Of a stretch of 64,000 nucleotides of DNA, positions 1-64,000 are shown one piece after another. The stretch covers positions 156,001 to 220,000 of the forward strand of contig NZ_JBBNAD010000005.1 of NCBI RefSeq assembly GCF_037996765.1, in the 5' to 3' direction. The translations under genes and the position numbers were made by a program. Source of the stretch: Bdellovibrio sp. GT3 (lineage in GTDB: Bacteria > Bdellovibrionota > Bdellovibrionia > Bdellovibrionales > Bdellovibrionaceae). A model generated the notes under the pieces. The model was not told where the DNA came from. It searched no databases and was given only the letters and a program-made list of their open reading frames with translations. Numbering within the stretch: the stretch's first letter is position 1; the number at the start of each line of letters is the position of its first letter.

Positions 1-15
1 GACGATTCCGCACAT
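1..15 (-). CDS. glmS: Glutamine--fructose-6-phosphate aminotransferase, N-terminus only (partial)
   Basis: Only the first five codons lie in the window, reading Met-Cys-Gly-Ile-Val on the minus strand. This is the near-invariant GlmS N-terminus, where Cys2 (after Met removal) is the glutaminase nucleophile. An AGGTG ribosome binding site sits just upstream, and the gene begins 34 bases after the glmU stop on the same strand. glmU-glmS order is a common bacterial arrangement: GlmS makes glucosamine-6-phosphate and GlmU makes UDP-GlcNAc for peptidoglycan and lipopolysaccharide. Five residues are little evidence alone; the call rests on the motif plus the neighbour. Confidence 0.75.
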
Positions 16-49
16 AAATTCACCTATTAACTTTCAATACTCAATTCAA

Positions 50-1477
50 CTACTGGTTCTCGGTTTCAGTTTCAACCACAGGGGCCTTCGCCACGTAGTT
101 CTCTTTGATAAACTGTTTACCGCGTGCCACAGCCAACGCATTGGCAGGCACATTCTTGGTGATAGTGGAGCCGGAGCCGATAACAGCGTCTGCACCAACT
201 TCAATTGGAGCCACAAACTGCGTGTCACTGCCCACAAAAACACGATCACCGATTTTGGTTTTATATTTCTTTTTATCCGCGGCGTAGTTGCAAGTTATAG
301 TTCCGCAACCCACGTTCACTTCTTCACCGATTTCTGCATCGCCCAAGTACGTCAAGTGACCTGCTTTGGACTTCTTACCAAATTTCGTTTTCTTCATTTC
401 CACGAAGTTCCCCACATGAGCTTCTTCGCAGATTTCTGTTTCAGGACGCAAACGTGCATAGGGACCCACTGAAACTTTGTTATGAAGCTTGGAGCTTTCC
501 AAATAAGTTCCGCCACGCACCTGAACGCTGTCCCCGATGTCCGAATCAGAAATGAACGAGTTGGACTCAATCACGCTGAACGAACCGATTTTGGAACGAC
601 CACGGATAAAGACATTGGGATACACGACTGTACCGGGTCCGATTTGCACGCTTTCTTCGATATAAGCTGTGCGCGGATCAATCATCAGCACACCTTCTTC
701 CATCAAACGCAGGGCTTTTCTTTTAAACAGCAAACGAGTCGCTTTCGCCAACTCCACCTGATTATTCACACCCACTGCCACTTTCGGAGTGGACTTGATG
801 GCTTGAACTTTCAATTTATCCTGAATGCACAAAGAAATAAGATCCGTGATGTAGAATTCTTTTTTTGCATTGTTGTTTTTGATCTGAGGAAGGTACTCAG
901 CAAGAACAGATGCCTTGGCGATATAAATACCGGTGTTGATCTCGCGAATCTTCAAAGCTTCCGCTGAAGCATCTTTTGCCTCAACGATAGCCACCAGCTC
1001 ACCACGGTTACGAACAATACGTCCGAACTCCCCTGGCACTTTAAGCTCCGCCGTTACCACCGCCAAATCACATTTTTCGTCACGGAAAATGCGCAGGAAT
1101 TCTTTAATGTCAGAAGACTCGATCAAAGGATGGTCACCATTCATGATAACAACATCGCCTTCAATCGTTTCCGGTTTTGCACAACGAACCGCGTGCGCCG
1201 TACCCAATTGCTCGTCCTGGGCATAACAAGATACACCCATCGGCTCGACAACCTGACGAACCAGGTTTTGGCCATGCCCAACAATCACGCGAACTTCCGT
1301 CGCACCAGCCCCCTTGGAGGCTAAAATAACTTTTTCAATCATCGGTCGACCCGCCACCGGGTGCAGAACTTTTGGAAGAGGCGATTTCATACGCGTCCCC
1401 TTACCAGCGGCCAGGGCAATCACAGTCAACTTGTCAGGAGTATTCATGGTGGTATTATTAGTGGCATTTGCTGACAT
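50..1477 (-). CDS. glmU: Bifunctional GlcNAc-1-P uridylyltransferase / GlcN-1-P acetyltransferase
   Basis: Makes UDP-N-acetylglucosamine in the cytoplasm in two steps, acetylating glucosamine-1-phosphate and then adding UMP. The 475-residue length is usual. The N-terminal pyrophosphorylase domain carries the nucleotide-binding loop LAAGKGTRMK (residues 22-31) and a GDHPL metal/uridine motif near 114 (GDVPL or similar in most family members). From about residue 270 the protein is a left-handed beta helix of hexapeptide repeats, with the acetyltransferase His in KAGHLTYLGD (about 374) and the terminal ARGKQ motif. The start at 1477 has an AAGGAAG ribosome site; a second ATG ten codons in is possible. 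Probably co-transcribed with glmS. Confidence 0.96.
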   Translation of the reverse strand: MSANATNNTTMNTPDKLTVIALAAGKGTRMKSPLPKVLHPVAGRPMIEKVILASKGAGATEVRVIVGHGQNLVRQVVEPMGVSCYAQDEQLGTAHAVRCAKPETIEGDVVIMNGDHPLIESSDIKEFLRIFRDEKCDLAVVTAELKVPGEFGRIVRNRGELVAIVEAKDASAEALKIREINTGIYIAKASVLAEYLPQIKNNNAKKEFYITDLISLCIQDKLKVQAIKSTPKVAVGVNNQVELAKATRLLFKRKALRLMEEGVLMIDPRTAYIEESVQIGPGTVVYPNVFIRGRSKIGSFSVIESNSFISDSDIGDSVQVRGGTYLESSKLHNKVSVGPYARLRPETEICEEAHVGNFVEMKKTKFGKKSKAGHLTYLGDAEIGEEVNVGCGTITCNYAADKKKYKTKIGDRVFVGSDTQFVAPIEVGADAVIGSGSTITKNVPANALAVARGKQFIKENYVAKAPVVETETENQ

Positions 1478-1534
1478 TCAGAAACTTCCTTTTAAATGCT
1501 TTTCTTCTCTTAAAAAAACAGGCTTAATTATCGC

Positions 1535-2242
1535 ATGCAACAAAGAATTTTTCACCTAACTTCTTGGGCTAAGACCGCTTTGGGAACAAGTATCGAGCTG
1601 TATAAAAAATCACACAGCTCCGGTGATACATCCCACGGCTTTTCTGAACGCCCCATCCTTTTCATCGGCGGCGTTCATGGCGATGAGCCCGAAGGCGTGC
1701 GCCTGGCGCAAGAACTGCTTCAATGGCTCCAAGAAAATGAAAAAACCCAAAGTGCCAACATTCGTCCGTGGATCCTGATTCCCAATATAAACCCGGATGG
1801 ATCGGCTCAAAACCAACGAACCAACGGCTCTGGCGTGGACCTGAATCGCAACTTTCCAAGCAGCGATTGGAGCCCCGAAGCCAAAGCTCCCAGATACTAT
1901 CCCGGCCCTTCGCCCGGAAGCGAGCCTGAAGTACAGGCTTTGGTAAAACTCATTGAGGACGAAAAGCCACATCTCATAGTACACTTCCATTCATGGGAGC
2001 CTTGCGTTGTTTATACCGGCGAACCCGGAAAAAAAGCTGCCGAGATCCTGGCAACAGGTACTGGGTACGAACACCGGGAAGATATCGGCTATCCCACTCC
2101 AGGCAGTTTGGGACAGTTTGGCTGGATCGATAAAAAAACTCCGGTTGTCTGCATTGAAGAGCAAAGCGGAGTGGATCTGAACTTGGTATGGCCCCATTTT
2201 AAAGCGGGATTGCAGATGTTACTGACAGGTAAAGGTTTCTAA
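1535..2242 (+). CDS. M14-family zinc peptidase, murein peptide amidase (MpaA)-like
   Basis: A 235-residue metallo-carboxypeptidase-fold enzyme. The HGDEPEG motif at 48-54 supplies the first two zinc ligands (His48, Glu51). NPDGS and DLNRNFP (about 86-108) form the substrate-carboxylate-binding region, HFH (150-152) gives the third zinc ligand, and Glu208/Glu209 in VCIEEQ is the likely general base. The closest family by pattern is murein peptide amidase A, which cleaves the gamma-D-Glu-diaminopimelate bond of released muropeptides; related desuccinylase/aspartoacylase enzymes are an alternative. No signal peptide is visible, so it is probably cytoplasmic and used in peptidoglycan recycling. 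It is divergent from glmU, and a HAD gene follows after one base. Confidence 0.75.
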   Translation: MQQRIFHLTSWAKTALGTSIELYKKSHSSGDTSHGFSERPILFIGGVHGDEPEGVRLAQELLQWLQENEKTQSANIRPWILIPNINPDGSAQNQRTNGSGVDLNRNFPSSDWSPEAKAPRYYPGPSPGSEPEVQALVKLIEDEKPHLIVHFHSWEPCVVYTGEPGKKAAEILATGTGYEHREDIGYPTPGSLGQFGWIDKKTPVVCIEEQSGVDLNLVWPHFKAGLQMLLTGKGF

Positions 2243-2243
2243 A

Positions 2244-2927
2244 ATGTCCATGATCAAGTCCATCGCATTCGATTTGGATGATACGCTGGTAGACACTTCG
2301 GGTCTGCTGGTGCCGATGGCTTCGCAACGCGCCTGTGAGGCGATGATTGCAGCGGGCGTCTGCGTTTCTTTGGAAGAGTGCATGACCATTCGCGAAGAAC
2401 TTGCTGCCAACCTTTCACACACTGAAATTTTCACAAAAATAGTTAATCAATTCGGGACCAATCAACCTGGCAAAGCCGTCCATGATGCTTTGGAGGAGTT
2501 CTACAATCCCGAAGTTCCATCGGTTCTGCCACTACTGGCTGGAGCAACTGAAAACCTGTTGCACCTGAAAGAGCAATACAATCTTTATTTGGTGACGATG
2601 GGATCCTTCGATGCCCAGATTCAGAAAATCAAAGCACTGGGTATTGAAAAATTCTTTAAGAAAATATACGTCCTGAATGGTTTTATCGGAGAGAAAAAAG
2701 AAGCCGCATTTCTGGACATCCTGGCAAAAGAGGGCCACCCGCCCGCAGAATTGTTGAGCATAGGCAATCGCCTCTCCAGCGAGATCCGCGACGGAAAACG
2801 TGTCGGTGCCGTGACTTGCTATTTTGCCCATGGCGAACATGTCGGCGAAGAAGCCGTATTCCCTGAAGACAATCCTGACTACACAATCACGCAGCACAAG
2901 GATCTGATCAAAGTATGCGGACTTTAA
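2244..2927 (+). CDS. HAD-superfamily hydrolase
   Basis: A 227-residue haloacid-dehalogenase-fold protein. Motif I, FDLDDTLVDTSG, lies at residues 9-20, with Asp10 as nucleophile and Asp12 as acid/base. A helical cap follows, then VTMGS (motif II), a conserved Lys in the GFIGEKKEA region, and a motif-III/IV-like GNRLSSEIRDGK segment in place of the usual GDxxxxD. Most such proteins are small-molecule phosphatases; the substrate cannot be told from sequence. Its start is one base past the peptidase stop and its 3' end overlaps the kinase gene by 13 bases, so the three are probably translated from one message. Confidence 0.8.
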   Translation: MSMIKSIAFDLDDTLVDTSGLLVPMASQRACEAMIAAGVCVSLEECMTIREELAANLSHTEIFTKIVNQFGTNQPGKAVHDALEEFYNPEVPSVLPLLAGATENLLHLKEQYNLYLVTMGSFDAQIQKIKALGIEKFFKKIYVLNGFIGEKKEAAFLDILAKEGHPPAELLSIGNRLSSEIRDGKRVGAVTCYFAHGEHVGEEAVFPEDNPDYTITQHKDLIKVCGL

Positions 2928-4771
2928 AAGCGAGCTTTCTGTTGATCGGTCCCTGGGACTCCCGACTGCAAGAACTTGGCGCCCATATCGCCACGGATCT
3001 GCAGCAGGCCTGGCATTGGATTCAGGACTCCACCTACAATGTCGTCGCAGTCTCTGTGACTGTCATTTTGGGCAAAAGATTTCCGGAGTTCTACGAAGAG
3101 ATTAAACGCAGTAGTCCTGCCACCCAATTCATCGCCGTAGTGCCTCCGGATTTTTCTGCAAACCAACTGAGCCGACTGCACGAAGAGTACTCTTTTATCC
3201 GTGTCATGCACAGTTTCAACGACACGGATCTGGAAACTCATTTGTTCACCGCCCTGGAAGAAGCCAATCAAAGGAAGCAGGATGAAAACCTGGCCGTTCT
3301 GATTCGTGAGCAGACCGAAAAGTTGAAACGTCTGCAAATTGAACTTGAAGAACGCGTGCAGAAACGAACCAAGTTCCTGACGGAAGCCCGACGCAAACTG
3401 TACCTGACGAACTCCCGAATCGAAGGATTCAAAGTCGCATTGATGGCCGTGCACCAGGCCAGCTCTGTCACGGAAATAGAACAGCTTTTGAACGAATCTC
3501 TGGCCGCCACCGTTCAAACTTCGTGGATTCGTATCTTCTTCAGTCCCCAGGACGAACATTTTGCAAGCCAGGTCACAGCTCAATTAAGTTTTACACAATT
3601 ACAAGTGCCCTTGTTTAAACACCATGACCGAATTGGTTCCGTGTTTTTCCTGCGCGCACCGGAGCACCCTTTTAACAAAGAGGAAAGTGACTTCCTGACC
3701 CGTGTCGCGGAAGCCGTTGCTTTGGCTTTGGACCGTATTCAAAAACTTCAGGAATCGGAATCCATGAAAGAACAGTGGGAAGCCACTTTCAATTCCATGT
3801 CAGATCCGGTGGTCCTGATTGATCAAAACTACGACATCATTCAATCCAACAAGGCGGCTGAAGTCCGCCTGAAGGAACGTGAGCATCCGCAAAACACCCG
3901 CAAGTGCTTTGCGCTTTTATACAATAGAGAAGAACCATGCCCGGGATGTCAGCGCGGTCGAAATTTCCGCGTTCGTTCGAATGATCCTGGTGTTCGCACC
4001 TATGATGTATTCAGCCAAAGTCTGATTCTGGACAGCGACAAACCAGCCGTATTTGTAAACCTCTATCACGACATCACACAACAGATGAAAATGGAGAAAC
4101 AGATTCTGGAATCTGCAAAAATGGCAGAGCTCGGAACCATCGGATCCTCCATCGCTCACGAGTTGAACAATCCTCTGGGTGGTGTTTTGTCGTTCACTCA
4201 ATTAATTAAAATGGACATGCCTGGCGATCACCCGCTGTATCCGGATATTCTGGAAATGGAAGCGGGCGTTCAACGCTGCAAAGAAATCGTGCAGAATCTT
4301 TTGGGCTTCACACGCAATCCTAATTCAGATCAGGAAGGCGATGTCAGTCTTAAGGAAGTCAGTCAGCGCGCCTTTAAAATTGTCGAGCTACAAACAAAAT
4401 CACAAGGCATTGAGGTTCGACTTCATTTCCCTGCCGAAGAGATTTTCGTTAAAGGTCATCTGAACTTATTGGCCCAGGCTTTGAAGAACGTGATTCAAAA
4501 TTCCATTGATCATTTAACGGACCGCAGCCGCCAGGTTAAGGGATTCCGAGCATCCCTCGATATTGAAATCACCTCGACCGAAGACCTTGCCACTATTTTA
4601 ATCAAAGATAATGGAACTCCAGAGAAAAATCCAAGTCTTCCCATAGGTTTAGGTGTTCCTGTTGCTTCACAGATCCTGCGCGATCATGAGGCGGACCTCG
4701 AATTCTACACCGGTCCAGCCCAGGAAAATGTGGCAAAAATTTCCTTCAACCGTCCAGTTTTAAGGTCCTGA
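2915..4771 (+). CDS. Soluble sensor histidine kinase with GAF and PAS domains
   Basis: A 618-residue kinase without membrane segments. Residues 1-115 look like a degenerate receiver-type domain lacking a clear phospho-acceptor. A charged coiled coil (about 118-165) leads to a GAF-like domain (170-275) and a PAS domain (285-390). The PAS domain holds a cysteine set (Cys331, Cys342, Cys345; CPGC), a pattern that in related kinases may bind a metal. The phospho-acceptor box has His415 in SSIAHELNNPL, followed by an ATPase domain with the N box near 526-530 and DNG at 565. The G2 loop is reduced to GLG at 578-580. The next gene encodes an NtrC-type regulator, its likely partner. Confidence 0.85.
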   Translation: MRTLKASFLLIGPWDSRLQELGAHIATDLQQAWHWIQDSTYNVVAVSVTVILGKRFPEFYEEIKRSSPATQFIAVVPPDFSANQLSRLHEEYSFIRVMHSFNDTDLETHLFTALEEANQRKQDENLAVLIREQTEKLKRLQIELEERVQKRTKFLTEARRKLYLTNSRIEGFKVALMAVHQASSVTEIEQLLNESLAATVQTSWIRIFFSPQDEHFASQVTAQLSFTQLQVPLFKHHDRIGSVFFLRAPEHPFNKEESDFLTRVAEAVALALDRIQKLQESESMKEQWEATFNSMSDPVVLIDQNYDIIQSNKAAEVRLKEREHPQNTRKCFALLYNREEPCPGCQRGRNFRVRSNDPGVRTYDVFSQSLILDSDKPAVFVNLYHDITQQMKMEKQILESAKMAELGTIGSSIAHELNNPLGGVLSFTQLIKMDMPGDHPLYPDILEMEAGVQRCKEIVQNLLGFTRNPNSDQEGDVSLKEVSQRAFKIVELQTKSQGIEVRLHFPAEEIFVKGHLNLLAQALKNVIQNSIDHLTDRSRQVKGFRASLDIEITSTEDLATILIKDNGTPEKNPSLPIGLGVPVASQILRDHEADLEFYTGPAQENVAKISFNRPVLRS

Positions 4772-4791
4772 AACGCAGTCTGGGCGCGGAT

Positions 4792-4813
4792 TTTTTGACA
4801 GGCCCGTCAAAAA
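4792..4813. promoter_or_regulatory. Near-perfect 22-base palindrome upstream of the NtrC-type gene
   Basis: The arms TTTTTGAC (4792-4799) and GTCAAAAA (4806-4813) are perfect inverted repeats around AGGCCC. Only one base pair (4800/4805) breaks full two-fold symmetry. The left arm contains TTGACA (4795-4800), which matches a sigma-70 -35 box, with a weak -10 candidate TATCCT at 4819-4824 (18-base spacing). It could be an operator overlapping the promoter of the regulator gene at 4887, or a weak hairpin ending the kinase transcript. The symmetry is seen directly; the role is inferred. Confidence 0.45.
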
Positions 4814-4886
4814 TACCATATCCTTTTATCAAGGCTGACATGCACGTCGGCCGGTGTTTTTCGAACCCACCATGGAAGGAAGGTTC

Positions 4887-6299
4887 ATGCGTTCACAACG
4901 TGTTCTTATTCTGGATGACGAATCCTCTTTGCGTACCGCTCTTTTTAGAGTGCTCGACAGAAAAGGTCTAAACGTCATCACTGCCAACAAAATCGAAGAA
5001 GCGAAAGCCCTTTCTCAAGGCGACACTCCTATCGATTTGGCCATTGTTGATTTGAATCTTCCAGATGGTGATGGCATTGAATTCATGTCTCACCTGAAAG
5101 CATTGAATCCTGCAACTGAAGTGATCATCCTGACAGGTCATGCAACTATTGAGTCCGCAATCCGCGCGACTCAAAAAGGTGCTTTCCACTTTGTGACCAA
5201 GCCTTTCAATCTTGAAGAGCTGATGAGCCTGATCGAAAAAGCACTGACTCATAAGAAACTTCAGGCTGAAAATCAGCAACTGCGCTCTGAACTGAACAAG
5301 AAGTACAAGTTTGATCAAATCGTTGGCTCTTCGGAACCGATTCAAAGCGTACTGCGACTGATTGAACGTGTTGCAGATTCAGATTCGACAGTTCTGGTCA
5401 CTGGTGAATCCGGCACAGGTAAAGAACTTATTGCCCGCGCGATTCACTACAACTCGCCACGTGCGCAAGGTCCCTTTGTTCCAATCAATTGTGGCGCAAT
5501 TCCCTCTGAACTTTTGGAAAGTGAACTTTTTGGTCACATGAAGGGCGCCTTTACGGGGGCCATTGCCAATCGTATCGGTCGTTTTGAAATGGCTGATGGC
5601 GGAACGATCTTCCTGGACGAGATCGGCGATCTTGAACCGTCGTTGCAAGTGAAACTTCTTCGTGCCTTGCAGGAAAGAAGTTTTGAGCCCGTAGGCTCCG
5701 CAAAAACAGTCTCAGTCAATGTCCGCGTGATTGCCGCTACCAATATTCACCTGGAAGAAGCGGTTGAGCACGGAAGATTCCGCGAAGATCTGTATTACCG
5801 TTTGAATGTTATCCCTATCCACGTCCCTGCTTTGCGCGAACGCAAAAGCGACATCCCTTTGTTGTTGAACCACTTCATGGAAATCTTCAACAAAAACAAG
5901 GGCCGCGGTCTGACTGGTATCGCCCACGACGCCTTGGATGCTTTGACGAACTATCCATGGCCAGGAAATATCCGTGAACTGGAAAACCTGGTAGAGCGCA
6001 TGACCATCCTAAAAGGCCAAGGCAACGTTGAAATGAATGACCTGCCTACCAAGTACAAATCAATGAAACCAGTGATTTCATTGGATGCAAGTCAGCTGGA
6101 AATTCCTGACAGCGGCATGGACTTTAACACCGCGGTCGATAACTTCGAGAACAATCTGATCTTGAAGGCTTTGGAAAAAACAGGATGGAATCGCAACCAG
6201 GCCGCGGCTTTGTTAAGACTAAACAGAACGACGCTGGTGGAGAAGATCAAGAAAAAAGGTCTGACACCTCCGAACGATATCAATCCGGCAAATTTCTAA
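4887..6299 (+). CDS. Sigma-54-dependent response regulator, NtrC family
   Basis: A 470-residue transcription activator with three domains. The receiver (1-120) has phospho-acceptor Asp55 in AIVDLNLPDG. The AAA+ domain has Walker A GESGTGKE, an intact GAFTGA loop that contacts sigma-54 RNA polymerase, and Walker B FLDEIGDL. A Fis-type helix-turn-helix lies at the C-terminus (NQAAALLRLNRTTL). I chose the ATG at 4887 because AAGGAAGG precedes it and MRSQRVLILDDE is a normal receiver start; a GTG at 4854 would add 11 residues without support. It is probably phosphorylated by the kinase encoded just upstream and would activate -24/-12 promoters. Confidence 0.93.
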   Translation: MRSQRVLILDDESSLRTALFRVLDRKGLNVITANKIEEAKALSQGDTPIDLAIVDLNLPDGDGIEFMSHLKALNPATEVIILTGHATIESAIRATQKGAFHFVTKPFNLEELMSLIEKALTHKKLQAENQQLRSELNKKYKFDQIVGSSEPIQSVLRLIERVADSDSTVLVTGESGTGKELIARAIHYNSPRAQGPFVPINCGAIPSELLESELFGHMKGAFTGAIANRIGRFEMADGGTIFLDEIGDLEPSLQVKLLRALQERSFEPVGSAKTVSVNVRVIAATNIHLEEAVEHGRFREDLYYRLNVIPIHVPALRERKSDIPLLLNHFMEIFNKNKGRGLTGIAHDALDALTNYPWPGNIRELENLVERMTILKGQGNVEMNDLPTKYKSMKPVISLDASQLEIPDSGMDFNTAVDNFENNLILKALEKTGWNRNQAAALLRLNRTTLVEKIKKKGLTPPNDINPANF

Positions 6300-6321
6300 T
6301 TCAATCTCATTACGAGACTTC

Positions 6322-6352
6322 AAGCGGCGAAGACATCTTCGCCGCTTTTTTT
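6322..6352 (+). terminator. Rho-independent terminator after the NtrC-type gene
   Basis: A 12-base perfect stem, AAGCGGCGAAGA with TCTTCGCCGCTT, closes on a very tight loop and is followed by a run of seven T residues. It lies 22 bases past the stop codon. Confidence 0.9.
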
Positions 6353-6431
6353 ATCTTAAAATCACTCGCAAACCAGACTTAAATCCCGTAATTCCACTAC
6401 ACTTTCCCTCGATATATCCGATCAGAATTTG

Positions 6432-8648
6432 ATGCGATTTTTTCTGAATTCACTCATCATTTCAACGATCTTGGCAACCATGGGATGCACCAGCACTCAA
6501 CGCGCGCCCAGCTCCCTCACCACCGATGAGGAGCGCATCGTTCGCATTCAGGAAATTGACTTACAGCTTTCACAGTACTGGAATAATGATTGGCGATATA
6601 GCCAAAAGCTGTTTCAAGTCGCACCCACGATGGTGATGACATCCAGTGCCCCCTTGTTTGATCTTTCCAAAATTTCTGATCCGAAGGTTCGCTCTCAGAT
6701 TCAAACCTTGATGAACGAACGATCTAACCTGCGCGAGACCCTGGGACACAAGTTTGAAAATCGTTCCTGGTCCGGTGTCGGACCGTGGTTTCAATCCACC
6801 TTCCGCCGCCCGCTGTTTGAAAAACAGGAAGTGATCAGCATTCGGGACCTGCATGAGTTCCGTCTGGACGGAAAGGCCATCAACCCGTTCCCGTTGGAGC
6901 ATCGCCTTTTTGCAAACTACTCCCTGCACTTCAAAAATGAAATACCCTCCAACTCCGATGTCTTCGCCAAAGACAAGGATGATCGCGTTCGCAAGAAAAG
7001 TCTTAAAGCAAGATTGGAATGTGATGGGGATATCATTGCGCCGTCCAAGTATTTCTGGCGTGCTGATGAACGCACGCGGGTGTTTGAGTTTGACTGGTTC
7101 TACGCAAAAGAAGGTGGACAGAAAATTTCTGTGAAATTTTCCCCGATGGTTACTCAGTGTCAGTTCAGATATTACGACCCCGAGCAATCGTCCTCGTGGA
7201 GCAACGGCCTTCCGCTGACAAGCCTGAATTCACTCTCATCGGAATGGGTGGAGATGGCACAGCAGATTGATGCCTGCCCTTTGATTTCCGGTATGGGTAA
7301 AAACCCGGAAGGCTTTTTTTGGTCACAGGATTTCAACTTCAATACCTGCCCTGAAACTTTCGACAAATACACAAACCTGCGCAATCCTTTCGTGGCAATG
7401 AACCGCCGGGTGGTTTCTCTGACCGGATCGCCTTTGCTGACCAAGGACTTTGAACAAAAAAATCCCATGGCCACGTTAAACTTTTCCAAGGCGCCCCAAT
7501 TTGACATCATTTGGGTGGCGTCGTTGAACTTCTCTGCTGACTTTTCAGGTATGGTCACAGCTCGCGCCATTCGCTATCATGCAGAACGCGGCACGCAGGT
7601 GCGCATTCTGGTTCCTCAAGTCACCATGACCAAAAAAGACCGCGAGATTGTAACGTGGCTGATGCGGGATCTTCCCAATGTCAAAGTTCAGTACTACAAA
7701 TACACTGTCACCGACGACAAGGATGGCACTTGGTTTGACCGCTTTCATCGGGTCAACCACACCAAATTGTTGCTGGGTTACTCCTCAAAGAATCCGGCGG
7801 CGAACTTTATGATCACTGGGGGTCGCAATATTCGCGACTCTTATATCTTTCCCGAAACTCCATTCTACCGGGCTTATAAGCACTTGAAAAATTATGGCGA
7901 CGGCGAAGAACCTTACATCTATTACAATGATTTTGATATCGAACTTCGCGGCACGGACATTGTAAAACACACGCTTGCCCAAATGGTGAACTTCTGGAAT
8001 CGGGAGCCTGACACTCACCGCTTCCGCTCGACCAATGTGAATCTTCCGGTGCGCGCTGAAAAGGACATGATCAACCGCTTAAACACACTGCCCAAATCAA
8101 AACCGGTGGTTCGCCATATCATGTCCCTTCCGTACTTTGATGGCTACCAGCTGGAGCGTTTCTATATTGAGATGATTGAGTCCGCGCAAAAGGAAATCCT
8201 TTTGACGACTCCGTACTTCCGCCCTTCAGTGGCTATCAGTGCGGCTTTGGATCGCGCCCATGCTCGCGGAGTGAACATCAAGGTGGTCACGCGAATTCAT
8301 CTGGCTGGCGACGGCACTCCGCAGATCGCAGAGGAAGTGAATAAAGAGGGCATCAATCGTCATTTAAAAAACATCATGATTTACGAATGGACCGACAACA
8401 ATTCCATCATGCACGCCAAGATCCTGGTGATCGACAGCAAACTCAGCTTCCTGAGCAGCGTGAATTTGAATCGTCGCAGCTTCATTCACGATACCGAAAG
8501 TGGCGCGTTGATCCTGCATGAGCCCACAGCCCTGGATTTACGCAGAGAAGTCCTCAGCTACCTCAGCCGCAGCCGCCTGTTAACAGCCCAGGAAAAAATA
8601 GGCTGGATCAGCGGCCAACTCATCGACTGGGGCGACTCGTACTTCTAA
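6432..8648 (+). CDS. Phospholipase D-family lipoprotein, ClsC-like
   Basis: A 738-residue PLD-superfamily protein. The N-terminus MRFFLNSLIISTILATMGC is a lipoprotein signal with lipobox Cys19, so the protein is probably periplasmic and membrane-anchored. The C-terminal half holds two HKD regions. The first reads HTKLLLGY and then GGRNIRDSY: the His and Lys are present but Tyr stands where Asp is usual. The GGRNI signature resembles ClsC/YmdC cardiolipin synthases. The second, HAKILVID followed by SSVNLNRRS, is canonical. About 340 residues precede the catalytic region and match nothing I recognise. A phospholipid transferase or hydrolase is likely. A TTG one codon earlier is less likely than this ATG; no strong ribosome site is seen. 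Confidence 0.78.
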   Translation: MRFFLNSLIISTILATMGCTSTQRAPSSLTTDEERIVRIQEIDLQLSQYWNNDWRYSQKLFQVAPTMVMTSSAPLFDLSKISDPKVRSQIQTLMNERSNLRETLGHKFENRSWSGVGPWFQSTFRRPLFEKQEVISIRDLHEFRLDGKAINPFPLEHRLFANYSLHFKNEIPSNSDVFAKDKDDRVRKKSLKARLECDGDIIAPSKYFWRADERTRVFEFDWFYAKEGGQKISVKFSPMVTQCQFRYYDPEQSSSWSNGLPLTSLNSLSSEWVEMAQQIDACPLISGMGKNPEGFFWSQDFNFNTCPETFDKYTNLRNPFVAMNRRVVSLTGSPLLTKDFEQKNPMATLNFSKAPQFDIIWVASLNFSADFSGMVTARAIRYHAERGTQVRILVPQVTMTKKDREIVTWLMRDLPNVKVQYYKYTVTDDKDGTWFDRFHRVNHTKLLLGYSSKNPAANFMITGGRNIRDSYIFPETPFYRAYKHLKNYGDGEEPYIYYNDFDIELRGTDIVKHTLAQMVNFWNREPDTHRFRSTNVNLPVRAEKDMINRLNTLPKSKPVVRHIMSLPYFDGYQLERFYIEMIESAQKEILLTTPYFRPSVAISAALDRAHARGVNIKVVTRIHLAGDGTPQIAEEVNKEGINRHLKNIMIYEWTDNNSIMHAKILVIDSKLSFLSSVNLNRRSFIHDTESGALILHEPTALDLRREVLSYLSRSRLLTAQEKIGWISGQLIDWGDSYF

Positions 8649-8659
8649 TCGCCGACCGG

Positions 8660-9592
8660 CTATTTCGTTTGGAACAAGTGGAGCATTTCGAACATGGCGT
8701 CCATGCCAGCAAGGGCCGTGATGTCACCGTGGTCGAAGGGTGGCGAAATTTCCACGACGTCGCAACCCACCAGGTTTGGAATTTTCAAAGCACGGAAGAT
8801 GCGTTGCACTTCGTACGTTGTCAAACCACCTGGAACTGGAGTCCCGGTGCCCGGTGCACAGCTGGGATCCAGATTGTCGATGTCGTAGCTGATGTATGTT
8901 GGAGTGTCGTCGAATGTCGGTAACGTTTTCAGGAAGTCGTTAATGTTTTGATTGCGAATCTCATCAACAGTGATCACACGGATGCCGTGTTTATTCACGA
9001 AATTCAAATCATCACCGCCGGCCAAGGGACCGCGGATTCCGATTTGCACCATTTTCTTTGGATCCACCAAACCTTCTTCAACTGCATGACGTGCGAAAGC
9101 GCCGTGATGGTACTCACAACCCCAGGCCGCAGGATAGGTGTCCAAATGCGCGTCGAAATGAATGAACGCCAATGGCTTGCCATACTTCTTACGAAGAGCG
9201 CGCAGCACTGGAAGCGTGGTGGAGTGATCTCCGCCCACGGACACAAACTTTTTATTCAAACGCATCAACTCGCCCACAAATTTTTCGATGCGCTCATAAG
9301 TTTGACCTTGATCAATCGGCACTGTGGGACAATCACCGATATCCGCGACCTTCAGTTTTTCGAAGAAATTTTCCATGCGGGTCATGTGGAAGCCACGACC
9401 CAGAGCTGAAACCTCTCTCACTTTTGCCGGGGCAAAACGAGCTCCGGGACGATAGGACACGCCACCGTCATAAGGAATACCAAAGATTCCGACTTCATAG
9501 TCCGCGTCGATTGCCACATAGGGCAAACGGAAGAAGGTTTTAATCGCAGAAAAACGGGGAAATTCACGTCCGCTCAGAGGTTTGTATTCCAT
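8660..9592 (-). CDS. speB: Agmatinase/ureohydrolase family enzyme
   Basis: A 310-residue binuclear-manganese ureohydrolase. The ligands are visible: GGDHS (His123), DAHLD (Asp147, His149, Asp151), and the SYDIDNLDPS block that contributes the last two aspartates, followed by the APGTGTPVPGG signature loop. Family members release urea from agmatine to give putrescine; guanidinobutyrase or other guanidino-acid hydrolases share this pattern, so the substrate is not certain. A GAGGAG ribosome site precedes the ATG. It converges with the PLD gene and diverges from mutY across 37 bases. Confidence 0.85.
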   Translation of the reverse strand: MEYKPLSGREFPRFSAIKTFFRLPYVAIDADYEVGIFGIPYDGGVSYRPGARFAPAKVREVSALGRGFHMTRMENFFEKLKVADIGDCPTVPIDQGQTYERIEKFVGELMRLNKKFVSVGGDHSTTLPVLRALRKKYGKPLAFIHFDAHLDTYPAAWGCEYHHGAFARHAVEEGLVDPKKMVQIGIRGPLAGGDDLNFVNKHGIRVITVDEIRNQNINDFLKTLPTFDDTPTYISYDIDNLDPSCAPGTGTPVPGGLTTYEVQRIFRALKIPNLVGCDVVEISPPFDHGDITALAGMDAMFEMLHLFQTK

Positions 9593-9629
9593 TATTGACT
9601 CCTCAAGTATCTAGACTACATTACCGCCG
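9593..9629 (+). promoter_or_regulatory. Possible mutY promoter in the speB/mutY divergent gap
   Basis: TTGACT at 9595-9600 and TACATT at 9617-9622 are separated by 16 bases, a fair sigma-70-type match. The -10 ends only seven bases before the mutY ATG, so the message would be nearly leaderless. The same 37 bases carry the speB ribosome site on the other strand. Eye-based match only. Confidence 0.3.
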
Positions 9630-10601
9630 ATGGACTATCAACGCGACCAAAAACAATTGATTCAGTGGTACAAAAAGAATCGCCGCGCACTTCCATGGCG
9701 TAAAAATAAAGATCCTTACAGAATCTGGCTGTCCGAGGTCATGTTGCAGCAAACCACTGTGGTTGCGGTCATTCCATACTTCGAGAAATTTCTTAAAAAC
9801 TTCCCCACAGTTCAGGACCTAGCCTCGGCCCCCGAACACGACGTCCTGGAGGCTTGGGCTGGTCTAGGTTATTATTCCCGCGCCCGCAATCTGCACAAAG
9901 CTGCAAAAGCTTTGGCTGAAAATGGCTTTCCAAAAAAAGCCGCCGAGTTGCTGGAACTCCCTGGCTTTGGACCTTACACCTCCCGTGCTGTGGCCAGTAT
10001 CGCATTCGGCGAAAAGGTCGGCGTGCTGGACGGCAACGTGATTCGTGTTCTTTCTCGTCGCTATGGACTTAAGATCGAATGGTGGAACAACAAAGGACGC
10101 CAGCAGCTTCAGGAAATTTCTGATACGTTGTCTTCTTTTGGTAATTCCGATTCCGTGAATCAAGGTCTGATGGAATTGGGCGCCACGGTATGCACTCCGC
10201 AAAAAGTCATGTGCTTGATGTGCCCTTGGTCCGCTGATTGCGTTTCCCGCGAAAAGAACCTGGTCGAGAAATTACCTCTGAAAAAACCACGCAAACAGAG
10301 TGAAGTCTGGGTGTGGAAACCAGTTGTGACGGTAAAAAATGGCAAAGTCGCTTTAGTCAGCAATGACTACGCTCCGTTTCTTAAAGGTCAAATGATCTTT
10401 CCAGGAACGATTTCTCAAAATGACGACAAGCCCAAAGACTATGATGCTAAACACAACATCACACATCATGATATCTTCATAAAAATCGCTCATAAAAAAA
10501 CCTTGAGCGACCGAAATGTGGAATGGGTTGAAATCAAAAACCTTAAGAAGGTCAATCCGTCTTCGCTATTACAAAAAGTACTGCACAAGGTAGAGACATG
10601 A
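9630..10601 (+). CDS. mutY: A/G-specific adenine DNA glycosylase
   Basis: Removes adenine mispaired with 8-oxoguanine in base-excision repair. The 323-residue protein begins with the MutY signature LPWRKNKDPYRIWLSEVMLQQT, with catalytic Glu36. A helix-hairpin-helix LPGFGPYTSRA (about 109-119) leads to catalytic Asp134 in LDGNV. A [4Fe-4S] loop follows with Cys188, Cys195, Cys198 and Cys204 (C-x6-C-x2-C-x5-C). The C-terminal domain that recognises 8-oxoG is present but somewhat short compared with E. coli MutY (about 350 residues). The next gene starts on the ATGA overlapping its stop. Confidence 0.95.
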   Translation: MDYQRDQKQLIQWYKKNRRALPWRKNKDPYRIWLSEVMLQQTTVVAVIPYFEKFLKNFPTVQDLASAPEHDVLEAWAGLGYYSRARNLHKAAKALAENGFPKKAAELLELPGFGPYTSRAVASIAFGEKVGVLDGNVIRVLSRRYGLKIEWWNNKGRQQLQEISDTLSSFGNSDSVNQGLMELGATVCTPQKVMCLMCPWSADCVSREKNLVEKLPLKKPRKQSEVWVWKPVVTVKNGKVALVSNDYAPFLKGQMIFPGTISQNDDKPKDYDAKHNITHHDIFIKIAHKKTLSDRNVEWVEIKNLKKVNPSSLLQKVLHKVET

Positions 10602-11734
10602 AGCAACTGAGTTTGAAGATCATCGCATTGGGCAGCATCCTTTTCGGATGCACACACAGCAGCCCGACGAAAGATCTTCTGACTCCAGATTTTCTGCTGC
10701 AAAAAAATGTAAAACAAATCACTTTCCAAGGCGACAATGAACGTCCCCGTTTTTCCGCCAACGGCACGCGTCTGATTTACTCCAGTCAAAATCGTGGCAA
10801 TAGAAAAGACCTGCAGGTTTACGAAACAGATTTGGTTCGCAACAAAGAACGTCGCGTGACATTCTCTGATGGCGCGGCCTTCGACGCCGACTACATCAAC
10901 GATATGGAGATCCTATACTCCAGCACGACGGATGAAATTAAGGAAAGTCCGTTCTTGAATCGCAATCCCAGCAAAGAATTTCCACCATCTGACCTATACC
11001 TGAGCGACCGCTTCGGTTCCGACATTCTGCGCGTGACCGTTCAGCCCGGCTACGATGGTGAAGCTTTTATGATTCCACACCCCACGAAACCTTCTGTAAT
11101 TTTCACCTCTCGTCGTGGTGATGTAACGGGCGTCTATCGCATGGATTTGAAATCCAGATTTGTCTCCCTGTTGGCTTCAGAAACCGGCAAAGACCGCAGA
11201 TTTCCGACTCTGGCACCAGAAAAGTCCCGAGTTGCGTTCAAAGAAACCAACCTGGAATCAAAACAACAAAGTCTGCAACTGGTCGATCTTCATACCAAGC
11301 AAACTGCATTGCTAAAATCGGGTGAAGGCCATTATCGTGATCTCTTCTTCGCTCCCCGACCACCCTCACGCTTGTTCTATAGCATTCTAAGAAATGGCGA
11401 CAAAAAATATCAGATTGAAGTCTACAATCTGGAAACGAAATGCACCCAGGTGGTTTTCAAAGGCAAAGACGATCTTCTGTATCCTGCAGTTTCCAATGAG
11501 TCTGTTGAAAGACTGGCTTTCACACGAACTGTTCAGGAAAAAAAGCAAATTTACATGGTCGATCTGCCAGCAGATTTGGGACCTTGCCTTCCAGACACTT
11601 CCGGCAACGGTGAAAAATCCAAAACACCAGCTGCAACTCCTATGAATACACCGTCTGTAGCCCCCGCGGTTACTCCCATAGCGAGTCCAGTTTCTGTCGA
11701 ATCGCCAACTCCTGCGCCTTCTCCTGTGAAATAA
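10598..11734 (+). CDS. WD40-like beta-propeller lipoprotein (TolB-like repeats)
   Basis: A 378-residue predicted lipoprotein: MKQLSLKIIALGSILFGC ends in a lipobox Cys18. The body contains repeats of the form RPRFSANGTRLIYSSQNRG...DLQVYETDL, the PD40/TolB-propeller pattern, and ends in a tail rich in Pro, Thr, Ala and Val (from about residue 340) that may span or touch the cell wall. True TolB has a distinct N-terminal domain and sits in a tol-pal operon; neither is seen, so this is a relative, not TolB itself. It overlaps mutY by four bases. Confidence 0.65.
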   Translation: MKQLSLKIIALGSILFGCTHSSPTKDLLTPDFLLQKNVKQITFQGDNERPRFSANGTRLIYSSQNRGNRKDLQVYETDLVRNKERRVTFSDGAAFDADYINDMEILYSSTTDEIKESPFLNRNPSKEFPPSDLYLSDRFGSDILRVTVQPGYDGEAFMIPHPTKPSVIFTSRRGDVTGVYRMDLKSRFVSLLASETGKDRRFPTLAPEKSRVAFKETNLESKQQSLQLVDLHTKQTALLKSGEGHYRDLFFAPRPPSRLFYSILRNGDKKYQIEVYNLETKCTQVVFKGKDDLLYPAVSNESVERLAFTRTVQEKKQIYMVDLPADLGPCLPDTSGNGEKSKTPAATPMNTPSVAPAVTPIASPVSVESPTPAPSPVK

Positions 11735-11781
11735 AGACCTTTGCTCTTGCTGCCCCAGCAGGCCCTTGATAATCTAAAAGG

Positions 11782-12345
11782 GTGAGAACGTTATTTGCCG
11801 CAATCCTAATTTTAAGTCCCCTGACAAGCTTTGCAGCTCCGTATCCTGCGACCAGCACCTCTGCGCTGACAGCGCCCGAGAAGGGACTTTATTTTCTGCA
11901 CAAGGGTTTCTCTTTAAAAACGGACGGCAGCAACTGGCTTCCGGTGGCACTTTCTGAAGAAAGTATTTTGGATACGGTTCGTTTTGCAGATAAGAACGCT
12001 CCCGACGCTGCATCACTCAGTGTGCGCACAGACCGCGTTGCCAAGAATGCTTCCCTGGAGTTGTACACGCGCAAGTGGATGCGCGATTACCCAAGCTATG
12101 GCTTCGAAGTTTTGGCGACCAAGCAATTCAATCTGAATGGCAGTCCGGCACTGATCGTGGATATGCTTTCAAGAGCCAAGAACAAGCAAATCCGCCAGGT
12201 TGTTTTGAAAAACGAAGACAAAGTGGCAATCATGACCTGCCTTGATAACAAAGACACTTTTTCCAAGTCACTGCAGCAGTGCAATCAAATCATCAAGACT
12301 TTCTCCTGGGTTGCCCCAGAAGAAAAGCCTTCGCTTAAAAAATAG
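11782..12345 (+). CDS. Secreted protein of unknown function
   Basis: A 187-residue protein with a signal peptide MRTLFAAILILSPLTSFA and probable cleavage before AAPY. The mature part is a mixed alpha/beta-like chain without cysteine pairs or a motif I recognise. The pattern of a VxxLxxxxFNLNGSPALIVDM strand pair and a final KTFSW resembles small periplasmic domains seen after PsbP/DUF1795-like folds, but this is weak. The start is a GTG with a purine-rich AAAAGG very close upstream. It lies 47 bases after the propeller lipoprotein on the same strand. Confidence 0.6.
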   Translation: MRTLFAAILILSPLTSFAAPYPATSTSALTAPEKGLYFLHKGFSLKTDGSNWLPVALSEESILDTVRFADKNAPDAASLSVRTDRVAKNASLELYTRKWMRDYPSYGFEVLATKQFNLNGSPALIVDMLSRAKNKQIRQVVLKNEDKVAIMTCLDNKDTFSKSLQQCNQIIKTFSWVAPEEKPSLKK

Positions 12346-12356
12346 TTCTTAAAGAA

Positions 12357-13766
12357 TTATTGGAACACCAAATAGATATCTGACAGAGCTTTCGAGCCAC
12401 CGCAATCCAGAGCATTCACATTCAGCTCGTACTGTTTGCCAACACTGAAATCACTTGTCAGCAACAGCGTTCCGATCGTCGCGGTACCGCCGGATTCAAA
12501 GGCTTGCAGGGCCACGTCTTTGTCATTCACTTTGATTTTTCCCGTCGTACCGATGGCAGCATCCGCTGAACCGAAGGCGCGATAGTTAGAAATCGCAACC
12601 GAGCTTGAAGCTAGGCGACTGCCCATCAAGACAAAGTTATCCACCAGAATCGAAGTCAGTGCATTGCTGGATCCGGAAAGCTTCACAGAGCGTTCACCTT
12701 GCAATGTCACTTTGTTCGTAAAGGCACCCATCACATAAGGAGTTGCCACGTTTGTTAAAGCCGTACCGCTGGCACCCGGTGAACCACTGTGGTTGCGAGC
12801 AGACACGAAACTCAAGCGATCGCCTGAAGAAGGTGATACCGCAATCTTATTAAACAGCTTCGCATAATAACAAACACCCGCCTCGGTGCGCTCTGGAATC
12901 ACCACTGGGAAAGATGTGATTTCCACAAATGTTTTACAAGCATACACGATACATTTACCACCGGATTTCACTTCATTGCGTCCGCATGTGATCGAGATGG
13001 ACGCTGTTTTACTTACCGACTCGCCAATGGAGTTAGTCCCCTTAACCGTACAAGCCAAGTCCTGTGTGACTTTGATATTTGTGGAGGTCGCAGCCACCGG
13101 AAGTGATCCGGTCTGACCATCAGAGCAAGTGTAAGCCATCGTGGAAACGTTAAAGCCTTCCGTGATTAATCCTGCAGTTCCATTGATGGCAACTGTTGGA
13201 CTTGAGAACGAGGCATTTAAATCCGGAGAAGGACACGATTTATCCAAACCAATGTAAGAACCCTTTTCAGATTTTACATAGTTCTCTTTGCCATTCTCAC
13301 ATACATAGACATCATTTTTATTGTATATCGCATTCACCGTCACCGAGGTCGATGGGCAGCTTTTCACTTCGGACAGAGTTCCATTTGGAACACTCCAAGT
13401 GCTGCCAGAGGCTTTTCCGTTACAAGTCGCTGGCAAACAAGCACCCGAAGTGGAGATCAAACTGCCTTTTTGAGATTGCCCCGTCAGAACTGCGCTTCCA
13501 TTTGTGCAAATCAATTCCACATTTTTGCCATAGGAATATTTTAAGTCGCCGCCAAATACACAAACGCCGTTCTCTACGATGGTTTCATTGGACGGAACCC
13601 ACCAAGTGGTGCCCTCAGTACGACCAAAACAATTCAACTCTTCCTCTTCAGGAGGTGCGGCTTGTGATGTCAGTGCGGATTTTGAAAATTCAAGAGATTG
13701 TGGCGCACAGTTTTGAAAAGCTATGACAAGAAGTCCGACGGCAAGAATCTTATTCACATGCTTCAT
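12357..13766 (-). CDS. Cysteine-rich surface lipoprotein of unknown function
   Basis: A 469-residue predicted lipoprotein; MKHVNKILAVGLLVIAFQNC gives lipobox Cys20, followed by the APQSLEF start common among Bdellovibrio lipoproteins. Residues about 45-175 hold two similar modules, each with Cys, then Gly-x-T/S-W-x-VP, then a CxxG segment (CFGRTEGTTWWVPSN and CNGKASGSTWSVPNG). A later Ig-like segment (about 180-255) has a VSxTxSISITCG ending. The rest is Ser/Thr/Gly-rich beta. AAGGA precedes the ATG. Function unknown; a cell-surface or prey-contact role is only a guess. It converges with the preceding gene over 11 bases. Confidence 0.6.
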   Translation of the reverse strand: MKHVNKILAVGLLVIAFQNCAPQSLEFSKSALTSQAAPPEEEELNCFGRTEGTTWWVPSNETIVENGVCVFGGDLKYSYGKNVELICTNGSAVLTGQSQKGSLISTSGACLPATCNGKASGSTWSVPNGTLSEVKSCPSTSVTVNAIYNKNDVYVCENGKENYVKSEKGSYIGLDKSCPSPDLNASFSSPTVAINGTAGLITEGFNVSTMAYTCSDGQTGSLPVAATSTNIKVTQDLACTVKGTNSIGESVSKTASISITCGRNEVKSGGKCIVYACKTFVEITSFPVVIPERTEAGVCYYAKLFNKIAVSPSSGDRLSFVSARNHSGSPGASGTALTNVATPYVMGAFTNKVTLQGERSVKLSGSSNALTSILVDNFVLMGSRLASSSVAISNYRAFGSADAAIGTTGKIKVNDKDVALQAFESGGTATIGTLLLTSDFSVGKQYELNVNALDCGGSKALSDIYLVFQ

Positions 13767-13937
13767 TTGGCAGTCCTTGGTTAAACATTCCCTACTGGAC
13801 TTTTCGGCAGAATCAGAGTGAAGCTTGCGGATTTTTCAGTTCTATTTGCGGCTCAAAATGAGATTCGCTGCAGGTAATTTTTGAGCTTACCCAACGGAAG
13901 TAACAGGCAAAGATCGAATCACGTGGAACGCCCAAAT

Positions 13938-13964
13938 AAGGTACGGAGCAAGTGTCCGTACCTT
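13938..13964. terminator. Hairpin downstream of hemB (probable terminator)
   Basis: The perfect 10-base arms AAGGTACGGA (13938-13947) and TCCGTACCTT (13955-13964) enclose a seven-base loop, with outer CCCAAA/TTTGGG able to extend pairing. It lies 13 bases past the hemB stop on the minus strand. The following T run is weak, so efficiency is uncertain. The rest of the 210-base gap (13767-13976) holds the lipoprotein's AAGGA ribosome site and nothing else I can name. Confidence 0.55.
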
Positions 13965-13976
13965 CGACTTTTTGGG

Positions 13977-14960
13977 TTAGGTATTCTTATTTAGCCACTC
14001 AGCCATTGGCAAAGCGAAGTATGTGAAGATAATGTCGGCTCCGGCACGACGGATGGAATACAGAGTTTCCACCATCGCGCGGGTTTCATCGATCAGACCG
14101 GCTTTAGCACCGTGTTTGATCAAACCATACTCACCACTCACGTTGTACGCGGCCACCGGAATATTGGTGTGCGCTTTTACTTTCGCAATCACATCCAGGT
14201 ATGACAACGCAGGTTTCACCATCACGATGTCAGCACCTTCCGCCACGTCCAAATCAATTTCACGAATCGCTTCGCGCGTGTTTCTGAAATCCATTTGATA
14301 AGTTTTTTTATCGCCAAATTTTGGAGCGGAATCCAAGGCCTCGCGGAACGGACCATAGAAACTGGAAGCGTATTTTACCGAATAAGAAAGAATGCCGGTG
14401 TCGATCAAACCTTCCGCATCCAACGCCTCACGAATTGCACCCACTCGCCCGTCCATCATGTCTGATGGAGACACAATGTCGGCACCCGATTTCGCATGAA
14501 GCACACTCATTTTTGCGAGAATCTCTACTGTTTCATCATTCAAGATGAGACCGTTTTTCACTAAGCCGTCATGTCCATCCGAGGAGTAGGGATCCAAAGC
14601 CACATCGGTGATCAGCGTCACATCCGGAAACTTGTCGCGAATTTTCTTCAGGGTTGTGGGCATTAAGCCATTCGGGTTCAGTGACTCCGTACCAATTTGA
14701 TCTTTCTTGGATTCAGGAAGAGCGGGAAACAGATCGAAACTTTTAACTCCCAATGAAACGGCTTTCGCCACCTCATCTAAAATTAAATCAGGGCTCATGC
14801 GGAAAATGCCCGGCATAGAGGCAATTTCTTGCTTTTGTTGGGTGCCATCAACCAGGAACAAAGGCAGGACTAATTGAGAGGGGCGCAGATCTGTTTCTGC
14901 CACCATTTGGCGCACAGCTTCAGTGCGGCGATTTCTTCTGGGCCTCTGTGTCAACTTCAT
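13977..14960 (-). CDS. hemB: Delta-aminolevulinic acid dehydratase, magnesium (non-zinc) type
   Basis: Condenses two 5-aminolevulinates to porphobilinogen. The 327-residue length is usual. The active-site lysines are visible in the DGLVKNG and MVKPALSYLD segments, and the GEY(G) loop follows. The metal region reads DVALDPYSSDGHDG: the three zinc cysteines of the animal/E. coli type are replaced by Ala and Asp, the signature of magnesium-dependent enzymes as in Pseudomonas. I chose the ATG at 14960, with GAGG seven bases upstream and a normal MKLTQRPRRNR start; an upstream in-frame start would add an unrelated 24 residues. It is divergent from the rest of the haem operon. Confidence 0.95.
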   Translation of the reverse strand: MKLTQRPRRNRRTEAVRQMVAETDLRPSQLVLPLFLVDGTQQKQEIASMPGIFRMSPDLILDEVAKAVSLGVKSFDLFPALPESKKDQIGTESLNPNGLMPTTLKKIRDKFPDVTLITDVALDPYSSDGHDGLVKNGLILNDETVEILAKMSVLHAKSGADIVSPSDMMDGRVGAIREALDAEGLIDTGILSYSVKYASSFYGPFREALDSAPKFGDKKTYQMDFRNTREAIREIDLDVAEGADIVMVKPALSYLDVIAKVKAHTNIPVAAYNVSGEYGLIKHGAKAGLIDETRAMVETLYSIRRAGADIIFTYFALPMAEWLNKNT

Positions 14961-15068
14961 ATAGAACCTCGCTTCGTATGTTGTAAGGCGTCTCGCTATG
15001 GGAAAACCGCACTTATGACATTTCAATGACACTTTAATGAAAGTTTAGTGATAAACCTAATAATCAAG

Positions 15069-15968
15069 ATGGAAGATATACTTCTCGTTCATAGAAAATC
15101 CAGCAAAAATTTTGCAGAGTCCTTGCAAGACGCAGCCGTGTGGAAGACATGTTTGCGCCAGATTCTATTCTGCCGCGAAGACGATGTGAATTCAATGCTG
15201 GATGTTTTGGAATCTGATGATCAGATCCTGCGTGGCGAGAAAGCTTTCAGCCTTCTACTTGAAATTCTTTGTGGTTTGCATTCCCCGATCGTTGGCGAAA
15301 CTGAAGTATTCGGACAATTCCGTAACTTCATCGAAGCCCGTAAGGCGGCTGGCGACACTCTGTTCAGCGACAACCAGAAATGGTTGAAGTTCATTATGGC
15401 AGAAGTAAAACGCACGCGCGCTGAACACCTGGTGGGAATCGGTTCACAAAGTTATGGCAGCCTTTTGCGCCGTTATTCCAAGGACATGGACTCCGTCACA
15501 TTGTGCGGATCCGGACAATTGGCGCAGGAAATTCTTCCATGGCTGGCTCATAAAAAATCCGTTCAAGTTCTTTGCCGTGAATGCACGAAGATGAGCAGCT
15601 TTGCAGAGAAATACGATAATCTTAATATTGTAAACTACAACGAAGCTTATGTTCATGGAGAGGCGATGGTTATTGCCGCACCTCTTTCTGATGCACGCAT
15701 CCTGGAATTGATCAGCAAGCAGGACACCCGTCCTCATGTGATTTATGATCTGCGCGGTGAAGAAAACAATTTGCCAGCACTCATTGCAAAACAGTTCCCA
15801 CACGTGACCGTCATGACCCTTCAACAGTTTTTTGCTGAAATCGAAGAGACCAAAAAAGACAGGCAAACCAAAATCGAACAGATCCGCAAGTTCTTGTTCG
15901 AAAAAGCCTTGGCCTTCGCACAAAGAACAGAGCTTCGTCCACTTGGTTGGGACGATATATGCGCCTGA
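15069..15968 (+). CDS. hemA: Glutamyl-tRNA reductase, short divergent form
   Basis: First committed step of the C5 haem route: reduces glutamyl-tRNA to glutamate-1-semialdehyde with NADPH. Family features remain: a KTCLR segment with Cys28 where the catalytic STCNR cysteine is expected, CGLHSPIVGETEVFGQF (about 68-84) matching the GLDSxxxGExQIxGQ signature, an RTRAEHLVGIGSQS segment, and a reduced nucleotide fold (CGSGQLAQEI). At 299 residues it is about 120 shorter than usual and stops after the NADPH domain, lacking the C-terminal dimerisation domain. The start is uncertain: ATG 15069 or GTG 15048 (seven more residues); neither has a strong ribosome site. It overlaps hemCD by 10 bases. Confidence 0.82.
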   Translation: MEDILLVHRKSSKNFAESLQDAAVWKTCLRQILFCREDDVNSMLDVLESDDQILRGEKAFSLLLEILCGLHSPIVGETEVFGQFRNFIEARKAAGDTLFSDNQKWLKFIMAEVKRTRAEHLVGIGSQSYGSLLRRYSKDMDSVTLCGSGQLAQEILPWLAHKKSVQVLCRECTKMSSFAEKYDNLNIVNYNEAYVHGEAMVIAAPLSDARILELISKQDTRPHVIYDLRGEENNLPALIAKQFPHVTVMTLQQFFAEIEETKKDRQTKIEQIRKFLFEKALAFAQRTELRPLGWDDICA

Positions 15969-17467
15969 AAATTTCCGCTCGTAAAAGTGACTTAGCCCGC
16001 CTCCAGGCTTATATGGTTGGCGAAATTCTAAAAGAAAAAAATCCGGGACTTGAGATCGAATTCAAGTTCAAGGAATCCCTGGGTGATATCAACCTGACGA
16101 CACCTCTTTGGCAAATTCCAGAGAAAGGTGTTTTCACCGAGGACTTCTTTGGCGAGTTGATCAAGGGCGAAACCGATATGGTTGTTCACTCCTGGAAGGA
16201 TCTTCCGACAGAAGTGAAATCAGAGACTGTGATTGCGGCGACACTGCCTCGCGCCGATCAACGTGATCTTTTGTTGGTAAAAAAGTCCCACTTTGAAAAA
16301 CTGCGCACTTCCCGAAAAATGAACGTGTTCAGTTCTTCACCTCGTCGCGAATACAATCTGACGAATTTCTTTAAAGAACATCTTCCATTCAACTTGGAAT
16401 CTGTAAAGTTCGAAAGCGTTCGTGGAAATATCCCAACGCGTATTCGTAAATTGCTAGAAGCTCCAGAAACTGACGGCTTGATCGTTGCGAAAGCGGCGTT
16501 AGATCGCCTATTGACGGCAAAAGAACCTGAATTCAAAGAAGTTCAAGGCTTGCTTCGCTCTTACTTGGATCAAGTTGAATTTGCCGCTCTTCCTTTGAGC
16601 ATCAACCCCAATGCAGCGGCTCAGGGTGCATTGGCTGTTGAGATCAAAGCAGACCGTGCAGATCTTAAGGCGTTGCTGGCAAAAATCGACAACCCAACGA
16701 CATTCCAATGCGCGCAAAAAGAGCGCGACATCCTGGCAAGCTTTGGTGGCGGTTGCCATCAAAAGATCGGCGTGGCTGTTCTGTCCCGTCCCTACGGTGA
16801 GATCACAATCCTAAAAGGTCTGACGGATGGTGGAACTGTTTTAGATAAACGTGAATTGAAACCTTCTGTCGTTTCTCCTCGTTTTACTTCAGATCAAATG
16901 TGGTCTTCAGAAGTTCGCGCGGAAAGAAAACCTCTGAACGACTGGAAAGTTCCAACAGGTACAAATGCCCTTTACGTTTCTCGTTCTGAGTCTTGGCCTG
17001 AATCTTTAAAATTCGATCAATTCATTTGGACGGCAGGAACTCGCACATGGAAAGCCATGGCGCAAAAAGGCGTTTGGGTTCACGGTTGCTCTGAAGGCTT
17101 GGGCGAACAAGAAGAATCCCGCATCGATATCCTAGCTGGTAAATCTTTGTCTTGGGCAAAACTGACTCACGACACGGGATACGAAGAAGGTGCCCGTCAA
17201 ATGCCTTTGGTTGCGACTTATGCTTTGGGTGAGCAAAACAATGCGACCCCTGTGACTGGAAAAGAATGCTTCTTCTGGAGCAGCGGCAGTCAGTTCTTAG
17301 ATACAGCAAAAAAATATCCTGAAGTACTTGGCAAGCATCACGCTTGCGGTCCTGGCAATACTTTCAAAATCATCCGTCAGTATTTGCAGGAACAAGGTCA
17401 CTTCACTGAATCAAAATTAAATATCTACTTGGATCAAGATAACTGGAGACAGCAATGCACAAAATAA
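15959..17467 (+). CDS. hemC: Hydroxymethylbilane synthase fused to a uroporphyrinogen-III synthase-like domain
   Basis: Residues 1 to about 310 are porphobilinogen deaminase: [12 protein letters not shown] at the start, VHSWKDLPT with catalytic Asp81, SSSPRR at 125-130, the [12 protein letters not shown] block, and GGGCHQKIG with Cys266 for the dipyrromethane cofactor. It joins four porphobilinogens into hydroxymethylbilane. The extra C-terminal 170 residues resemble two HemD half-domains: [13 protein letters not shown]...[10 protein letters not shown] (about 355-383) and [13 protein letters not shown]...[12 protein letters not shown] (438-472), each matching the FTSxxxV...GxxT pattern. No separate hemD is in the cluster, so this is probably HemC-HemD. 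ATG 15959 overlaps the hemA stop; translational coupling is likely. The HemD part is divergent and less certain. Confidence 0.88.
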
Positions 17468-18738
17468 CATCTGAAGAATTATTCCAACGCGCCCTGAAAG
17501 TAACACCAGGCGGAGTTCACTCCCCGGTTCGTTCTTTTAAAGGTTTGGACCGTGCACCTGTTTTCTTTAAACAAGCTGAAGGCGCATTCCTGACTTCTGT
17601 TGAAGACAAAAAGTACATCGACTTCTGCCAAAGCTTTGGACCCTTGATCCTGGGTCACCGTGACGCCGAAGTCGCAGAAGAAGTTCACCGCATGGTGGAC
17701 ACAGCTTGGACTTTTGGTGCCACTGAAATTTACTCCTTGGAATTGGCAGAGTGGATTTCTTCAACTTTGCCATTCATGCAAAAGCTTCGCTTCGTATCTT
17801 CTGGAACTGAAGCCGTTATGTCTGCATTGCGTGTAGCCCGTGCAGCCACTGGCCGCAGCAAAATCTTGAAATTCGAAGGTTGCTATCACGGTCACGTTGA
17901 TAACTTGCTGGTTAAAGCAGGTTCGGGTCTGGCGGGTGCTGCCGCTTCCTCTTCTGCAGGAATTTCTGCTGAAGTGGCTAACACAACTGTTGTGGCCCCA
18001 CTTGATGACGAAGCGAAACTTGAAGAAGTTTTCGCGGCTCAAGGTAAAGACATCGCAGCTGTGATCATTGAACCACTTCCTGCAAACTACGGTCTTTTGA
18101 TCCAGCGCCAAGAATTCCTTAAAAAAGTATCTGAAATCTGCAAAAAGAACGGCTCCTTGTTGATCTTTGACGAAGTGATCTCTGGTTTCCGCGTAGGCCT
18201 TGAAGGCATGGTTGGTAAAACTGGCATCACTCCGGACCTGGTTACTTACGGTAAAATCATCGGTGGTGGTTTCCCAGTGGGTTGCTACGGCGGTCGCGCC
18301 GAACTTATGAACATGGTTGCTCCAAGCGGTGATGTTTACCAAGCGGGTACTTTGTCAGCAAATCCAATCGGTATGCGCGCAGGTCTTACGACTCTTAAAA
18401 AAATGCAGCGCCTGGATGGTTGGAACGTACTTGAAAAACGCACTCAAAAGTTCGTTCAAGCTTTGCGTGATGGTTTCGCTAAAAAAGGCGTTCCATTGAA
18501 AGTAGAACAGCATTCTTCGTTGTTCTGGATTCACGGCGATACAAGCGGTAAAACCATCCGTACTATCGAACAAATCCCCGCAAACCAAAGTACTACCTTC
18601 AAAACTTTGTTCCTGAAAGCATTGGACAAAGGTGTTTACTTGGCACCGAATGCCTACGAAGTTGGTTTCGTTTCCATGGCTCACACCGATGAATTGCTAG
18701 CTGAAGCAGCAAGCATCATCGTAGGTTCTGCGGAGTAA
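17455..18738 (+). CDS. hemL: Glutamate-1-semialdehyde 2,1-aminomutase
   Basis: Converts glutamate-1-semialdehyde to 5-aminolevulinate with pyridoxal phosphate, directly after HemA in the pathway. The 427-residue length is typical of this class-III aminotransferase-fold enzyme. Visible marks are [12 protein letters not shown] at the N-terminus, SSGTEA (115-120), the GCYHGH motif, FDEVISGFR (238-246) and the PLP lysine Lys267 in [14 protein letters not shown]. It overlaps hemCD by 13 bases and the sensor kinase follows after six. Confidence 0.97.
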
Positions 18739-18744
18739 TCGAAA

Positions 18745-19593
18745 ATGAAGAACTTTCTCAAGTCACATTTGAAAACAGTGCTCGCGATCATCTGGTTCGC
18801 GTTCACGTTTGCGCTTGTGTCTTGGTGGTGGGTGTTCTTTTTGATGGAACTGGAAGGTGCTCGTCAGCATCGCATGATCGCCTGGGAAGGATCCATTCTT
18901 TTGGGGTCCATCTTAATCGGTGGTATTTCCCTGATCGTTTTTACTTTCCGCGATAAACAGCGCCACGATCGGCTGCGTTTCTTTTTCTCGACTTTCAGTC
19001 ATGATATCAAAACTTCAATTGCTCGTCTTAGACTGCAAGCTGAAGTTTTGGAGGAAGACTTGCAAGGCAACAGTCCGCCAGTCATGAAACGTTTGATCTC
19101 TGATATCCAGCGCTTGGATTTGCAGCTGGAAAACTCGCTATTACTTGCAAACTTGGAAGTCAGTCCCCTTCTGCACGAAGAAATGTCTTTAAGCCAACTA
19201 TTGGGAAATCTGCGCAGTGAATTTGCTGATCTTTCTGTCGAGCTTGAGCGTGACGCCAAAATTTCCGGCGACCGCAGAGCTTTGATGAGTGTCGTTCGCA
19301 ATCTTTTGCAGAACTCTGTTCTGCACGGCAAAGCCACTACGGTTCGTATTCGCGTACGCGCTGTCGGCAGCAGTCGCCTGGAAGTGATCTTTGAAGACGA
19401 CGGCCTGGGATTTAAAGGTGAAACCGGTAAATTGGGTTCTGAACTATTGAATTCCAAAGATTCCCGCGGCAACGGCATTGGACTTTTGATCACAAAACGT
19501 CTGATGGAAAAAATGCGCGGTGATATCAAATTCGAATCCTCTGATAAAAACGGCTTCAAATCCATACTTCAATTGGAGGGCCAGCTTCTATGA
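18745..19593 (+). CDS. Membrane sensor histidine kinase within the haem operon
   Basis: A 282-residue kinase with two membrane helices (about 11-33 and 46-67) joined by only about a dozen residues, so there is no periplasmic sensor domain. It belongs by architecture to intramembrane-sensing kinases. The first helix is rich in tryptophan (WWWVFF, 27-32). The phospho-acceptor is His86 in FSTFSHDIKTSIARL, N box near RNLLQNSVLHG, then DDGLGF and GNGIGLLI. It is encoded between hemL and hemE and overlaps its regulator by four bases. Its signal is unknown; a haem, porphyrin, redox or membrane cue is suggested only by location. Confidence 0.9.
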   Translation: MKNFLKSHLKTVLAIIWFAFTFALVSWWWVFFLMELEGARQHRMIAWEGSILLGSILIGGISLIVFTFRDKQRHDRLRFFFSTFSHDIKTSIARLRLQAEVLEEDLQGNSPPVMKRLISDIQRLDLQLENSLLLANLEVSPLLHEEMSLSQLLGNLRSEFADLSVELERDAKISGDRRALMSVVRNLLQNSVLHGKATTVRIRVRAVGSSRLEVIFEDDGLGFKGETGKLGSELLNSKDSRGNGIGLLITKRLMEKMRGDIKFESSDKNGFKSILQLEGQLL

Positions 19594-20267
19594 TGAGAAA
19601 AGTCCTTCTGGTTGAAGATGATTTATCCCTGGGCGAAACACTGACGGAACGCCTGCGCAAAGACTACGAAGTCTTCTGGGGCAAAAGTGTTGCGGATGCC
19701 TGGTCCGTTTACACCCAGGAAAAAGATTTTGACCTGGTCATCCTGGATGTGGGCCTTCCTGACGGCACTGGCTTTGAACTTGCCGCAAAAATGAAGAAAA
19801 ACTCTCCTGTACTGTTCCTGTTTCTGACAGCACAAGCCGATGCTGAATCGCGCTTGCAGGGATTTGAACTGGGCGCAGCGGAATACATTCCGAAGCCTTT
19901 CCATTTGAAAGAGCTTTTGATCCGCGTAAAACACGTATTGGATGCACATGCCCCGTTAAAGGAAGTGCAGCTAACAACATGTGTGATTAATTTTACCAAT
20001 ATGTCCGTACGTAAGAACTCAGGTCAAATCGAGTACCCTGCAGTTACAGATATGAAGATTTTGCAGTTATTAATTGATAAAGCACCACGGGTTTTAAGTC
20101 GTGACGAGATCATGAATGAAATCTGGGGTGTTGATAAGAACCCTAGCCACAGAACCATCGACAACACGATCGTACGTCTGCGCCAATTATTGGGCGAGGA
20201 CGGCGACAAACACATTCGTTCTGTGCGCGGCATCGGCTACCAATGGTCCACGGAGGAAACTACATGA
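19590..20267 (+). CDS. OmpR/PhoB-type response regulator within the haem operon
   Basis: A 225-residue regulator. The receiver has an acidic pocket at Glu9-Asp11, phospho-acceptor Asp53 in VILDVGLPDG, and a Lys in YIPKPF. The C-terminal winged helix ends with SHRTIDNTIVRLRQLLG and VRGIGYQW, typical of OmpR/PhoB DNA binding. GGAGG lies nine bases upstream of the first of two adjacent ATGs. It shares a four-base overlap with the kinase and another with hemE, so it is made with the haem enzymes and may regulate them. Targets are not known. Confidence 0.92.
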   Translation: MMRKVLLVEDDLSLGETLTERLRKDYEVFWGKSVADAWSVYTQEKDFDLVILDVGLPDGTGFELAAKMKKNSPVLFLFLTAQADAESRLQGFELGAAEYIPKPFHLKELLIRVKHVLDAHAPLKEVQLTTCVINFTNMSVRKNSGQIEYPAVTDMKILQLLIDKAPRVLSRDEIMNEIWGVDKNPSHRTIDNTIVRLRQLLGEDGDKHIRSVRGIGYQWSTEETT

Positions 20268-21286
20268 ACACACTTTTTCACAACGCTCTTCAAAGAAAAG
20301 CACAGAAGACACCTCCGATCTGGTTCATGCGTCAGGCCGGCCGTTATCACCAGCACTATCAAGGCATGAGAAAGAAAAACTCTTTCGAAGAGCTTTGCAA
20401 AACTCCGGAACTGGCTGCTGAAGTAGCTCGTGGACCCGTTGCTGAATTTGACTTCGACGTATCGATCCTTTTCTCTGACATCCTATTCCCATTGGAAGCA
20501 TTGGGCATGGGCTTGAAATACACAGACGCTCATGGCCCGCAATTGGGATTCAAACTAAACCCTGAAACGATCAACAACCTGGGCGAAGTGGCACCTGCGA
20601 TCGAGTTCATGAAATTCCAAAAAGAGGCAGTGATCGCGACTCGCGAAGTGCTTCCTAAAGACAAAAGCTTGATCGGCTTTGTTGGCGGTCCTTGGACATT
20701 GTTCGTTTACGGCGTTGAAGGCTCCCACGCAGGTTCTTTGATTCAATCCAAAGTATTGATCAATATGTTCCCTAAGTTCCTGGAAAAAATGCTTCCACTT
20801 CTAAAAGCAAACATCCAGCTTCAATTGGATGGCGGCGTTGAGATCGTCATGATCTTTGATACAGCTGCTGGCGAAGTTTCCCCGCTATTCTTCCGTGAAT
20901 GGATTCAACCAGTGATCTCCGTTTTGGCTAAAGAATTCCCGGGTAAAATCGGTTACTACTCCAAAGGCACACAGCCGACGTTCTTTAATAAAGAATTCAC
21001 CGAGCTTCCTTGGGCGGGTCAGGGTTTCGACCACCGTTGCTACATCCCTGAATGCTTTAAAGTTCAAAACAAAGGTTTTGTCCAAGGCAACTTCGACCAA
21101 AGCTTGCTTTTCATGGACGACGCTGACTTCAAAAAAGCGGTCCAAAACTTCCTGGCTCCGATGAAAGAAATGTCACCAGAACAACGTGCTGGCTGGGTCT
21201 GCGGCTTGGGCCACGGCGTCCTTCCCAAAACTCCCGAGAAGAACGTGAAACTATTCATCGAAACTGTTCGAGAGGTACTTTCATGA
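20264..21286 (+). CDS. hemE: Uroporphyrinogen decarboxylase
   Basis: Decarboxylates the four acetate side chains of uroporphyrinogen III to coproporphyrinogen III. The 340-residue protein has the family start PIWFMRQAGRY (18-28, with the substrate arginine), the SILFSDIL aspartate segment, GGPWTL, and the late CGLGHGVLPKTP motif. The ATG at 20264 follows GGAGG and overlaps the regulator stop as ATGA; an upstream in-frame start would duplicate part of the regulator gene. Confidence 0.97.
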   Translation: MNTLFHNALQRKAQKTPPIWFMRQAGRYHQHYQGMRKKNSFEELCKTPELAAEVARGPVAEFDFDVSILFSDILFPLEALGMGLKYTDAHGPQLGFKLNPETINNLGEVAPAIEFMKFQKEAVIATREVLPKDKSLIGFVGGPWTLFVYGVEGSHAGSLIQSKVLINMFPKFLEKMLPLLKANIQLQLDGGVEIVMIFDTAAGEVSPLFFREWIQPVISVLAKEFPGKIGYYSKGTQPTFFNKEFTELPWAGQGFDHRCYIPECFKVQNKGFVQGNFDQSLLFMDDADFKKAVQNFLAPMKEMSPEQRAGWVCGLGHGVLPKTPEKNVKLFIETVREVLS

Positions 21287-22635
21287 TGATTAAAAATCTA
21301 CTGGCAAAATACGATGTGCCGGCACCCCGGTACACCTCTTACCCGACGGTTCCTTACTGGGAGACGAATCCCACACGCGACCAATGGGTGTCCCACCTGA
21401 AAACGACTTTGCAAAAAAGCGAAGGTGGTTGGTCTTTGTACGTCCACATTCCATTCTGTGAAACTCTTTGTACTTTCTGTGGATGTAACAACATCATCAC
21501 GAAAAGCCATTCAAAAGAGTCTCCGTATGTGGATATGCTGATCAAAGAATGGAATCTGTACAAGCAACAGGTGCCAGAACTTTTGAAAGCTCCGTTGAAA
21601 CACATCCATTTGGGTGGTGGAACTCCGACGTTCCTTTCTGCTGACTCCCTGCTGCGCCTTCTGACTCCGATCGTGAATGACTGCAACTTGGATAAAGAGC
21701 ACTTCGAGGGCTCCATCGAAGTGGACCCACGCAGAACCACACCGGAACAACTGAAGGCATTGCGCACATTGGGCTTCAATCGTGTCAGCATGGGTGTTCA
21801 GGATTTCAATCCTGAGGTTCAACGCCTGGTAAACCGCATTCAGCCCCTGGAAATCACGGCCGAGCTTTCCCAAGCAGCCCGCGATCTGGGTTATACTTCC
21901 GTTAACTTCGATTTGATTTATGGTCTGGCAAAACAAACTGCGGAGTCCATCCGCGAAACGGCGGAAGCAACGGTGAAGTTGCGCCCGGATCGTATTGCCT
22001 TGTACAGCTTTGCCTTGGTGCCTTGGATTAAACCGGCTCAGCGTCTTTTTAAGGACGAGGATCTTCCTAAAGCTGCTGAAAAGCGTGAGCTTTATGAAAT
22101 CGCCCGTGGCATTTTGCTAAACGCCGGTTACGTGGAAGTCGGCATGGATCACTTTGCCCTGCCAACTGATAACTTGAGCATCGCCATGGACGAAAAACGT
22201 CTGCACAGAAATTTCATGGGCTATACAGATCAAAGAACGGATGTTCTTTTGGGTCTGGGCGTTTCTTCTATTTCTGAAACTCCATTCAGCTTCCATCAGA
22301 ATGAAAAAGTCCTGCCTTTGTACGAGCAATCCATCAACGATGGTTTGATCCCGACAATGCGCGGACACATCCTGACCGAGGAAGACCAGATTCGCCGTCG
22401 TCAGATTCTAAAATTGATGACTGAATTTGAAGTCGAGTTCCTAAGTGACGAACAAGAAGAGAAAGCCACTGAGTTTTTGACCGAAATGATCAAAGACGAG
22501 CTTTTGGTTATCAAGGATCACAAACTGGTTGTTCTGGAAGCGGGACGCCCGTTCCTGCGCAACGCCTGCGTGTTCTTTGATGAACGTTTAAAGACCAAAC
22601 AACCTCAAACCAAGATTTTCTCTCAGTCGATATGA
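21283..22635 (+). CDS. hemN: Oxygen-independent coproporphyrinogen III dehydrogenase
   Basis: A radical-SAM enzyme that converts coproporphyrinogen III to protoporphyrinogen IX without oxygen. It has 450 residues. RYTSYPTVPYW (16-26) is the HemN start motif. The iron-sulfur motif YVHIPFCETLCTFCGCNN carries Cys59, Cys63 and Cys66, plus Cys68, as in true HemN rather than the HemW chaperone. GGGTPTFLS, the IEVDPR motif and the C-terminal HemN domain follow. No oxygen-dependent HemF is present in the window. It overlaps hemE and hemG by four bases each. Confidence 0.96.
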   Translation: MMIKNLLAKYDVPAPRYTSYPTVPYWETNPTRDQWVSHLKTTLQKSEGGWSLYVHIPFCETLCTFCGCNNIITKSHSKESPYVDMLIKEWNLYKQQVPELLKAPLKHIHLGGGTPTFLSADSLLRLLTPIVNDCNLDKEHFEGSIEVDPRRTTPEQLKALRTLGFNRVSMGVQDFNPEVQRLVNRIQPLEITAELSQAARDLGYTSVNFDLIYGLAKQTAESIRETAEATVKLRPDRIALYSFALVPWIKPAQRLFKDEDLPKAAEKRELYEIARGILLNAGYVEVGMDHFALPTDNLSIAMDEKRLHRNFMGYTDQRTDVLLGLGVSSISETPFSFHQNEKVLPLYEQSINDGLIPTMRGHILTEEDQIRRRQILKLMTEFEVEFLSDEQEEKATEFLTEMIKDELLVIKDHKLVVLEAGRPFLRNACVFFDERLKTKQPQTKIFSQSI

Positions 22636-23840
22636 AAAAGATCACGGTCATTGGTGCTGGTTTCGCGGGATTAACAATTGCCCTGAAGCTGGCGCAAAAA
22701 GGATTCAAGGTTCATCTTCACGAAAAGTCCGAGCGTCTGGGCGGACTTTTGGGAACTGAATATAGCGAATACGGCATGGCTGAAAAAGCCGCCAACTCCC
22801 TGATCCTGACCGACCGTTCTGAAAAACTCTTTAAAGAAATCGGTTTGGACCTGACTTATCCGTTAGAGTCCTCCAAGAAACGCTTCATCTTCCGCGGTTT
22901 TCCCAAAGCCATGCCGCTGAATCCCTTTGAAATTCTGAAAGTGGCCTTCACGGTCATTCCCCGTGTTTTATTTGCCAAAGCTTCGCTGAAACCAAAATCG
23001 GGCGAGACACTTCAAGACTGGGGCTTGCGCCGTTTGGGAAAAGCACCGACCCGCTTCCTACTGGGACCTGCGATGCAGGGAATCTATGCCAATGAAGCCA
23101 AGGACCTGAGCGCTTCATTGATCATCACACCGCTATTTAAGAAAGACCGTGAAAAGTTCCGCGGCACGATCAGCGGTCCCAATGGAATGCAGGATATTGT
23201 CGATTATCTGCATGCGACCTTGCAGCAGTTGGATGTCGAAATTTATTTGAACTCGGATCTGGATATCACAACAGTGGAAGGTCCGGTGGTAATCGCCACG
23301 TCAGCGTCTGCCGCTGCAAACATCCTTGCCACTCGTGCTCCACAGCTTTCAACATTGTTGAAGCGTGTGAATATGTCCTCGTTGATCAGCACCACAGTGT
23401 TTTTTGATAAGGCGCAAACCAAGTACAAGGGTTTCGGCTGCTTGATTCCGCGTGATCTGAAACTGCGCACCTTTGGCGTATTGATGCCTCCTTATATTTT
23501 CGCGGGTCGTGATAAGACCTACAACGAAACCTGGATCATGGGCGGCAAGAATAATCAGGATCTTTTAAACTACTCTGATAAAGATCTTAAAGACCTGATC
23601 ACCAAAGAAAGAAAATCCCTGTTCAAACGCCAGGACACCATTTTGGACGCCAAGATTTTCCGTTGGGATCTGGCTTTGCCGATTTATGATCTGGAGCTTG
23701 AGAGCATTCAAAACCAGCTTGCGGAAATAAAAGTGCCGGGCATTTTCCTGCACGGAAATTATCTATCTGGAATCGGCTTAAGCAAAATTCTGGAACGCAG
23801 TGAACGTCTTAGTGAAGAAATAGCGAGTCAACATGGCTAA
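22632..23840 (+). CDS. hemG: FAD-dependent protoporphyrinogen oxidase (HemY type)
   Basis: A 402-residue flavoprotein of the monoamine-oxidase/PPOX fold. The dinucleotide-binding motif VIGAGFAGLTIALKLAQKG (6-24) is followed by HEKSERLGGLLGT. The GPAMQGIYANEAKDLSASL segment is typical of PPOX, and the C-terminal FAD motif appears in LHGNYLSGIGLSKILERS. It oxidises protoporphyrinogen IX to protoporphyrin IX, fitting its place between hemN and hemH. Naming varies (hemY, or hemG by pathway step). Coproporphyrinogen oxidase activity of the Gram-positive type is unlikely because HemN and protoporphyrin ferrochelatase are encoded next to it. Confidence 0.88.
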   Translation: MKKITVIGAGFAGLTIALKLAQKGFKVHLHEKSERLGGLLGTEYSEYGMAEKAANSLILTDRSEKLFKEIGLDLTYPLESSKKRFIFRGFPKAMPLNPFEILKVAFTVIPRVLFAKASLKPKSGETLQDWGLRRLGKAPTRFLLGPAMQGIYANEAKDLSASLIITPLFKKDREKFRGTISGPNGMQDIVDYLHATLQQLDVEIYLNSDLDITTVEGPVVIATSASAAANILATRAPQLSTLLKRVNMSSLISTTVFFDKAQTKYKGFGCLIPRDLKLRTFGVLMPPYIFAGRDKTYNETWIMGGKNNQDLLNYSDKDLKDLITKERKSLFKRQDTILDAKIFRWDLALPIYDLELESIQNQLAEIKVPGIFLHGNYLSGIGLSKILERSERLSEEIASQHG

Positions 23841-24840
23841 AACAGGCGTCTTACTTTTAAATATTGGCAGCCCACGCACCTATCAGGTTCCAGATGTTAA
23901 AAAATATCTGACTCATTTCCTGATGGACAAAGAAGTTATCAACTTACCATTCATCCTTCGTTGGCCTTTGGTAAATCTTTTGATTGTGCCAAAACGGGGC
24001 CCGATCTCTGCCGGGAACTATAAAAAAATCTGGCTTGAAAATGGCTCGCCGCTGACTGTGTACACAGTTGAATTCGCCGAGAAACTGCAAAAGGATTTGG
24101 GAGACAAATACCTGGTTCAAGTAGGCATGCGCTACAGCGACCCGGATATTCCATCGGCTTTGAAAGCATTCGCGGCGGCCGGTGTTGAAAGTGTTCTTCT
24201 TGCTCCGATGTACCCTCAGTACGCCGACGCGACCACGGGATCGTCTCTTCGTGAAGTCGAGCGCCAGATAAAAAAACTGGGGCTAAAGCTTAAAATTAAA
24301 AGCATCCGTGACTTCTATCAGCATCCTTCGTTTGTGGATCCCAGTGTGGAAATCGCCCGGGAACACCTTCAGGGCAAGGAAATCGAACACTATTTGTTTT
24401 CGTTTCACGGCCTGCCTGAAAGCCATGTGAAACAAAACGAAGGCTGCCTGGTGACGGCAGATTGTTGTGTTCAACCCAGAGCTTGCGATAAGCCCTGCTA
24501 TCGTGCGCAATGTCTTGCGACGGCCACAGCCATCGCCAATAAGTTGGGACTTAAAAAAGACCAATGGAGCCTGGCTTACCAATCTCGTTTGGGCCGTGAT
24601 GAATGGTTGAAACCGGCAACGGATGCGACGATCGCGGAACTTGCTCCAAAATATAAAAGTATTGCTGTTCTATGTCCTTCCTTTGTCGCTGATTGCATCG
24701 AGACTTTGGAAGAAATCGGAATCGGTGGAGAAGAAACTTTCCATGAAGCTGGCGGCAAAGAATTTCACTTGGTGCCGTGCGTGAATGTGAACAGCTCGTG
24801 GGTGAATCAGTTTGCCCGATTGGTCGCATCACAGTCTTGA
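23833..24840 (+). CDS. hemH: Ferrochelatase with an internal cysteine cluster
   Basis: Inserts ferrous iron into protoporphyrin IX, the last step of protohaem synthesis. The 335-residue protein has LLNIGSP at 8-14, SFHGLPESHVK with catalytic His192, and late CPSFVADCIETLEEI. A cysteine-rich segment directly after the active-site histidine (Cys205, 211, 212, 218, 222, 227) resembles the internal [2Fe-2S] ligand region described for a subset of bacterial ferrochelatases; from memory, that class includes Bdellovibrio. There is no C-terminal membrane-anchor extension. It overlaps hemG by eight bases and closes the operon. Confidence 0.95.
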   Translation: MAKTGVLLLNIGSPRTYQVPDVKKYLTHFLMDKEVINLPFILRWPLVNLLIVPKRGPISAGNYKKIWLENGSPLTVYTVEFAEKLQKDLGDKYLVQVGMRYSDPDIPSALKAFAAAGVESVLLAPMYPQYADATTGSSLREVERQIKKLGLKLKIKSIRDFYQHPSFVDPSVEIAREHLQGKEIEHYLFSFHGLPESHVKQNEGCLVTADCCVQPRACDKPCYRAQCLATATAIANKLGLKKDQWSLAYQSRLGRDEWLKPATDATIAELAPKYKSIAVLCPSFVADCIETLEEIGIGGEETFHEAGGKEFHLVPCVNVNSSWVNQFARLVASQS

Positions 24841-24854
24841 GAGATTACTCTAAT

Positions 24855-24881
24855 TTGACCCGCTGCGCTTTGCTATATAAC
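24855..24881 (+). promoter_or_regulatory. Candidate promoter for the 633-residue secreted protein
   Basis: TTGACC at 24855-24860 and TATAAC at 24876-24881 are separated by 15 bases; a TG two bases before TATATA (24871-24879) could act as an extended -10. It lies in the 88-base gap after hemH. Match made by eye; the spacing is short for sigma-70. Confidence 0.4.
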
Positions 24882-24928
24882 AAATCCTGAACAAATATTG
24901 GAGCCCTAATCATTCAGGAGTAGCAACT

Positions 24929-26830
24929 TTGAAAACGACATCATTGAAGGCGGGACTGATCGCACTTGTCCTCGCTCTATCTGTTCCCGTTACATCTCAC
25001 GCAGGTTTGGATATTTTTGAACCCGGCAAAAAAGTGGTCGAAAAAATCCGCAAACAAATCGCCAAACAAGATATCGGTGCCACCATCGGTCTTGGTGGTG
25101 ACATCATTGACGGTCTTCATGTTTCCCTGAAATACAAAGCCAAGTCCGAACCTTCTTACCTGGATGGTTATTACACTCGCCTGGATAAGTATGTACTAAC
25201 TTCTGAATTAAACGTCGGTGATCTTATCGATGGCAGCGACACTCCATTTGGTTTGGAAGTGGAAAATGGCACGGAAGTCTATTTTGCCCGCCAATTTAAA
25301 ACACAAGGCGATTCACTTAAAGCGATTCCATACTCGATCAAACAAATTCCTTTCACCGCTCAAAAGGCAGTTAAAAACCTGAAGGTCGGTGACTTCGTTG
25401 CCCTTCAAGGGAAATTGAACATCGTGTTCTCGGTTGGCGGGGCTACAGACCTGAATCCAACCATCGAGTTGGGTGGCTCCACGCATGTGTTTATGGCTGG
25501 CGATTTCATGATCCACTTGTATCGCATGGCGGATGATAAAATCCGCGTGAAGTTGATCACGATGAGACGTCGTGGTGTCGGTGCCAGTGCCAGCATCGAC
25601 TACCTTGGTAAGTTGAAAGTTGTGGGCTTAAGAGTTATTGATCGCAAACTTGAGCGTTGGGTTGACTTGAAGCCAGCGTCTTTGAACTTCGGCAAAAGCA
25701 TGAATGACGTTTTCATGTTGGATTACGTTTTCGATCTTAAAAATGCCCAGGCCGCGACTGCATTCAACAACTTCATGAACAAGAAGTTGAAATTCAAAAA
25801 TCTTAAAGTTATCGACCCAACAGCTTCCCGTCCTGAGTTGCAGAATGAATTGATGACGGACATGTCTGAAGTTGAAGACATGTACATGGCAGATCATAAC
25901 TTGCCAGCTGATCAACGCCGCATTGATCGCGTCTTCAAAGGATCCAATACATCTGTCGATGTCATGTCCCGCTACAAACTTTCCATGAGCATCCTGCGCC
26001 TGGAAGCGAACACAATGTACTCCCAAAACAAACTGCAAAACTTCGACTCTAATAACGTTGAAAAGCAATACATTCTGGACACGTACCAAAAATCAGCTCA
26101 GTCCAAAATCTTTTACGGCATCTGGGGTAACAAAATCACTGAAGGTGATCACATTATCTTTAACTCCAATCCGAAATGGACACCGGGTTCTTTTGTGACG
26201 GCTTCCCACTTCTATGAAGCCCGCATGAGAAACGTTTCCAAAAAAGACTTCGGTAAAATGCAAAACCGCACAATGGAAATTCTGCCAGAGTGGATCTATC
26301 GCCAAATCGACTGGAAGCGCTGGGATTTTTCAGATGGCGATATCGTGAATGGTTATTTCCGTCACCAGGTGTGCATCCATCCTGAAGCCTACGACGCCCT
26401 TCCGAACTACACGGCAAGCCAGATTAAAAAAATGTTCCTGGCTTACCTGAAATCAGAAGATCAGGATCTGGATCAGTTAAGACGCAACAAGATTGCGAAG
26501 ATCTCTGAAAACTTCTCGTACCTGCTGCAACCGTATATGACGGACCAGGCTCGCTATGAGGCTTTCAGAAATCTGCAAAAGATCGCCATGTGGCGTGATC
26601 ACGGTGCTTATTTTGTACTGACTCTTTTGCCGGACAATCAGTTTGAACAACTGGTTACATACGAAATGACTTTCACAGGCCGTAAAGTGGATCAGATCAA
26701 TTTCCGCTTCGGTAACTTTGAAAAGCAGCAATTGTACCAATCCCTGCTGTATATCCAAAACCTGATCAACGATCGTTCCTTCGATTTGCGTCTGGTAACA
26801 GACTCCACCGGTGGAAGCAAAAAACCATAA
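24929..26830 (+). CDS. Large secreted protein of unknown function
   Basis: A 633-residue protein with a signal peptide (about residues 1-26, ending SHA before GLDIFEPG). The start is TTG with AGGAG ten bases upstream. The first half is beta-rich with alternating hydrophobics (about 40-250); the second half is helical with many charged residues. It has only one or two cysteines, no lipobox, no membrane segment and no enzyme motif I recognise. A signal peptide with a beta-rich body suits a periplasmic or outer-membrane-associated protein. It stands alone between its own promoter candidate and a strong terminator, which suggests independent regulation. Confidence 0.7.
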   Translation: MKTTSLKAGLIALVLALSVPVTSHAGLDIFEPGKKVVEKIRKQIAKQDIGATIGLGGDIIDGLHVSLKYKAKSEPSYLDGYYTRLDKYVLTSELNVGDLIDGSDTPFGLEVENGTEVYFARQFKTQGDSLKAIPYSIKQIPFTAQKAVKNLKVGDFVALQGKLNIVFSVGGATDLNPTIELGGSTHVFMAGDFMIHLYRMADDKIRVKLITMRRRGVGASASIDYLGKLKVVGLRVIDRKLERWVDLKPASLNFGKSMNDVFMLDYVFDLKNAQAATAFNNFMNKKLKFKNLKVIDPTASRPELQNELMTDMSEVEDMYMADHNLPADQRRIDRVFKGSNTSVDVMSRYKLSMSILRLEANTMYSQNKLQNFDSNNVEKQYILDTYQKSAQSKIFYGIWGNKITEGDHIIFNSNPKWTPGSFVTASHFYEARMRNVSKKDFGKMQNRTMEILPEWIYRQIDWKRWDFSDGDIVNGYFRHQVCIHPEAYDALPNYTASQIKKMFLAYLKSEDQDLDQLRRNKIAKISENFSYLLQPYMTDQARYEAFRNLQKIAMWRDHGAYFVLTLLPDNQFEQLVTYEMTFTGRKVDQINFRFGNFEKQQLYQSLLYIQNLINDRSFDLRLVTDSTGGSKKP

Positions 26831-26838
26831 TGACTTTG

Positions 26839-26868
26839 AAGGGCCTTGCAAAAGGGCCCTTTTTTTTT
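26839..26868 (+). terminator. Rho-independent terminator
   Basis: AAGGGCC (26839-26845) pairs with GGCCCTT (26855-26861) and is followed by a long T run. It begins eight bases past the stop of the secreted-protein gene. The rest of the gap to dacB (252 bases in all) holds a TATATT -10-like hexamer at 27016-27021 without a convincing -35 box. Confidence 0.88.
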
Positions 26869-27082
26869 GCCCTTTGTGTGACTGTTTCCTGCCCTTATCC
26901 TGGCGAATTCCGTCGTCATTTCGCAAAATTGTAATAAATACCCAGCGAATTCCCAAAAGCACCGGGAAAACATTGTCCTGACCTCAAAACATTCTTTAGA
27001 TTAAAGGATTTTAAGTATATTAATCCCACCCTAGTTGCTAAGTAGACCAGCTCACTTACATCAAGAACCAAGGGGAACAAGA

Positions 27083-28381
27083 GTGTCATTCTTGAAAACA
27101 CAATTCGTAATAGCTGCTCTGGTCGTGGGATTCACGACATCTGCTTCTGCTAAAGTATATCTGAATTCTGCCTGCACGATGAAAGCCAAATCGCAAAGCA
27201 TCGAAGGCAACGGCAGTAAAGACGAAAAGTTCCCACTGGCTTCTATTTCAAAACTTGTGACTTCCCTTTGGGCCATCGAAACTCTGGGTCCCAAATATCG
27301 CTTCACCACTAAAATTCATCTGACCAAAAAGGCTGACGGTCTTTTTGATATGCACATTGAAGGCGGTAAAGACCCTATCTTCGGTCGCAGCGTGGGTTAC
27401 TTTGTTCTGGCGCAAATGGCGATGCGCGAGTTGAATATCAAACAAGTCGACACCCTGACCTTTGACGAAAACTTTTTGATGGAGTGGAACGTCGAGGAGC
27501 CGACAGCGATTGCTGGCGACACGAAATACTATCCTGATCTTGCCGCCCAAACAGCGCATGTAAAACATGAGCTGGAAAACGGCTTCATCACGCCCATCGC
27601 TGACAACTCCTACAAGTATGTTCGCGCCATGGCGAAGTCTGTGGAAGTTCTGTTGCCGGAATCCAAGCCCAACATCAAATTCAACAAAGTTGAATTCCTG
27701 CCAAAACAGGAATTCAAACAAGACACTCAAACTGTTTCCTTCACCTATCGTTCAGCTCCGTTGCATAAAATCATCAAGAACATGAACAACAAGTCCAACA
27801 ACTACATTGCAGATCATCTGTACTGGAATCTGGGCGACACTCCGGCATTTAACGAATTCCTGCAAAAGAATCTGAAAATGGACAACCGGGATCTACAGTT
27901 CAATCTGGGCTCCGGGAACAATGCTGACTATATTTCCAAGAAAAAATACGACTACAACGAAGGCACTTGTTCTGCGATGATCAAAGTTTTGATTTGTCTG
28001 AACGAAGTTTTGGCGACTCAGGGATTGGCACTAACTGATGTCATGGCAGTTGCTGGAACTGACACTGAATCCACAGTTGCGAAATACGGTGGCGCTATGG
28101 AAGGTGCAATGGTTGGCAAAACCGGCACCGTTGATAAAGCGAAAACACTTGCCGGCACGATCTCCACCGGTAACGGGACAATTTACTTTGTGATTCTTAT
28201 GCACAAGGATTCTTCCGGCGAAAATGGTTCAGCGGCCAATGCTATCAAAAATCGTATCCGTGCCTTGTTCACCATCAACAATGGCTCCAAAAAAATTAAC
28301 TACTCCGAATTCAGCCCCCTTCCGTTCGACAAGGGATCAGCCTTGGTTTTGGAATACGGGCCTAAATTAGGAATGTACTAA
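27083..28381 (+). CDS. dacB: D-alanyl-D-alanine carboxypeptidase/endopeptidase, S13 (PBP4) family
   Basis: A periplasmic peptidoglycan peptidase of 432 residues. A signal peptide ends near TSASA-KVYL (about 23). The three penicillin-binding motifs are present: SISK (Ser54, Lys57), SNN in NKSNNYIADHL, and KTGT in VGKTGTVDKA. S13 enzymes remove the terminal D-Ala and cut D-Ala-mDAP cross-links. Bdellovibrio is known to use S13-family enzymes to loosen the prey wall during entry, so either self or prey wall could be the substrate. GTG 27083 follows AGGGGA; an earlier in-frame start would add 16 residues in front of the signal peptide and is unlikely. The ankyrin gene overlaps by one base (TAATG). 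Confidence 0.9.
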   Translation: MSFLKTQFVIAALVVGFTTSASAKVYLNSACTMKAKSQSIEGNGSKDEKFPLASISKLVTSLWAIETLGPKYRFTTKIHLTKKADGLFDMHIEGGKDPIFGRSVGYFVLAQMAMRELNIKQVDTLTFDENFLMEWNVEEPTAIAGDTKYYPDLAAQTAHVKHELENGFITPIADNSYKYVRAMAKSVEVLLPESKPNIKFNKVEFLPKQEFKQDTQTVSFTYRSAPLHKIIKNMNNKSNNYIADHLYWNLGDTPAFNEFLQKNLKMDNRDLQFNLGSGNNADYISKKKYDYNEGTCSAMIKVLICLNEVLATQGLALTDVMAVAGTDTESTVAKYGGAMEGAMVGKTGTVDKAKTLAGTISTGNGTIYFVILMHKDSSGENGSAANAIKNRIRALFTINNGSKKINYSEFSPLPFDKGSALVLEYGPKLGMY

Positions 28382-29046
28382 TGATCAATGTGGCGATCTG
28401 GATTTTTTATGTTCTTGTGGCTCTCTTCACGGCGTTTGGACCAATCACGGCCCGCGGTGGCGAGTCGGCTGAGAACATCAACAGAGCCATTGAGCTGCAG
28501 AAAAATTCCGAAGTTAAAAAGCATGTGCAGGACAAATCTTTTGATCCTGCCAAAGGCGACGAAGACGGCATCACTCCACTGATGGCTGCCGCAATGAATG
28601 GCAACCTTCAGGCATTAAAATTGATTCTTAAATTGAAGCCAAACCTGGAACAACAAAATAATTTGGGCGACACCGCCTTGGCTATGGCTGTTTCTAATGA
28701 TCAAGATGCAGCGGCAAAGTTGTTGATCGAATCCGGTGCGAAGGTTGATATTCCGGTTCTTTCCGAAAACAAAGACACCCTGTTGATCACCGCTGCCAAA
28801 AGCAGCGAGAAGACCACGCAGCTTATTCTTAAAAAAGACAAAAAGACCATCGATCAGAAAAACGCCCTGGGCAACACCGCCCTGATTGAGTCAATCCTTG
28901 CCGGATACACCGACATCGCAACAATGTTGGTTAAAAATGGCGCTGACGTTTCTGTAAAAAACAACGACGGCAAGAATGCTTTGGACCTTTCCAAGGAACT
29001 AAAAAACCAGACACTCACATCTCTTTTATCCAAGAAATCCAAATAA
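28381..29046 (+). CDS. Secreted ankyrin-repeat protein
   Basis: A 221-residue protein. An N-terminal hydrophobic stretch (about 3-24) is a signal peptide or anchor. Ankyrin repeats follow from about residue 60 to the end, with units such as DGITPLMAAAMNGNLQALKLIL, LGDTALAMAVSNDQDAAAKLLIESGA, and LGNTALIESILAGYTDIATMLVKNGADV. Ankyrins bind other proteins. Start/stop overlap with dacB suggests it is made with the peptidase and may act with it in the periplasm, as a partner, inhibitor or protective factor. That role is inferred from gene order only. Confidence 0.82.
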   Translation: MINVAIWIFYVLVALFTAFGPITARGGESAENINRAIELQKNSEVKKHVQDKSFDPAKGDEDGITPLMAAAMNGNLQALKLILKLKPNLEQQNNLGDTALAMAVSNDQDAAAKLLIESGAKVDIPVLSENKDTLLITAAKSSEKTTQLILKKDKKTIDQKNALGNTALIESILAGYTDIATMLVKNGADVSVKNNDGKNALDLSKELKNQTLTSLLSKKSK

Positions 29047-29088
29047 AGCCTTCGCCAACAAAACCTAACACCATTTCTCCCTCTGAAT

Positions 29089-29135
29089 AAGTACCTTTTT
29101 ATGGTACTTTATATGTCTTGATGAAGAAAAGTACC
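29089..29135. promoter_or_regulatory. Operator candidate: three AAGTACC sites upstream of the XRE-type gene
   Basis: AAGTACC at 29089-29095 and its inverse GGTACTT at 29103-29109 form a seven-base inverted repeat with a seven-base spacer. A third copy in direct orientation lies at 29129-29135, 40 bases from the first (about four helical turns). They sit 41-87 bases ahead of a helix-turn-helix regulator gene, the usual place for an autoregulatory operator. Binding is not shown. Confidence 0.5.
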
Positions 29136-29175
29136 CGATTCATAGTTGGCTCAACAATCCAACAAAGGAGTCATT

Positions 29176-29907
29176 ATGGAATTCACAAACGTATCTGAAG
29201 CACTAAGAAATGTTCTTAAGTCCCGCAGTATCACTTACAAAGACCTGGCGGATAAACTCAAAATGTCCGAATCAGGGGTTAAAAAACTTCTGACTGGCGA
29301 TGATATCTCATTCAACAAGCTGAATGCCATTCTGTCATTCCTGGATATCAGCCTTAAGGATCTGATCTCCTTGAAGAGTCGCGGATTCGCAAAGCTGACA
29401 GACAAGCAGGAAAACTTTTTGCTCAAGCATCCCCAGCATTTCAATTTCTTTGTTCAACTTCATCATCATTTAATGAGCCTTGAATTGGTAAAAGCCGACA
29501 ATCACAAGCTATCGAAAGCCAAAATGAATCAGTACGTCGACGACCTTGTGAAAATTGAAGTGTTGGAATTCGTGGATGGAAAACTGACATCCTCATTGAA
29601 GGACGGATTTACAATGAGTGATAAACTCACTGAGTCTTTTCAAAAAAGAAGTTATGGCGCTGTTATCGATTCTTTGAAGAACGCCGACGAGTACAAAAAA
29701 ACACCTTGGCTGTATGAAGGATTCGGACAGTTCGCTTTAACTCACAAATCAGCCCTGGAATTCAGAATGGCGCTGGAAGATCTACTTAAAGAGTTCTCAA
29801 AAAGAACGGATCGCGAAAAGAAGATCCACAAATCCAGCGACCTGGTTCACTGCGCAGCCCTGCTGGTGAATGCAGATCTGAAAGTGAAGGATATTTTCCC
29901 GATTTAA
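29176..29907 (+). CDS. XRE-type transcriptional regulator with an unknown C-terminal domain
   Basis: A 243-residue protein. Residues 5-60 are a Cro/CI-type helix-turn-helix (VLKSRSITYKDLADKLKMSESGVKKLLTG region). From about 75 to 240 is a helical domain without a motif I know; it has a short His run (QLHHHLM) and a winged-helix-like KIEVLEFVDGKL segment. The domain plan is common among Bdellovibrio regulators that may sense a small ligand. AAAGGAG sits six bases before the ATG at 29176; a start ten codons earlier is less likely. The AAGTACC sites upstream suggest it controls itself. Confidence 0.78.
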   Translation: MEFTNVSEALRNVLKSRSITYKDLADKLKMSESGVKKLLTGDDISFNKLNAILSFLDISLKDLISLKSRGFAKLTDKQENFLLKHPQHFNFFVQLHHHLMSLELVKADNHKLSKAKMNQYVDDLVKIEVLEFVDGKLTSSLKDGFTMSDKLTESFQKRSYGAVIDSLKNADEYKKTPWLYEGFGQFALTHKSALEFRMALEDLLKEFSKRTDREKKIHKSSDLVHCAALLVNADLKVKDIFPI

Positions 29908-29944
29908 TAACACAAAGAAGTCGTGGACAAAATTGGCAGTTTGC

Positions 29945-29961
29945 ACACCCGTAGCGGGTGT
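29945..29961. other. Short GC-rich hairpin downstream of the XRE-type gene
   Basis: ACACCCG (29945-29951) and CGGGTGT (29955-29961) pair perfectly around a three-base loop TAG. No T run follows, so it is not a classical terminator. It may help 3' end formation of the regulator message ahead of the stronger hairpin at 29989. Confidence 0.4.
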
Positions 29962-29988
29962 AGATTTGTCATTGTAGTCCACAAACAA

Positions 29989-30015
29989 AAAAACCCCGGG
30001 GACGCCGGGGTTTTT
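29989..30015. terminator. Bidirectional rho-independent terminator
   Basis: AAAAACCCCGG (29989-29999) pairs with CCGGGGTTTTT (30005-30015) around a five-base loop. Flanking A and T runs allow it to stop both the XRE gene (plus) and the helicase gene (minus), which ends four bases away. Confidence 0.92.
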
Positions 30016-30019
30016 CTTT

Positions 30020-31672
30020 TTAAGAGAACAATTTTTTGATGAAGCTGGAAATCTTTTTGCCGATTGTTTGCTTCGGTTTCGGTGGTCTGCGAACGGCACT
30101 TGCGCCTTTGCGTGGCTCGTGGCGTTTGTTTCCGCCTTGGCCCGCGTGACGTTTGTCACCGTGCTTAGATTGACCATGCTGTGGCTTACTACCATGTTCA
30201 GGACGCTTTGCGTGTCCTGGACGAGGTCCATCAGACTTCTGCGCAGTAGCGCCTTTGCGCTCCTCACGTGGTCCTTTGTTTTCGCCACGGTTTTCACCGC
30301 GTGGGCCACGATTGCTGTCACGCCCCTCACGACGTGGACCACGATCACCTTCACGGCGAGGTCCGCGTTCACGGTTACCGCCGCCAGCACTGCGACCGCC
30401 CTCACGACGAGGACCGCGCTCCCCATCCAATGATTTTGGATAGTGACCGTCGAAACGATCTGGGAATGGCTTGAATTCCTGAAGAAGCTGTTCGTTTTCC
30501 AAATAGCCCACTTCAATTTTGTGTTTCAAATAATCTTCGATACGAGTCAAAGACTCGATGTCTTTTTCTCCAACCATCGAGAACGCCTGACCTGTTGTGC
30601 CCGCGCGACCAGTACGGCCGATACGGTGAACATAGGATTCAGAATCCATTGGCAATTCATAGTTGATTACCAGATCAACGCCTTTGATATCCAAACCACG
30701 GGCCGCAACGTCCGTTGCCACCAGGATGTTCAGATGATTTTCAGCCTTGAACTGCTCGATCACGCGGTTGCGCTGAGCTTGAGTCAACAAGCTGGAAATC
30801 GCCATCGCAGGTACATCGTTATCAACCAGGAACTTGGTGATTTTCTCGACGTTCATTTTGAAGTTCGTGAAGATAATCGCCTGTTTCGGATTGTGTGCTT
30901 TTAGCAAAGACAAAAGATGCTGAGGTTTTTCAGCATTGCCCACGTGGAAGATCTGGTCTTTCACGTTTTCCGCTTTGGCCTGGTCACGGCTGATGTTGAT
31001 TTCAACCGGCTCGGAACCAAATTGGTAAGCGGTGTTCAAAACATCGAAGTTCAAAGTTGCAGAGAAAACCAGGAACTGGCGTTCGCGTGGCACTCTTTGC
31101 AGGATGTACTTCATGTCGTCTTTGAAGCCCATGTCGAACATGCGGTCTGCTTCATCGAACACGATTGCGCGAACCTGCTTCAAATCCACCAAGTGCTCTT
31201 TGTACAAATCAATCAAACGGCCTGGAGTTGCCACGATGAATTCAACACCGTTTTTAAGCGCCTCTTTTTGTTTGTCGTATCCTGTACCGCCGTAGATCGC
31301 GAAACCTTTAAGGCCGCTATCAACGCCGAACTTGATGATGTTGTCTTGTACTTGCTCTGCCAATTCGCGTGTCGGAACCAAAACCAAAATAAAGTTTTGT
31401 GGTTTCCAGTCCTTGAACGCGCGCTTTTCGATGATTTCTTTTTCTGAATCAGAAATTTCGCCGTGAGCTGGGCGAGCACGTAAAATACGCTCCATCAATG
31501 GCAGAACAAATGCTGCTGTTTTGCCGGTGCCTGTTTGTGCCAGGCCGGCGACGTCTTTGCCATCCAAAATAAATGGCATGGCTTGCGCTTGAATAGGACT
31601 GCATTCTTCATATCCAATTTTTTGGATAGCAGTCATCAAAGCGGGATCTAAATTTAACTCTGAGAATTTCAA
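30020..31672 (-). CDS. rhlE: DEAD-box RNA helicase, RhlE-like, with a long basic tail
   Basis: A 550-residue ATP-dependent RNA helicase. Core motifs are clear: Q motif (CSPIQAQAMP), AQTGTGKT, PTRELAEQ, TPGRL, DEAD in VFDEADRMFDMGF, SATL, ARGLDIKGVDLVINY and HRIGRTGRAG. After about residue 415 comes a low-complexity tail rich in Arg, Gly, Pro, Glu and later His/Lys, made of repeats of the form RGPRREG, ending with a basic helix KKISSFIKKLFS. Such tails bind RNA or ribosome precursors. Start is TTG with GGAG eight to nine bases upstream. It probably acts in ribosome assembly or RNA decay. Confidence 0.92.
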   Translation of the reverse strand: MKFSELNLDPALMTAIQKIGYEECSPIQAQAMPFILDGKDVAGLAQTGTGKTAAFVLPLMERILRARPAHGEISDSEKEIIEKRAFKDWKPQNFILVLVPTRELAEQVQDNIIKFGVDSGLKGFAIYGGTGYDKQKEALKNGVEFIVATPGRLIDLYKEHLVDLKQVRAIVFDEADRMFDMGFKDDMKYILQRVPRERQFLVFSATLNFDVLNTAYQFGSEPVEINISRDQAKAENVKDQIFHVGNAEKPQHLLSLLKAHNPKQAIIFTNFKMNVEKITKFLVDNDVPAMAISSLLTQAQRNRVIEQFKAENHLNILVATDVAARGLDIKGVDLVINYELPMDSESYVHRIGRTGRAGTTGQAFSMVGEKDIESLTRIEDYLKHKIEVGYLENEQLLQEFKPFPDRFDGHYPKSLDGERGPRREGGRSAGGGNRERGPRREGDRGPRREGRDSNRGPRGENRGENKGPREERKGATAQKSDGPRPGHAKRPEHGSKPQHGQSKHGDKRHAGQGGNKRHEPRKGASAVRRPPKPKQTIGKKISSFIKKLFS

Positions 31673-31717
31673 TTTCTTATACTCCGGTTCTTTGACCCAA
31701 ACCTACTTTTCGGTGCC

Positions 31718-32533
31718 TTAAAAGTCACCAACAAAGCTTTTTAGGGTCTCTATAAAGGTCTGAGGCTGATCTGAATGGACCCAATGTCCAGCCCCAGGGA
31801 TTTCGACGCCCTTAATCATCGGGTTCTCGGCCAAAATTCTCTGATAAACATCAGGTTTTAGCTCTTGAGACTTCTCGCCCCGAATCCAAAGGGTTGGCAT
31901 TTTAAGGTCACGGACCTGGTCCCAACGCTCACGCGTGTGTCCGGCCTTCACTGATTCGATGATACCATACTTGGAGAACCGCCAATCAACAGTCCCGTCT
32001 GGTTTTTCAATCATGTTTGAATAAAAGTACTGAGCCATGACTTCGACTTTTTCTCGGGTCTTGGCTGTTTTCACAAAGTCTTCCATGAAGTACTTGCGAG
32101 CCTCCTCACGGGAGGCAAATGGCGTCGGTGCAAGATTCAAGAGATACTCATAGTATTCGTAGGCATTGGGTGCAGCCTCGGGGCCGATATCTTCCACGAT
32201 CAGTTTTTCAACATACTCCGGGTACATTGAAGCAAAGGCCAAGACATTGCGCCCACCCATGGAATGACCAACCAGGATAAACTTATCCCACCCCAACTCG
32301 TCCACGATCTGTTTCAGGTCATTGGCGTAGTCTTCAGGTGAATATCCCGCCTCCGGCTGAAATGATCGGCCGTGGCCCCTTTGATCGTAAGCCAGACAGC
32401 GCTCGGTCGTCTCCAGCCCCGAAATAATCCGGCGCCAATTCTGGCCGTAGCCCATAAGCCCGTGAATAAACACCCATTTTCGTCCATCTTCTGGACCATA
32501 GATCTGGTAATTGAAGTTTTCCAAGTATGCCAT
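31718..32533 (-). CDS. Alpha/beta-hydrolase
   Basis: A 271-residue hydrolase: HGLMGYGQNW oxyanion region, the nucleophile elbow GHSMGG (Ser), a late Asp region and catalytic His in GAGHWVHSDQP. It resembles YbfF-type esterases; the substrate is unknown. I chose ATG 32533, preceded by AGGGG, giving the start MAYLENFNYQIYG; a longer reading to 32611 would run into the pcnB start on the other strand. No signal peptide, so cytoplasmic. Confidence 0.82.
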   Translation of the reverse strand: MAYLENFNYQIYGPEDGRKWVFIHGLMGYGQNWRRIISGLETTERCLAYDQRGHGRSFQPEAGYSPEDYANDLKQIVDELGWDKFILVGHSMGGRNVLAFASMYPEYVEKLIVEDIGPEAAPNAYEYYEYLLNLAPTPFASREEARKYFMEDFVKTAKTREKVEVMAQYFYSNMIEKPDGTVDWRFSKYGIIESVKAGHTRERWDQVRDLKMPTLWIRGEKSQELKPDVYQRILAENPMIKGVEIPGAGHWVHSDQPQTFIETLKSFVGDF

Positions 32534-32610
32534 ACGGCCCCTATCCTGCGCCCATGAGTGGGGTATTTCAAGTTTGAATTTTAGTCCGAACGGGAGTAGA
32601 TTCAGCGACA

Positions 32611-33795
32611 ATGAGTTTTACCAAAAAGCCCCAGCTTCATGAAGACTGGATCGATCCTTACGCATTAAGAATTGTCAAAAACCTGCAAGATTCCGGTTTT
32701 GAAACCTATCTTGTTGGTGGTTGCGTACGCGATCTTATGGTGGGAATTCATCCAAAAGATTTCGACATCGCCACCAGCGCTCACCCCAACCAAGTTCGCA
32801 AGAAAGTTCCCAATGCCTATGTCATCGGGAGAAGATTCAAACTTGTTTTGGTCAAGCGTGGTGATCAGCAATTCGAAGTTGCCACTTTCCGCAGAAACAT
32901 CAGCGCCGAAGAGCTTGCCGCAACTCCTGAAGAGGACACAATTGAAGGTGACAACTATTTCGGAACGGTTGAAGAGGACGCCAAACGTCGCGACTTCACA
33001 GCCAACGCTGTTTTTTATGATCCAGCCAACAACAAACTGATCGATTTCTGTGGCGGCATTCAGGATATTGAAGATCGCGTTCTGCGTATGATCGGTGATC
33101 CCAAGGATCGCTTCATCGAAGATCCGATTCGTATTTTACGTGCGATTCGTCTTTCACATAAATTGCATTTCTCGATTGAATCAACCATGCGCCATGCGAT
33201 CTCCGAGTGCGCTCCGGAATTGAAAAAGTCCGTCCTGCCCCGTCGTCGCGAAGAGTGGTTGAAATTCATGCGCTTGAACGAGCCGCATCTGGCATTCATG
33301 GAGTTGTTCGACTTGCACATCCTGGAGCAAATTCTGCCAGGCCTGCATTCTGTCTTTATCGATCCGGTAAAAATGGAGACGTTCGAACTTCACGTGGCCC
33401 GCATCAATCAAGTGGGCATCAATCGCCAGGATCCTTTGGAACTGTTTGCAGGATTCATGTTCTCGTTCATGAAAGCCCAGTATGGCGAAGGCCAATGGGA
33501 CAGCGAAATCGAGAACGATCCAAAACTTGCTTACTTCATCCGCGAAGAAATGGGCATCTTCAAACAGGAAACGGCCGTGTTCTTTAAAGCCTTGCACTTG
33601 ATGTCGGGACTGAAAAAGATCGACAGCTATTCCCGCAAAGGTGAACGTCGCCAAATGGCCTTCGTTAAGAATGAAGCCTTTGGACTTGCGATGAAACTTT
33701 CGATGCTGGATTTCTCTTTGTCTGCTCCGGAGATCCACTACTGGATGCAACAGGTGGAAAAATTCAACGGCGCCCAAGTTCCGCCGACTCATTAA
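32611..33795 (+). CDS. pcnB: Poly(A) polymerase / CCA-adding-type nucleotidyltransferase
   Basis: A 394-residue class-II nucleotidyltransferase. LVGGCVRDLMVG (35-46) and DFDIAT (about 54-59) form the GG...DxD active site, followed by the EVATFRR and RRDFTANAVFYD blocks, the VLRMIGDPKDRFIEDPIRILRAIRL motif and RRREEWLKF. Poly(A) polymerase I and tRNA CCA-transferases share all of these. Length and the RxxxE-rich central region favour PcnB, which tails RNAs for decay, but CCA addition cannot be ruled out. The ribosome site is weak. It diverges from the hydrolase gene. Confidence 0.82.
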   Translation: MSFTKKPQLHEDWIDPYALRIVKNLQDSGFETYLVGGCVRDLMVGIHPKDFDIATSAHPNQVRKKVPNAYVIGRRFKLVLVKRGDQQFEVATFRRNISAEELAATPEEDTIEGDNYFGTVEEDAKRRDFTANAVFYDPANNKLIDFCGGIQDIEDRVLRMIGDPKDRFIEDPIRILRAIRLSHKLHFSIESTMRHAISECAPELKKSVLPRRREEWLKFMRLNEPHLAFMELFDLHILEQILPGLHSVFIDPVKMETFELHVARINQVGINRQDPLELFAGFMFSFMKAQYGEGQWDSEIENDPKLAYFIREEMGIFKQETAVFFKALHLMSGLKKIDSYSRKGERRQMAFVKNEAFGLAMKLSMLDFSLSAPEIHYWMQQVEKFNGAQVPPTH

Positions 33796-33809
33796 AATTA
33801 CCGTAGAAT

Positions 33810-35906
33810 TTAATTTTTAACAGGAAGGGCCTTCAACAGGACTTCCTCAAGCATGGATGTGTCGACGGGCTTGCTTAAATAGCCGTCGAAGCCCGAGTTC
33901 AGGCAGTCGCTTTGACCTTCAGAGCTGGCCTGAGCTGTGATCGCAATAATCGGTTTGGTATAGCCGCGCCCACGCAAGGCCCGAGTGGCCTCATGCCCCG
34001 ACATGATTGGCATTTTAATATCCATCAAGATCAGATCGTAGCCATCATCTGAAGCGGCTTTATCCAGCGCTTCACGTCCACTTTCACAAACATCAACAAT
34101 GGCACCATGACGATTCAGATATCTGTGCATCAAATTACGCAAGTCTTCGGAGTCATCGACAACCAGGATACGGCGGTCCTTCAAATACTCGCGTGCTTGA
34201 TTTTGCAGATTTCTTTCCTGAACCAACCGGCCTGCAAGATGGGATTCAACCAGTTTTAGATCCGTCACAGAGCCAAGGGCCACAGAGTATTCAAACACAC
34301 TCCCCTTGCCTTCAATCGACTCAATCAAACTTAAATCCCCGCCGGACAAACGAGCCAAACGCTGCGATAAAGCCAAACCCAGTCCCGAACCGGAGACTTT
34401 TTGAACTTCGACACCTTCACCACGCATGAATGGTTGAAACAGATTCTTCTGAGTCTGCTCATTCATCCCGATACCAGAATCGGCCACGCGAATGCGCAAG
34501 GTCCCTTTATTGTTGATATCAAAACCCAAAGAAACAGTGACTTGAATCTCACCCTGCGGAGTGAACTTCACCGCATTTGACAGCAAGTTGATCAACACCT
34601 GACGGAAGCGAACCGAGTCCATCTGAATTTCATCCGGCACCAAAGTCGCAAAACTTAGTTTCAAGCTATGACGTTTATCAATCACAGTGCGGATCACAGA
34701 CACCGCATCCTCGATTTCCCGTACCAGGCTCATCGGAGTTTTTTGCAGAAGCAGTTTTTTACTTTCAATCTTGGACAGATCCAACAGATCGTTCACCAAC
34801 GACGTCATGAATTTACCCTGACGCTGAATCGAGTGAAGATCCTTATAAACGCTGTCATCCAAATTAGGATTTGCCAGCAATGCCTCGGCATAACCCAATA
34901 TGGCTGCTAATGGTGTGCGAATTTCGTGGCTGGCATTGGCCAACAGAAATGACTTCGCTTCATTGGCAGCTTCGTGCAGATCACGCTCACGGCGCAGGGA
35001 CTCCTGATGTCTTTTCGTCGTGACATCCCAAACGATACCCGTCGTTCGCAAGACGGCTCCGTCATCGTCACGCTCGACCTTTCCACGGAAAGCCAAAACA
35101 CGTGGTCCGTTCTTGCCGTTAATCAGATTGAATTCAAAATCCAATTCACGGTTTTCAACGAAGTTTGCTTTAAGGATATCTTTCAGCAACGCTTGTTCAG
35201 GAAGAAGTGACAGATTTCCCTCTCGGAAAATCATATCCTGTTGAATATCCCAATCCCACGTCATGGCTTCAGAGGACGCCATGGCCATGCGCACACGCTC
35301 TTCACTGCGAATCAGAATTTTATCAAGGCTGAACAAAGTGGCCATGGAACGATTCAATGAACGCCCCAAAGAAACCACCAAGCCAAAGTAGACAATCATG
35401 ATAAATCCGACCAGGTAGGAATATGACTGACCGGAATAAAGATAGCCTGCCGCCCAGCCCACAACCGTCGGTCCGACCAGAAAGATCATCGCAACCCTGT
35501 TGGCGGCATACAAGATCATGCCGCCAGCACTCATGACGGCAATCAACATCGAGGTTAAAATCTGCACGCTCGTGCCGGCCCATGGAGCGACGAAACCCAT
35601 CGCACCCCAACAGCCACCCGAAATCAAAATCATGACGTACTTTGCGTACTTCCATTTGTTCAGCTGCTCTTCGGATTGAAGTTTGGTCATGGCCTCACGC
35701 CAAAAAGGAACAATCCCCAGGCTTAAGGCAGCATAAATATTTATCGTGATAAACCAGAAAACCAGGAACTTGTGGGAGATAGTGCTCCAGGCGATGAACG
35801 TATAGAAATAAGCCGTGGTGAGAACGGCCACCACAGAGGTGTAGCTCTGCCCTAAAAGCAGATCTACTTTACGAATTTCTAATTCCAACAATTCATTATT
35901 TTTCAT
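33810..35906 (-). CDS. Membrane hybrid sensor histidine kinase with receiver domain
   Basis: A 698-residue hybrid kinase. Five or six membrane helices (about 27-180) form the input region, a PAS domain lies near 205-300 (WDWDI), then His327 in NASHEIRTPLAAILGY, an ATPase domain with DSGIGM and GSGLGLALS, and a C-terminal receiver with Asp629 in LILMDIKMPIMSG. The start at 35906 gives MKNNELLELEIRKVD; the reading frame continues upstream but those residues look non-coding, and no strong ribosome site is visible for either. It lies next to cheB on the same strand, although nothing shows it belongs to chemotaxis. Confidence 0.88.
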   Translation of the reverse strand: MKNNELLELEIRKVDLLLGQSYTSVVAVLTTAYFYTFIAWSTISHKFLVFWFITINIYAALSLGIVPFWREAMTKLQSEEQLNKWKYAKYVMILISGGCWGAMGFVAPWAGTSVQILTSMLIAVMSAGGMILYAANRVAMIFLVGPTVVGWAAGYLYSGQSYSYLVGFIMIVYFGLVVSLGRSLNRSMATLFSLDKILIRSEERVRMAMASSEAMTWDWDIQQDMIFREGNLSLLPEQALLKDILKANFVENRELDFEFNLINGKNGPRVLAFRGKVERDDDGAVLRTTGIVWDVTTKRHQESLRRERDLHEAANEAKSFLLANASHEIRTPLAAILGYAEALLANPNLDDSVYKDLHSIQRQGKFMTSLVNDLLDLSKIESKKLLLQKTPMSLVREIEDAVSVIRTVIDKRHSLKLSFATLVPDEIQMDSVRFRQVLINLLSNAVKFTPQGEIQVTVSLGFDINNKGTLRIRVADSGIGMNEQTQKNLFQPFMRGEGVEVQKVSGSGLGLALSQRLARLSGGDLSLIESIEGKGSVFEYSVALGSVTDLKLVESHLAGRLVQERNLQNQAREYLKDRRILVVDDSEDLRNLMHRYLNRHGAIVDVCESGREALDKAASDDGYDLILMDIKMPIMSGHEATRALRGRGYTKPIIAITAQASSEGQSDCLNSGFDGYLSKPVDTSMLEEVLLKALPVKN

Positions 35907-36009
35907 ATACGCACTAGTGTTCGAATACTCCCACAGGGACATAAAATAAAACAGAGAAAGTCTGCACTTTCTCCGTTTTACATGTTCCATTTAAATTCTG
36001 TAATAATCG

Positions 36010-37071
36010 TTAAGCGGCTTCTCTTAAATCCAGCTGTTTTAGGAGGTCTCCGGCGATGCGATCCAAGGCTAAAACCTTGTCAGCTGCGCCTAAAGCCACA
36101 GCCGCGGCTGGCATTCCGTAAACCACGCAAGTTTCTTCGTTCTGAGCGACGGTATAAGCCCCGGCATTCTTCATTTCCAAAAGCCCCTCTGCACCGTCTT
36201 TACCCATACCCGTTAAAACCACCCCAAGGGCGTTCTTCCCGGCGTACTTAGCTACTGATTTCATTAGATAATCAGCCGCTGGGCGCACGCTGTGCATGGG
36301 CGGATTTTGATGAAGTTTAACGTAGTAGAAGGCACCGCTGCGGGTGATTTCCATATGGAAGTTTCCTGGAGCAATCAAAACCCGGCCAGGGACCACTTGG
36401 TCACCTTCCTGGGCTTCTTTCACCTCAAATGGGAACATGGCATTTAAATTATCCGCAAAGGACTTGGTAAAGCCCGGTGGCATATGCTGAACCACCACTG
36501 TTCCTGGAATATTTGCCGGCATCCCCGAAAGGAAAACCTTCAATGCCTCTGTACCCCCTGTACTGGAAGCCACTGCGATCATCTGATGCGTGGTACGAGC
36601 CAGGGATGTACGGTCCACTTTTTTAACCTGTGCCGTCGGAGTTGGAATTTTGGTTTTTGCCTGTATACGCGAGCGTGCCACCATACGAACTCTTTCAACG
36701 ATCTCTCGACCCAAAACTTCCAATGACTGGGAAACGTCAATGGAAGGCTTTTCCATAATTTCAATCGCACCAGCCTCCAGCGCACGCAGATAGGTCTCCG
36801 AACCGGTCTTTGCCAAGCTCGAAAAAATAATCGTGCGAGTGGGAAAGTGTTGCATCACTTTCTCCAGAAAACTGATGCCGTCCATGCGAGGCATCTCCAC
36901 GTCCAATGTCATCACATCCGGTTTCAATGCCACCAGTTTATCACGGGCAATGTACGGATCAGCCGCCGTGCCCACCACCTCAATATCTGCTACCGAGGAG
37001 AATATTTTTTCCAACAGTTTACGAATTACTGCGGAGTCATCAACTATGAGTACTTTAATTTTTTGGCTCAT
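36010..37071 (-). CDS. cheB: Chemotaxis protein-glutamate methylesterase
   Basis: Demethylates and deamidates chemoreceptors when phosphorylated by CheA. The 353-residue protein has a receiver (Asp11/Asp12 pocket, phospho-Asp57 in VMTLDVEMPRMDG), a linker, and a methylesterase domain with AVASSTGGTEALKVFL (Ser), VVQHMPPGFT (His) and TGMGKDGAEGL (Asp). It is the last gene of cheA-cheR-cheB, seven bases beyond the cheR stop. Confidence 0.96.
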   Translation of the reverse strand: MSQKIKVLIVDDSAVIRKLLEKIFSSVADIEVVGTAADPYIARDKLVALKPDVMTLDVEMPRMDGISFLEKVMQHFPTRTIIFSSLAKTGSETYLRALEAGAIEIMEKPSIDVSQSLEVLGREIVERVRMVARSRIQAKTKIPTPTAQVKKVDRTSLARTTHQMIAVASSTGGTEALKVFLSGMPANIPGTVVVQHMPPGFTKSFADNLNAMFPFEVKEAQEGDQVVPGRVLIAPGNFHMEITRSGAFYYVKLHQNPPMHSVRPAADYLMKSVAKYAGKNALGVVLTGMGKDGAEGLLEMKNAGAYTVAQNEETCVVYGMPAAAVALGAADKVLALDRIAGDLLKQLDLREAA

Positions 37072-37078
37072 GATTCCT

Positions 37079-37948
37079 CTACAGCTTTTGATAAACTGCG
37101 CGTGAAAGCGGTTTTAATTGTGTGTGTTTAATATTGCCGGACTCAGAGTGCCCCAACACCAGATAACCACCCGGCGCCAGACATGAAGTCAGACTGTCGA
37201 CGACCTTTTTAGTCGTCTCCTCATCAAAGTAAATCAGAACGTTACGACAGAAAATCACATGAAATTTGTTTTGAAATTCGTACTTGGGACTCATCAAATT
37301 GAATGGCGCAAATCGAATCATGTCATGGATAGAGTCTTTGGCTCTCCAGTATTCGACTTCGTTCTTCTTCATTTTTTCAAAGTACTTCATACGAGTTGCC
37401 GGTGGCAGTCCCTGCATTTCACGCTCTTCGTAGACTCCGCTGGTTGCTTTTTTCAGCACCTGCAAATCAATGTCTGTCGCCAGCAATCGCGCTTTCATTC
37501 CAGTCACCTGTTGCATCGCTTCGTGAGCAGTGATTGCGATCGTATAGGGTTCCTGCCCCGTACTGGCTGCCGCACACCACATACGAATATCCGTCCCGAA
37601 TTTCTTATAAAGATCCGGCAACTGCTGCGCCAGGAATTCGAAATGATTTGATTCGCGATAAAACGACGTCATGTTCGTCGTCAGAGCGGAAATAAATTCT
37701 GACGTTACTTCTTTGTTGCCGTGTTCGACCATGTCCCAATACTGCTCGTAGGATTTAAGACCGTGACGACGCAATAGTTTGACGATTCTGTTTCTGATCA
37801 ATGCATGATTTTTAGGGGAAAATGGCAGATCCACGCCCGCAAGCTCATACATATGCTTGGCAAACTTGGTGAACATCTTCTCCGTGAGCTGAATGTCTTC
37901 AAACTCATACAGTGCACTGGTTGGATCCACTTTCTTTAAAGCACTCAT
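37079..37948 (-). CDS. cheR: Chemotaxis protein methyltransferase
   Basis: Methylates receptor glutamates using S-adenosylmethionine. The 289-residue protein has the CheR N-terminal helical domain, then TTNMTSFYRESNHF, the SAM loop MWCAAASTGQEPYTIAI, TDID (LLATDIDLQVL), and NVLIYFDEETTKKV. All are family hallmarks. It overlaps cheA by four bases and lies between cheA and cheB. Confidence 0.96.
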   Translation of the reverse strand: MSALKKVDPTSALYEFEDIQLTEKMFTKFAKHMYELAGVDLPFSPKNHALIRNRIVKLLRRHGLKSYEQYWDMVEHGNKEVTSEFISALTTNMTSFYRESNHFEFLAQQLPDLYKKFGTDIRMWCAAASTGQEPYTIAITAHEAMQQVTGMKARLLATDIDLQVLKKATSGVYEEREMQGLPPATRMKYFEKMKKNEVEYWRAKDSIHDMIRFAPFNLMSPKYEFQNKFHVIFCRNVLIYFDEETTKKVVDSLTSCLAPGGYLVLGHSESGNIKHTQLKPLSRAVYQKL

Positions 37949-40080
37949 GCTGCCGCCATTTCTGATGATTTAGAAACGGACTGAAGCAAAGCTCCTGGTT
38001 CAAGAATAAGTACAGTACGACCGTCACCCAGAATTGCCGCGCCGGCGATTTCCGGAATATCAAATCCAGTTACAATCGGTTTCACAACAACCTGCGCCTG
38101 CCCCAGGACATCGTCCACCGGGAATGCCATCTGGCCTGTCACCGATTCAATCACCACCAGCATCGTCTCTTCGCGACGGGAACTTAACGTGTCTTTTTTA
38201 ACAACATCGCCTGTCAGCGTCTGATTCAATGTGCCCAGCGTGCGGGAAACATCGATAACCGGCAACAGCAAGCCACGAATGTTTGCGACTTTTCCAGCGT
38301 TGGAAATATTCGTGTAGTCCTTCGGAAGAACACGCACGATTTCGCGGATGGAGTGAATTGGCAGAATATAACGGGAACCATCCAAAGATACGATAATGCC
38401 GTCAGTGATTGCCGTGCTTAGTGGAATTGTCAGACGGAACGTCGTCCCCTGACCGGCTTTGGACATAATGTTGATCTTACCGTTGATTTTATCAAGGTTC
38501 GATTTAACGACATCCAAGCCCACGCCACGACCGGAAAGATCGGAAATCTTGTCCGCTGTGGAGAAACCAGGATAGAAAATATATTGGAATACGGATTCAT
38601 CCGGAATTGTGGAAGGATCCACACCTTTTGGCACGAAGCCTTTTTCAATCGCTTTGCTCAAAACTTTTTCACGGTTGATACCGCCACCATCATCGATGAT
38701 TTCGATGATAACGTTACCGCCATTTTGTTTTGCAGAGACTGTCACTTTCGCCACCGCGGGTTTACCGCGCTCCTGACGAACTTCCTTTTTCTCCACACCG
38801 TGATCCATGGAGTTGCGAACCAAGTGAACCAAAGGGTCGCCCAACAGCTCGAACACGGTTCTTTCAACTTCAGTTTCTTCACCGATCAGTTGTAAATCAA
38901 CCGGTTTATCCAAAGTCAAAGACACGTCACGAACGATACGTTGAATTTTAATGAACATGGATTTTAGCGGCGTCATGCGGATGCTCAATGTTTTCTCATA
39001 AAGCTCACGCACCGCTTTGTCCAACTGATCCACGATCGCTTCCAAACGCAGGTTTTCACCACTGCGAACAGTTTCGTCGTGTACCAACTGATTTTTCAAT
39101 ACAACCAGCTCACCCACTGCATCCAATACTGAATCCACACGACCCGTGTCGACTTTGATGGTGCTGTTTTGATTTTTTGCCGGAGCTTTTGCACTGCCAC
39201 CACCGTTATCAGAAGAAGACGGAGTTTTGGCTTGGGCAACGACTTTCAATTTTGGCTCTTCAGCGACCGGCTCTGGGGAAGCCGTGGCTGCAGGCGACAC
39301 TGTCGGACCCGCAACTGGCGCGGCCATGGGTGCTTCTGCGACTACGGCAGGAGCCACTTCTTCCTGTGGAATTTCAATGGACGCTTGTTCAAGTTCCCGG
39401 ATTAATTCCTGCTCGGCTTTTTCAGCAGCTTCTTTGGCTTCAAATTCAGCGCGATCTTCAGGAGAAAGCTGCGATAACAGTTCCGCCAATAGATCGTGAT
39501 TCACAACGTCGTCCGCTGGCTCAGGAATGACCATCTCAGGCTCTCTTGGAGCTGCTGCTGCCGCATCCACGTGCTCGAAGAAATCATCAGGCACTGCCAC
39601 TTTGACTTCTTCAACTGGCGCTGCTGCTGCTGCTGTCTTGGCTGCCGCTTCTGCTGCCTTTGTGTGAGAGGATTTTTTACCTGACAGTCCTTCTGTCACT
39701 TCCACAAGTTGCTTTACCAGGGCCGCTGGATCCCATGGACCACCCTGACCCTGCTGCAAAGAAGCGATACGGTTTTTAAGTTCGTCACCCGCTTGCAACA
39801 GCAACGAGATGACATTCGAATTTACCAGTTCCGGCTTGGAGCGAAGCAGATCCAAAAGATCCTCTGCAACATGGGCGAATTTGGAGAGATCAGTAAGCCC
39901 TACTGCTGCAGCACCACCTTTTACCGAGTGGGCAACACGAAAAATATCTGTCAGATCCTTAGCCGGATCGTCGCTGTTTTCCAACTTCATCATGGATTCT
40001 TCGTACTGTTCAAACATGAACAGGGACTCGTTAAGAAAATCCATCTGCAGTTCTTCAAAGAATGCATTATCATCGCTCAT
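37945..40080 (-). CDS. cheA: Chemotaxis sensor kinase
   Basis: Autophosphorylates in response to chemoreceptors and passes phosphate to CheY/CheB. The 711-residue protein has a phosphotransfer domain with His51 in RVAHSVKGGAAAVGL, a long linker rich in Ala, Glu and Pro (about 135-310), a dimerisation domain, an ATPase domain (VHLVRNSMDHGVE, IDDGGGI, GRGVGLDVVKS), and a CheW-like C-terminal domain. A typical CheY-binding P2 domain is not obvious inside the linker. GGAGAG precedes the ATG. No cheY or chemoreceptor gene lies in the window. Confidence 0.95.
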   Translation of the reverse strand: MSDDNAFFEELQMDFLNESLFMFEQYEESMMKLENSDDPAKDLTDIFRVAHSVKGGAAAVGLTDLSKFAHVAEDLLDLLRSKPELVNSNVISLLLQAGDELKNRIASLQQGQGGPWDPAALVKQLVEVTEGLSGKKSSHTKAAEAAAKTAAAAAPVEEVKVAVPDDFFEHVDAAAAAPREPEMVIPEPADDVVNHDLLAELLSQLSPEDRAEFEAKEAAEKAEQELIRELEQASIEIPQEEVAPAVVAEAPMAAPVAGPTVSPAATASPEPVAEEPKLKVVAQAKTPSSSDNGGGSAKAPAKNQNSTIKVDTGRVDSVLDAVGELVVLKNQLVHDETVRSGENLRLEAIVDQLDKAVRELYEKTLSIRMTPLKSMFIKIQRIVRDVSLTLDKPVDLQLIGEETEVERTVFELLGDPLVHLVRNSMDHGVEKKEVRQERGKPAVAKVTVSAKQNGGNVIIEIIDDGGGINREKVLSKAIEKGFVPKGVDPSTIPDESVFQYIFYPGFSTADKISDLSGRGVGLDVVKSNLDKINGKINIMSKAGQGTTFRLTIPLSTAITDGIIVSLDGSRYILPIHSIREIVRVLPKDYTNISNAGKVANIRGLLLPVIDVSRTLGTLNQTLTGDVVKKDTLSSRREETMLVVIESVTGQMAFPVDDVLGQAQVVVKPIVTGFDIPEIAGAAILGDGRTVLILEPGALLQSVSKSSEMAAA

Positions 40081-40216
40081 TTGTTCTCTCCAATGGAAAC
40101 ATGGTAAATCTATTCGCTTGGATTATCGGCAACTTAGCACTTTTGCTATTCCGGCAAAGGTCCAGAGAAAACGCCAACTTACGGGTTTTAGCCATAGGGC
40201 CAGAGGCCGTACCGCT

Positions 40217-40245
40217 TTGAAACGAAAATGCGAATTAACAATAAT
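40217..40245 (+). promoter_or_regulatory. Candidate cheW promoter
   Basis: TTGAAA (40217-40222) and AATAAT (40240-40245) are separated by the optimal 17 bases. They lie 74 bases upstream of cheW in the 239-base divergent gap from cheA. The remainder of the gap is GC-mixed with short inverted repeats (GGCC-AGA-GGCC near 40200) but no riboswitch I can identify. Confidence 0.5.
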
Positions 40246-40319
40246 TCTTAACAGGACCTCAAGTAGTTATCTGTTTTAGGCGAATAGTAGGGAGCTACTA
40301 AATTTGAAAGGCCATAACT

Positions 40320-40802
40320 ATGAGTGAAATGTCTACGAAAGCAAAAGCTGGTCAATACCTGACGTTCCAGTTGATGTCAGAGCAATATGGTGTTGCGATC
40401 GAAACCGTTCGCGAGATCAACCAGTTTGGTGAAATCACTCCGGTTCCACGCACCCCTGAATACGTTAAGGGTGTCATGAATTTGCGTGGAAAAATCATTC
40501 CAGTTGTTAACTTGCGTGTGAAATTTGGAATGGATGCACAAGATAAAACTCGCGACACTTGCATCATCGTGATCGACACTGAAATCGGTCAAGTGGGCAT
40601 GATCGTGGACTCCGTAAAAGAAGTCGTTGATTTGGAAGATAACCAAATCGAACCGTCTCCGGTTCTGGGCAATCACAGCTCAATGCATTTCGTTCGCGGC
40701 ATGGGTAAAGTCGACAACAGAGTCGTTATCCTGGTCGACATCGTAGCGGCATTCTCTCAGGATCAAATGGGCCAAATGGCTAATTTTGCTGAGGCTGCTT
40801 AA
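40320..40802 (+). CDS. cheW: Chemotaxis coupling protein
   Basis: A 160-residue SH3-like adaptor that links chemoreceptors to CheA. Family blocks are present: QYLTFQLMSEQYGVAIETVREI, PEYVKGVMNLRGKIIPVVNLRVKFG, and the VGMIVDSVKEVVDLEDNQIEPSP segment. It diverges from cheA-cheR-cheB and ends in a good terminator, so it is probably transcribed alone. Confidence 0.95.
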   Translation: MSEMSTKAKAGQYLTFQLMSEQYGVAIETVREINQFGEITPVPRTPEYVKGVMNLRGKIIPVVNLRVKFGMDAQDKTRDTCIIVIDTEIGQVGMIVDSVKEVVDLEDNQIEPSPVLGNHSSMHFVRGMGKVDNRVVILVDIVAAFSQDQMGQMANFAEAA

Positions 40803-40828
40803 TAGCTGTCCTGCTGTTTTAAAAATAA

Positions 40829-40858
40829 AAAAGGCACTGAGAACATCAGTGCCTTTTT
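40829..40858. terminator. Bidirectional rho-independent terminator
   Basis: AAAAGGCACTGA (40829-40840) pairs with TCAGTGCCTTTT (40846-40857) around GAACA, flanked by A and T runs. It serves cheW on the plus strand and the small secreted-protein gene (stop at 40887) on the minus strand. Confidence 0.92.
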
Positions 40859-40886
40859 CTTTTTGTCGCATCGACAAATTCAACAA

Positions 40887-41153
40887 CTAGTCGTTGTAGT
40901 CGTCACCCATGCAACGGTCTTTGATTTCAGAATCAAGACGAACCAACGCGTTTACAAGTTGAGTTCTTTCGCTTTTCAAGAAAGCAACAGTGTCGCCGTT
41001 ACGCGCATCTTTGATCTTAACATTGATATCAGCGATACCTTCGCGAACGCTTGCTTTAGCGTCTGCCAATTGGCCGCAAGACAAGTTGTAGATATCAGCG
41101 TGAGCTTGAGATGTAAGACCCACCAAAGCCAAAGCAAAAATAGCTGCTTTCAT
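40887..41153 (-). CDS. Small secreted protein of unknown function
   Basis: An 88-residue protein with a clear signal peptide, MKAAIFALALVGLTSQAHA, cleaved before DIYN. The mature 69 residues are helical and charged and contain two cysteines (in NLSCGQL and KDRCMGDD) that could form a disulfide. AGGAGT precedes the ATG and a strong terminator follows. No family recognised. The good ribosome site, codon use and terminator make it a real gene. Confidence 0.75.
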   Translation of the reverse strand: MKAAIFALALVGLTSQAHADIYNLSCGQLADAKASVREGIADINVKIKDARNGDTVAFLKSERTQLVNALVRLDSEIKDRCMGDDYND

Positions 41154-41295
41154 TTAGACTCCTAATCAGTTGGTTAAATTCAGAATTAGGAATATAGATC
41201 TTTGGTGGAATTCTCCATCGAATTGTCCCCACAGGGACTGATTTTAGAATTTTTTCACAGCGTGACCACTTAAAATAGCTCCGTTGCGGGTACTT

Positions 41296-41808
41296 TTACA
41301 GTAACCCGGCCTGTATGATTTCGATCCAATAGTTATCCGGATCTTTGATGAACGCGATATTCTTCATCCCGCCTTCACCCAAGCGCTTTTGGAAATTCAC
41401 ACCCAGCTTTTCGAATCGCTCGCATGCTGCTTTGATATCCGGGACTGTTACGCAAATATGACCGAAGCCACGGGGTTCGGTGTTGCCATTATGATAAGGC
41501 ATGGCTTCTTGAGTTTCCGTACCCCAGTTATGAGTCAGCTCCAAAACCGCTTCACGACCAAATACGTAATTTGCATTGGCTTCGTTGTCGGTTGGCACCT
41601 GCGTGCCTTCTGGAACGTAAGCCAAGAAAAACAAAGAAAACTTCCACTCTGCGAAATCCAGTTTACGCGCCAATTTCATTCCCAACACGCGAGTATAAAA
41701 ATCCAAAGAAGCCTTTGGGTCCTTCACTCTTAGCATCGTGTGGTTGAATACGTACTTTCCGGTTTCAGCGTCCGGATTTGTGCACAATCCAGGAATATTG
41801 TCTGCCAT
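41296..41808 (-). CDS. gloA: Lactoylglutathione lyase (glyoxalase I)
   Basis: Isomerises the hemithioacetal of methylglyoxal and glutathione. In the 170-residue protein the four metal ligands are visible in FNHTMLRVKDP (His), LELTHNWGTE (Glu), GFGHICVTVPD (His) and NYWIEIIQ (Glu). The extra segment before LELTHN matches the longer, eukaryotic/Pseudomonas-like zinc form rather than the short E. coli nickel form. It is alone and divergent from a protease gene. Confidence 0.92.
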   Translation of the reverse strand: MADNIPGLCTNPDAETGKYVFNHTMLRVKDPKASLDFYTRVLGMKLARKLDFAEWKFSLFFLAYVPEGTQVPTDNEANANYVFGREAVLELTHNWGTETQEAMPYHNGNTEPRGFGHICVTVPDIKAACERFEKLGVNFQKRLGEGGMKNIAFIKDPDNYWIEIIQAGLL

Positions 41809-41905
41809 GGGGACTCCTTATTGGAAATAGATGTTTTAGCTATAGCACAGTAAAACCCAAGGGTCCCGCTACATTTCCACTTAACTTTTTATGGCAGCTG
41901 TTCAT

Positions 41906-41959
41906 GACTTTGACAGGCAAACTCCCTCTAAAAAGACCCTGCTCGCACCCGTCAAAGTC
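41906..41959. promoter_or_regulatory. Long-spaced inverted repeat between gloA and a protease gene
   Basis: GACTTTGAC (41906-41914) and GTCAAAGTC (41951-41959) are perfect nine-base inverted repeats 36 bases apart, each overlapping a TTGACA/TTGACG -35-like hexamer pointing inward. They share TTTGACAGG and CCCGTCAAA with the palindrome at 4792-4813. They could be divergent promoter boxes or a looped operator; no good -10 hexamer is seen at standard spacing. Confidence 0.35.
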
Positions 41960-41982
41960 CCCTTTTTGCTAGATCCTAAATC

Positions 41983-42894
41983 ATGAGATTCATTCTGTGG
42001 TTCGTGGGTTCCATTTTCATCCTGGCGGCTTGTTCAGAAGCCCCCCAAAGTACTCTCTCCTTGGATAAAAACCAAGGCAACGCCGTCGTTTATGGTGAGG
42101 ACTCCGTAAGCCTTCCCGACGAAACTTCGATTTCTGACTCTGCCGAATTTCAAAACAACGTTCAGGCCAGCGTAGCCATGATGTATCGAAGTGAATTAAC
42201 TGAATCCCCGCAAGGATTTACTCTGCCAAACAAGACAGTTCACGACTCCCATAAAACTTGTTCTAATTTTCAACTGAGTTCGTCGCAAAATCCCGCTCAA
42301 TGCTCTGCTATATTGGTTGCGCCAAATTTGGTTCTCACTGCCGGTCATTGTGTGACTATGAAAAAAGACACCTGTGCCGATGCGGCCTTCGTGGTTGGCT
42401 TTAATCAGGACAACATGATTATTCCAAAAGAACAGATCTACTACTGCAAACAGGTTCGCGTGCTGTCGTTCTTCGAAAAAGGAAACCTTAGTGACTATGC
42501 TCTGATAGAGTTGGATCGCACAGTTCCTGAAGTTCAACCAGCGAGGATCAAAAATTCCCCGATAAATCTAAACGACTCCATCTACACATTAGGATACCCG
42601 CTGGGAACATCAAAAAAGTATGCTGATGGATTTATTCGCAGCTTTGATCGCATCCTGGCGGTCAGCAATCTGGATGTGTACGGTGGGAACTCCGGCGGTC
42701 CTGTCTTTGACAAACAAACTCACGAACTGGTTGGAATAGTTAATTCTGGCGAAACTGATTTGGAAGAAACCGTAGAGGGTTGTCAGATGCCGAAACTATG
42801 CAAAGACAATGAATGCATGGGCGAAAATATTCTGCCCATCACGTTCATCATGCAATCCCTGAAAGAAAAAGGGGAAGCCTTCGCCTCCCCTTAA
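41983..42894 (+). CDS. Trypsin-like serine protease lipoprotein
   Basis: A 303-residue chymotrypsin-fold (S1) protease. MRFILWFVGSIFILAAC has lipobox Cys17, so it is anchored in a membrane facing the periplasm or outside. Triad residues are His122 in LTAGHCV, Asp171 in LSDYALIEL and Ser237 in GGNSGGPVFD. Several cysteines (93, 107, 131, 155 and others) can form disulfides. V8/glutamyl-endopeptidase relatives look similar. Bdellovibrio encodes many such proteases, presumed to digest prey protein; the target here is unknown. Confidence 0.85.
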   Translation: MRFILWFVGSIFILAACSEAPQSTLSLDKNQGNAVVYGEDSVSLPDETSISDSAEFQNNVQASVAMMYRSELTESPQGFTLPNKTVHDSHKTCSNFQLSSSQNPAQCSAILVAPNLVLTAGHCVTMKKDTCADAAFVVGFNQDNMIIPKEQIYYCKQVRVLSFFEKGNLSDYALIELDRTVPEVQPARIKNSPINLNDSIYTLGYPLGTSKKYADGFIRSFDRILAVSNLDVYGGNSGGPVFDKQTHELVGIVNSGETDLEETVEGCQMPKLCKDNECMGENILPITFIMQSLKEKGEAFASP

Positions 42895-42927
42895 CATGCA
42901 TCGTAATAAGAACTAGGACTTGGCACC

Positions 42928-44934
42928 TTATTTGGCGGCAGCCACGATCGCTGAAGCGTCTACTTTGTGTTTTTTGTATAGATCCAACGCTGTGTAAGAG
43001 CTTTGACCGAATTCGCCGTGCACGCCCAAAGACTTCACTTTAAACTCAACACCCGCTTGCAATAGAGCGTGGCAAAGCATTTGGCCGAAACCACCGATCA
43101 TCTGGTGATCTTCAGCAGTAACCATACGGCCACCAGTTTTTGCCAATGCGGCTTTCAAAGTTTCAACATCCACATGATTTACGTTCACGCAGTTCACAAC
43201 TACAGCTCCAACGCCTTGTGCTTCCAAAGTTTTGGCAGCTTCCAAAGCTTGTGGAACCAAAGAGCCCGTCGTTGCAATCGTTACGGATTTAGCTTTTCCA
43301 GCCGTCGTATCCGCAAGCACTTGAGCTTTCTTAAGATCATACTTAGCACCAGCCACGTAGGATTTAGGGAAGTTTTCACGTCCCAAGAAGAACACGGCAC
43401 TGTTTGGAACTTTGCCAGACTTGCGATCTTTGGCGAAGTTTTCAAGAACTGTGAACATCACTTGGTCTGCTTCTTCACTGCAAGACAGTGAGTAAACATC
43501 AACATGCGGGATAGAGGAAACCATCGCCATATAGCTTAGTGCCTGGTGAGAAGCCCCGTCCGCCGCGTCTTGGAAGCCTGTGTGCGAGAATACGCAAACA
43601 ACAGGAGCCTCAGACAATGCACCCATCGTGATTGGCAAAGCACCTTTAGTAACACCAAATTGTGCGAAAGTATCTACAACTGGGATATAGCCCAATTTAG
43701 AAAGACCTGCCGCTGTGGAGATCATATTGGATTCAGCCACGCCCACGTCAAAGGAATCACCTGGGAATTCTTTTCTGAATCCTGCCACACCTGTGGAGCC
43801 CGGAAGATCCGAAGTCACACTCAATACCGGAAGACCTGCTTTGCGAGCACGGATCATTGCCGAAGAAATTCCTGTTTGGATTTTCTCGCCCGTGTCTTTG
43901 ACTGCATTCGCTTTGATTTCAGCTTCCCACTTGTTCAATTCGTCGATCCAAGTGTTGTAAACAGCTGGCAAAGCCTCGCCGTTGTAAATTTCTGACAAGA
44001 ATGCCGGAAGTTCAGTTGGAGATTTCAAAGGGAAGCCGTGACCACCACTTGCAGATTCTGCAGTTTTCTTGGTTCCGATACCTTTGATAGTTTTAGCGTG
44101 AATCGCCACTGGAACTTTTGGATTGGCTTTCGCTTTTTCCACTGCAGTCACGATAGCGTCGTAGCATTTTTGCAAGTCATTGCCTTCAGGCAAGGAGATC
44201 ACATCCCAACCCATCGTTTTCAAAGACGCGAAAGTGTGCGCCATAGAGAAAGACTCATTGTCGATACGGCCAGAAAGCTTCGTGTTGTTATCAGAGATAA
44301 CCAAAACGTAAGGACCCATTTTCCCCGTCGCTGCCAAACCTGGAATAGCCGCGAAAGATTCACGAGCTTCACCTTCCATGCTGGCGCCGTCAGAGATCGC
44401 TGTGATAGTCACACGGTTTTTACCAGAGATCGCCTCGCCCATCGCCAAACCTTGAGTTTGCGGAAATGCGGAACCCAAGGGACCGTTGGAAACGAAGACA
44501 CCTTCTGGGAAGCAGTGAACTTCACCGTGACCGGTCAGACCGCTTTCGATCGAACGGAATTTTTTAAGGCTGTTCAAATTCAAACCAGCCATTTGGTAGT
44601 TCGCTTTCAACGCGTACAAACCGTTTTCGCAGTGACCAGCATCATTAACCAAATGAAACAATTCATACCAAGGTTTGTTATCACGTTGAGCGACATCGAA
44701 AACGTGACCATGCATTGCTGACATCAGCTCTGCAAAAGCGGCAGGACCGCCGTAGTGAGATGCTGCGCCACCCAGCACCGCATTCATGTCCATCAAGGAC
44801 ACAAGCGCGCGCGTCGAGCGAGGATCCGCGACAGGAATAGATCTGCCGTCCTTGCTTTTAACGAAGCTTTTGAATTGAGGTTCTTGAGTCGGGTTGCCAG
44901 CCAATTTTGATTTGATTTGAATAGGTTCAGTCAT
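42928..44934 (-). CDS. tkt: Transketolase
   Basis: A 668-residue thiamine-diphosphate enzyme of the pentose phosphate pathway that supplies erythrose-4-phosphate and pentoses. Features are the HxxGH-like SAMHGHVFD and LTGHGEVHCFPEG segments, the ThDP/Mg motif ISDGASMEGEARESF...SDNNTK, a central pyrimidine domain with VGVAESNM, and a C-terminal domain with TGSLVPQALEAAKTL. The N-terminal sequence differs from E. coli TktA, and the pattern is closer to the transketolase/DXS-like subgroup, but length and order fit transketolase. It diverges from the adenosine deaminase gene across 37 bases. Confidence 0.85.
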   Translation of the reverse strand: MTEPIQIKSKLAGNPTQEPQFKSFVKSKDGRSIPVADPRSTRALVSLMDMNAVLGGAASHYGGPAAFAELMSAMHGHVFDVAQRDNKPWYELFHLVNDAGHCENGLYALKANYQMAGLNLNSLKKFRSIESGLTGHGEVHCFPEGVFVSNGPLGSAFPQTQGLAMGEAISGKNRVTITAISDGASMEGEARESFAAIPGLAATGKMGPYVLVISDNNTKLSGRIDNESFSMAHTFASLKTMGWDVISLPEGNDLQKCYDAIVTAVEKAKANPKVPVAIHAKTIKGIGTKKTAESASGGHGFPLKSPTELPAFLSEIYNGEALPAVYNTWIDELNKWEAEIKANAVKDTGEKIQTGISSAMIRARKAGLPVLSVTSDLPGSTGVAGFRKEFPGDSFDVGVAESNMISTAAGLSKLGYIPVVDTFAQFGVTKGALPITMGALSEAPVVCVFSHTGFQDAADGASHQALSYMAMVSSIPHVDVYSLSCSEEADQVMFTVLENFAKDRKSGKVPNSAVFFLGRENFPKSYVAGAKYDLKKAQVLADTTAGKAKSVTIATTGSLVPQALEAAKTLEAQGVGAVVVNCVNVNHVDVETLKAALAKTGGRMVTAEDHQMIGGFGQMLCHALLQAGVEFKVKSLGVHGEFGQSSYTALDLYKKHKVDASAIVAAAK

Positions 44935-44971
44935 AGAATAATGTTCTACTTCCCTAGTTAAGGAACTTCAA

Positions 44972-45994
44972 ATGCAAAAGCTCTATGCACACAACATTCG
45001 CAATCTTTTAAAAGTCGAACTTCACCGGCACTTGGACTGCTCGGTGCGTTGGAGCACGCTCGTGGAATTGGCCCCGCAGGTGGGTATTCCGCTGGCAACC
45101 ACATCCCAAGGACAAAAAGATCAGTTTTTGATCACAGAGCCCATGAATGATTTGGGAAGTGTGCTTAATAAGTTTCTCAATGCCCAGAAAGTCCTGGCCA
45201 GCGAGGAAATCCTGACTCGTATCGCCTATGAAGCGTGTGAAGACGCTTACAATGATGGAATCCGACTTCTTGAACTGCGCTATGCCCCGACATTTATCGC
45301 AGATGGCCACGACAACCTGAGTTTTGACTCCATTCATCAGTCCCTTCTGAAGGGAGTAAAAATGGCTCAGAAAAACTTTTCCATGGCCGTCGGACTGATC
45401 TGCATCGTTCAAAGAGTGAAGCCTTTTGCCGTTGCGGAAAAAGTCGTGGATTTCGCTATAGACAACAAAGACAGCTTCATCGCTTTGGATCTGGCCGACA
45501 ACGAAGAAGGCTTTGATCCCAAGATCTTTGCTCCCCTATTTCAGAAAGCAAAAAAAGCGGGTCTGCATATCACCGTTCATTCCGGCGAAACACCGAATGA
45601 TCTGGCTGCCAGCTGGGTCAAGGACTCGGTGGAGATCCTGGGTGCGGAACGTATCGGTCATGGGATTCAGATTGTGCGCAATCCTGAAATATTAAACTTT
45701 ATCCGCGACCGCCACATCCCTCTTGAAATTTGTCCAATCAGCAATTACCTGACTCAGTCTTTTAAGACCTACGAGGATCATCCAATTCGTCAATTGCTGA
45801 ACTCGGGAGTTCTGGTCACCGTAAACTCGGATGATCCCGGAATATTCGCAACGACCTTAAGTGACGACTACGAAGTCCTTCATCGCACCCACGCATTTAC
45901 GGAAGAGGATTTCAGAAGATGCAATCAAACTGCTTTTGATGCGAGCTTCATTCCACTTTCTGAAAAGAACAAATTCAGACAGGACTTTTTTTAA
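44972..45994 (+). CDS. add: Adenosine deaminase
   Basis: A 340-residue TIM-barrel deaminase that converts adenosine to inosine. Metal and catalytic motifs are VELHRHLD (His18, His20), the HSGET motif (metal His near GLHITVHSGE), RIGHGIQI, and VNSDDPGIF (catalytic Asp pair). The usual HLDGS reads HLDCS, a minor change. It could instead be adenine deaminase of the same family. In a predator, it would help salvage purines from prey RNA. The following gene overlaps by one base. Confidence 0.88.
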   Translation: MQKLYAHNIRNLLKVELHRHLDCSVRWSTLVELAPQVGIPLATTSQGQKDQFLITEPMNDLGSVLNKFLNAQKVLASEEILTRIAYEACEDAYNDGIRLLELRYAPTFIADGHDNLSFDSIHQSLLKGVKMAQKNFSMAVGLICIVQRVKPFAVAEKVVDFAIDNKDSFIALDLADNEEGFDPKIFAPLFQKAKKAGLHITVHSGETPNDLAASWVKDSVEILGAERIGHGIQIVRNPEILNFIRDRHIPLEICPISNYLTQSFKTYEDHPIRQLLNSGVLVTVNSDDPGIFATTLSDDYEVLHRTHAFTEEDFRRCNQTAFDASFIPLSEKNKFRQDFF

Positions 45995-46584
45995 TGAGTC
46001 AGGATTGGAAGAACTTCTACGAAGAAATCATGCACATGATTCGCGAGGACCAGGCCGTCCGCGAAGTTTTGGCCCAGACGGGCGAACTTTTTCAGGGCTA
46101 CTCCCCGGTCATGGAAAAAACGCATCTGAAACATGCCGAACGACTGAAAAAGTTGATTGAACTTCACGGCTTCCCCACAATTCCCAAAGTGGGAGAAGAC
46201 GCCGCCATCGCAGCCATGCGTCTGATTTTGCACGCCATCAGCTGGCCCGAGTTCATGCGCGCCATGGAAATCGAAACCGTGGAGCTCCTTAAGAACAACG
46301 AGGTTCCAAAACAATATGTCGCCATGCTGATGGATCGCATCCGCTTTTATGAGGGTCGAAAACAAATCTACGGAACAAATTCAGACTGGGACGATAATGG
46401 AATTTTGCGAGTGACCGACGTTGAAGATGAACCAAACCTGAATGCGCGACGGGCCGAAATGGGATTGGATCCACTTGAAAGCCTGGTCCGAAGCCCTCTT
46501 GAGGAATTTCACCCCACCGATCCCAAGAAGCGTCACGAGGAATTTGTGGCGTGGACTCTAAAGGTGGGTTGGCGTACAGTTTAG
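45994..46584 (+). CDS. Conserved hypothetical protein, DUF6624-like
   Basis: A 196-residue cytoplasmic protein. Its pattern - a D-Q-x-x-R start (REDQAVRE), a central KVGEDAAIAAMRLILHAISWPEFM block and a later MLMDRIRFYEGRKQIYGTNSD block - resembles the DUF6624 family found beside metabolic genes in many bacteria, whose activity is unknown. The conserved His, Asp, Arg and Gln suggest a ligand-binding or catalytic helical domain. It starts within the add stop (TAATG), so it is co-translated with adenosine deaminase. Family assignment is from memory and moderate. Confidence 0.65.
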   Translation: MSQDWKNFYEEIMHMIREDQAVREVLAQTGELFQGYSPVMEKTHLKHAERLKKLIELHGFPTIPKVGEDAAIAAMRLILHAISWPEFMRAMEIETVELLKNNEVPKQYVAMLMDRIRFYEGRKQIYGTNSDWDDNGILRVTDVEDEPNLNARRAEMGLDPLESLVRSPLEEFHPTDPKKRHEEFVAWTLKVGWRTV

Positions 46585-46611
46585 GCCTCTTAGCCACAAA
46601 GGAATTTACAA

Positions 46612-47574
46612 ATGGAAAAGCAAAGTCTTCGCGAATTTTATCCAGCGATTGAACCTTACAACAAAGGCTTCCTGAAAGTTTCAGAAATTCACAATATCTA
46701 CTTTGAGGAAGTTGGAAATCCCGCGGGCAAACCAATTGTTTTCCTGCACGGCGGCCCGGGCGGCGGCGTTGCTCCTGATCATCGTCGTTTCTTTGATCCA
46801 AAAACTTATCGTATCATTCTTTTTGATCAACGAGGCTCTGGCCAATCCACACCTTGCGCGGAACTTCGCGAAAATACCACATGGGATCTGGTTGCCGATA
46901 CGGAACGTGTGCGCGAGCACTTGAAAATCGACAAGTGGGTTGTCTTTGGCGGCAGCTGGGGCTCCACACTGGCACTGACTTATGCGATCAAACATCCTGA
47001 GCGTGTAAAAGCGTTGGTATTGCGCGGAATCTTCCTGTGCCGTCCTTCCGAAATCAAATGGTTCTACCAAGAAGGTGCTTCGCAAATTTTCCCGGACGTG
47101 TGGGATGAATACCTGAAAGTGATTCCTCAAAATGAACGTCATGACATGGTGACAGCATACTACAAACGCCTGACTCACGAAAATCGCGACGTCCGTTTGG
47201 AAGCAGCGAAAGCGTGGAGCAAGTGGGAAGCCGCCACTTCAAGACTTTACATCGATGCTCATGCCATTGAGGAATACGATGATCCGGATTCTGCTTTAAG
47301 TTTTGCACGCATTGAATGCCACTACTTCACTAATAATGCTTTCTTTGAAACCAACAACTGGATATTGGAAAACGTAAGCAAGATCCGCCACATTCCTGCG
47401 TGGATTGTGCAAGGTCGCTACGATGTGGTTTGCCCGGCAACTTCAGCTTGGGAACTTCACAAAGCCTGGCCGGAAGCAGACTTCAAAATTATCCCGGATT
47501 CGGGTCACGCAGCCGCTGAACCCGGCACCCGTTCGGCTTTGATTCAAGCTACAGACGCTTGTAAATCACTATAA
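46612..47574 (+). CDS. pip: Proline iminopeptidase
   Basis: An S33-family alpha/beta-hydrolase of 320 residues that removes N-terminal proline from peptides. Hallmarks: FLHGGPGGG, FDQRGSGQSTP, nucleophile elbow GGSWGS, the WxxWE cap helix (WSKWEAATS), and late VQGRYDVVCP (Asp) and DSGHAAAEPG (His). No signal peptide, so it acts on imported peptides. It follows the add pair at 27 bases. Confidence 0.95.
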   Translation: MEKQSLREFYPAIEPYNKGFLKVSEIHNIYFEEVGNPAGKPIVFLHGGPGGGVAPDHRRFFDPKTYRIILFDQRGSGQSTPCAELRENTTWDLVADTERVREHLKIDKWVVFGGSWGSTLALTYAIKHPERVKALVLRGIFLCRPSEIKWFYQEGASQIFPDVWDEYLKVIPQNERHDMVTAYYKRLTHENRDVRLEAAKAWSKWEAATSRLYIDAHAIEEYDDPDSALSFARIECHYFTNNAFFETNNWILENVSKIRHIPAWIVQGRYDVVCPATSAWELHKAWPEADFKIIPDSGHAAAEPGTRSALIQATDACKSL

Positions 47575-47587
47575 GAGATTTGAGACC

Positions 47588-47622
47588 TTGGCAGGGTGAA
47601 TTTTCTACAATTCCCCTGCCAA
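47588..47622 (+). terminator. Strong hairpin downstream of pip
   Basis: TTGGCAGGG and GAATT (47588-47602, one bulged T) pair with AATTC and CCCTGCCAA (47609-47622) around a six-base loop, fourteen base pairs in all. It starts 13 bases after the stop but lacks a proper T run (GAAATTGTTTCCC follows). It may be a weak terminator or a 3' stabilising structure. The rest of the 166-base gap shows nothing else. Confidence 0.5.
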
Positions 47623-47740
47623 GAAATTGTTTCCCACCCCTTAATTGCACCTATCTTTTCCCGGTAACCTCAGGTTATATAACTCAACGCATCAATGAAC
47701 CGGACAGCAAACGGACCGATGCTTTTTCCTGGGGGAAAAT

Positions 47741-48676
47741 TTGGGGTTGTTACAGAATCCATTCTTGTATCTGGCTCTCGGTTGCACAATAAGTGCCTGC
47801 ACTCCGCTGCGCACTCCACACGTATCTCTGAACAAAACAGACACTGCCATCGTAGGCGGTAAAACAGTGACCTCTTCCGACCTTGCTTCTCGCAGCGTGG
47901 TGGGACTTCTGATCGAAAACAAAAACACGGGCGATCAGGAAGTCTGCAGCGGCACTCTGTTAAAAGGAAATTTGATTCTAACCGCTGCTCACTGTGTGAC
48001 TGATCCACAAAATCTTTTGATCACTGTTGTGTTTAGCAACGTGATGAATGGTAACAACATCACGACCGTGGGTCGCAGAGGTCTATCCACTGCGGTGACT
48101 GCGTGGTGGGGGGCTGAAACTCACCTTGAATCTGACACTGGTGATATCGCACTTATCAAATTCGAAGGCAGCGCTCCGACTGGCTACATTCCTGTTACAA
48201 ATCTGGTTCAAGAGGACGATCTTTCCGTAAACCAGACAGTCTTCATCGCAGGATTTGGAGCAAATAAAATCACTTCAACTCCGATTGATGTGAATACGTA
48301 CCCTGACTTGATCGCAGCCATTCAAACCGGCCAGGTGGTTTGTCAGGATTCCATGAAGCTTGAGCACTGCAAAGAAATTAAAATGGACGGCGCCGGCACT
48401 CTTCGCCAAGGCACTTCCACTATTGCAAATCGCAACTACTCCAGCTCTGAGATTGAAGTGGCTGCAAAAAGCGGTTCAACCTGCCACGGTGATTCGGGCG
48501 GTCCGGGTTTTATCATCAAGAACAATCAACTTCACCTTTGGGGCGTTGCCAATCGCGCAGCAAATCGCAAAGTGACTGATTGCTCGGTGAATTCCATTTA
48601 CGCCAACGTTTCCTTCTTCCGCGAGTGGCTGAATCTTGCAGCTTCCAAGCTGCACGAACAAACTGAAAGCAATTAA
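47741..48676 (+). CDS. Trypsin-like serine protease lipoprotein
   Basis: A 311-residue S1 protease. The start is probably TTG 47741 with GGGGGA ahead; the N-terminus ends in a lipobox (ISAC, Cys20) but lacks the usual basic residues, so the true start could differ. IVGGK (37-41) resembles the activation-site IVGG of trypsins. Triad: His84 in LTAAHCV, Asp in DTGDIALIKFEG, Ser in STCHGDSGGPGF. The CxGD-type specificity region with a Cys pair is close to true trypsins. It is tandem with the next protease gene, two bases apart. Confidence 0.82.
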   Translation: MGLLQNPFLYLALGCTISACTPLRTPHVSLNKTDTAIVGGKTVTSSDLASRSVVGLLIENKNTGDQEVCSGTLLKGNLILTAAHCVTDPQNLLITVVFSNVMNGNNITTVGRRGLSTAVTAWWGAETHLESDTGDIALIKFEGSAPTGYIPVTNLVQEDDLSVNQTVFIAGFGANKITSTPIDVNTYPDLIAAIQTGQVVCQDSMKLEHCKEIKMDGAGTLRQGTSTIANRNYSSSEIEVAAKSGSTCHGDSGGPGFIIKNNQLHLWGVANRAANRKVTDCSVNSIYANVSFFREWLNLAASKLHEQTESN

Positions 48677-48678
48677 TC

Positions 48679-49473
48679 ATGAACAAGCTTTTACTGCTCT
48701 TGTTGTGTGGATTGCTGGCAGCCTGCCAACCAGAACATGCTTTGAACAATTCCAATGTCGATGACACCATCGAGGAAATTGCCGGAGGCTCCAAAGTCAC
48801 GCGCTTTGATCCGTTGGCGAAACACCTGGTTCACCTGTATGTTCCGGCAACCCGCGGGGTTTGCACCGGAACAATCATCGCCGAAAATCTGATTCTGACC
48901 GCGGCCCATTGTATTGCCGACACTTCGTATTCTGTGGAAATCGGTTTTGGACTGGATTGGGATGATCGCAATATCGAAACACGCATCGGAAAAAGAATCA
49001 TCAGACATTCGGGCTTTGCCGGCCCTAAAAATAATTTTGATCGCGATGATGTGGCTTTGATTTCATTTTCAGGATCAATGCCCAAAGGGTACAAGCCAGC
49101 ACCCTTGGCACCGGATCTTTCTGCTGCCAAAGAAAACGGTGAGTTTGTGGCTTTTGGCTATGGCAGCACCACTGGCATCGACGGATATGGTGATGAAAAC
49201 GGAAGACTGCGCAAAGTCTCCATGAAAATCTTCAGCGTCTTTTCCAGCAAAAAAGTATTCGCTTCAAAACACCTGTCCGGTAAAGGCATCTGCTTTGGTG
49301 ACTCCGGTGGTGCAGCTTTCGTGAAAATCAAAGGTGTTTACCATTTGCTGGGAGTGATCGGCGGAGTTTATTGGTCGCAACGACCTAAAGATCAGTGCTC
49401 AGCGTATTCGTATTACCTGGCTGTGCCTTATTACCTGCCGTGGATTAAAGAGAAATCACTTCAGCTGCGCTAA
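48679..49473 (+). CDS. Trypsin-like serine protease lipoprotein
   Basis: A 264-residue S1 protease. MNKLLLLLLCGLLAAC gives lipobox Cys16. An AGGSK (35-39) segment stands where IVGG is usual. Triad: His77 in LTAAHCIAD, Asp in RDDVALISF, Ser in ICFGDSGGAAF. The last Gly-Gly-Pro of the usual GDSGGP is Gly-Gly-Ala. It follows the preceding protease after two bases, so they form a pair, and it converges with menH (tail overlap of 18 bases). Confidence 0.83.
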   Translation: MNKLLLLLLCGLLAACQPEHALNNSNVDDTIEEIAGGSKVTRFDPLAKHLVHLYVPATRGVCTGTIIAENLILTAAHCIADTSYSVEIGFGLDWDDRNIETRIGKRIIRHSGFAGPKNNFDRDDVALISFSGSMPKGYKPAPLAPDLSAAKENGEFVAFGYGSTTGIDGYGDENGRLRKVSMKIFSVFSSKKVFASKHLSGKGICFGDSGGAAFVKIKGVYHLLGVIGGVYWSQRPKDQCSAYSYYLAVPYYLPWIKEKSLQLR

Positions 49474-50238
49474 TATAGATTTAATTATTTCTGCGATTTC
49501 GCGAGGACGATCAAACAGCACACGGTGTGAAGCATCCTGTGCGATCTCCACTTTCACACCAGTCTCATGATGCAGAGTCTGAGACATCGACACAAATTTT
49601 TCGTCTCTTTCCCCGACCAGCCAAAAGACTTTCTGTTTTAAAGCCGTCAGCAGGTTTCGCATATTTTGTTGCTCGGCCAGTGACCAGCGAGTCAGCGCCA
49701 GGCTTAGATTCTCGCGGCTATAATCTTTTTCCATGCGCAGAGGCTCACTGCCGCCACCAAATACGGGTTGCGCATTCCAGTTGCGCATCACCATATCCCA
49801 AGGGGCTTTCAAAAACTCTTCCGCCCAATAGGAATCGTTCAACCATCGTTGACGGCGCTGTTCTGAACTTGGATCAAAATTCTTGTGATTGTCGTCGAAG
49901 CCAGGATTGGTGGAAATGAACAGGGCTTTGTACCACTGTGTGGGATTTTGCGCGAGCGCCTGAAGAGCCAGTCGCCCTCCCAGGGAATATCCCACCAGAA
50001 TATTGCGACCGGTGCCTTTGGTTTCATCGTGGGCCCAGTCATTGAAGTTCTCGGCCCATTTTTCGAAGCTATGTACGGAAGTCAGTTCTTCGTCTTTGAA
50101 ATAATCAGGAGTGTAAATGCGCAGGTTTGCAACCGGTGGCAAGGAAGCTTTCACTGCTTCCCAATCAGAGGGTCTGCCCAAAAAACCGTGCAACAAAAAC
50201 AGATTCACTCTTTCCAAATCGATTCCAATTCCTTCCAA
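49456..50238 (-). CDS. menH: SHCHC synthase-like alpha/beta-hydrolase
   Basis: Eliminates pyruvate from SEPHCHC to give SHCHC, the step after MenD in menaquinone synthesis. The 260-residue protein has LLHGFLGRPSDW, nucleophile elbow GYSLGG, and a late His in DASHRVLF. MenH relatives differ from generic hydrolases mainly by context, and here the gene overlaps menD by 34 bases at its 5' end, which supports the name. The exact start is uncertain because the frame runs deep into menD. Confidence 0.82.
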   Translation of the reverse strand: MEGIGIDLERVNLFLLHGFLGRPSDWEAVKASLPPVANLRIYTPDYFKDEELTSVHSFEKWAENFNDWAHDETKGTGRNILVGYSLGGRLALQALAQNPTQWYKALFISTNPGFDDNHKNFDPSSEQRRQRWLNDSYWAEEFLKAPWDMVMRNWNAQPVFGGGSEPLRMEKDYSRENLSLALTRWSLAEQQNMRNLLTALKQKVFWLVGERDEKFVSMSQTLHHETGVKVEIAQDASHRVLFDRPREIAEIIKSILAQLK

Positions 50239-51776
50239 AACTGTTGGGTTTCATTCCAATCAGGGACCATCTCAATAATTTGCAGATTATCCAGTTCCAA
50301 ACTCTTGGGAACAGTATGCCACTTCTGATACGACCAATTCCACATTTTTGCCCATGATTCGAATGAAATCTCGTGTTTATTTACGAAAATCTCTTTCTTG
50401 AACATGCGTGAGAATATTTGGCCGCCCCCATTGTTGATCACAACTACGCGTAATTTTTGCGCTTCTAGCTGATTGGTCGCCCATAGTGAGGAAAGGTCAT
50501 ACATCGCCGTCAGATCCCCGACCACACACCAGTTCGGTGTATCTGTATGAGCCCAGCCAAGGAAGGTGGAAACCTGTCCGTCTATACCATTTGCTCCACG
50601 ATTTGCGGCCACACGAAGTGGCGCACTATCAAGATCAGCGCAGGAATCCCACTCACGAATCGGCAGTGAATTCCCCAAATACACAGAATGACCCTTCATA
50701 TGTTTGGAGATTTCGTAGATCATGCCCTGTTCTGACTTTGGATACTTCTCCAGCAAGACCTTCATTTGTTCGGTGCGGGAGTTATCTTCAGCGGAAATAT
50801 GCACATTTTCACGATGCACAGACGAGAACTCAACCTGGCTCAACAAATCCAAAGACGGACAATGATCGACAGGACGGCTCAGACCCGTGAAATGATTGAA
50901 GGCCACCGAGAACACCGGCAAATCACGATAGCGGTCCTCAAGATCACGCCATATACGCACTGTCGGCACTCCTCCAATTCGCAGAATGGAGTCACAAGCG
51001 CCGGACTTTAGAAGTCGGTGGATCATTTGCTCGCCGGAACGAATCTGCAGATCCTTCAAATCAGGATGACCACGCAGACTGGAAATACCCTCTACATACA
51101 GAGGCGCTTTGTATTGCTTTAAAAAATCCAAAACAGTGCCGTAAGCTTTTTCCGGCAGAATGCCCACCAGAACCAGCGGCTTGCGTGTATTTAAAAAATC
51201 CTCAAGCTGCTTCAGCATTCCCATTGGCAATTGCCCTGGAAGCTTGGTTCTTTCGGATGCTTGCGGCACTTTGATTTGCGGGACGGGTCCGTCAATCAAG
51301 GGCTCTTCAAAGCACACGTTGACGTGAATTGGTTTTTTCCAGGAAAGACTTTTGAAAGACAGATGCGAGTTTTCCGCATCGATGTCCAAAGCCACTTCGT
51401 TGTAGTAAGAAAAAATACCAACTTGCTCAATGGACTGTGGAGCACCGGAACCGCGATAGCGCTTCGGGCGATCTGCAGTTACCATGATCAAAGGCAAAGA
51501 GGAATAAGTTCCCTCAACAGCTGCCGGCAGCAATTCTGCAACCGCAGTCCCTGAAGTTGTGAAAATCGCAACCGGGCGACGATAGCCGGCAATGCGGCCC
51601 AAAGCAAAAAACGCCGCTGAGCGCTCCTCGAAAAAGGAATAGACCTTCAGATTTTTATTTTCATCCAGAATATGGACCAGAGGACTGTTGCGAGCTCCAG
51701 CACAGAGGATGAATTCACGGACGCCCGTATCCACCAACTCCTGAATAACTTTTGCTGCCAACTCCATGTTTGTCAT
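50205..51776 (-). CDS. menD: SEPHCHC synthase
   Basis: A 523-residue thiamine-diphosphate enzyme that condenses isochorismate with 2-oxoglutarate. The N-terminal pyrimidine domain has LCAGARNSPLVH and the conserved Glu in FEERSAAFFALG; the TSGTAVAELLPAAVEG stretch is typical of MenD. The C-terminal ThDP/Mg motif is GDLTAMYDLSSL...INNGGGQIFSRM. It overlaps menF by four bases and menH by 34. Confidence 0.95.
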   Translation of the reverse strand: MTNMELAAKVIQELVDTGVREFILCAGARNSPLVHILDENKNLKVYSFFEERSAAFFALGRIAGYRRPVAIFTTSGTAVAELLPAAVEGTYSSLPLIMVTADRPKRYRGSGAPQSIEQVGIFSYYNEVALDIDAENSHLSFKSLSWKKPIHVNVCFEEPLIDGPVPQIKVPQASERTKLPGQLPMGMLKQLEDFLNTRKPLVLVGILPEKAYGTVLDFLKQYKAPLYVEGISSLRGHPDLKDLQIRSGEQMIHRLLKSGACDSILRIGGVPTVRIWRDLEDRYRDLPVFSVAFNHFTGLSRPVDHCPSLDLLSQVEFSSVHRENVHISAEDNSRTEQMKVLLEKYPKSEQGMIYEISKHMKGHSVYLGNSLPIREWDSCADLDSAPLRVAANRGANGIDGQVSTFLGWAHTDTPNWCVVGDLTAMYDLSSLWATNQLEAQKLRVVVINNGGGQIFSRMFKKEIFVNKHEISFESWAKMWNWSYQKWHTVPKSLELDNLQIIEMVPDWNETQQFWKELESIWKE

Positions 51777-52840
51777 ACTTTAAGCCCCAAAATCTTTCTT
51801 ACCGACAGTCGCTTCTGAAAAAGCTCCCGCCACTCTCTGGAAAATTCACTGGCTGCGACAACGCCGCAACCCGATCCAATCATAGATTCGTTCTGATCCC
51901 ACTGCAAATTCCGAATCGCAACAAGACACAGAGCCTCCTCTGCACCCAAAAAAGCCATCGGGCCGCCAAAGCCACGACGCCCTTCCTGTCCCGGCAGTTC
52001 CTGCATCCATTTGTAACCAGCAGCTCTGGGTGCAACTCCCAAGGCCGGAGTCGGGTGCAGCTGCATAACCAACTCGCGAAAATCCGGTTTGCTTTTGCAC
52101 ATCACCTGGAAATCAGTTTTCAAATGGTACAGAGTCGGAAGCTCCAGGATCGTAGGACCGTGACTCTGCACCTGTCCCCATTGGCTCAATCTTTTGCCAA
52201 GATCCTCAACAACGAAATGATGCTCTTGCATTTCTTTTTCATCAAGCAGCAATGACTCGCGTTCGGCTTTGTCACTCTTAGGACAAGTCCCCGCCAGCGC
52301 CATCGTCTGCAACAGCCCGCGATCGTAATCAAACAAAACTTCCGGTGTGGCCCCTAGAATACCCTGCCCATTCTGCCAAAAACCAAAGACGTACAAAGTC
52401 TCCGGAGCCGCGAGCAAATTCAAAATCATCCGAGCCCGATCTGCACTGGTCACCGTTTGCGATGAACGCGCAAACACCACAGGCACAGCCTTTTGTATTT
52501 GCTGATTTGCGATCTTTTTTTGGATCACTTCCAGATCGGTTTCGAAATCTGATTCCGGTGGTTCCTGCCACTCGGCCTTACTTAGGGGCCCATCGGGACG
52601 CGGGTTTCCGGTCAGGTGGTTTTCAATTAGGGCTTGTAATTCAGAGGTACTAACCGTGAACTGGGCCGTTCCCCACCACAACGGGTGCGAATCCTGCTCA
52701 TAGAAATCAGGGCAAAATACTGAAATCTCTGAACTATTGGGAGTTTTTACAGGGTTAAATGGCCCCTGTATAAGAGTCCATTGCCCCTTGTGGCGCAAGA
52801 GGGCCCCCGAGTCCAAAAAGTTTGTAATGCCTAGAGGCAA
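51773..52840 (-). CDS. menF: Isochorismate synthase (chorismate-binding family)
   Basis: Converts chorismate to isochorismate and commits it to menaquinone. The C-terminal two thirds carry chorismate-binding motifs: ILGATPEVLFDYD, TMALAGTCPK, a LPTLYHLKTDFQ strand, LHPTPALGVAPR, FGGPMAFLG and a GSGCGVVAASEFSREW end. Lys/Glu active-site residues of MenF-type enzymes fit these blocks. The start is uncertain: I take TTG 52840, 37 bases from the DAHP synthase start on the other strand. A longer reading to 52942 would antisense that gene and gives implausible sequence. Overlaps menD by four bases. Confidence 0.85.
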   Translation of the reverse strand: MPLGITNFLDSGALLRHKGQWTLIQGPFNPVKTPNSSEISVFCPDFYEQDSHPLWWGTAQFTVSTSELQALIENHLTGNPRPDGPLSKAEWQEPPESDFETDLEVIQKKIANQQIQKAVPVVFARSSQTVTSADRARMILNLLAAPETLYVFGFWQNGQGILGATPEVLFDYDRGLLQTMALAGTCPKSDKAERESLLLDEKEMQEHHFVVEDLGKRLSQWGQVQSHGPTILELPTLYHLKTDFQVMCKSKPDFRELVMQLHPTPALGVAPRAAGYKWMQELPGQEGRRGFGGPMAFLGAEEALCLVAIRNLQWDQNESMIGSGCGVVAASEFSREWRELFQKRLSVRKILGLKV

Positions 52841-52877
52841 TATGCTATGTTTGCGATCCACAGTGAGAGTTCGTAAT

Positions 52878-53711
52878 ATGGAAACGCAAACTATGCAAAC
52901 AAGTCCCTCAACCCAAATCGTCAATGTTGGCGGGTTCGACATTGGGGGTCCCGAATTTACCGTTATCGCAGGGCCGTGCTCTATCGAGAGCCACGCACAA
53001 TTTCTTGAAACTGCGTCCGGTGTTAAAGCTTCTGGTGCTCACCTTTTGAGAGGCGGCATTTGGAAAATGCGCACGTCTCCGACGGCGTTCCAGGGATTGG
53101 GCAACTCTGCATTCGACATGGTTAAAGACGTTTGCAAACAATTGAACATGAGCCTCGTTTCTGAAGTGACTGACGTTCGTCAAATCGCTGAAGTTTACGA
53201 TGTGGTTGAATGTTTCCAAGTTGGTTCCCGCTCCATGCAGAACTATGAACTTCTGAAAGAACTGGGCCGTCAAAACAAGCCTGTCTTGTTGAAACGTGGT
53301 TTGGCTGCTTACATCGAAGAGTGGATCAAAGCTTCTGAATACGTGGTCAAAGCCGGTAACAACAACGTTATCCTTTGCGAACGTGGTATCCGCACTTTCG
53401 AAACTGCGACTCGCAACACGCTGGACCTGAACGCGGTTGCTTTCGCCAAGAAAAACACACATCTTCCAGTCATCGTGGATCCTTCTCATGCAGTGGGCAT
53501 CCGCGCATTGGTTCCGGATCTGGCTTACGCAGCAGCTGCTGTGGGCGCCGACGGTATTATCGTGGAAGTTCATCCTCGTCCTTCCGAAGCACTTTCAGAT
53601 GGCATGCAAGCCCTGACTTTGCAGGATTTCGAAACGATGATGAGAAAACTGGAAAGAATCCTGGTTGCGATCGACCGCCCTCTTCACAAGGTGACAGCAC
53701 ATGCACACTGA
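52878..53711 (+). CDS. aroF: 3-deoxy-7-phosphoheptulonate (DAHP) synthase, type I-beta
   Basis: First shikimate step: joins phosphoenolpyruvate and erythrose-4-phosphate. The 277-residue protein lacks an N-terminal regulatory domain. Motifs: [10 protein letters not shown] (residue 29 on), [20 protein letters not shown], the [11 protein letters not shown] segment, and [11 protein letters not shown] with the metal/catalytic His. The usual KPRTSP phosphate motif reads KMRTSP. Feedback control is not expected without an ACT or chorismate mutase domain. ATG 52878 follows GAGAG. Divergent from menF; overlaps menG by 11 bases. Confidence 0.93.
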
Positions 53712-54423
53712 GAATCAAAAACACTCTCCAAATCCTGAAATCATCCGCAGCATGTTCTCTAAAGTTGCTGCAAACTATGACAAAGGCAACAACGTGCTTT
53801 CCATGGGTGTTCACCACTTGTGGAGAAAAAAATTGGTTAAATTCTCTGGCGCAAAACTAGGCGACAGAGTTTTGGACTGCGCCACTGGCACAGGTGACCT
53901 TGCGATTGAATTCAAACAAACTGTGGGTTCTGCAGGTCAAGTGACTGGCACAGACTTCTGCGCAGAGATGCTGATCCCGGCTCCGGGCAAAGCGGCTGAC
54001 AAAGGCCTTGATATCAAGTTTGAACAAGCCGATGTCACTCAGTTGAACTATGCTGATGACTCTTTCGATATCTCTTCCATCTCTTTCGGTATCCGCAATG
54101 TTGGCAACCCGGTAAAAGGTTTGTCCGAGATGGCTCGCGTGACGAAGTCCGGCGGTAAAGTGATGATCCTGGAGTTCGGTCAAGTGAACATCCCGTTGTT
54201 CGGCGCTTTGTACAACTTCTACTCCCAAAACATTCTGCCAAAAATCGGCGGATTGGTGACGGGACAAAAAGATGCTTACGAGTATCTGCAAAAGTCCTCT
54301 GCAGCATTCCCATGCCGCGAGGAGTTTGTGGCGATGATGAATGAGACGGGTGCTTTCTCCAAGTGCGAGTTCATCACATTGACCGGTGGAATTGCGTATA
54401 TCTACAAAGGTACTGTAAAATAG
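53701..54423 (+). CDS. menG: Demethylmenaquinone/demethylubiquinone methyltransferase
   Basis: Adds the ring methyl group in the last menaquinone step (UbiE/MenG family). The 240-residue protein has MFSKVAANYDKGNNVLSMGVHHLWRKK, the SAM loop LDCATGTGDLAIEF, FGIRNVGNPVKGLSEMARVTKSGG, and a terminal LTGGIAYIYKG. In a menaquinone-only neighbourhood MenG is the better name; ubiE is the synonym. It is translated with the DAHP synthase gene (11-base overlap), tying the first and last steps of the route to one message. Confidence 0.95.
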   Translation: MHTENQKHSPNPEIIRSMFSKVAANYDKGNNVLSMGVHHLWRKKLVKFSGAKLGDRVLDCATGTGDLAIEFKQTVGSAGQVTGTDFCAEMLIPAPGKAADKGLDIKFEQADVTQLNYADDSFDISSISFGIRNVGNPVKGLSEMARVTKSGGKVMILEFGQVNIPLFGALYNFYSQNILPKIGGLVTGQKDAYEYLQKSSAAFPCREEFVAMMNETGAFSKCEFITLTGGIAYIYKGTVK

Positions 54424-54451
54424 CTCTCACGCAGCACACAAAAAACTGATT

Positions 54452-54480
54452 AAAAGGCGTTCCCCAGGGACGCCTTTTTT
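54452..54480 (+). terminator. Rho-independent terminator after menG
   Basis: AAAAGGCGT pairs with ACGCCTTTT, extended by CC/GG near the loop, followed by six T residues. It lies 28 bases past the menG stop. Confidence 0.9.
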
Positions 54481-54560
54481 ATTTTGTTTTCATCAACCAC
54501 TTCACATTGACTCCGACCTCAGAAAGTTAAAAAGTAGTCGCACTTTTCAAGGAGTCTAAA

Positions 54561-54995
54561 ATGAAATGGATTATTGCTGCTGTATTGTTTGCAGGTTCTA
54601 CATCTCTTGCAAGTGAGTTCTGCCCTTCTGCTGAAGATTATCAAGCACATGGCTGGGTTGTTCATAACTCTGAGGACTTTGCCAAGCTGGAAAAGACCTT
54701 CGATGCCATGCTGGCTCAGGGCCAAAAAGACGGTCACATCGTTGATGATTTGAGCGGCCACATGGTTGTAAATGACTTGGATAATAAAGAAATCATGCTT
54801 GCTGTGAAGTCCTTTGAAGACCTGCGCACACCTGATTTGGTGATGTATGGTGACCACGCGACTTACACTCACATCGAAACTCAAGAGCGCGTTGAAATTC
54901 GCTGGTTCAACGGCAAAAAGAATGTCGTGATCAACCCCAAGTACATCAAATGCATCACGGGTCAGCCGCCATTTGCTGAAAACGCAATTCTGTAG
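54561..54995 (+). CDS. Small secreted protein of unknown function
   Basis: A 144-residue protein. MKWIIAAVLFAGSTSLA is a signal peptide, cleaved before SEFCPS. Two cysteines (in EFCPS and YIKCITG) could pair at the two ends of the mature chain. The pattern WVVHNSEDFAKLEKTF and a late VEIRWFNGKKNVVINP suggests a small beta-alpha fold, unassigned. An AAGGAG site precedes the ATG and a terminator follows, so it is probably monocistronic. Confidence 0.72.
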   Translation: MKWIIAAVLFAGSTSLASEFCPSAEDYQAHGWVVHNSEDFAKLEKTFDAMLAQGQKDGHIVDDLSGHMVVNDLDNKEIMLAVKSFEDLRTPDLVMYGDHATYTHIETQERVEIRWFNGKKNVVINPKYIKCITGQPPFAENAIL

Positions 54996-55021
54996 TTTTA
55001 AAAATTGAATATATAAAAATA

Positions 55022-55051
55022 AAAAAGGCTGAGTTTATCTCAGCCTTTTTT
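55022..55051. terminator. Bidirectional rho-independent terminator
   Basis: GGCTGAG (55027-55033) pairs with CTCAGCC (55039-55045) around TTTAT, flanked by A and T runs. It serves the small secreted-protein gene (plus) and ilvE (minus, stop at 55075). Confidence 0.9.
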
Positions 55052-55074
55052 ATTTGGTTTCAGCATTCTGAATC

Positions 55075-56139
55075 TTAAGTAAGAGGGGAAATCCAGTTCA
55101 TGGAGTCTGGAATTGTACCCTGCTGGATCCCCGTGATTTCACTGTAAAGCTCGGAGCTTAATGGACCCGTTTCGTTGTTGTTGATAGTCCAGTCTTTCTC
55201 GTTGTAGTGAATCACACCAATCGGAGAAATCACGGCTGCGGTACCAGTACCGAAAGCTTCTTTCAGCTCACCTTTGGACAGGCGCTCGATCACTTCAGTG
55301 ATTGTGATACGTCTTTCAACGATCGGAAGATTTTTCTTCTTAAGAACCTGAATGATCGCATCACGAGTGCCACCGGACAAAATACTGCCGTTCAATGCTG
55401 GAGTCACAATTTCATTATTGAACACAAAGAACGCATTCATGGTGCCGACTTCTTCGATACCCAAGCGCTCCACATCAAGCCACAAAACCTGAGCGTAGCC
55501 CTTCTGTTTGGCCTCCAAAGCGGCCTTCAAGCTGGAAGCGTAGTTCGCCCCTGCCTTCACAGCTCCCAAGCCACCTGGTGCTGCACGAAGATATCTTTCC
55601 TCTGTCCAGATTTTTACGGGCTTAGCGCCCTCAGCGTAATAAGAGCCCACTGGAGACAGCAAAATGAAGAATGTAGTTTCACGGGAAGGACGAACTCCCA
55701 AGAACGCTTCAGTACCGATCAATGTCGGTCGGATGTACAAGGACGTGCCTTTTTGATGAGGAATCCAACGCTCGTCAACTTTAGTAAGCTCATGCAGACC
55801 CTGCATGAAAAGCTCCATAGGAGGCGCTTCCAAGCACATGCGTTCCGCGCCCTCTGCCAGGCGATGATAGTTGAACTCAGGACGGAAGAAGACCACACGG
55901 CCGTCGTTTTGGCGGAAGGCTTTCATCCCTTCAAACAACGCTTGTCCGTAGTGCAATACCGAAGCTCCCGGATCCACAGAAAGCGGACCATAGGGAACGA
56001 TAGAAGCCTCAAACCAACCCTTGCCTTCAGCATACTTGGCCACAAACATGTGGTCTGTGAAGTATTGACCAAATCCAAGTTGGTCAGAGGGTGGAAGAGC
56101 TTTCGGCGAAGTCACAAGCGTCGTAGAGATATTTGTCAT
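55075..56139 (-). CDS. ilvE: Branched-chain amino acid aminotransferase
   Basis: A 354-residue fold-type IV PLP transaminase for Leu, Ile and Val. LHYGQALFEGMKAF is the N-terminal signature; the PLP lysine is in GAVKAGANYASSLKA; IEEVGTMNAFFV and the terminal GTGTAAVISPIG confirm the class. The length fits the longer eukaryote-like bacterial form. I chose ATG 56139 (MTNISTTLVTSPK); the longer reading begins with TTG and lacks support. No other branched-chain genes are near, so its place between menG and menB is probably chance or transaminase supply. Confidence 0.93.
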   Translation of the reverse strand: MTNISTTLVTSPKALPPSDQLGFGQYFTDHMFVAKYAEGKGWFEASIVPYGPLSVDPGASVLHYGQALFEGMKAFRQNDGRVVFFRPEFNYHRLAEGAERMCLEAPPMELFMQGLHELTKVDERWIPHQKGTSLYIRPTLIGTEAFLGVRPSRETTFFILLSPVGSYYAEGAKPVKIWTEERYLRAAPGGLGAVKAGANYASSLKAALEAKQKGYAQVLWLDVERLGIEEVGTMNAFFVFNNEIVTPALNGSILSGGTRDAIIQVLKKKNLPIVERRITITEVIERLSKGELKEAFGTGTAAVISPIGVIHYNEKDWTINNNETGPLSSELYSEITGIQQGTIPDSMNWISPLT

Positions 56140-56212
56140 GGAATTGTGGTACCTAATTTCAACCGATGGGTCAAACCTCAGGGCCAATGAAAATGAATTT
56201 CGGCAGTTTTTT

Positions 56213-56431
56213 CTATGCGAGCATCACTAAGAAATAGACGCCAGGCCCCACCAATGGGGCCATTCCACCCAATTGATCCAATTGACGGTGATTTAAACCC
56301 ACATCTTGTTTATTTTGAGTCTCTGTCTGAGGTTCCGGTGGTTTTGGCGGAGGAATTTTTGGCTGCTCCCGAGTTGGGCAACCCGAGATAAAAAGCGTCA
56401 TAAAAAGAAGGAGGAGACAACGCCGTTTCAT
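56213..56431 (-). CDS. Small lipoprotein with a proline-rich segment
   Basis: A 72-residue protein. MKRRCLLLLFMTLFISGC gives lipobox Cys18. A Pro-rich stretch (IPPPKPPEP, about 26-34) is followed by a polar part and a hydrophobic C-terminal end (VGPGVYFLVMLA) that could enter a membrane. AGGAGG lies near the ATG. No family known; small lipoproteins of this style often bridge membrane and wall. Real gene status rests on the ribosome site and signal. Confidence 0.6.
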   Translation of the reverse strand: MKRRCLLLLFMTLFISGCPTREQPKIPPPKPPEPQTETQNKQDVGLNHRQLDQLGGMAPLVGPGVYFLVMLA

Positions 56432-56506
56432 GGCTTTATTCTCCTCCCACTAAATAAAAATTTGTACCTAATTCAGTCTGTTTTTTAAAAGCCCTCTAAG
56501 AGCTTC

Positions 56507-57406
56507 TTAGTAGTGCCAAGGGAACTTGGAGAAGTCGCGATCGCGTTTCTCGACGAAAGCTCCGCGGCCTTCGACTGCTTCTTCAGTACCGTAAGCCAGT
56601 CTGGTTGCCTCACCTGCAAACAATTGCTGTCCCACCAGACCATCATCGATCATGTTGAAACCGAACTTCAGCATGCGCATTGCGGTTGGACTTTTCGTGT
56701 TCATTTCAGCAGCCCACTCCAAAGCAACCTTCTCAAGATCCTTGTGAGGAATAACGGCGTTCACCATACCCATCTCAAATGCCTCTTGTGCCGAGTAGTT
56801 ACGACCCAGGAAGAAGATTTCACGAGCACGTTTTTGACCCACCATACGAGCCAGATATGCAGAACCGTAACCACTGTCGAAGCTTGCCACATCCGGATCC
56901 GTTTGTTTGAAGATCGCGTGTTCTTTGCTGGCCAAAGTCAGATCGCAGACCACATGAAGTGAATGACCACCACCCACAGCCCAGCCTGGCACAACAGCCA
57001 CAACAATCTTAGGCATGAAGCGAATCAAACGTTGAACTTCCAGGATATGCAAACGACCCAAGCGAGCAAGGTCCGCTTTACCAGCAGCTTCCTTGTCCTC
57101 ATACTTGTAGCCATCTTTACCGCGAATGCGTTGATCGCCACCGGAACAGAACGCCCAGCCGGCATCTTTCGGTGAAGGACCATTTCCGGTGATCAACACC
57201 ACACCCACATCAGGAGTCACGCGAGCGTGCTCTAGGGCGATATAAAGTTCGTCCACTGTTTGCGGGCGGAAAGCATTGCGCACTTCAGGACGATTGAAGG
57301 CAATACGAACCGTGCCCTGATCTTTAGCGCGATGATAAGTAATGTCTTTGAAATCAAAACCAGGAACTTCCGTCCACCATTCAGGTGTGAAAATATCAGA
57401 AACCAT
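56507..57406 (-). CDS. menB: 1,4-dihydroxy-2-naphthoyl-CoA synthase
   Basis: Ring-closing crotonase-fold enzyme of menaquinone synthesis. The 299-residue protein has ITYHRAKDQGTVRIAFNRPEVRNAFRP, the oxyanion/active-site SGGDQRIRGKDGYKY, VPGWAVGGGHSLHVVCDLTLAS and the FDSGYGSAYLARMVGQKRAREIFF block, all typical of MenB. It is the last gene of the aro-men operon, 10 bases beyond aroC. menC and menE, which make its substrate, are not in the window. Confidence 0.96.
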   Translation of the reverse strand: MVSDIFTPEWWTEVPGFDFKDITYHRAKDQGTVRIAFNRPEVRNAFRPQTVDELYIALEHARVTPDVGVVLITGNGPSPKDAGWAFCSGGDQRIRGKDGYKYEDKEAAGKADLARLGRLHILEVQRLIRFMPKIVVAVVPGWAVGGGHSLHVVCDLTLASKEHAIFKQTDPDVASFDSGYGSAYLARMVGQKRAREIFFLGRNYSAQEAFEMGMVNAVIPHKDLEKVALEWAAEMNTKSPTAMRMLKFGFNMIDDGLVGQQLFAGEATRLAYGTEEAVEGRGAFVEKRDRDFSKFPWHY

Positions 57407-57416
57407 AATTGCCCCT

Positions 57417-58445
57417 TTAGAGTTTGTCTGTTTTAGCCCAGAGGTAGTGGTCTGCCAATACCAGCCATGTCATGGCCTCCAGGACCGGGATTGCGCGTGT
57501 CACTATGCACGGATCGTGACGACCTTTTTTTGCCACATCCAAAATCGAACTGGTTGGCTTAAACGAAACTCTTAATAAAATATCCTCGCCTGTCGAGATG
57601 CCGCCGCGAATACCGCCATAGACATCCTGATGACCCTGATGGAAATCAGTGCCCGGCACTTTCACGGACTCAAAACCCAAACCCAGCTCAAATCCGTTGG
57701 TCGCACCAACGCTCATGAAAGCCTGAGCCAGATCAGACTTTAATTTATGGAATACCGGTTGCCCCAAAGAGGCCGGTGGAGCCTGAATCAGGATTTCAGC
57801 GATGCCCCCGTAACTATCACCGCTTTCCTGGGCTTTCTTTAGCAGATCAGCCACTTGCTGATCGTCTTTTGAGGGAAATCTTGCCTGAAAGGAATCCACA
57901 TTAACATTCTTAACGTTCTTGCGATCCGCATCCGACAAATCTATGGGACCAATCTGCGAAGCATAACCAATCACTTTGGTGCGCGAACTGACTTCGGTCA
58001 TCAGCATTTTCGCCACAGCACCTGCCATGACTCGCGAAACGGTTTCACGTCCTGACGAACGGCCGCCACCGCGATGATCACTGTGACCGAATTTATTTTT
58101 CCACATATCATCCGCGTGCCCGGCCCGTGGTGCTTTTTGAATTTTTTCATAATCCTGAGAACGTGCATCCTGATTGCGAACGATAATGGCAATCGGAGTT
58201 CCCAAGGTTTTCCCATCGAAAACACCGCTCAGAACTTCCGCCTGATCAGATTCCTGACGACCGGAAACGATTTGCCCGGAGCCATGATGACCCGGTCTGC
58301 GTCTTTCCAGTTCCCGAGTCAAAACTTCAGAATCAAAGTGCACGCCCGCTGGACAGCCATCGATCAAAACACCAAGTGCAGTTCCATGACTCTCTCCAAA
58401 AGAGGTCATCGTAAATCGCGATCCAAACTGATTAGCTGAACTCAT
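57417..58445 (-). CDS. aroC: Chorismate synthase
   Basis: Converts EPSP to chorismate using reduced FMN. The 342-residue protein begins MSSANQFGSRFTMTSFGESHGTALG, with the FGESHG signature, then RRRPGHHGSGQ, the GRSSGRETVSRVMAGAVAKML block and RHDPCIVTRAIPVLEAM. ATG 58445 follows GCGAGGA; the upstream codons of the frame are part of aroKDE. It overlaps aroKDE by four bases and precedes menB. Confidence 0.97.
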   Translation of the reverse strand: MSSANQFGSRFTMTSFGESHGTALGVLIDGCPAGVHFDSEVLTRELERRRPGHHGSGQIVSGRQESDQAEVLSGVFDGKTLGTPIAIIVRNQDARSQDYEKIQKAPRAGHADDMWKNKFGHSDHRGGGRSSGRETVSRVMAGAVAKMLMTEVSSRTKVIGYASQIGPIDLSDADRKNVKNVNVDSFQARFPSKDDQQVADLLKKAQESGDSYGGIAEILIQAPPASLGQPVFHKLKSDLAQAFMSVGATNGFELGLGFESVKVPGTDFHQGHQDVYGGIRGGISTGEDILLRVSFKPTSSILDVAKKGRHDPCIVTRAIPVLEAMTWLVLADHYLWAKTDKL

Positions 58446-60268
58446 GCTTTTTCCTCGCACTCTTTCCAAAACATTCTTTGTTGCTGTGCCTGAGCCACGA
58501 ACATCTTCAATCCGGACTCATAATTGGCCTTGGCTAGTTGGGCATACTCGCGCCCCACGGAGTCTTCTTTGTAATTTAAATCAAATATCATAGCCGGCGT
58601 CCAGTCAGCCGGTGGCATGTAGGTATCATCCACTCTGGGAGCCGCCCAAATAACCACCTTCGGATTTAAGCCGTCTGCGGACTCAGATCCTTCGCGCAAC
58701 TCCCCGGTTCGAGCCGAGTAATAGTTTGCGTGCGGAAGAACTTTTTCAATCATCGGAAGCGTTCCACCCCCGCCCCACACTGCAATCTCTTTTTGCAGCG
58801 GCGCCAGCATTCCCACTCCCTCGATAAGTTCGACAAAACCCGCTTCATCCGTGGAGGTTCCCATCCACTTGGAAGTTTTTTTATTGAAGTACAAAGTGTT
58901 CACTGCAGGAAGTGTCGGATGGTAGCACCATCTGGCCGCGCGCTCTTTGTGGGGCGAGGTCACAGCTGCATACTGCAATCCCAACTCCTGCAGAATCGGC
59001 ATCGCCACATCCCACTCTTCACGGGAAATACGAATTGCAAATACCGGCAGGTTCCGTGATGCAAAAAAATCTGAATGCTCGACGGGAGTAAAGCTGTGAA
59101 CGACCGGATCCCCCAAAACCGCGGCAAAACTTTTCGCTGCTGCTGGAGTCATCATCCAATGAAATAAACTTGGCTGGTCACCAGCACTGCCTTGGCCCTC
59201 GCGCCAGAAGTTGATCATCTGACGGCCTTTTTGCAACAAACGGTACCAGGCCCAGCGACCATCCTTTGAACGCGGCAGGAAGCTGCGGGAATCATCCTGC
59301 TCCTGTTGCCATTTGTGCAAACGCTGCAGATCCGAAAAGCTTTCAATCAACGGAGCGAACTTAAGATGGCCCACTTCATTCTCGAGTTTTTGCAAATCAA
59401 AAAGATGAACACTTTCGTGGGCGGATAAAATAATTTTCTCTTTTGGCAGGCGATCCAGAACATCCGTCGGCACACCCAGTTCCAGCGGCCAGTCGATCCA
59501 CGAGGCTTTTTGCAGAATAAACTGCGCCTTCTCTGAGTTCCACCAATCCGCGCGGTCTTTCACTGCACGGAAAGAGAAAACGATTTTCTCCTCCGGCATC
59601 GCCTGGATGAACTGCAAAATCTGGTCTTCATTCAGAAAGTCATCGCGCAATTCAAAATAATCCACACCCCGGCCAGCATAGCGCTTTTTGAAAAGTTCAA
59701 AGCGCTGAGCTTTTTTAAAAATCGAGGATTCCACGGTGATGGCACCGGTGACGTTATGTAATTGACCGGAAAGGATCCGTCTTTCCAGCCCCAGCACCTG
59801 ATGATGATGCTCGAAGATTCCTTCCGGCATCAAATACACTTCATCAGCGACTTCCTGGTAGCGAACCTCACGAGGGCTGGCGCGCTTGATATACTCCTGC
59901 AACGGTGACATATCCGGATTCAAACGAGGTCTGTTTAAAAAAATCCGGCCGTCCAAGTCGGTTTGCCGCTTTACCCATAAAACATGCAAATCCGCAGGTA
60001 CAGTCGTCACATCAAAGCCCGCACCCAAGACTAAAAAAATATCGCGATAAGGTTTTTGCAACACTTCCAGGAAAATTTGTTTTTCCATTTCCCGAAAATA
60101 GGCTTCCCCGTGCTCCAAAAACAATTCGCGAATGGTTTTACCTATGCGCTTTTCGATCTCATCATCCAAATCCAAATAGGCAACTTCCGGATGGGACATG
60201 GTCAACTGCATGCGCTTGACCAAATCAGTTTTTCCCGTGCCGCGATGACCGATGATGAGTGTGATCAT
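58442..60268 (-). CDS. Trifunctional shikimate kinase / 3-dehydroquinate dehydratase / shikimate dehydrogenase (AroK-AroD-AroE)
   Basis: One 608-residue polypeptide with three domains. Residues 1-165 are shikimate kinase: P-loop GHRGTGKT (7-14), DLDDEIEK, the GEAYFREMEK segment and an LNRPRL lid. About 172-330 resembles type-I dehydroquinate dehydratase: DYFELRDD, SFRAV, catalytic His284 in LSAHES and Schiff-base Lys303 in HLKFAPLIESFSDL. From about 380 is shikimate dehydrogenase: GDPVVHSFTPVEHS, Lys441 in TSPHKE, AVNTL, Asp474 in GTSTDEAGF and NADP loop VWGGGGTLP. It would perform steps 3, 4 and 5 of the pathway, resembling part of fungal AROM. Overlaps aroA and aroC by four bases each. Confidence 0.87.
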   Translation of the reverse strand: MITLIIGHRGTGKTDLVKRMQLTMSHPEVAYLDLDDEIEKRIGKTIRELFLEHGEAYFREMEKQIFLEVLQKPYRDIFLVLGAGFDVTTVPADLHVLWVKRQTDLDGRIFLNRPRLNPDMSPLQEYIKRASPREVRYQEVADEVYLMPEGIFEHHHQVLGLERRILSGQLHNVTGAITVESSIFKKAQRFELFKKRYAGRGVDYFELRDDFLNEDQILQFIQAMPEEKIVFSFRAVKDRADWWNSEKAQFILQKASWIDWPLELGVPTDVLDRLPKEKIILSAHESVHLFDLQKLENEVGHLKFAPLIESFSDLQRLHKWQQEQDDSRSFLPRSKDGRWAWYRLLQKGRQMINFWREGQGSAGDQPSLFHWMMTPAAAKSFAAVLGDPVVHSFTPVEHSDFFASRNLPVFAIRISREEWDVAMPILQELGLQYAAVTSPHKERAARWCYHPTLPAVNTLYFNKKTSKWMGTSTDEAGFVELIEGVGMLAPLQKEIAVWGGGGTLPMIEKVLPHANYYSARTGELREGSESADGLNPKVVIWAAPRVDDTYMPPADWTPAMIFDLNYKEDSVGREYAQLAKANYESGLKMFVAQAQQQRMFWKECEEKA

Positions 60269-61443
60269 GGTTTGATTCCAATCATGTCCCAGAATTCCGG
60301 GAAGCTTTTATTGATGGCCTCTGGATGCTGAATTTGAATTTGGTGACCTTTTAATTTCATCAAAACCGCAGCCATCACCATGCGATGGTCCTCGTCAGGA
60401 TTGAAAACGACACCTTTTTTCAGAGATTGTTGTGGATTACCATGTATTATCATGCCGTCCTCCAAAACCTCGTGCTGAATGCCCAACAAAGTTAACAGGT
60501 CCGCCACTTTTGCGATGCGGTTTGATTCCTTGGCCACCAGTTGCGGAGCACCATGCAATTTGGAGGTGCCTTCAGCACAGCTGCACACAACCGCCAACAC
60601 AGGAAATAAATCCGGGCATTGAAACAAGTTCCACTCCACAGCTTTTAAATGCTGAGGCTTTCTGACTGTTAACGTTCTTCCATCCAGATCAACCTGCGCG
60701 CCCATTTTTTTGAAGATATCCACAAACACCTTGTCCGGTTGTTGTGTTTGTTCAGGATAGTTTTCGATCACCGATTCACCGGCAAGCACACCGGCCGCAG
60801 CCATCGTGAACATCGAACTCATGTCGGCTTCCACGTCGAACGACAATTTTTCCAGACGCTGTCCCATAGGAACCAGATACCCCGTCGGAGTCTGCTTGAT
60901 CCGAAGACCCATCTTTTTAAGCATTTCCAACGTCAGCAGAAAATAACTCTCAGAAACTTTATTGCCCACCAATTGAAATTCCAAATCGAAATCCAGCAGC
61001 CATGAATTTAAAATCAAAGCTGATGCATATTGAGAGGATTCCGTCGTGTCGACTTTGATCACGCGGTTTTTAAACTTTTTCCAGCCTTCGCTGACGATAT
61101 GCATTTCATTTTTTTTGATCTGCGCCTGAATCCCCAGCTGTTGCAACAAATCAATCAAACCATGCTGAGGGCGCGACATCAGGCGAGGAGTTCCTTTTAA
61201 AACATGCACGCCGCGAACACGGGAAGCCCGCAAGGCCATGAACCGGAAAGTGGTCCCACCCTCACCGCAATCAATGCGACTGCGTTCTTTGATTCCCTTC
61301 AGTCCTTCACGCATAAAGCGCACATCATCGCAATCCGCGAATCCGTGCAAATCCAAAACCGGAAAATAACTTTTAACAATCAATGCGCGATTGAAAACGG
61401 ATTTGGAACCAGGAATGCTCCCTTGAAAACGAAAATCAGCCAT
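60265..61443 (-). CDS. aroA: 3-phosphoshikimate 1-carboxyvinyltransferase (EPSP synthase)
   Basis: Adds the enolpyruvyl group from PEP to shikimate-3-phosphate. The 392-residue protein is shorter than the usual 420-440. Present: GSIPGSKSVFNRAL at the start, CDDVRFMREGL, GEGGTTFRFM (normally GNAGT), RPQHGLIDLLQQLG, SSQYASALIL, DMSSMFTMAAAG, KESNRIAKVADLL and DEDHRMVMAAVL. The Asn-Ala to Glu-Gly change in the PEP loop and the short length mark a divergent form. ATG 61443 has GAGGAG five bases upstream; the GTG at 61458 is less likely. Confidence 0.9.
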   Translation of the reverse strand: MADFRFQGSIPGSKSVFNRALIVKSYFPVLDLHGFADCDDVRFMREGLKGIKERSRIDCGEGGTTFRFMALRASRVRGVHVLKGTPRLMSRPQHGLIDLLQQLGIQAQIKKNEMHIVSEGWKKFKNRVIKVDTTESSQYASALILNSWLLDFDLEFQLVGNKVSESYFLLTLEMLKKMGLRIKQTPTGYLVPMGQRLEKLSFDVEADMSSMFTMAAAGVLAGESVIENYPEQTQQPDKVFVDIFKKMGAQVDLDGRTLTVRKPQHLKAVEWNLFQCPDLFPVLAVVCSCAEGTSKLHGAPQLVAKESNRIAKVADLLTLLGIQHEVLEDGMIIHGNPQQSLKKGVVFNPDEDHRMVMAAVLMKLKGHQIQIQHPEAINKSFPEFWDMIGIKP

Positions 61444-62491
61444 GAAGCTCCTCTTCACGCTGACGACAAAGCTCGATCAACAGATCGTCCACTGTCACTT
61501 CCTGAATGACCGTTTTTCCCGGATTTTTAACAAAAACAAAACGCAGCGTTGCCGCTTTCGTTTTCTTTTTATCACTTAACAACAAACGACGGTATTCCTT
61601 AAGGTCAGAGCTTTTTACTGAAATCAGATCATCCCGCAATGGAGACAACAAGAACCCCATCACCGGCTCACCGTAAAGACGAGACGCATCGGCGGGCTTC
61701 ATGATTTTTTTCTGCACACTGAAGCGCAGGGCAAAATCCAAACCGTAATTGATGGCAATTCCATGCGGGAGTTCGTAATGGCTTTCAAGCACATGGCCGA
61801 TGGTATGCCCCAGGTTCAGGACATGACGAATTCCCTTTTTCTCATGGGGATCTTTTGCAACCACTTTGTATTTTGCGTGAACGGCCGCTTCCAGATGCTT
61901 CCACAAAGTTTTGGAGTTCATCTGTTTTTCTTTCGCCAACGAAGACCAAAGCTTACCGCCCTCGATCAGGGAAATTTTAATCAACTCACCAAAGCCCTCA
62001 AAGGCGCGGGCTTCCGGTTGGGCCATCAGCACAGAGCGAACCATGATAATCTGATCTGCAGGATAAAAAGTCCCGATCTGATTCTTGGCTCCACCAACAT
62101 TAAGAGCTGTCTTGCCACCGTGAGCTGAATCAATGGCCGCCAGCCAGGTGCTGGGAATATTAATCAGGCGCACACCGCGCTTCAAAATACTGGCAACAAA
62201 GCCACCAAAATCCCCAACACTTCCCCCACCCACGACCACGACAGTCAGCTTCTTCACTGAGGTCTGCTCGGTCAACTTAGTGATCGCTTTGATATGGCGG
62301 GGAAACTGTTCGATATCTTTTAGGTGCTCGCCGGCTTTCACCGGATACTTTAAGGAAATCCCTTTCGCCCATTTTCTGAACGACGGGGATTTTTGCGCCA
62401 GGATCTGATCGTAAATCAGAAGAATTTCCTCCCCCAGCTTTTTTACCGGGGGAAGTTCGTTGGAAAAAACAAGCGTGCTTTGTAACTTCAT
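61436..62491 (-). CDS. aroB: 3-dehydroquinate synthase
   Basis: Cyclises DAHP to 3-dehydroquinate with NAD and zinc. In the 351-residue protein: GGGSVGDFGGFVASILKRG (88-106), IPSTWLAAIDSAHGGKTALNV with Lys127, metal ligands in FGELIKISLIEG and in NLGHTIGHVLES and LPHGIAINYG. The usual IPTTLLAQVDSSVGGKTG motif is altered to PSTWLAAIDSAHGGKTA. No strong ribosome site precedes it, and it follows the coiled-coil gene by seven bases, suggesting translational coupling. It overlaps aroA by eight bases. Confidence 0.93.
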   Translation of the reverse strand: MKLQSTLVFSNELPPVKKLGEEILLIYDQILAQKSPSFRKWAKGISLKYPVKAGEHLKDIEQFPRHIKAITKLTEQTSVKKLTVVVVGGGSVGDFGGFVASILKRGVRLINIPSTWLAAIDSAHGGKTALNVGGAKNQIGTFYPADQIIMVRSVLMAQPEARAFEGFGELIKISLIEGGKLWSSLAKEKQMNSKTLWKHLEAAVHAKYKVVAKDPHEKKGIRHVLNLGHTIGHVLESHYELPHGIAINYGLDFALRFSVQKKIMKPADASRLYGEPVMGFLLSPLRDDLISVKSSDLKEYRRLLLSDKKKTKAATLRFVFVKNPGKTVIQEVTVDDLLIELCRQREEELHG

Positions 62492-62498
62492 TTTAAGA

Positions 62499-62915
62499 TT
62501 ACTTTTGCTCAGCGTATTCAGCTTTGGCTTTGGAATAGGAGTCAGAGATGGAGTCCCAAGCTTTGCTCATGCCATCTTTCATGTGACCCCAGGCTTTGCC
62601 TGAGCTTTTTTTCAACTGCGCCAGATCCTTGGTCATGCCATCTTGTTTTTTCTCAAGGCTGTTGATTTGCTGATTCATTTCATTTTTGGCTTCGCCAGTT
62701 TTCGCAGCTGCGGATTTTTTCAGTTCTGCGATCTCTTTTTTCATTTCAGCAAGTTTGGCTTCCATCTCTTTTTGGAAAGCTTCTTGTTGTGCTTTTGTGT
62801 AGTTCACAGCCGAAACTGCTGCTTCAGATGTTTTTTGTTTTACATCTTCAGATGTTGTAGCGAATGAAGGTTGGAATGCGGCAAGTGCGATGAAAAGTGC
62901 GAATACAGATTTCAT
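62499..62915 (-). CDS. Secreted coiled-coil protein, first gene before aroB
   Basis: A 138-residue protein. MKSVFALFIALAAFQPSFA is a signal peptide, cleaved before TTSEDV. The mature chain is a charged coiled coil (about 30-110) rich in Lys, Glu and Ala with heptads such as KEMEAKLAEMKKEIAELKKS, and ends in an aromatic-containing helix (KAWGHMKDGMSKAWDSI). It may be a periplasmic fibre or membrane-interacting protein, not a metabolic enzyme. AAGGAGA lies five bases from the ATG but can be masked by a hairpin. A longer reading would add 11 residues in front of the signal peptide. Confidence 0.72.
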   Translation of the reverse strand: MKSVFALFIALAAFQPSFATTSEDVKQKTSEAAVSAVNYTKAQQEAFQKEMEAKLAEMKKEIAELKKSAAAKTGEAKNEMNQQINSLEKKQDGMTKDLAQLKKSSGKAWGHMKDGMSKAWDSISDSYSKAKAEYAEQK

Positions 62916-62919
62916 GAAA

Positions 62920-62954
62920 GTCTCCTTGTAATTCAACTTGTAATTCAAGGAGAC
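62920..62954 (-). promoter_or_regulatory. Hairpin masking the ribosome binding site of the coiled-coil gene
   Basis: In the minus-strand message, GTCTCCTTG (62954-62946) pairs perfectly with CAAGGAGAC (62928-62920), which contains the AAGGAG ribosome site four to five bases before the start codon. The 17-base loop carries two copies of TTGTAATTCAA (62926-62936 and 62938-62948, plus-strand reading) 12 bases apart. A weak promoter match (TGGACT-17-TAAACT, -10 at 62961-62956) would begin RNA inside the outer arm, so the full hairpin may form only on transcripts reading through from ung. Confidence 0.5.
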
Positions 62955-62967
62955 CAGTTTACATGTC

Positions 62968-63633
62968 CTAAAGGCTCCAGTCCACAGGCTCTTTACCCTT
63001 GGACGTCAGATACTCATTGGCTTTTGAGAAGGGCTTTGTTCCAAAAAAGCCGCGATGTGCCGACAATGGCGAAGGATGCACCGACTCAATGACAAAGTGT
63101 TTTTTGCGATCCACGAAAGCCGCTTTCTTTTGGGCATAGGCCCCCCAAAGGATGAACACCAGGTTTTCACGCTCTTCATTAAGCACGTGAATGACTCGAT
63201 CCGTGAACTGTTCCCACCCTTTGCCCGAATGAGCTGCCGCTTTGCCGTCTTCGACGGTCAAAACTGCGTTAAGCAAAAGCACGCCGTGCTCTGCCCATTT
63301 CATCAGAGATCCACTTTTAGGAATCTCGACGCCCATATCACTTTTAAGTTCTTTAAATATGTTTAAAAGAGAAGGAGGAAAACGCACGCCCTCGCGGACT
63401 GAAAAACACAAACCATGGGCTTGACCAGGACCGTGATAGGGATCCTGCCCCACAATCACAACTTTCACCTTATCCAGAGGCGTCAAATTAAAAGCTGCAA
63501 AATACTCATCTCCCTGAGGGTAAATGATTTTCCCCGACTTTGATTCCTTCTGCAAAAAAGCTGTCAGCTTCTTCATCGAATCGTTGTCGAGCTCACTTTG
63601 TAATCTTGATTTCCAGCCAGCTTCTAATTTCAT
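62968..63633 (-). CDS. ung: Uracil-DNA glycosylase
   Basis: Removes uracil from DNA. The 221-residue family-1 enzyme has VIVGQDPYHGPGQAHGLCFSV with catalytic Asp64, SLLNIFKEL, GVLLLNAVLTVEDGKAAAH, and the DNA-minor-groove loop HPSPLSAHRGFFG with His186. Length and motif order match E. coli Ung. It lies 52 bases upstream of the coiled-coil gene on the same strand and could start that operon. Confidence 0.97.
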   Translation of the reverse strand: MKLEAGWKSRLQSELDNDSMKKLTAFLQKESKSGKIIYPQGDEYFAAFNLTPLDKVKVVIVGQDPYHGPGQAHGLCFSVREGVRFPPSLLNIFKELKSDMGVEIPKSGSLMKWAEHGVLLLNAVLTVEDGKAAAHSGKGWEQFTDRVIHVLNEERENLVFILWGAYAQKKAAFVDRKKHFVIESVHPSPLSAHRGFFGTKPFSKANEYLTSKGKEPVDWSL

Positions 63634-63784
63634 TACGTCTCACAATGACACACGTCAATAGTCCAGGTCTGCGATTCTAAATCAAACCTATTGGTTTTCA
63701 AATTATTTTTCATGCCGACGCCAACTTGACCAGACAAATTCCAACCCCATTGTTAAACTGATAATAAGGAAAAGGAGGCCGCCT

Positions 63785-64000
63785 ATGACGAACCTTCAAA
63801 ACCCCACCATTCAACTTATTGAGGAAAACCCGGAAGTTAAGTCGTTCATCTATCAAATGATCAACGAGTTTGACGGCTTTGTGACGCCAGAAACAGTGGT
63901 CACAGTCGTTGCCCGGAATCCAAAAAAACTCGCGCTTCAGTATGAAACAGAGGGCAAGGAGTTCGATCGTCGCGATTTGAGCAAATTGTTTCGCATTGCG
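63785..64000 (+). CDS. Unrecognised protein, N-terminus only (partial)
   Basis: An open frame begins at ATG 63785 and runs off the window after 72 codons. AAAAGGAGG lies just upstream. The N-terminus has MTNLQNPTIQLIEENPEV, then KSFIYQMINEFDGFVTPETVVTVVARNP, and KEFDRRDLSKLFRIA. It lacks a signal peptide. I do not recognise the family. A GATAAT hexamer at 63760-63765 could be a -10 box, but no paired -35 is convincing. Confidence 0.7.
   Translation, partial: MTNLQNPTIQLIEENPEVKSFIYQMINEFDGFVTPETVVTVVARNPKKLALQYETEGKEFDRRDLSKLFRIA

Follow-up and report, generated by a model that had tools for sequence, protein, structure and literature searches.

The bd3459-bd3460 locus in another Bdellovibrio species: an S13 peptidase gene coupled to the gene of a probable ankyrin inhibitor

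The 64,000-nt stretch of Bdellovibrio sp. GT3 analyzed here (the window; contig NZ_JBBNAD010000005.1, positions 156,001 to 220,000) contains an S13 peptidase gene followed directly by an ankyrin-repeat gene. A sequence-only reading had named the ankyrin protein Bd3460 as a precedent and had called the pair "the same design". The precedent was apt, and the pair matches it in sequence and predicted fold as well as in the order of the genes and their place on the chromosome, but the wording understated the likeness: the pair is the counterpart of the bd3459-bd3460 locus itself, in another Bdellovibrio species. Given both genes, intact motifs, matching predicted folds, the shared site, tight coupling and parallel descent, we are confident that it also operates by the self-protection mechanism of Bdellovibrio bacteriovorus HD100. 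The system as such is already known from that strain; its member in the window has a single enzyme, and the evidence points to a turnover of entire cassettes at one and the same site.

The S13 peptidase gene (27083..28381, + strand; counterpart of Bd3459) starts with GTG at 27083, ends with TAA at 28379-28381 and encodes 432 amino acids (Peptidase_S13, 2e-19, Pfam). The ankyrin gene (28381..29046, + strand; counterpart of Bd3460) starts with ATG at 28381, has a stop ending at 29046 and encodes 221 amino acids (Ank_2, 1e-22, Pfam). The earlier claim that the dacB stop and the ankyrin start have a base in common was confirmed by reading the sequence; it is base 28381 (+ strand). Shine-Dalgarno-like sequences were read 7 nt upstream of the enzyme GTG (AAGGGG, 27070..27075, +) and, within the 3' end of the enzyme gene, 8 nt upstream of the ankyrin ATG (AGGA, 28369..28372, +). 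When the ankyrin start was taken as the first in-frame ATG, GTG or TTG, its distance from the end of the enzyme gene was between -4 and +15 nt in 36/36 S13-ankyrin pairs from 35 genomes, and the coupling was therefore judged not to be due to chance. The overlap itself is not conserved; it was exactly one base in 6 of the 36 pairs and was dropped as a special signal. A terminator-like hairpin of 10 pairs followed by a T run (26838..26862, +) was found between the upstream gene and the cassette; since the scan returned 5 such sites against 3.0 expected, little above chance, this hairpin rests on its own strength. The scan for promoters returned no more than chance would give (3 sites against 3.3 expected). 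Co-transcription of the two window genes would be expected from HD100, in which bd3459 and bd3460 are co-transcribed and the enzymes form 1:1 complexes with Bd3460 (PMC4686830).

As shown by alignment, the SxxK, SxN and KTG motifs of an S13 DD-endopeptidase are all intact in the window enzyme: SISK at S54-K57 (27242..27253, +), SNN at S238-N240 (27794..27802, +) and KTG at K346-G348 (28118..28126, +), with S54, S56 and K57 invariant among 14 aligned sequences. A signal peptide of 23 amino acids (27083..27151, +), ending in ASA before K24, was predicted, the putative cleavage site being placed by the alignment of K24 with K38 of Bd3459. When the enzyme was compared with PDB sequences, Bd3459 (E 2e-116) and Bd0816 (E 5e-111) were matched far above E. 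coli PBP4 (2.8e-6). AlphaFold2 models were built from alignments of the window proteins and their relatives in the named genome collection, and the enzyme model (13 sequences) reached a mean pLDDT of 88.8. In the PDB fold search, its best 8 matches were all Bd3459 or Bd0816 chains at 45-47% identity; against Bd3459, the TM scores were 0.89/0.95 at 1.7 A, and against E. coli PBP4 they were 0.54-0.58. Membership of the S13 family would also fit a housekeeping DacB of the predator, with the ankyrin protein regulating the predator's own wall growth. We regard this as far-fetched, and the assignment was abandoned as contradicted by the tree: the same genome holds a separate S13 gene (C5:1127920-1129146; E 6.9e-86, Pfam) that groups with the HD100 housekeeping copy, and a tree of 67 S13 proteins separates the window enzyme from ten housekeeping-type copies by a 100/100 split. 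By both the tree split and the fold ranking, the window enzyme is closer to Bd3459 and Bd0816 than to housekeeping DacB, and by analogy with HD100 it would be a DD-endopeptidase that cuts the 3-4 cross-links of prey peptidoglycan.

The ankyrin protein matched Bd3460 with an E-value of 1.5e-39, second among the PDB sequences to a 910-residue ankyrin construct (1.3e-40). The construct tops the E-value list because its many repeats sum, none exceeding 34.7 bits, and the best single stretch was that of Bd3460 (138.9 bits). The AlphaFold2 model (7 sequences; mean pLDDT 87.8) is built of six helix pairs, one for each of six repeats; a further helix lies at 154-158, the position of the crossover helix K154-N158 of Bd3460 (PMC4686830). 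The best 6 matches in the PDB fold search were all Bd3460 chains (44-45% identity); because other ankyrins likewise attain TM scores of 0.7-0.8 against the model, the identification is carried by the fold ranking together with the features specific to Bd3460. Alignment with Bd3460, which had been proposed as a check, bore out the likeness at 44% identity over the predicted fold. The six-residue AR3:AR4 loop (V126-K131; 28756..28773, +) occupies the place of V126-G131 in Bd3460, whose numbering was checked against the residues named in PMC4686830. At the few AR4-AR5 cleft residues named there, the only ones at which interface conservation was scored, D132 and A139 are kept, M136 is replaced by I and Q140 by K.

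The ankyrin protein had been called secreted, and secretion is plausible for it and for the enzyme alike. The hydrophobic N-terminus of the ankyrin protein (28381..28452, +) is a probable export signal, but it has no K or R ahead of the hydrophobic stretch, unlike Bd3460, and this is common to the four genomes of its clade. At least one K or R stands ahead of that stretch in 24 of 26 other ankyrins by a crude script rule. Judged on these residues, export of the ankyrin protein to the periplasm is likely but not certain.

To place the pair on the chromosome, stretches of 20 kb were compared. The proteins of genome G004 match the PDB sequences of Bd3459, Bd0816 and Bd3460 throughout the aligned stretch except at 2, 1 and 1 residues, which sit at engineered or construct-start positions, and we take G004 to be HD100. 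Of 20 stretches, 18 represented the site of the window pair and two the Bd0816 site. All 18 genus members compared have the enzyme-ankyrin pair at the same site (in G010 the enzyme is present, although masked in the map by a longer frame on the opposite strand). A DEAD-box helicase and a polyA polymerase lay downstream of the pair in 18/18, and ferrochelatase lay upstream in 17/18, being absent from the G025 stretch; two further haem-type genes precede ferrochelatase in most stretches. The window flanks correspond by Pfam to Radical_SAM, Amino_oxidase, Ferrochelatase, DEAD, Abhydrolase_1 and PolyA_pol, and the seven flanking window proteins scanned with Pfam comprise a hydrolase and enzymes for haem, RNA and signalling, with no secretion parts among them. 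The shared flanks and site therefore make the window pair the positional counterpart of bd3459-bd3460.

The prey-entry mechanism is known for HD100 and is carried over to the window pair by orthology. In the solved HD100 complexes described in PMC4686830, the helical face of the ankyrin repeats blocks the cleft of the enzyme and the loops point toward its rear. A complex with the ankyrin loops at the SISK active site, which had been suggested as a check, thus concerns the wrong face, because it is the helical face that covers the active-site cleft. By analogy with HD100, the window enzyme would pass through the predator periplasm and then enter the prey, where it would cut the 3-4 peptide cross-links, and the prey would round up. 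The ankyrin protein would remain in the predator periplasm with its helical face over the enzyme cleft, and the predator's own wall would thereby be spared during prey entry. Export route, binding, inhibition and the effect on predation are all expected of the window pair on the HD100 model; a point against close carry-over is that the window and HD100 proteins are only 44-48% identical. A different role, very unlikely in our judgment, would be that of an escort: the ankyrin protein would be no inhibitor and would instead assist folding of the enzyme or its hand-over to the export machinery. The tight coupling in 36/36 pairs and the parallel descent would be expected of an escort no less than of an inhibitor, but Bd3460 inhibits Bd3459 fully in vitro (PMC4686830). 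Moreover, HD100 predators lacking bd3460 round themselves while still rounding prey (PMC4686830), and the enzyme must therefore work and be exported there without the ankyrin protein.

The precedent in the earlier reading had two target enzymes. A counterpart of Bd3459 was present, but none of Bd0816 was found in sequence searches of the window genome (rated 99.97% complete), and the expectation of one elsewhere in that genome was dropped. Two S13 genes were found: the window enzyme and the housekeeping-type copy. As one predatory S13 enzyme was found, the inhibitor probably has one target only. In the trees, the Bd3459 copies of G004, G007, G010 and G011 have as their sisters the Bd0816 copies of these genomes, and the clade of these 8 rows had a support of 98/99 in the tree of 67 S13 proteins and 94/95 in a smaller set. 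It thus looks, from this sister placement, as if the second enzyme arose by duplication within the HD100 lineage. Among the genomes searched, a type I pair (see below for the types) accompanied by a second type I enzyme occurred in the four HD100-lineage genomes only; the single-copy state of the window matches that of the other type I genomes outside this lineage, of which G012 additionally carries a pair of type II. Across the genus, the genomes searched usually have one enzyme and one inhibitor.

Within the family, 66 genomes were surveyed, and 36 pairs were collected from 35 of them. Adjacent S13-ankyrin pairs were found in at least 23 of 24 genus genomes and at least 12 of 42 other family genomes, counts that are lower bounds since some weak or fragmentary S13 places were left out and remote ankyrins may be missed. 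The sole genus member without a pair, G013, also has no close relative of the flanking helicase (best 35% identity), and the missing pair may reflect a gap in its assembly. In several other genera, diverged S13 genes were found with no recognised ankyrin next to them. In genus g17 (L046, L044, L049, L072-L076), such genes often occur several per genome. In G035, an ankyrin gene with a stretch 43% identical to that of the window (L147 1713-2360) lies ~150 kb from a diverged S13 gene. According to PMC4686830 and PMC5941755, periplasmic predators have the pair or the ankyrin, and epibiotic predators lack it.

The genus enzymes at the site fell into two deep groups, each with its own ankyrins: type I (twelve genomes besides the window and HD100) and type II (eight genomes). 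The AR3:AR4 loop was at full length in 15/15 type I ankyrins and one residue shorter in 9/9 of type II; in the ankyrin trees, type II was not recovered as one clade. G012 (L054 2761-6900) carries both types as tandem cassettes, type II then type I, which are mutually 23% (enzyme) and 32% (ankyrin) identical, each being closest to a different type. Over 24 pairs, the enzyme and ankyrin distances were correlated with an r of 0.88, or 0.86 with species distance removed, and the correlation was equalled in 0 of 2000 label permutations; within the types, the partial correlations were 0.82 and 0.86. In the genomes searched, the enzyme and its inhibitor descend together, apparently even where the pair itself is replaced.

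When RpoB, RpoC and DnaE were used for a tree, the type I genomes of the window clade (G000, G014, G017 and G019) grouped with the type II genome G020 at 100/100 support; the larger set around them, itself supported at 100/100, has as its other members G016, G025 and G026, which without exception carry type II. G023 (type I) and G024 (type II) form a second mixed sister pair (100/98). The window and G020 are 96% identical over common marker columns; their cassettes are 26% identical over both enzyme and ankyrin by global alignment and 33-37% over local matching stretches. On the left, the segment that differs is bounded by the upstream gene (24929..26830, +), which encodes a predicted exported protein of 633 amino acids with no Pfam match and is 67% identical between the window and G020. 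This gene is the neighbour of the cassette in five genomes, those of the window clade and G020, and sits elsewhere in other genus genomes where it was found. With matches in 40/66 family genomes, mostly apart from the cassette, and with the terminator-like hairpin in between, it was dropped as a part of the system. On the right, DNA similarity with G020 resumes at 29089..29363 (+), ~43 nt past the ankyrin stop, and the flanking helicase is 88% identical. The flanks are similar on both sides, so the differing segment is essentially the two genes; G020 is a draft of 510 contigs, with both flanks and the cassette on one contig. The start region of an HTH gene past the cassette (29146-29907) is similar in DNA to G020, and no protein counterpart of this gene was found in 19 other syntenic stretches.

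These observations may be read as the work of an exchangeable cassette of enzyme and inhibitor, an ancestor of the window clade having swapped type II for type I, the left breakpoint falling between the upstream gene and the enzyme and the right one just past the ankyrin stop; we put the chances of this at even. Such a cassette would move whole, presumably because a cell carrying the enzyme but no matching ankyrin would be harmed. Identical flanks around different cassettes would likewise be left by reciprocal loss, with no exchange at all, if both types descended from an ancestral tandem of the genus and each lineage lost one. This is a real possibility, if somewhat short of an even chance, and the tandem of type II and type I at the site in G012 fits it. 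Reciprocal loss expects the type I of the window clade to lie outside all other type I, but holding the other type I sequences together cost 17.5 lnL for the enzyme (p-AU 0.0352; 0.0422 without G012a) and 10.1 lnL for the ankyrin (p-AU 0.0445; 0.0409 without G012a). The rejection is a weak one, since the hypothesis was framed after the trees had been seen and the window clade is on a long branch. The place of the window clade within type I also shifts between trees: it stands with G012a (99/89) in the 67-protein enzyme tree, inside an unresolved 10-row clade in the smaller enzyme set, and, in the ankyrin trees, close to G018 and G023 at low support.

Among the papers listed on Bd3460, on Bd3459 with Bd0816, on ankyrin self-protection in Bdellovibrio and on its ankyrin immunity and comparative genomics since 2016, no title concerned two cassette types or their exchange; a prior description may exist elsewhere. 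The authors of the HD100 study anticipated that more predator genomes would reveal how Bd3460 and its two targets have co-evolved (PMC4686830). The genomes compared here give a first answer, in that a second type I enzyme was found only in the HD100 lineage. Matched and mismatched pairs would provide a direct test of specificity, for which the two pairs of G012 are natural material.

The closest known system is Bd3459-Bd3460 of HD100 (PDB 5CEA, 5CEB, 5CEC, 5CED, 3V39; PMC4686830), with which the window pair has in common the gene order, site and folds, the catalytic motifs, the six ankyrin repeats, the long AR3:AR4 loop and the crossover helix, at 46% (enzyme) and 44% (ankyrin) identity over the predicted folds. 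It differs from HD100 in the one-base overlap, which corresponds to a 7-nt gap between bd3459 and bd3460, in the gene immediately upstream, in the ankyrin N-terminus devoid of K or R, and in the number of target enzymes found, one versus two. The second HD100 target, Bd0816 (PDB 5CER), has the same fold as the window enzyme at 48% identity. The S13 family and fold are also common to E. coli PBP4/DacB (PDB 2EX2) and to the Bdellovibrio housekeeping S13 enzyme, named Bd3244 in PMC4686830. PBP4 is set apart by its low TM scores against the window enzyme, and the housekeeping copies by the 100/100 split. A harmful wall enzyme adjoining a periplasmic inhibitor is also a general arrangement of the effector-immunity pairs of bacterial competition. 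The window pair resembles these in that a wall enzyme and its probable inhibitor are co-inherited, with two diverged versions at one site; unlike them, by analogy with HD100, it would serve prey entry.
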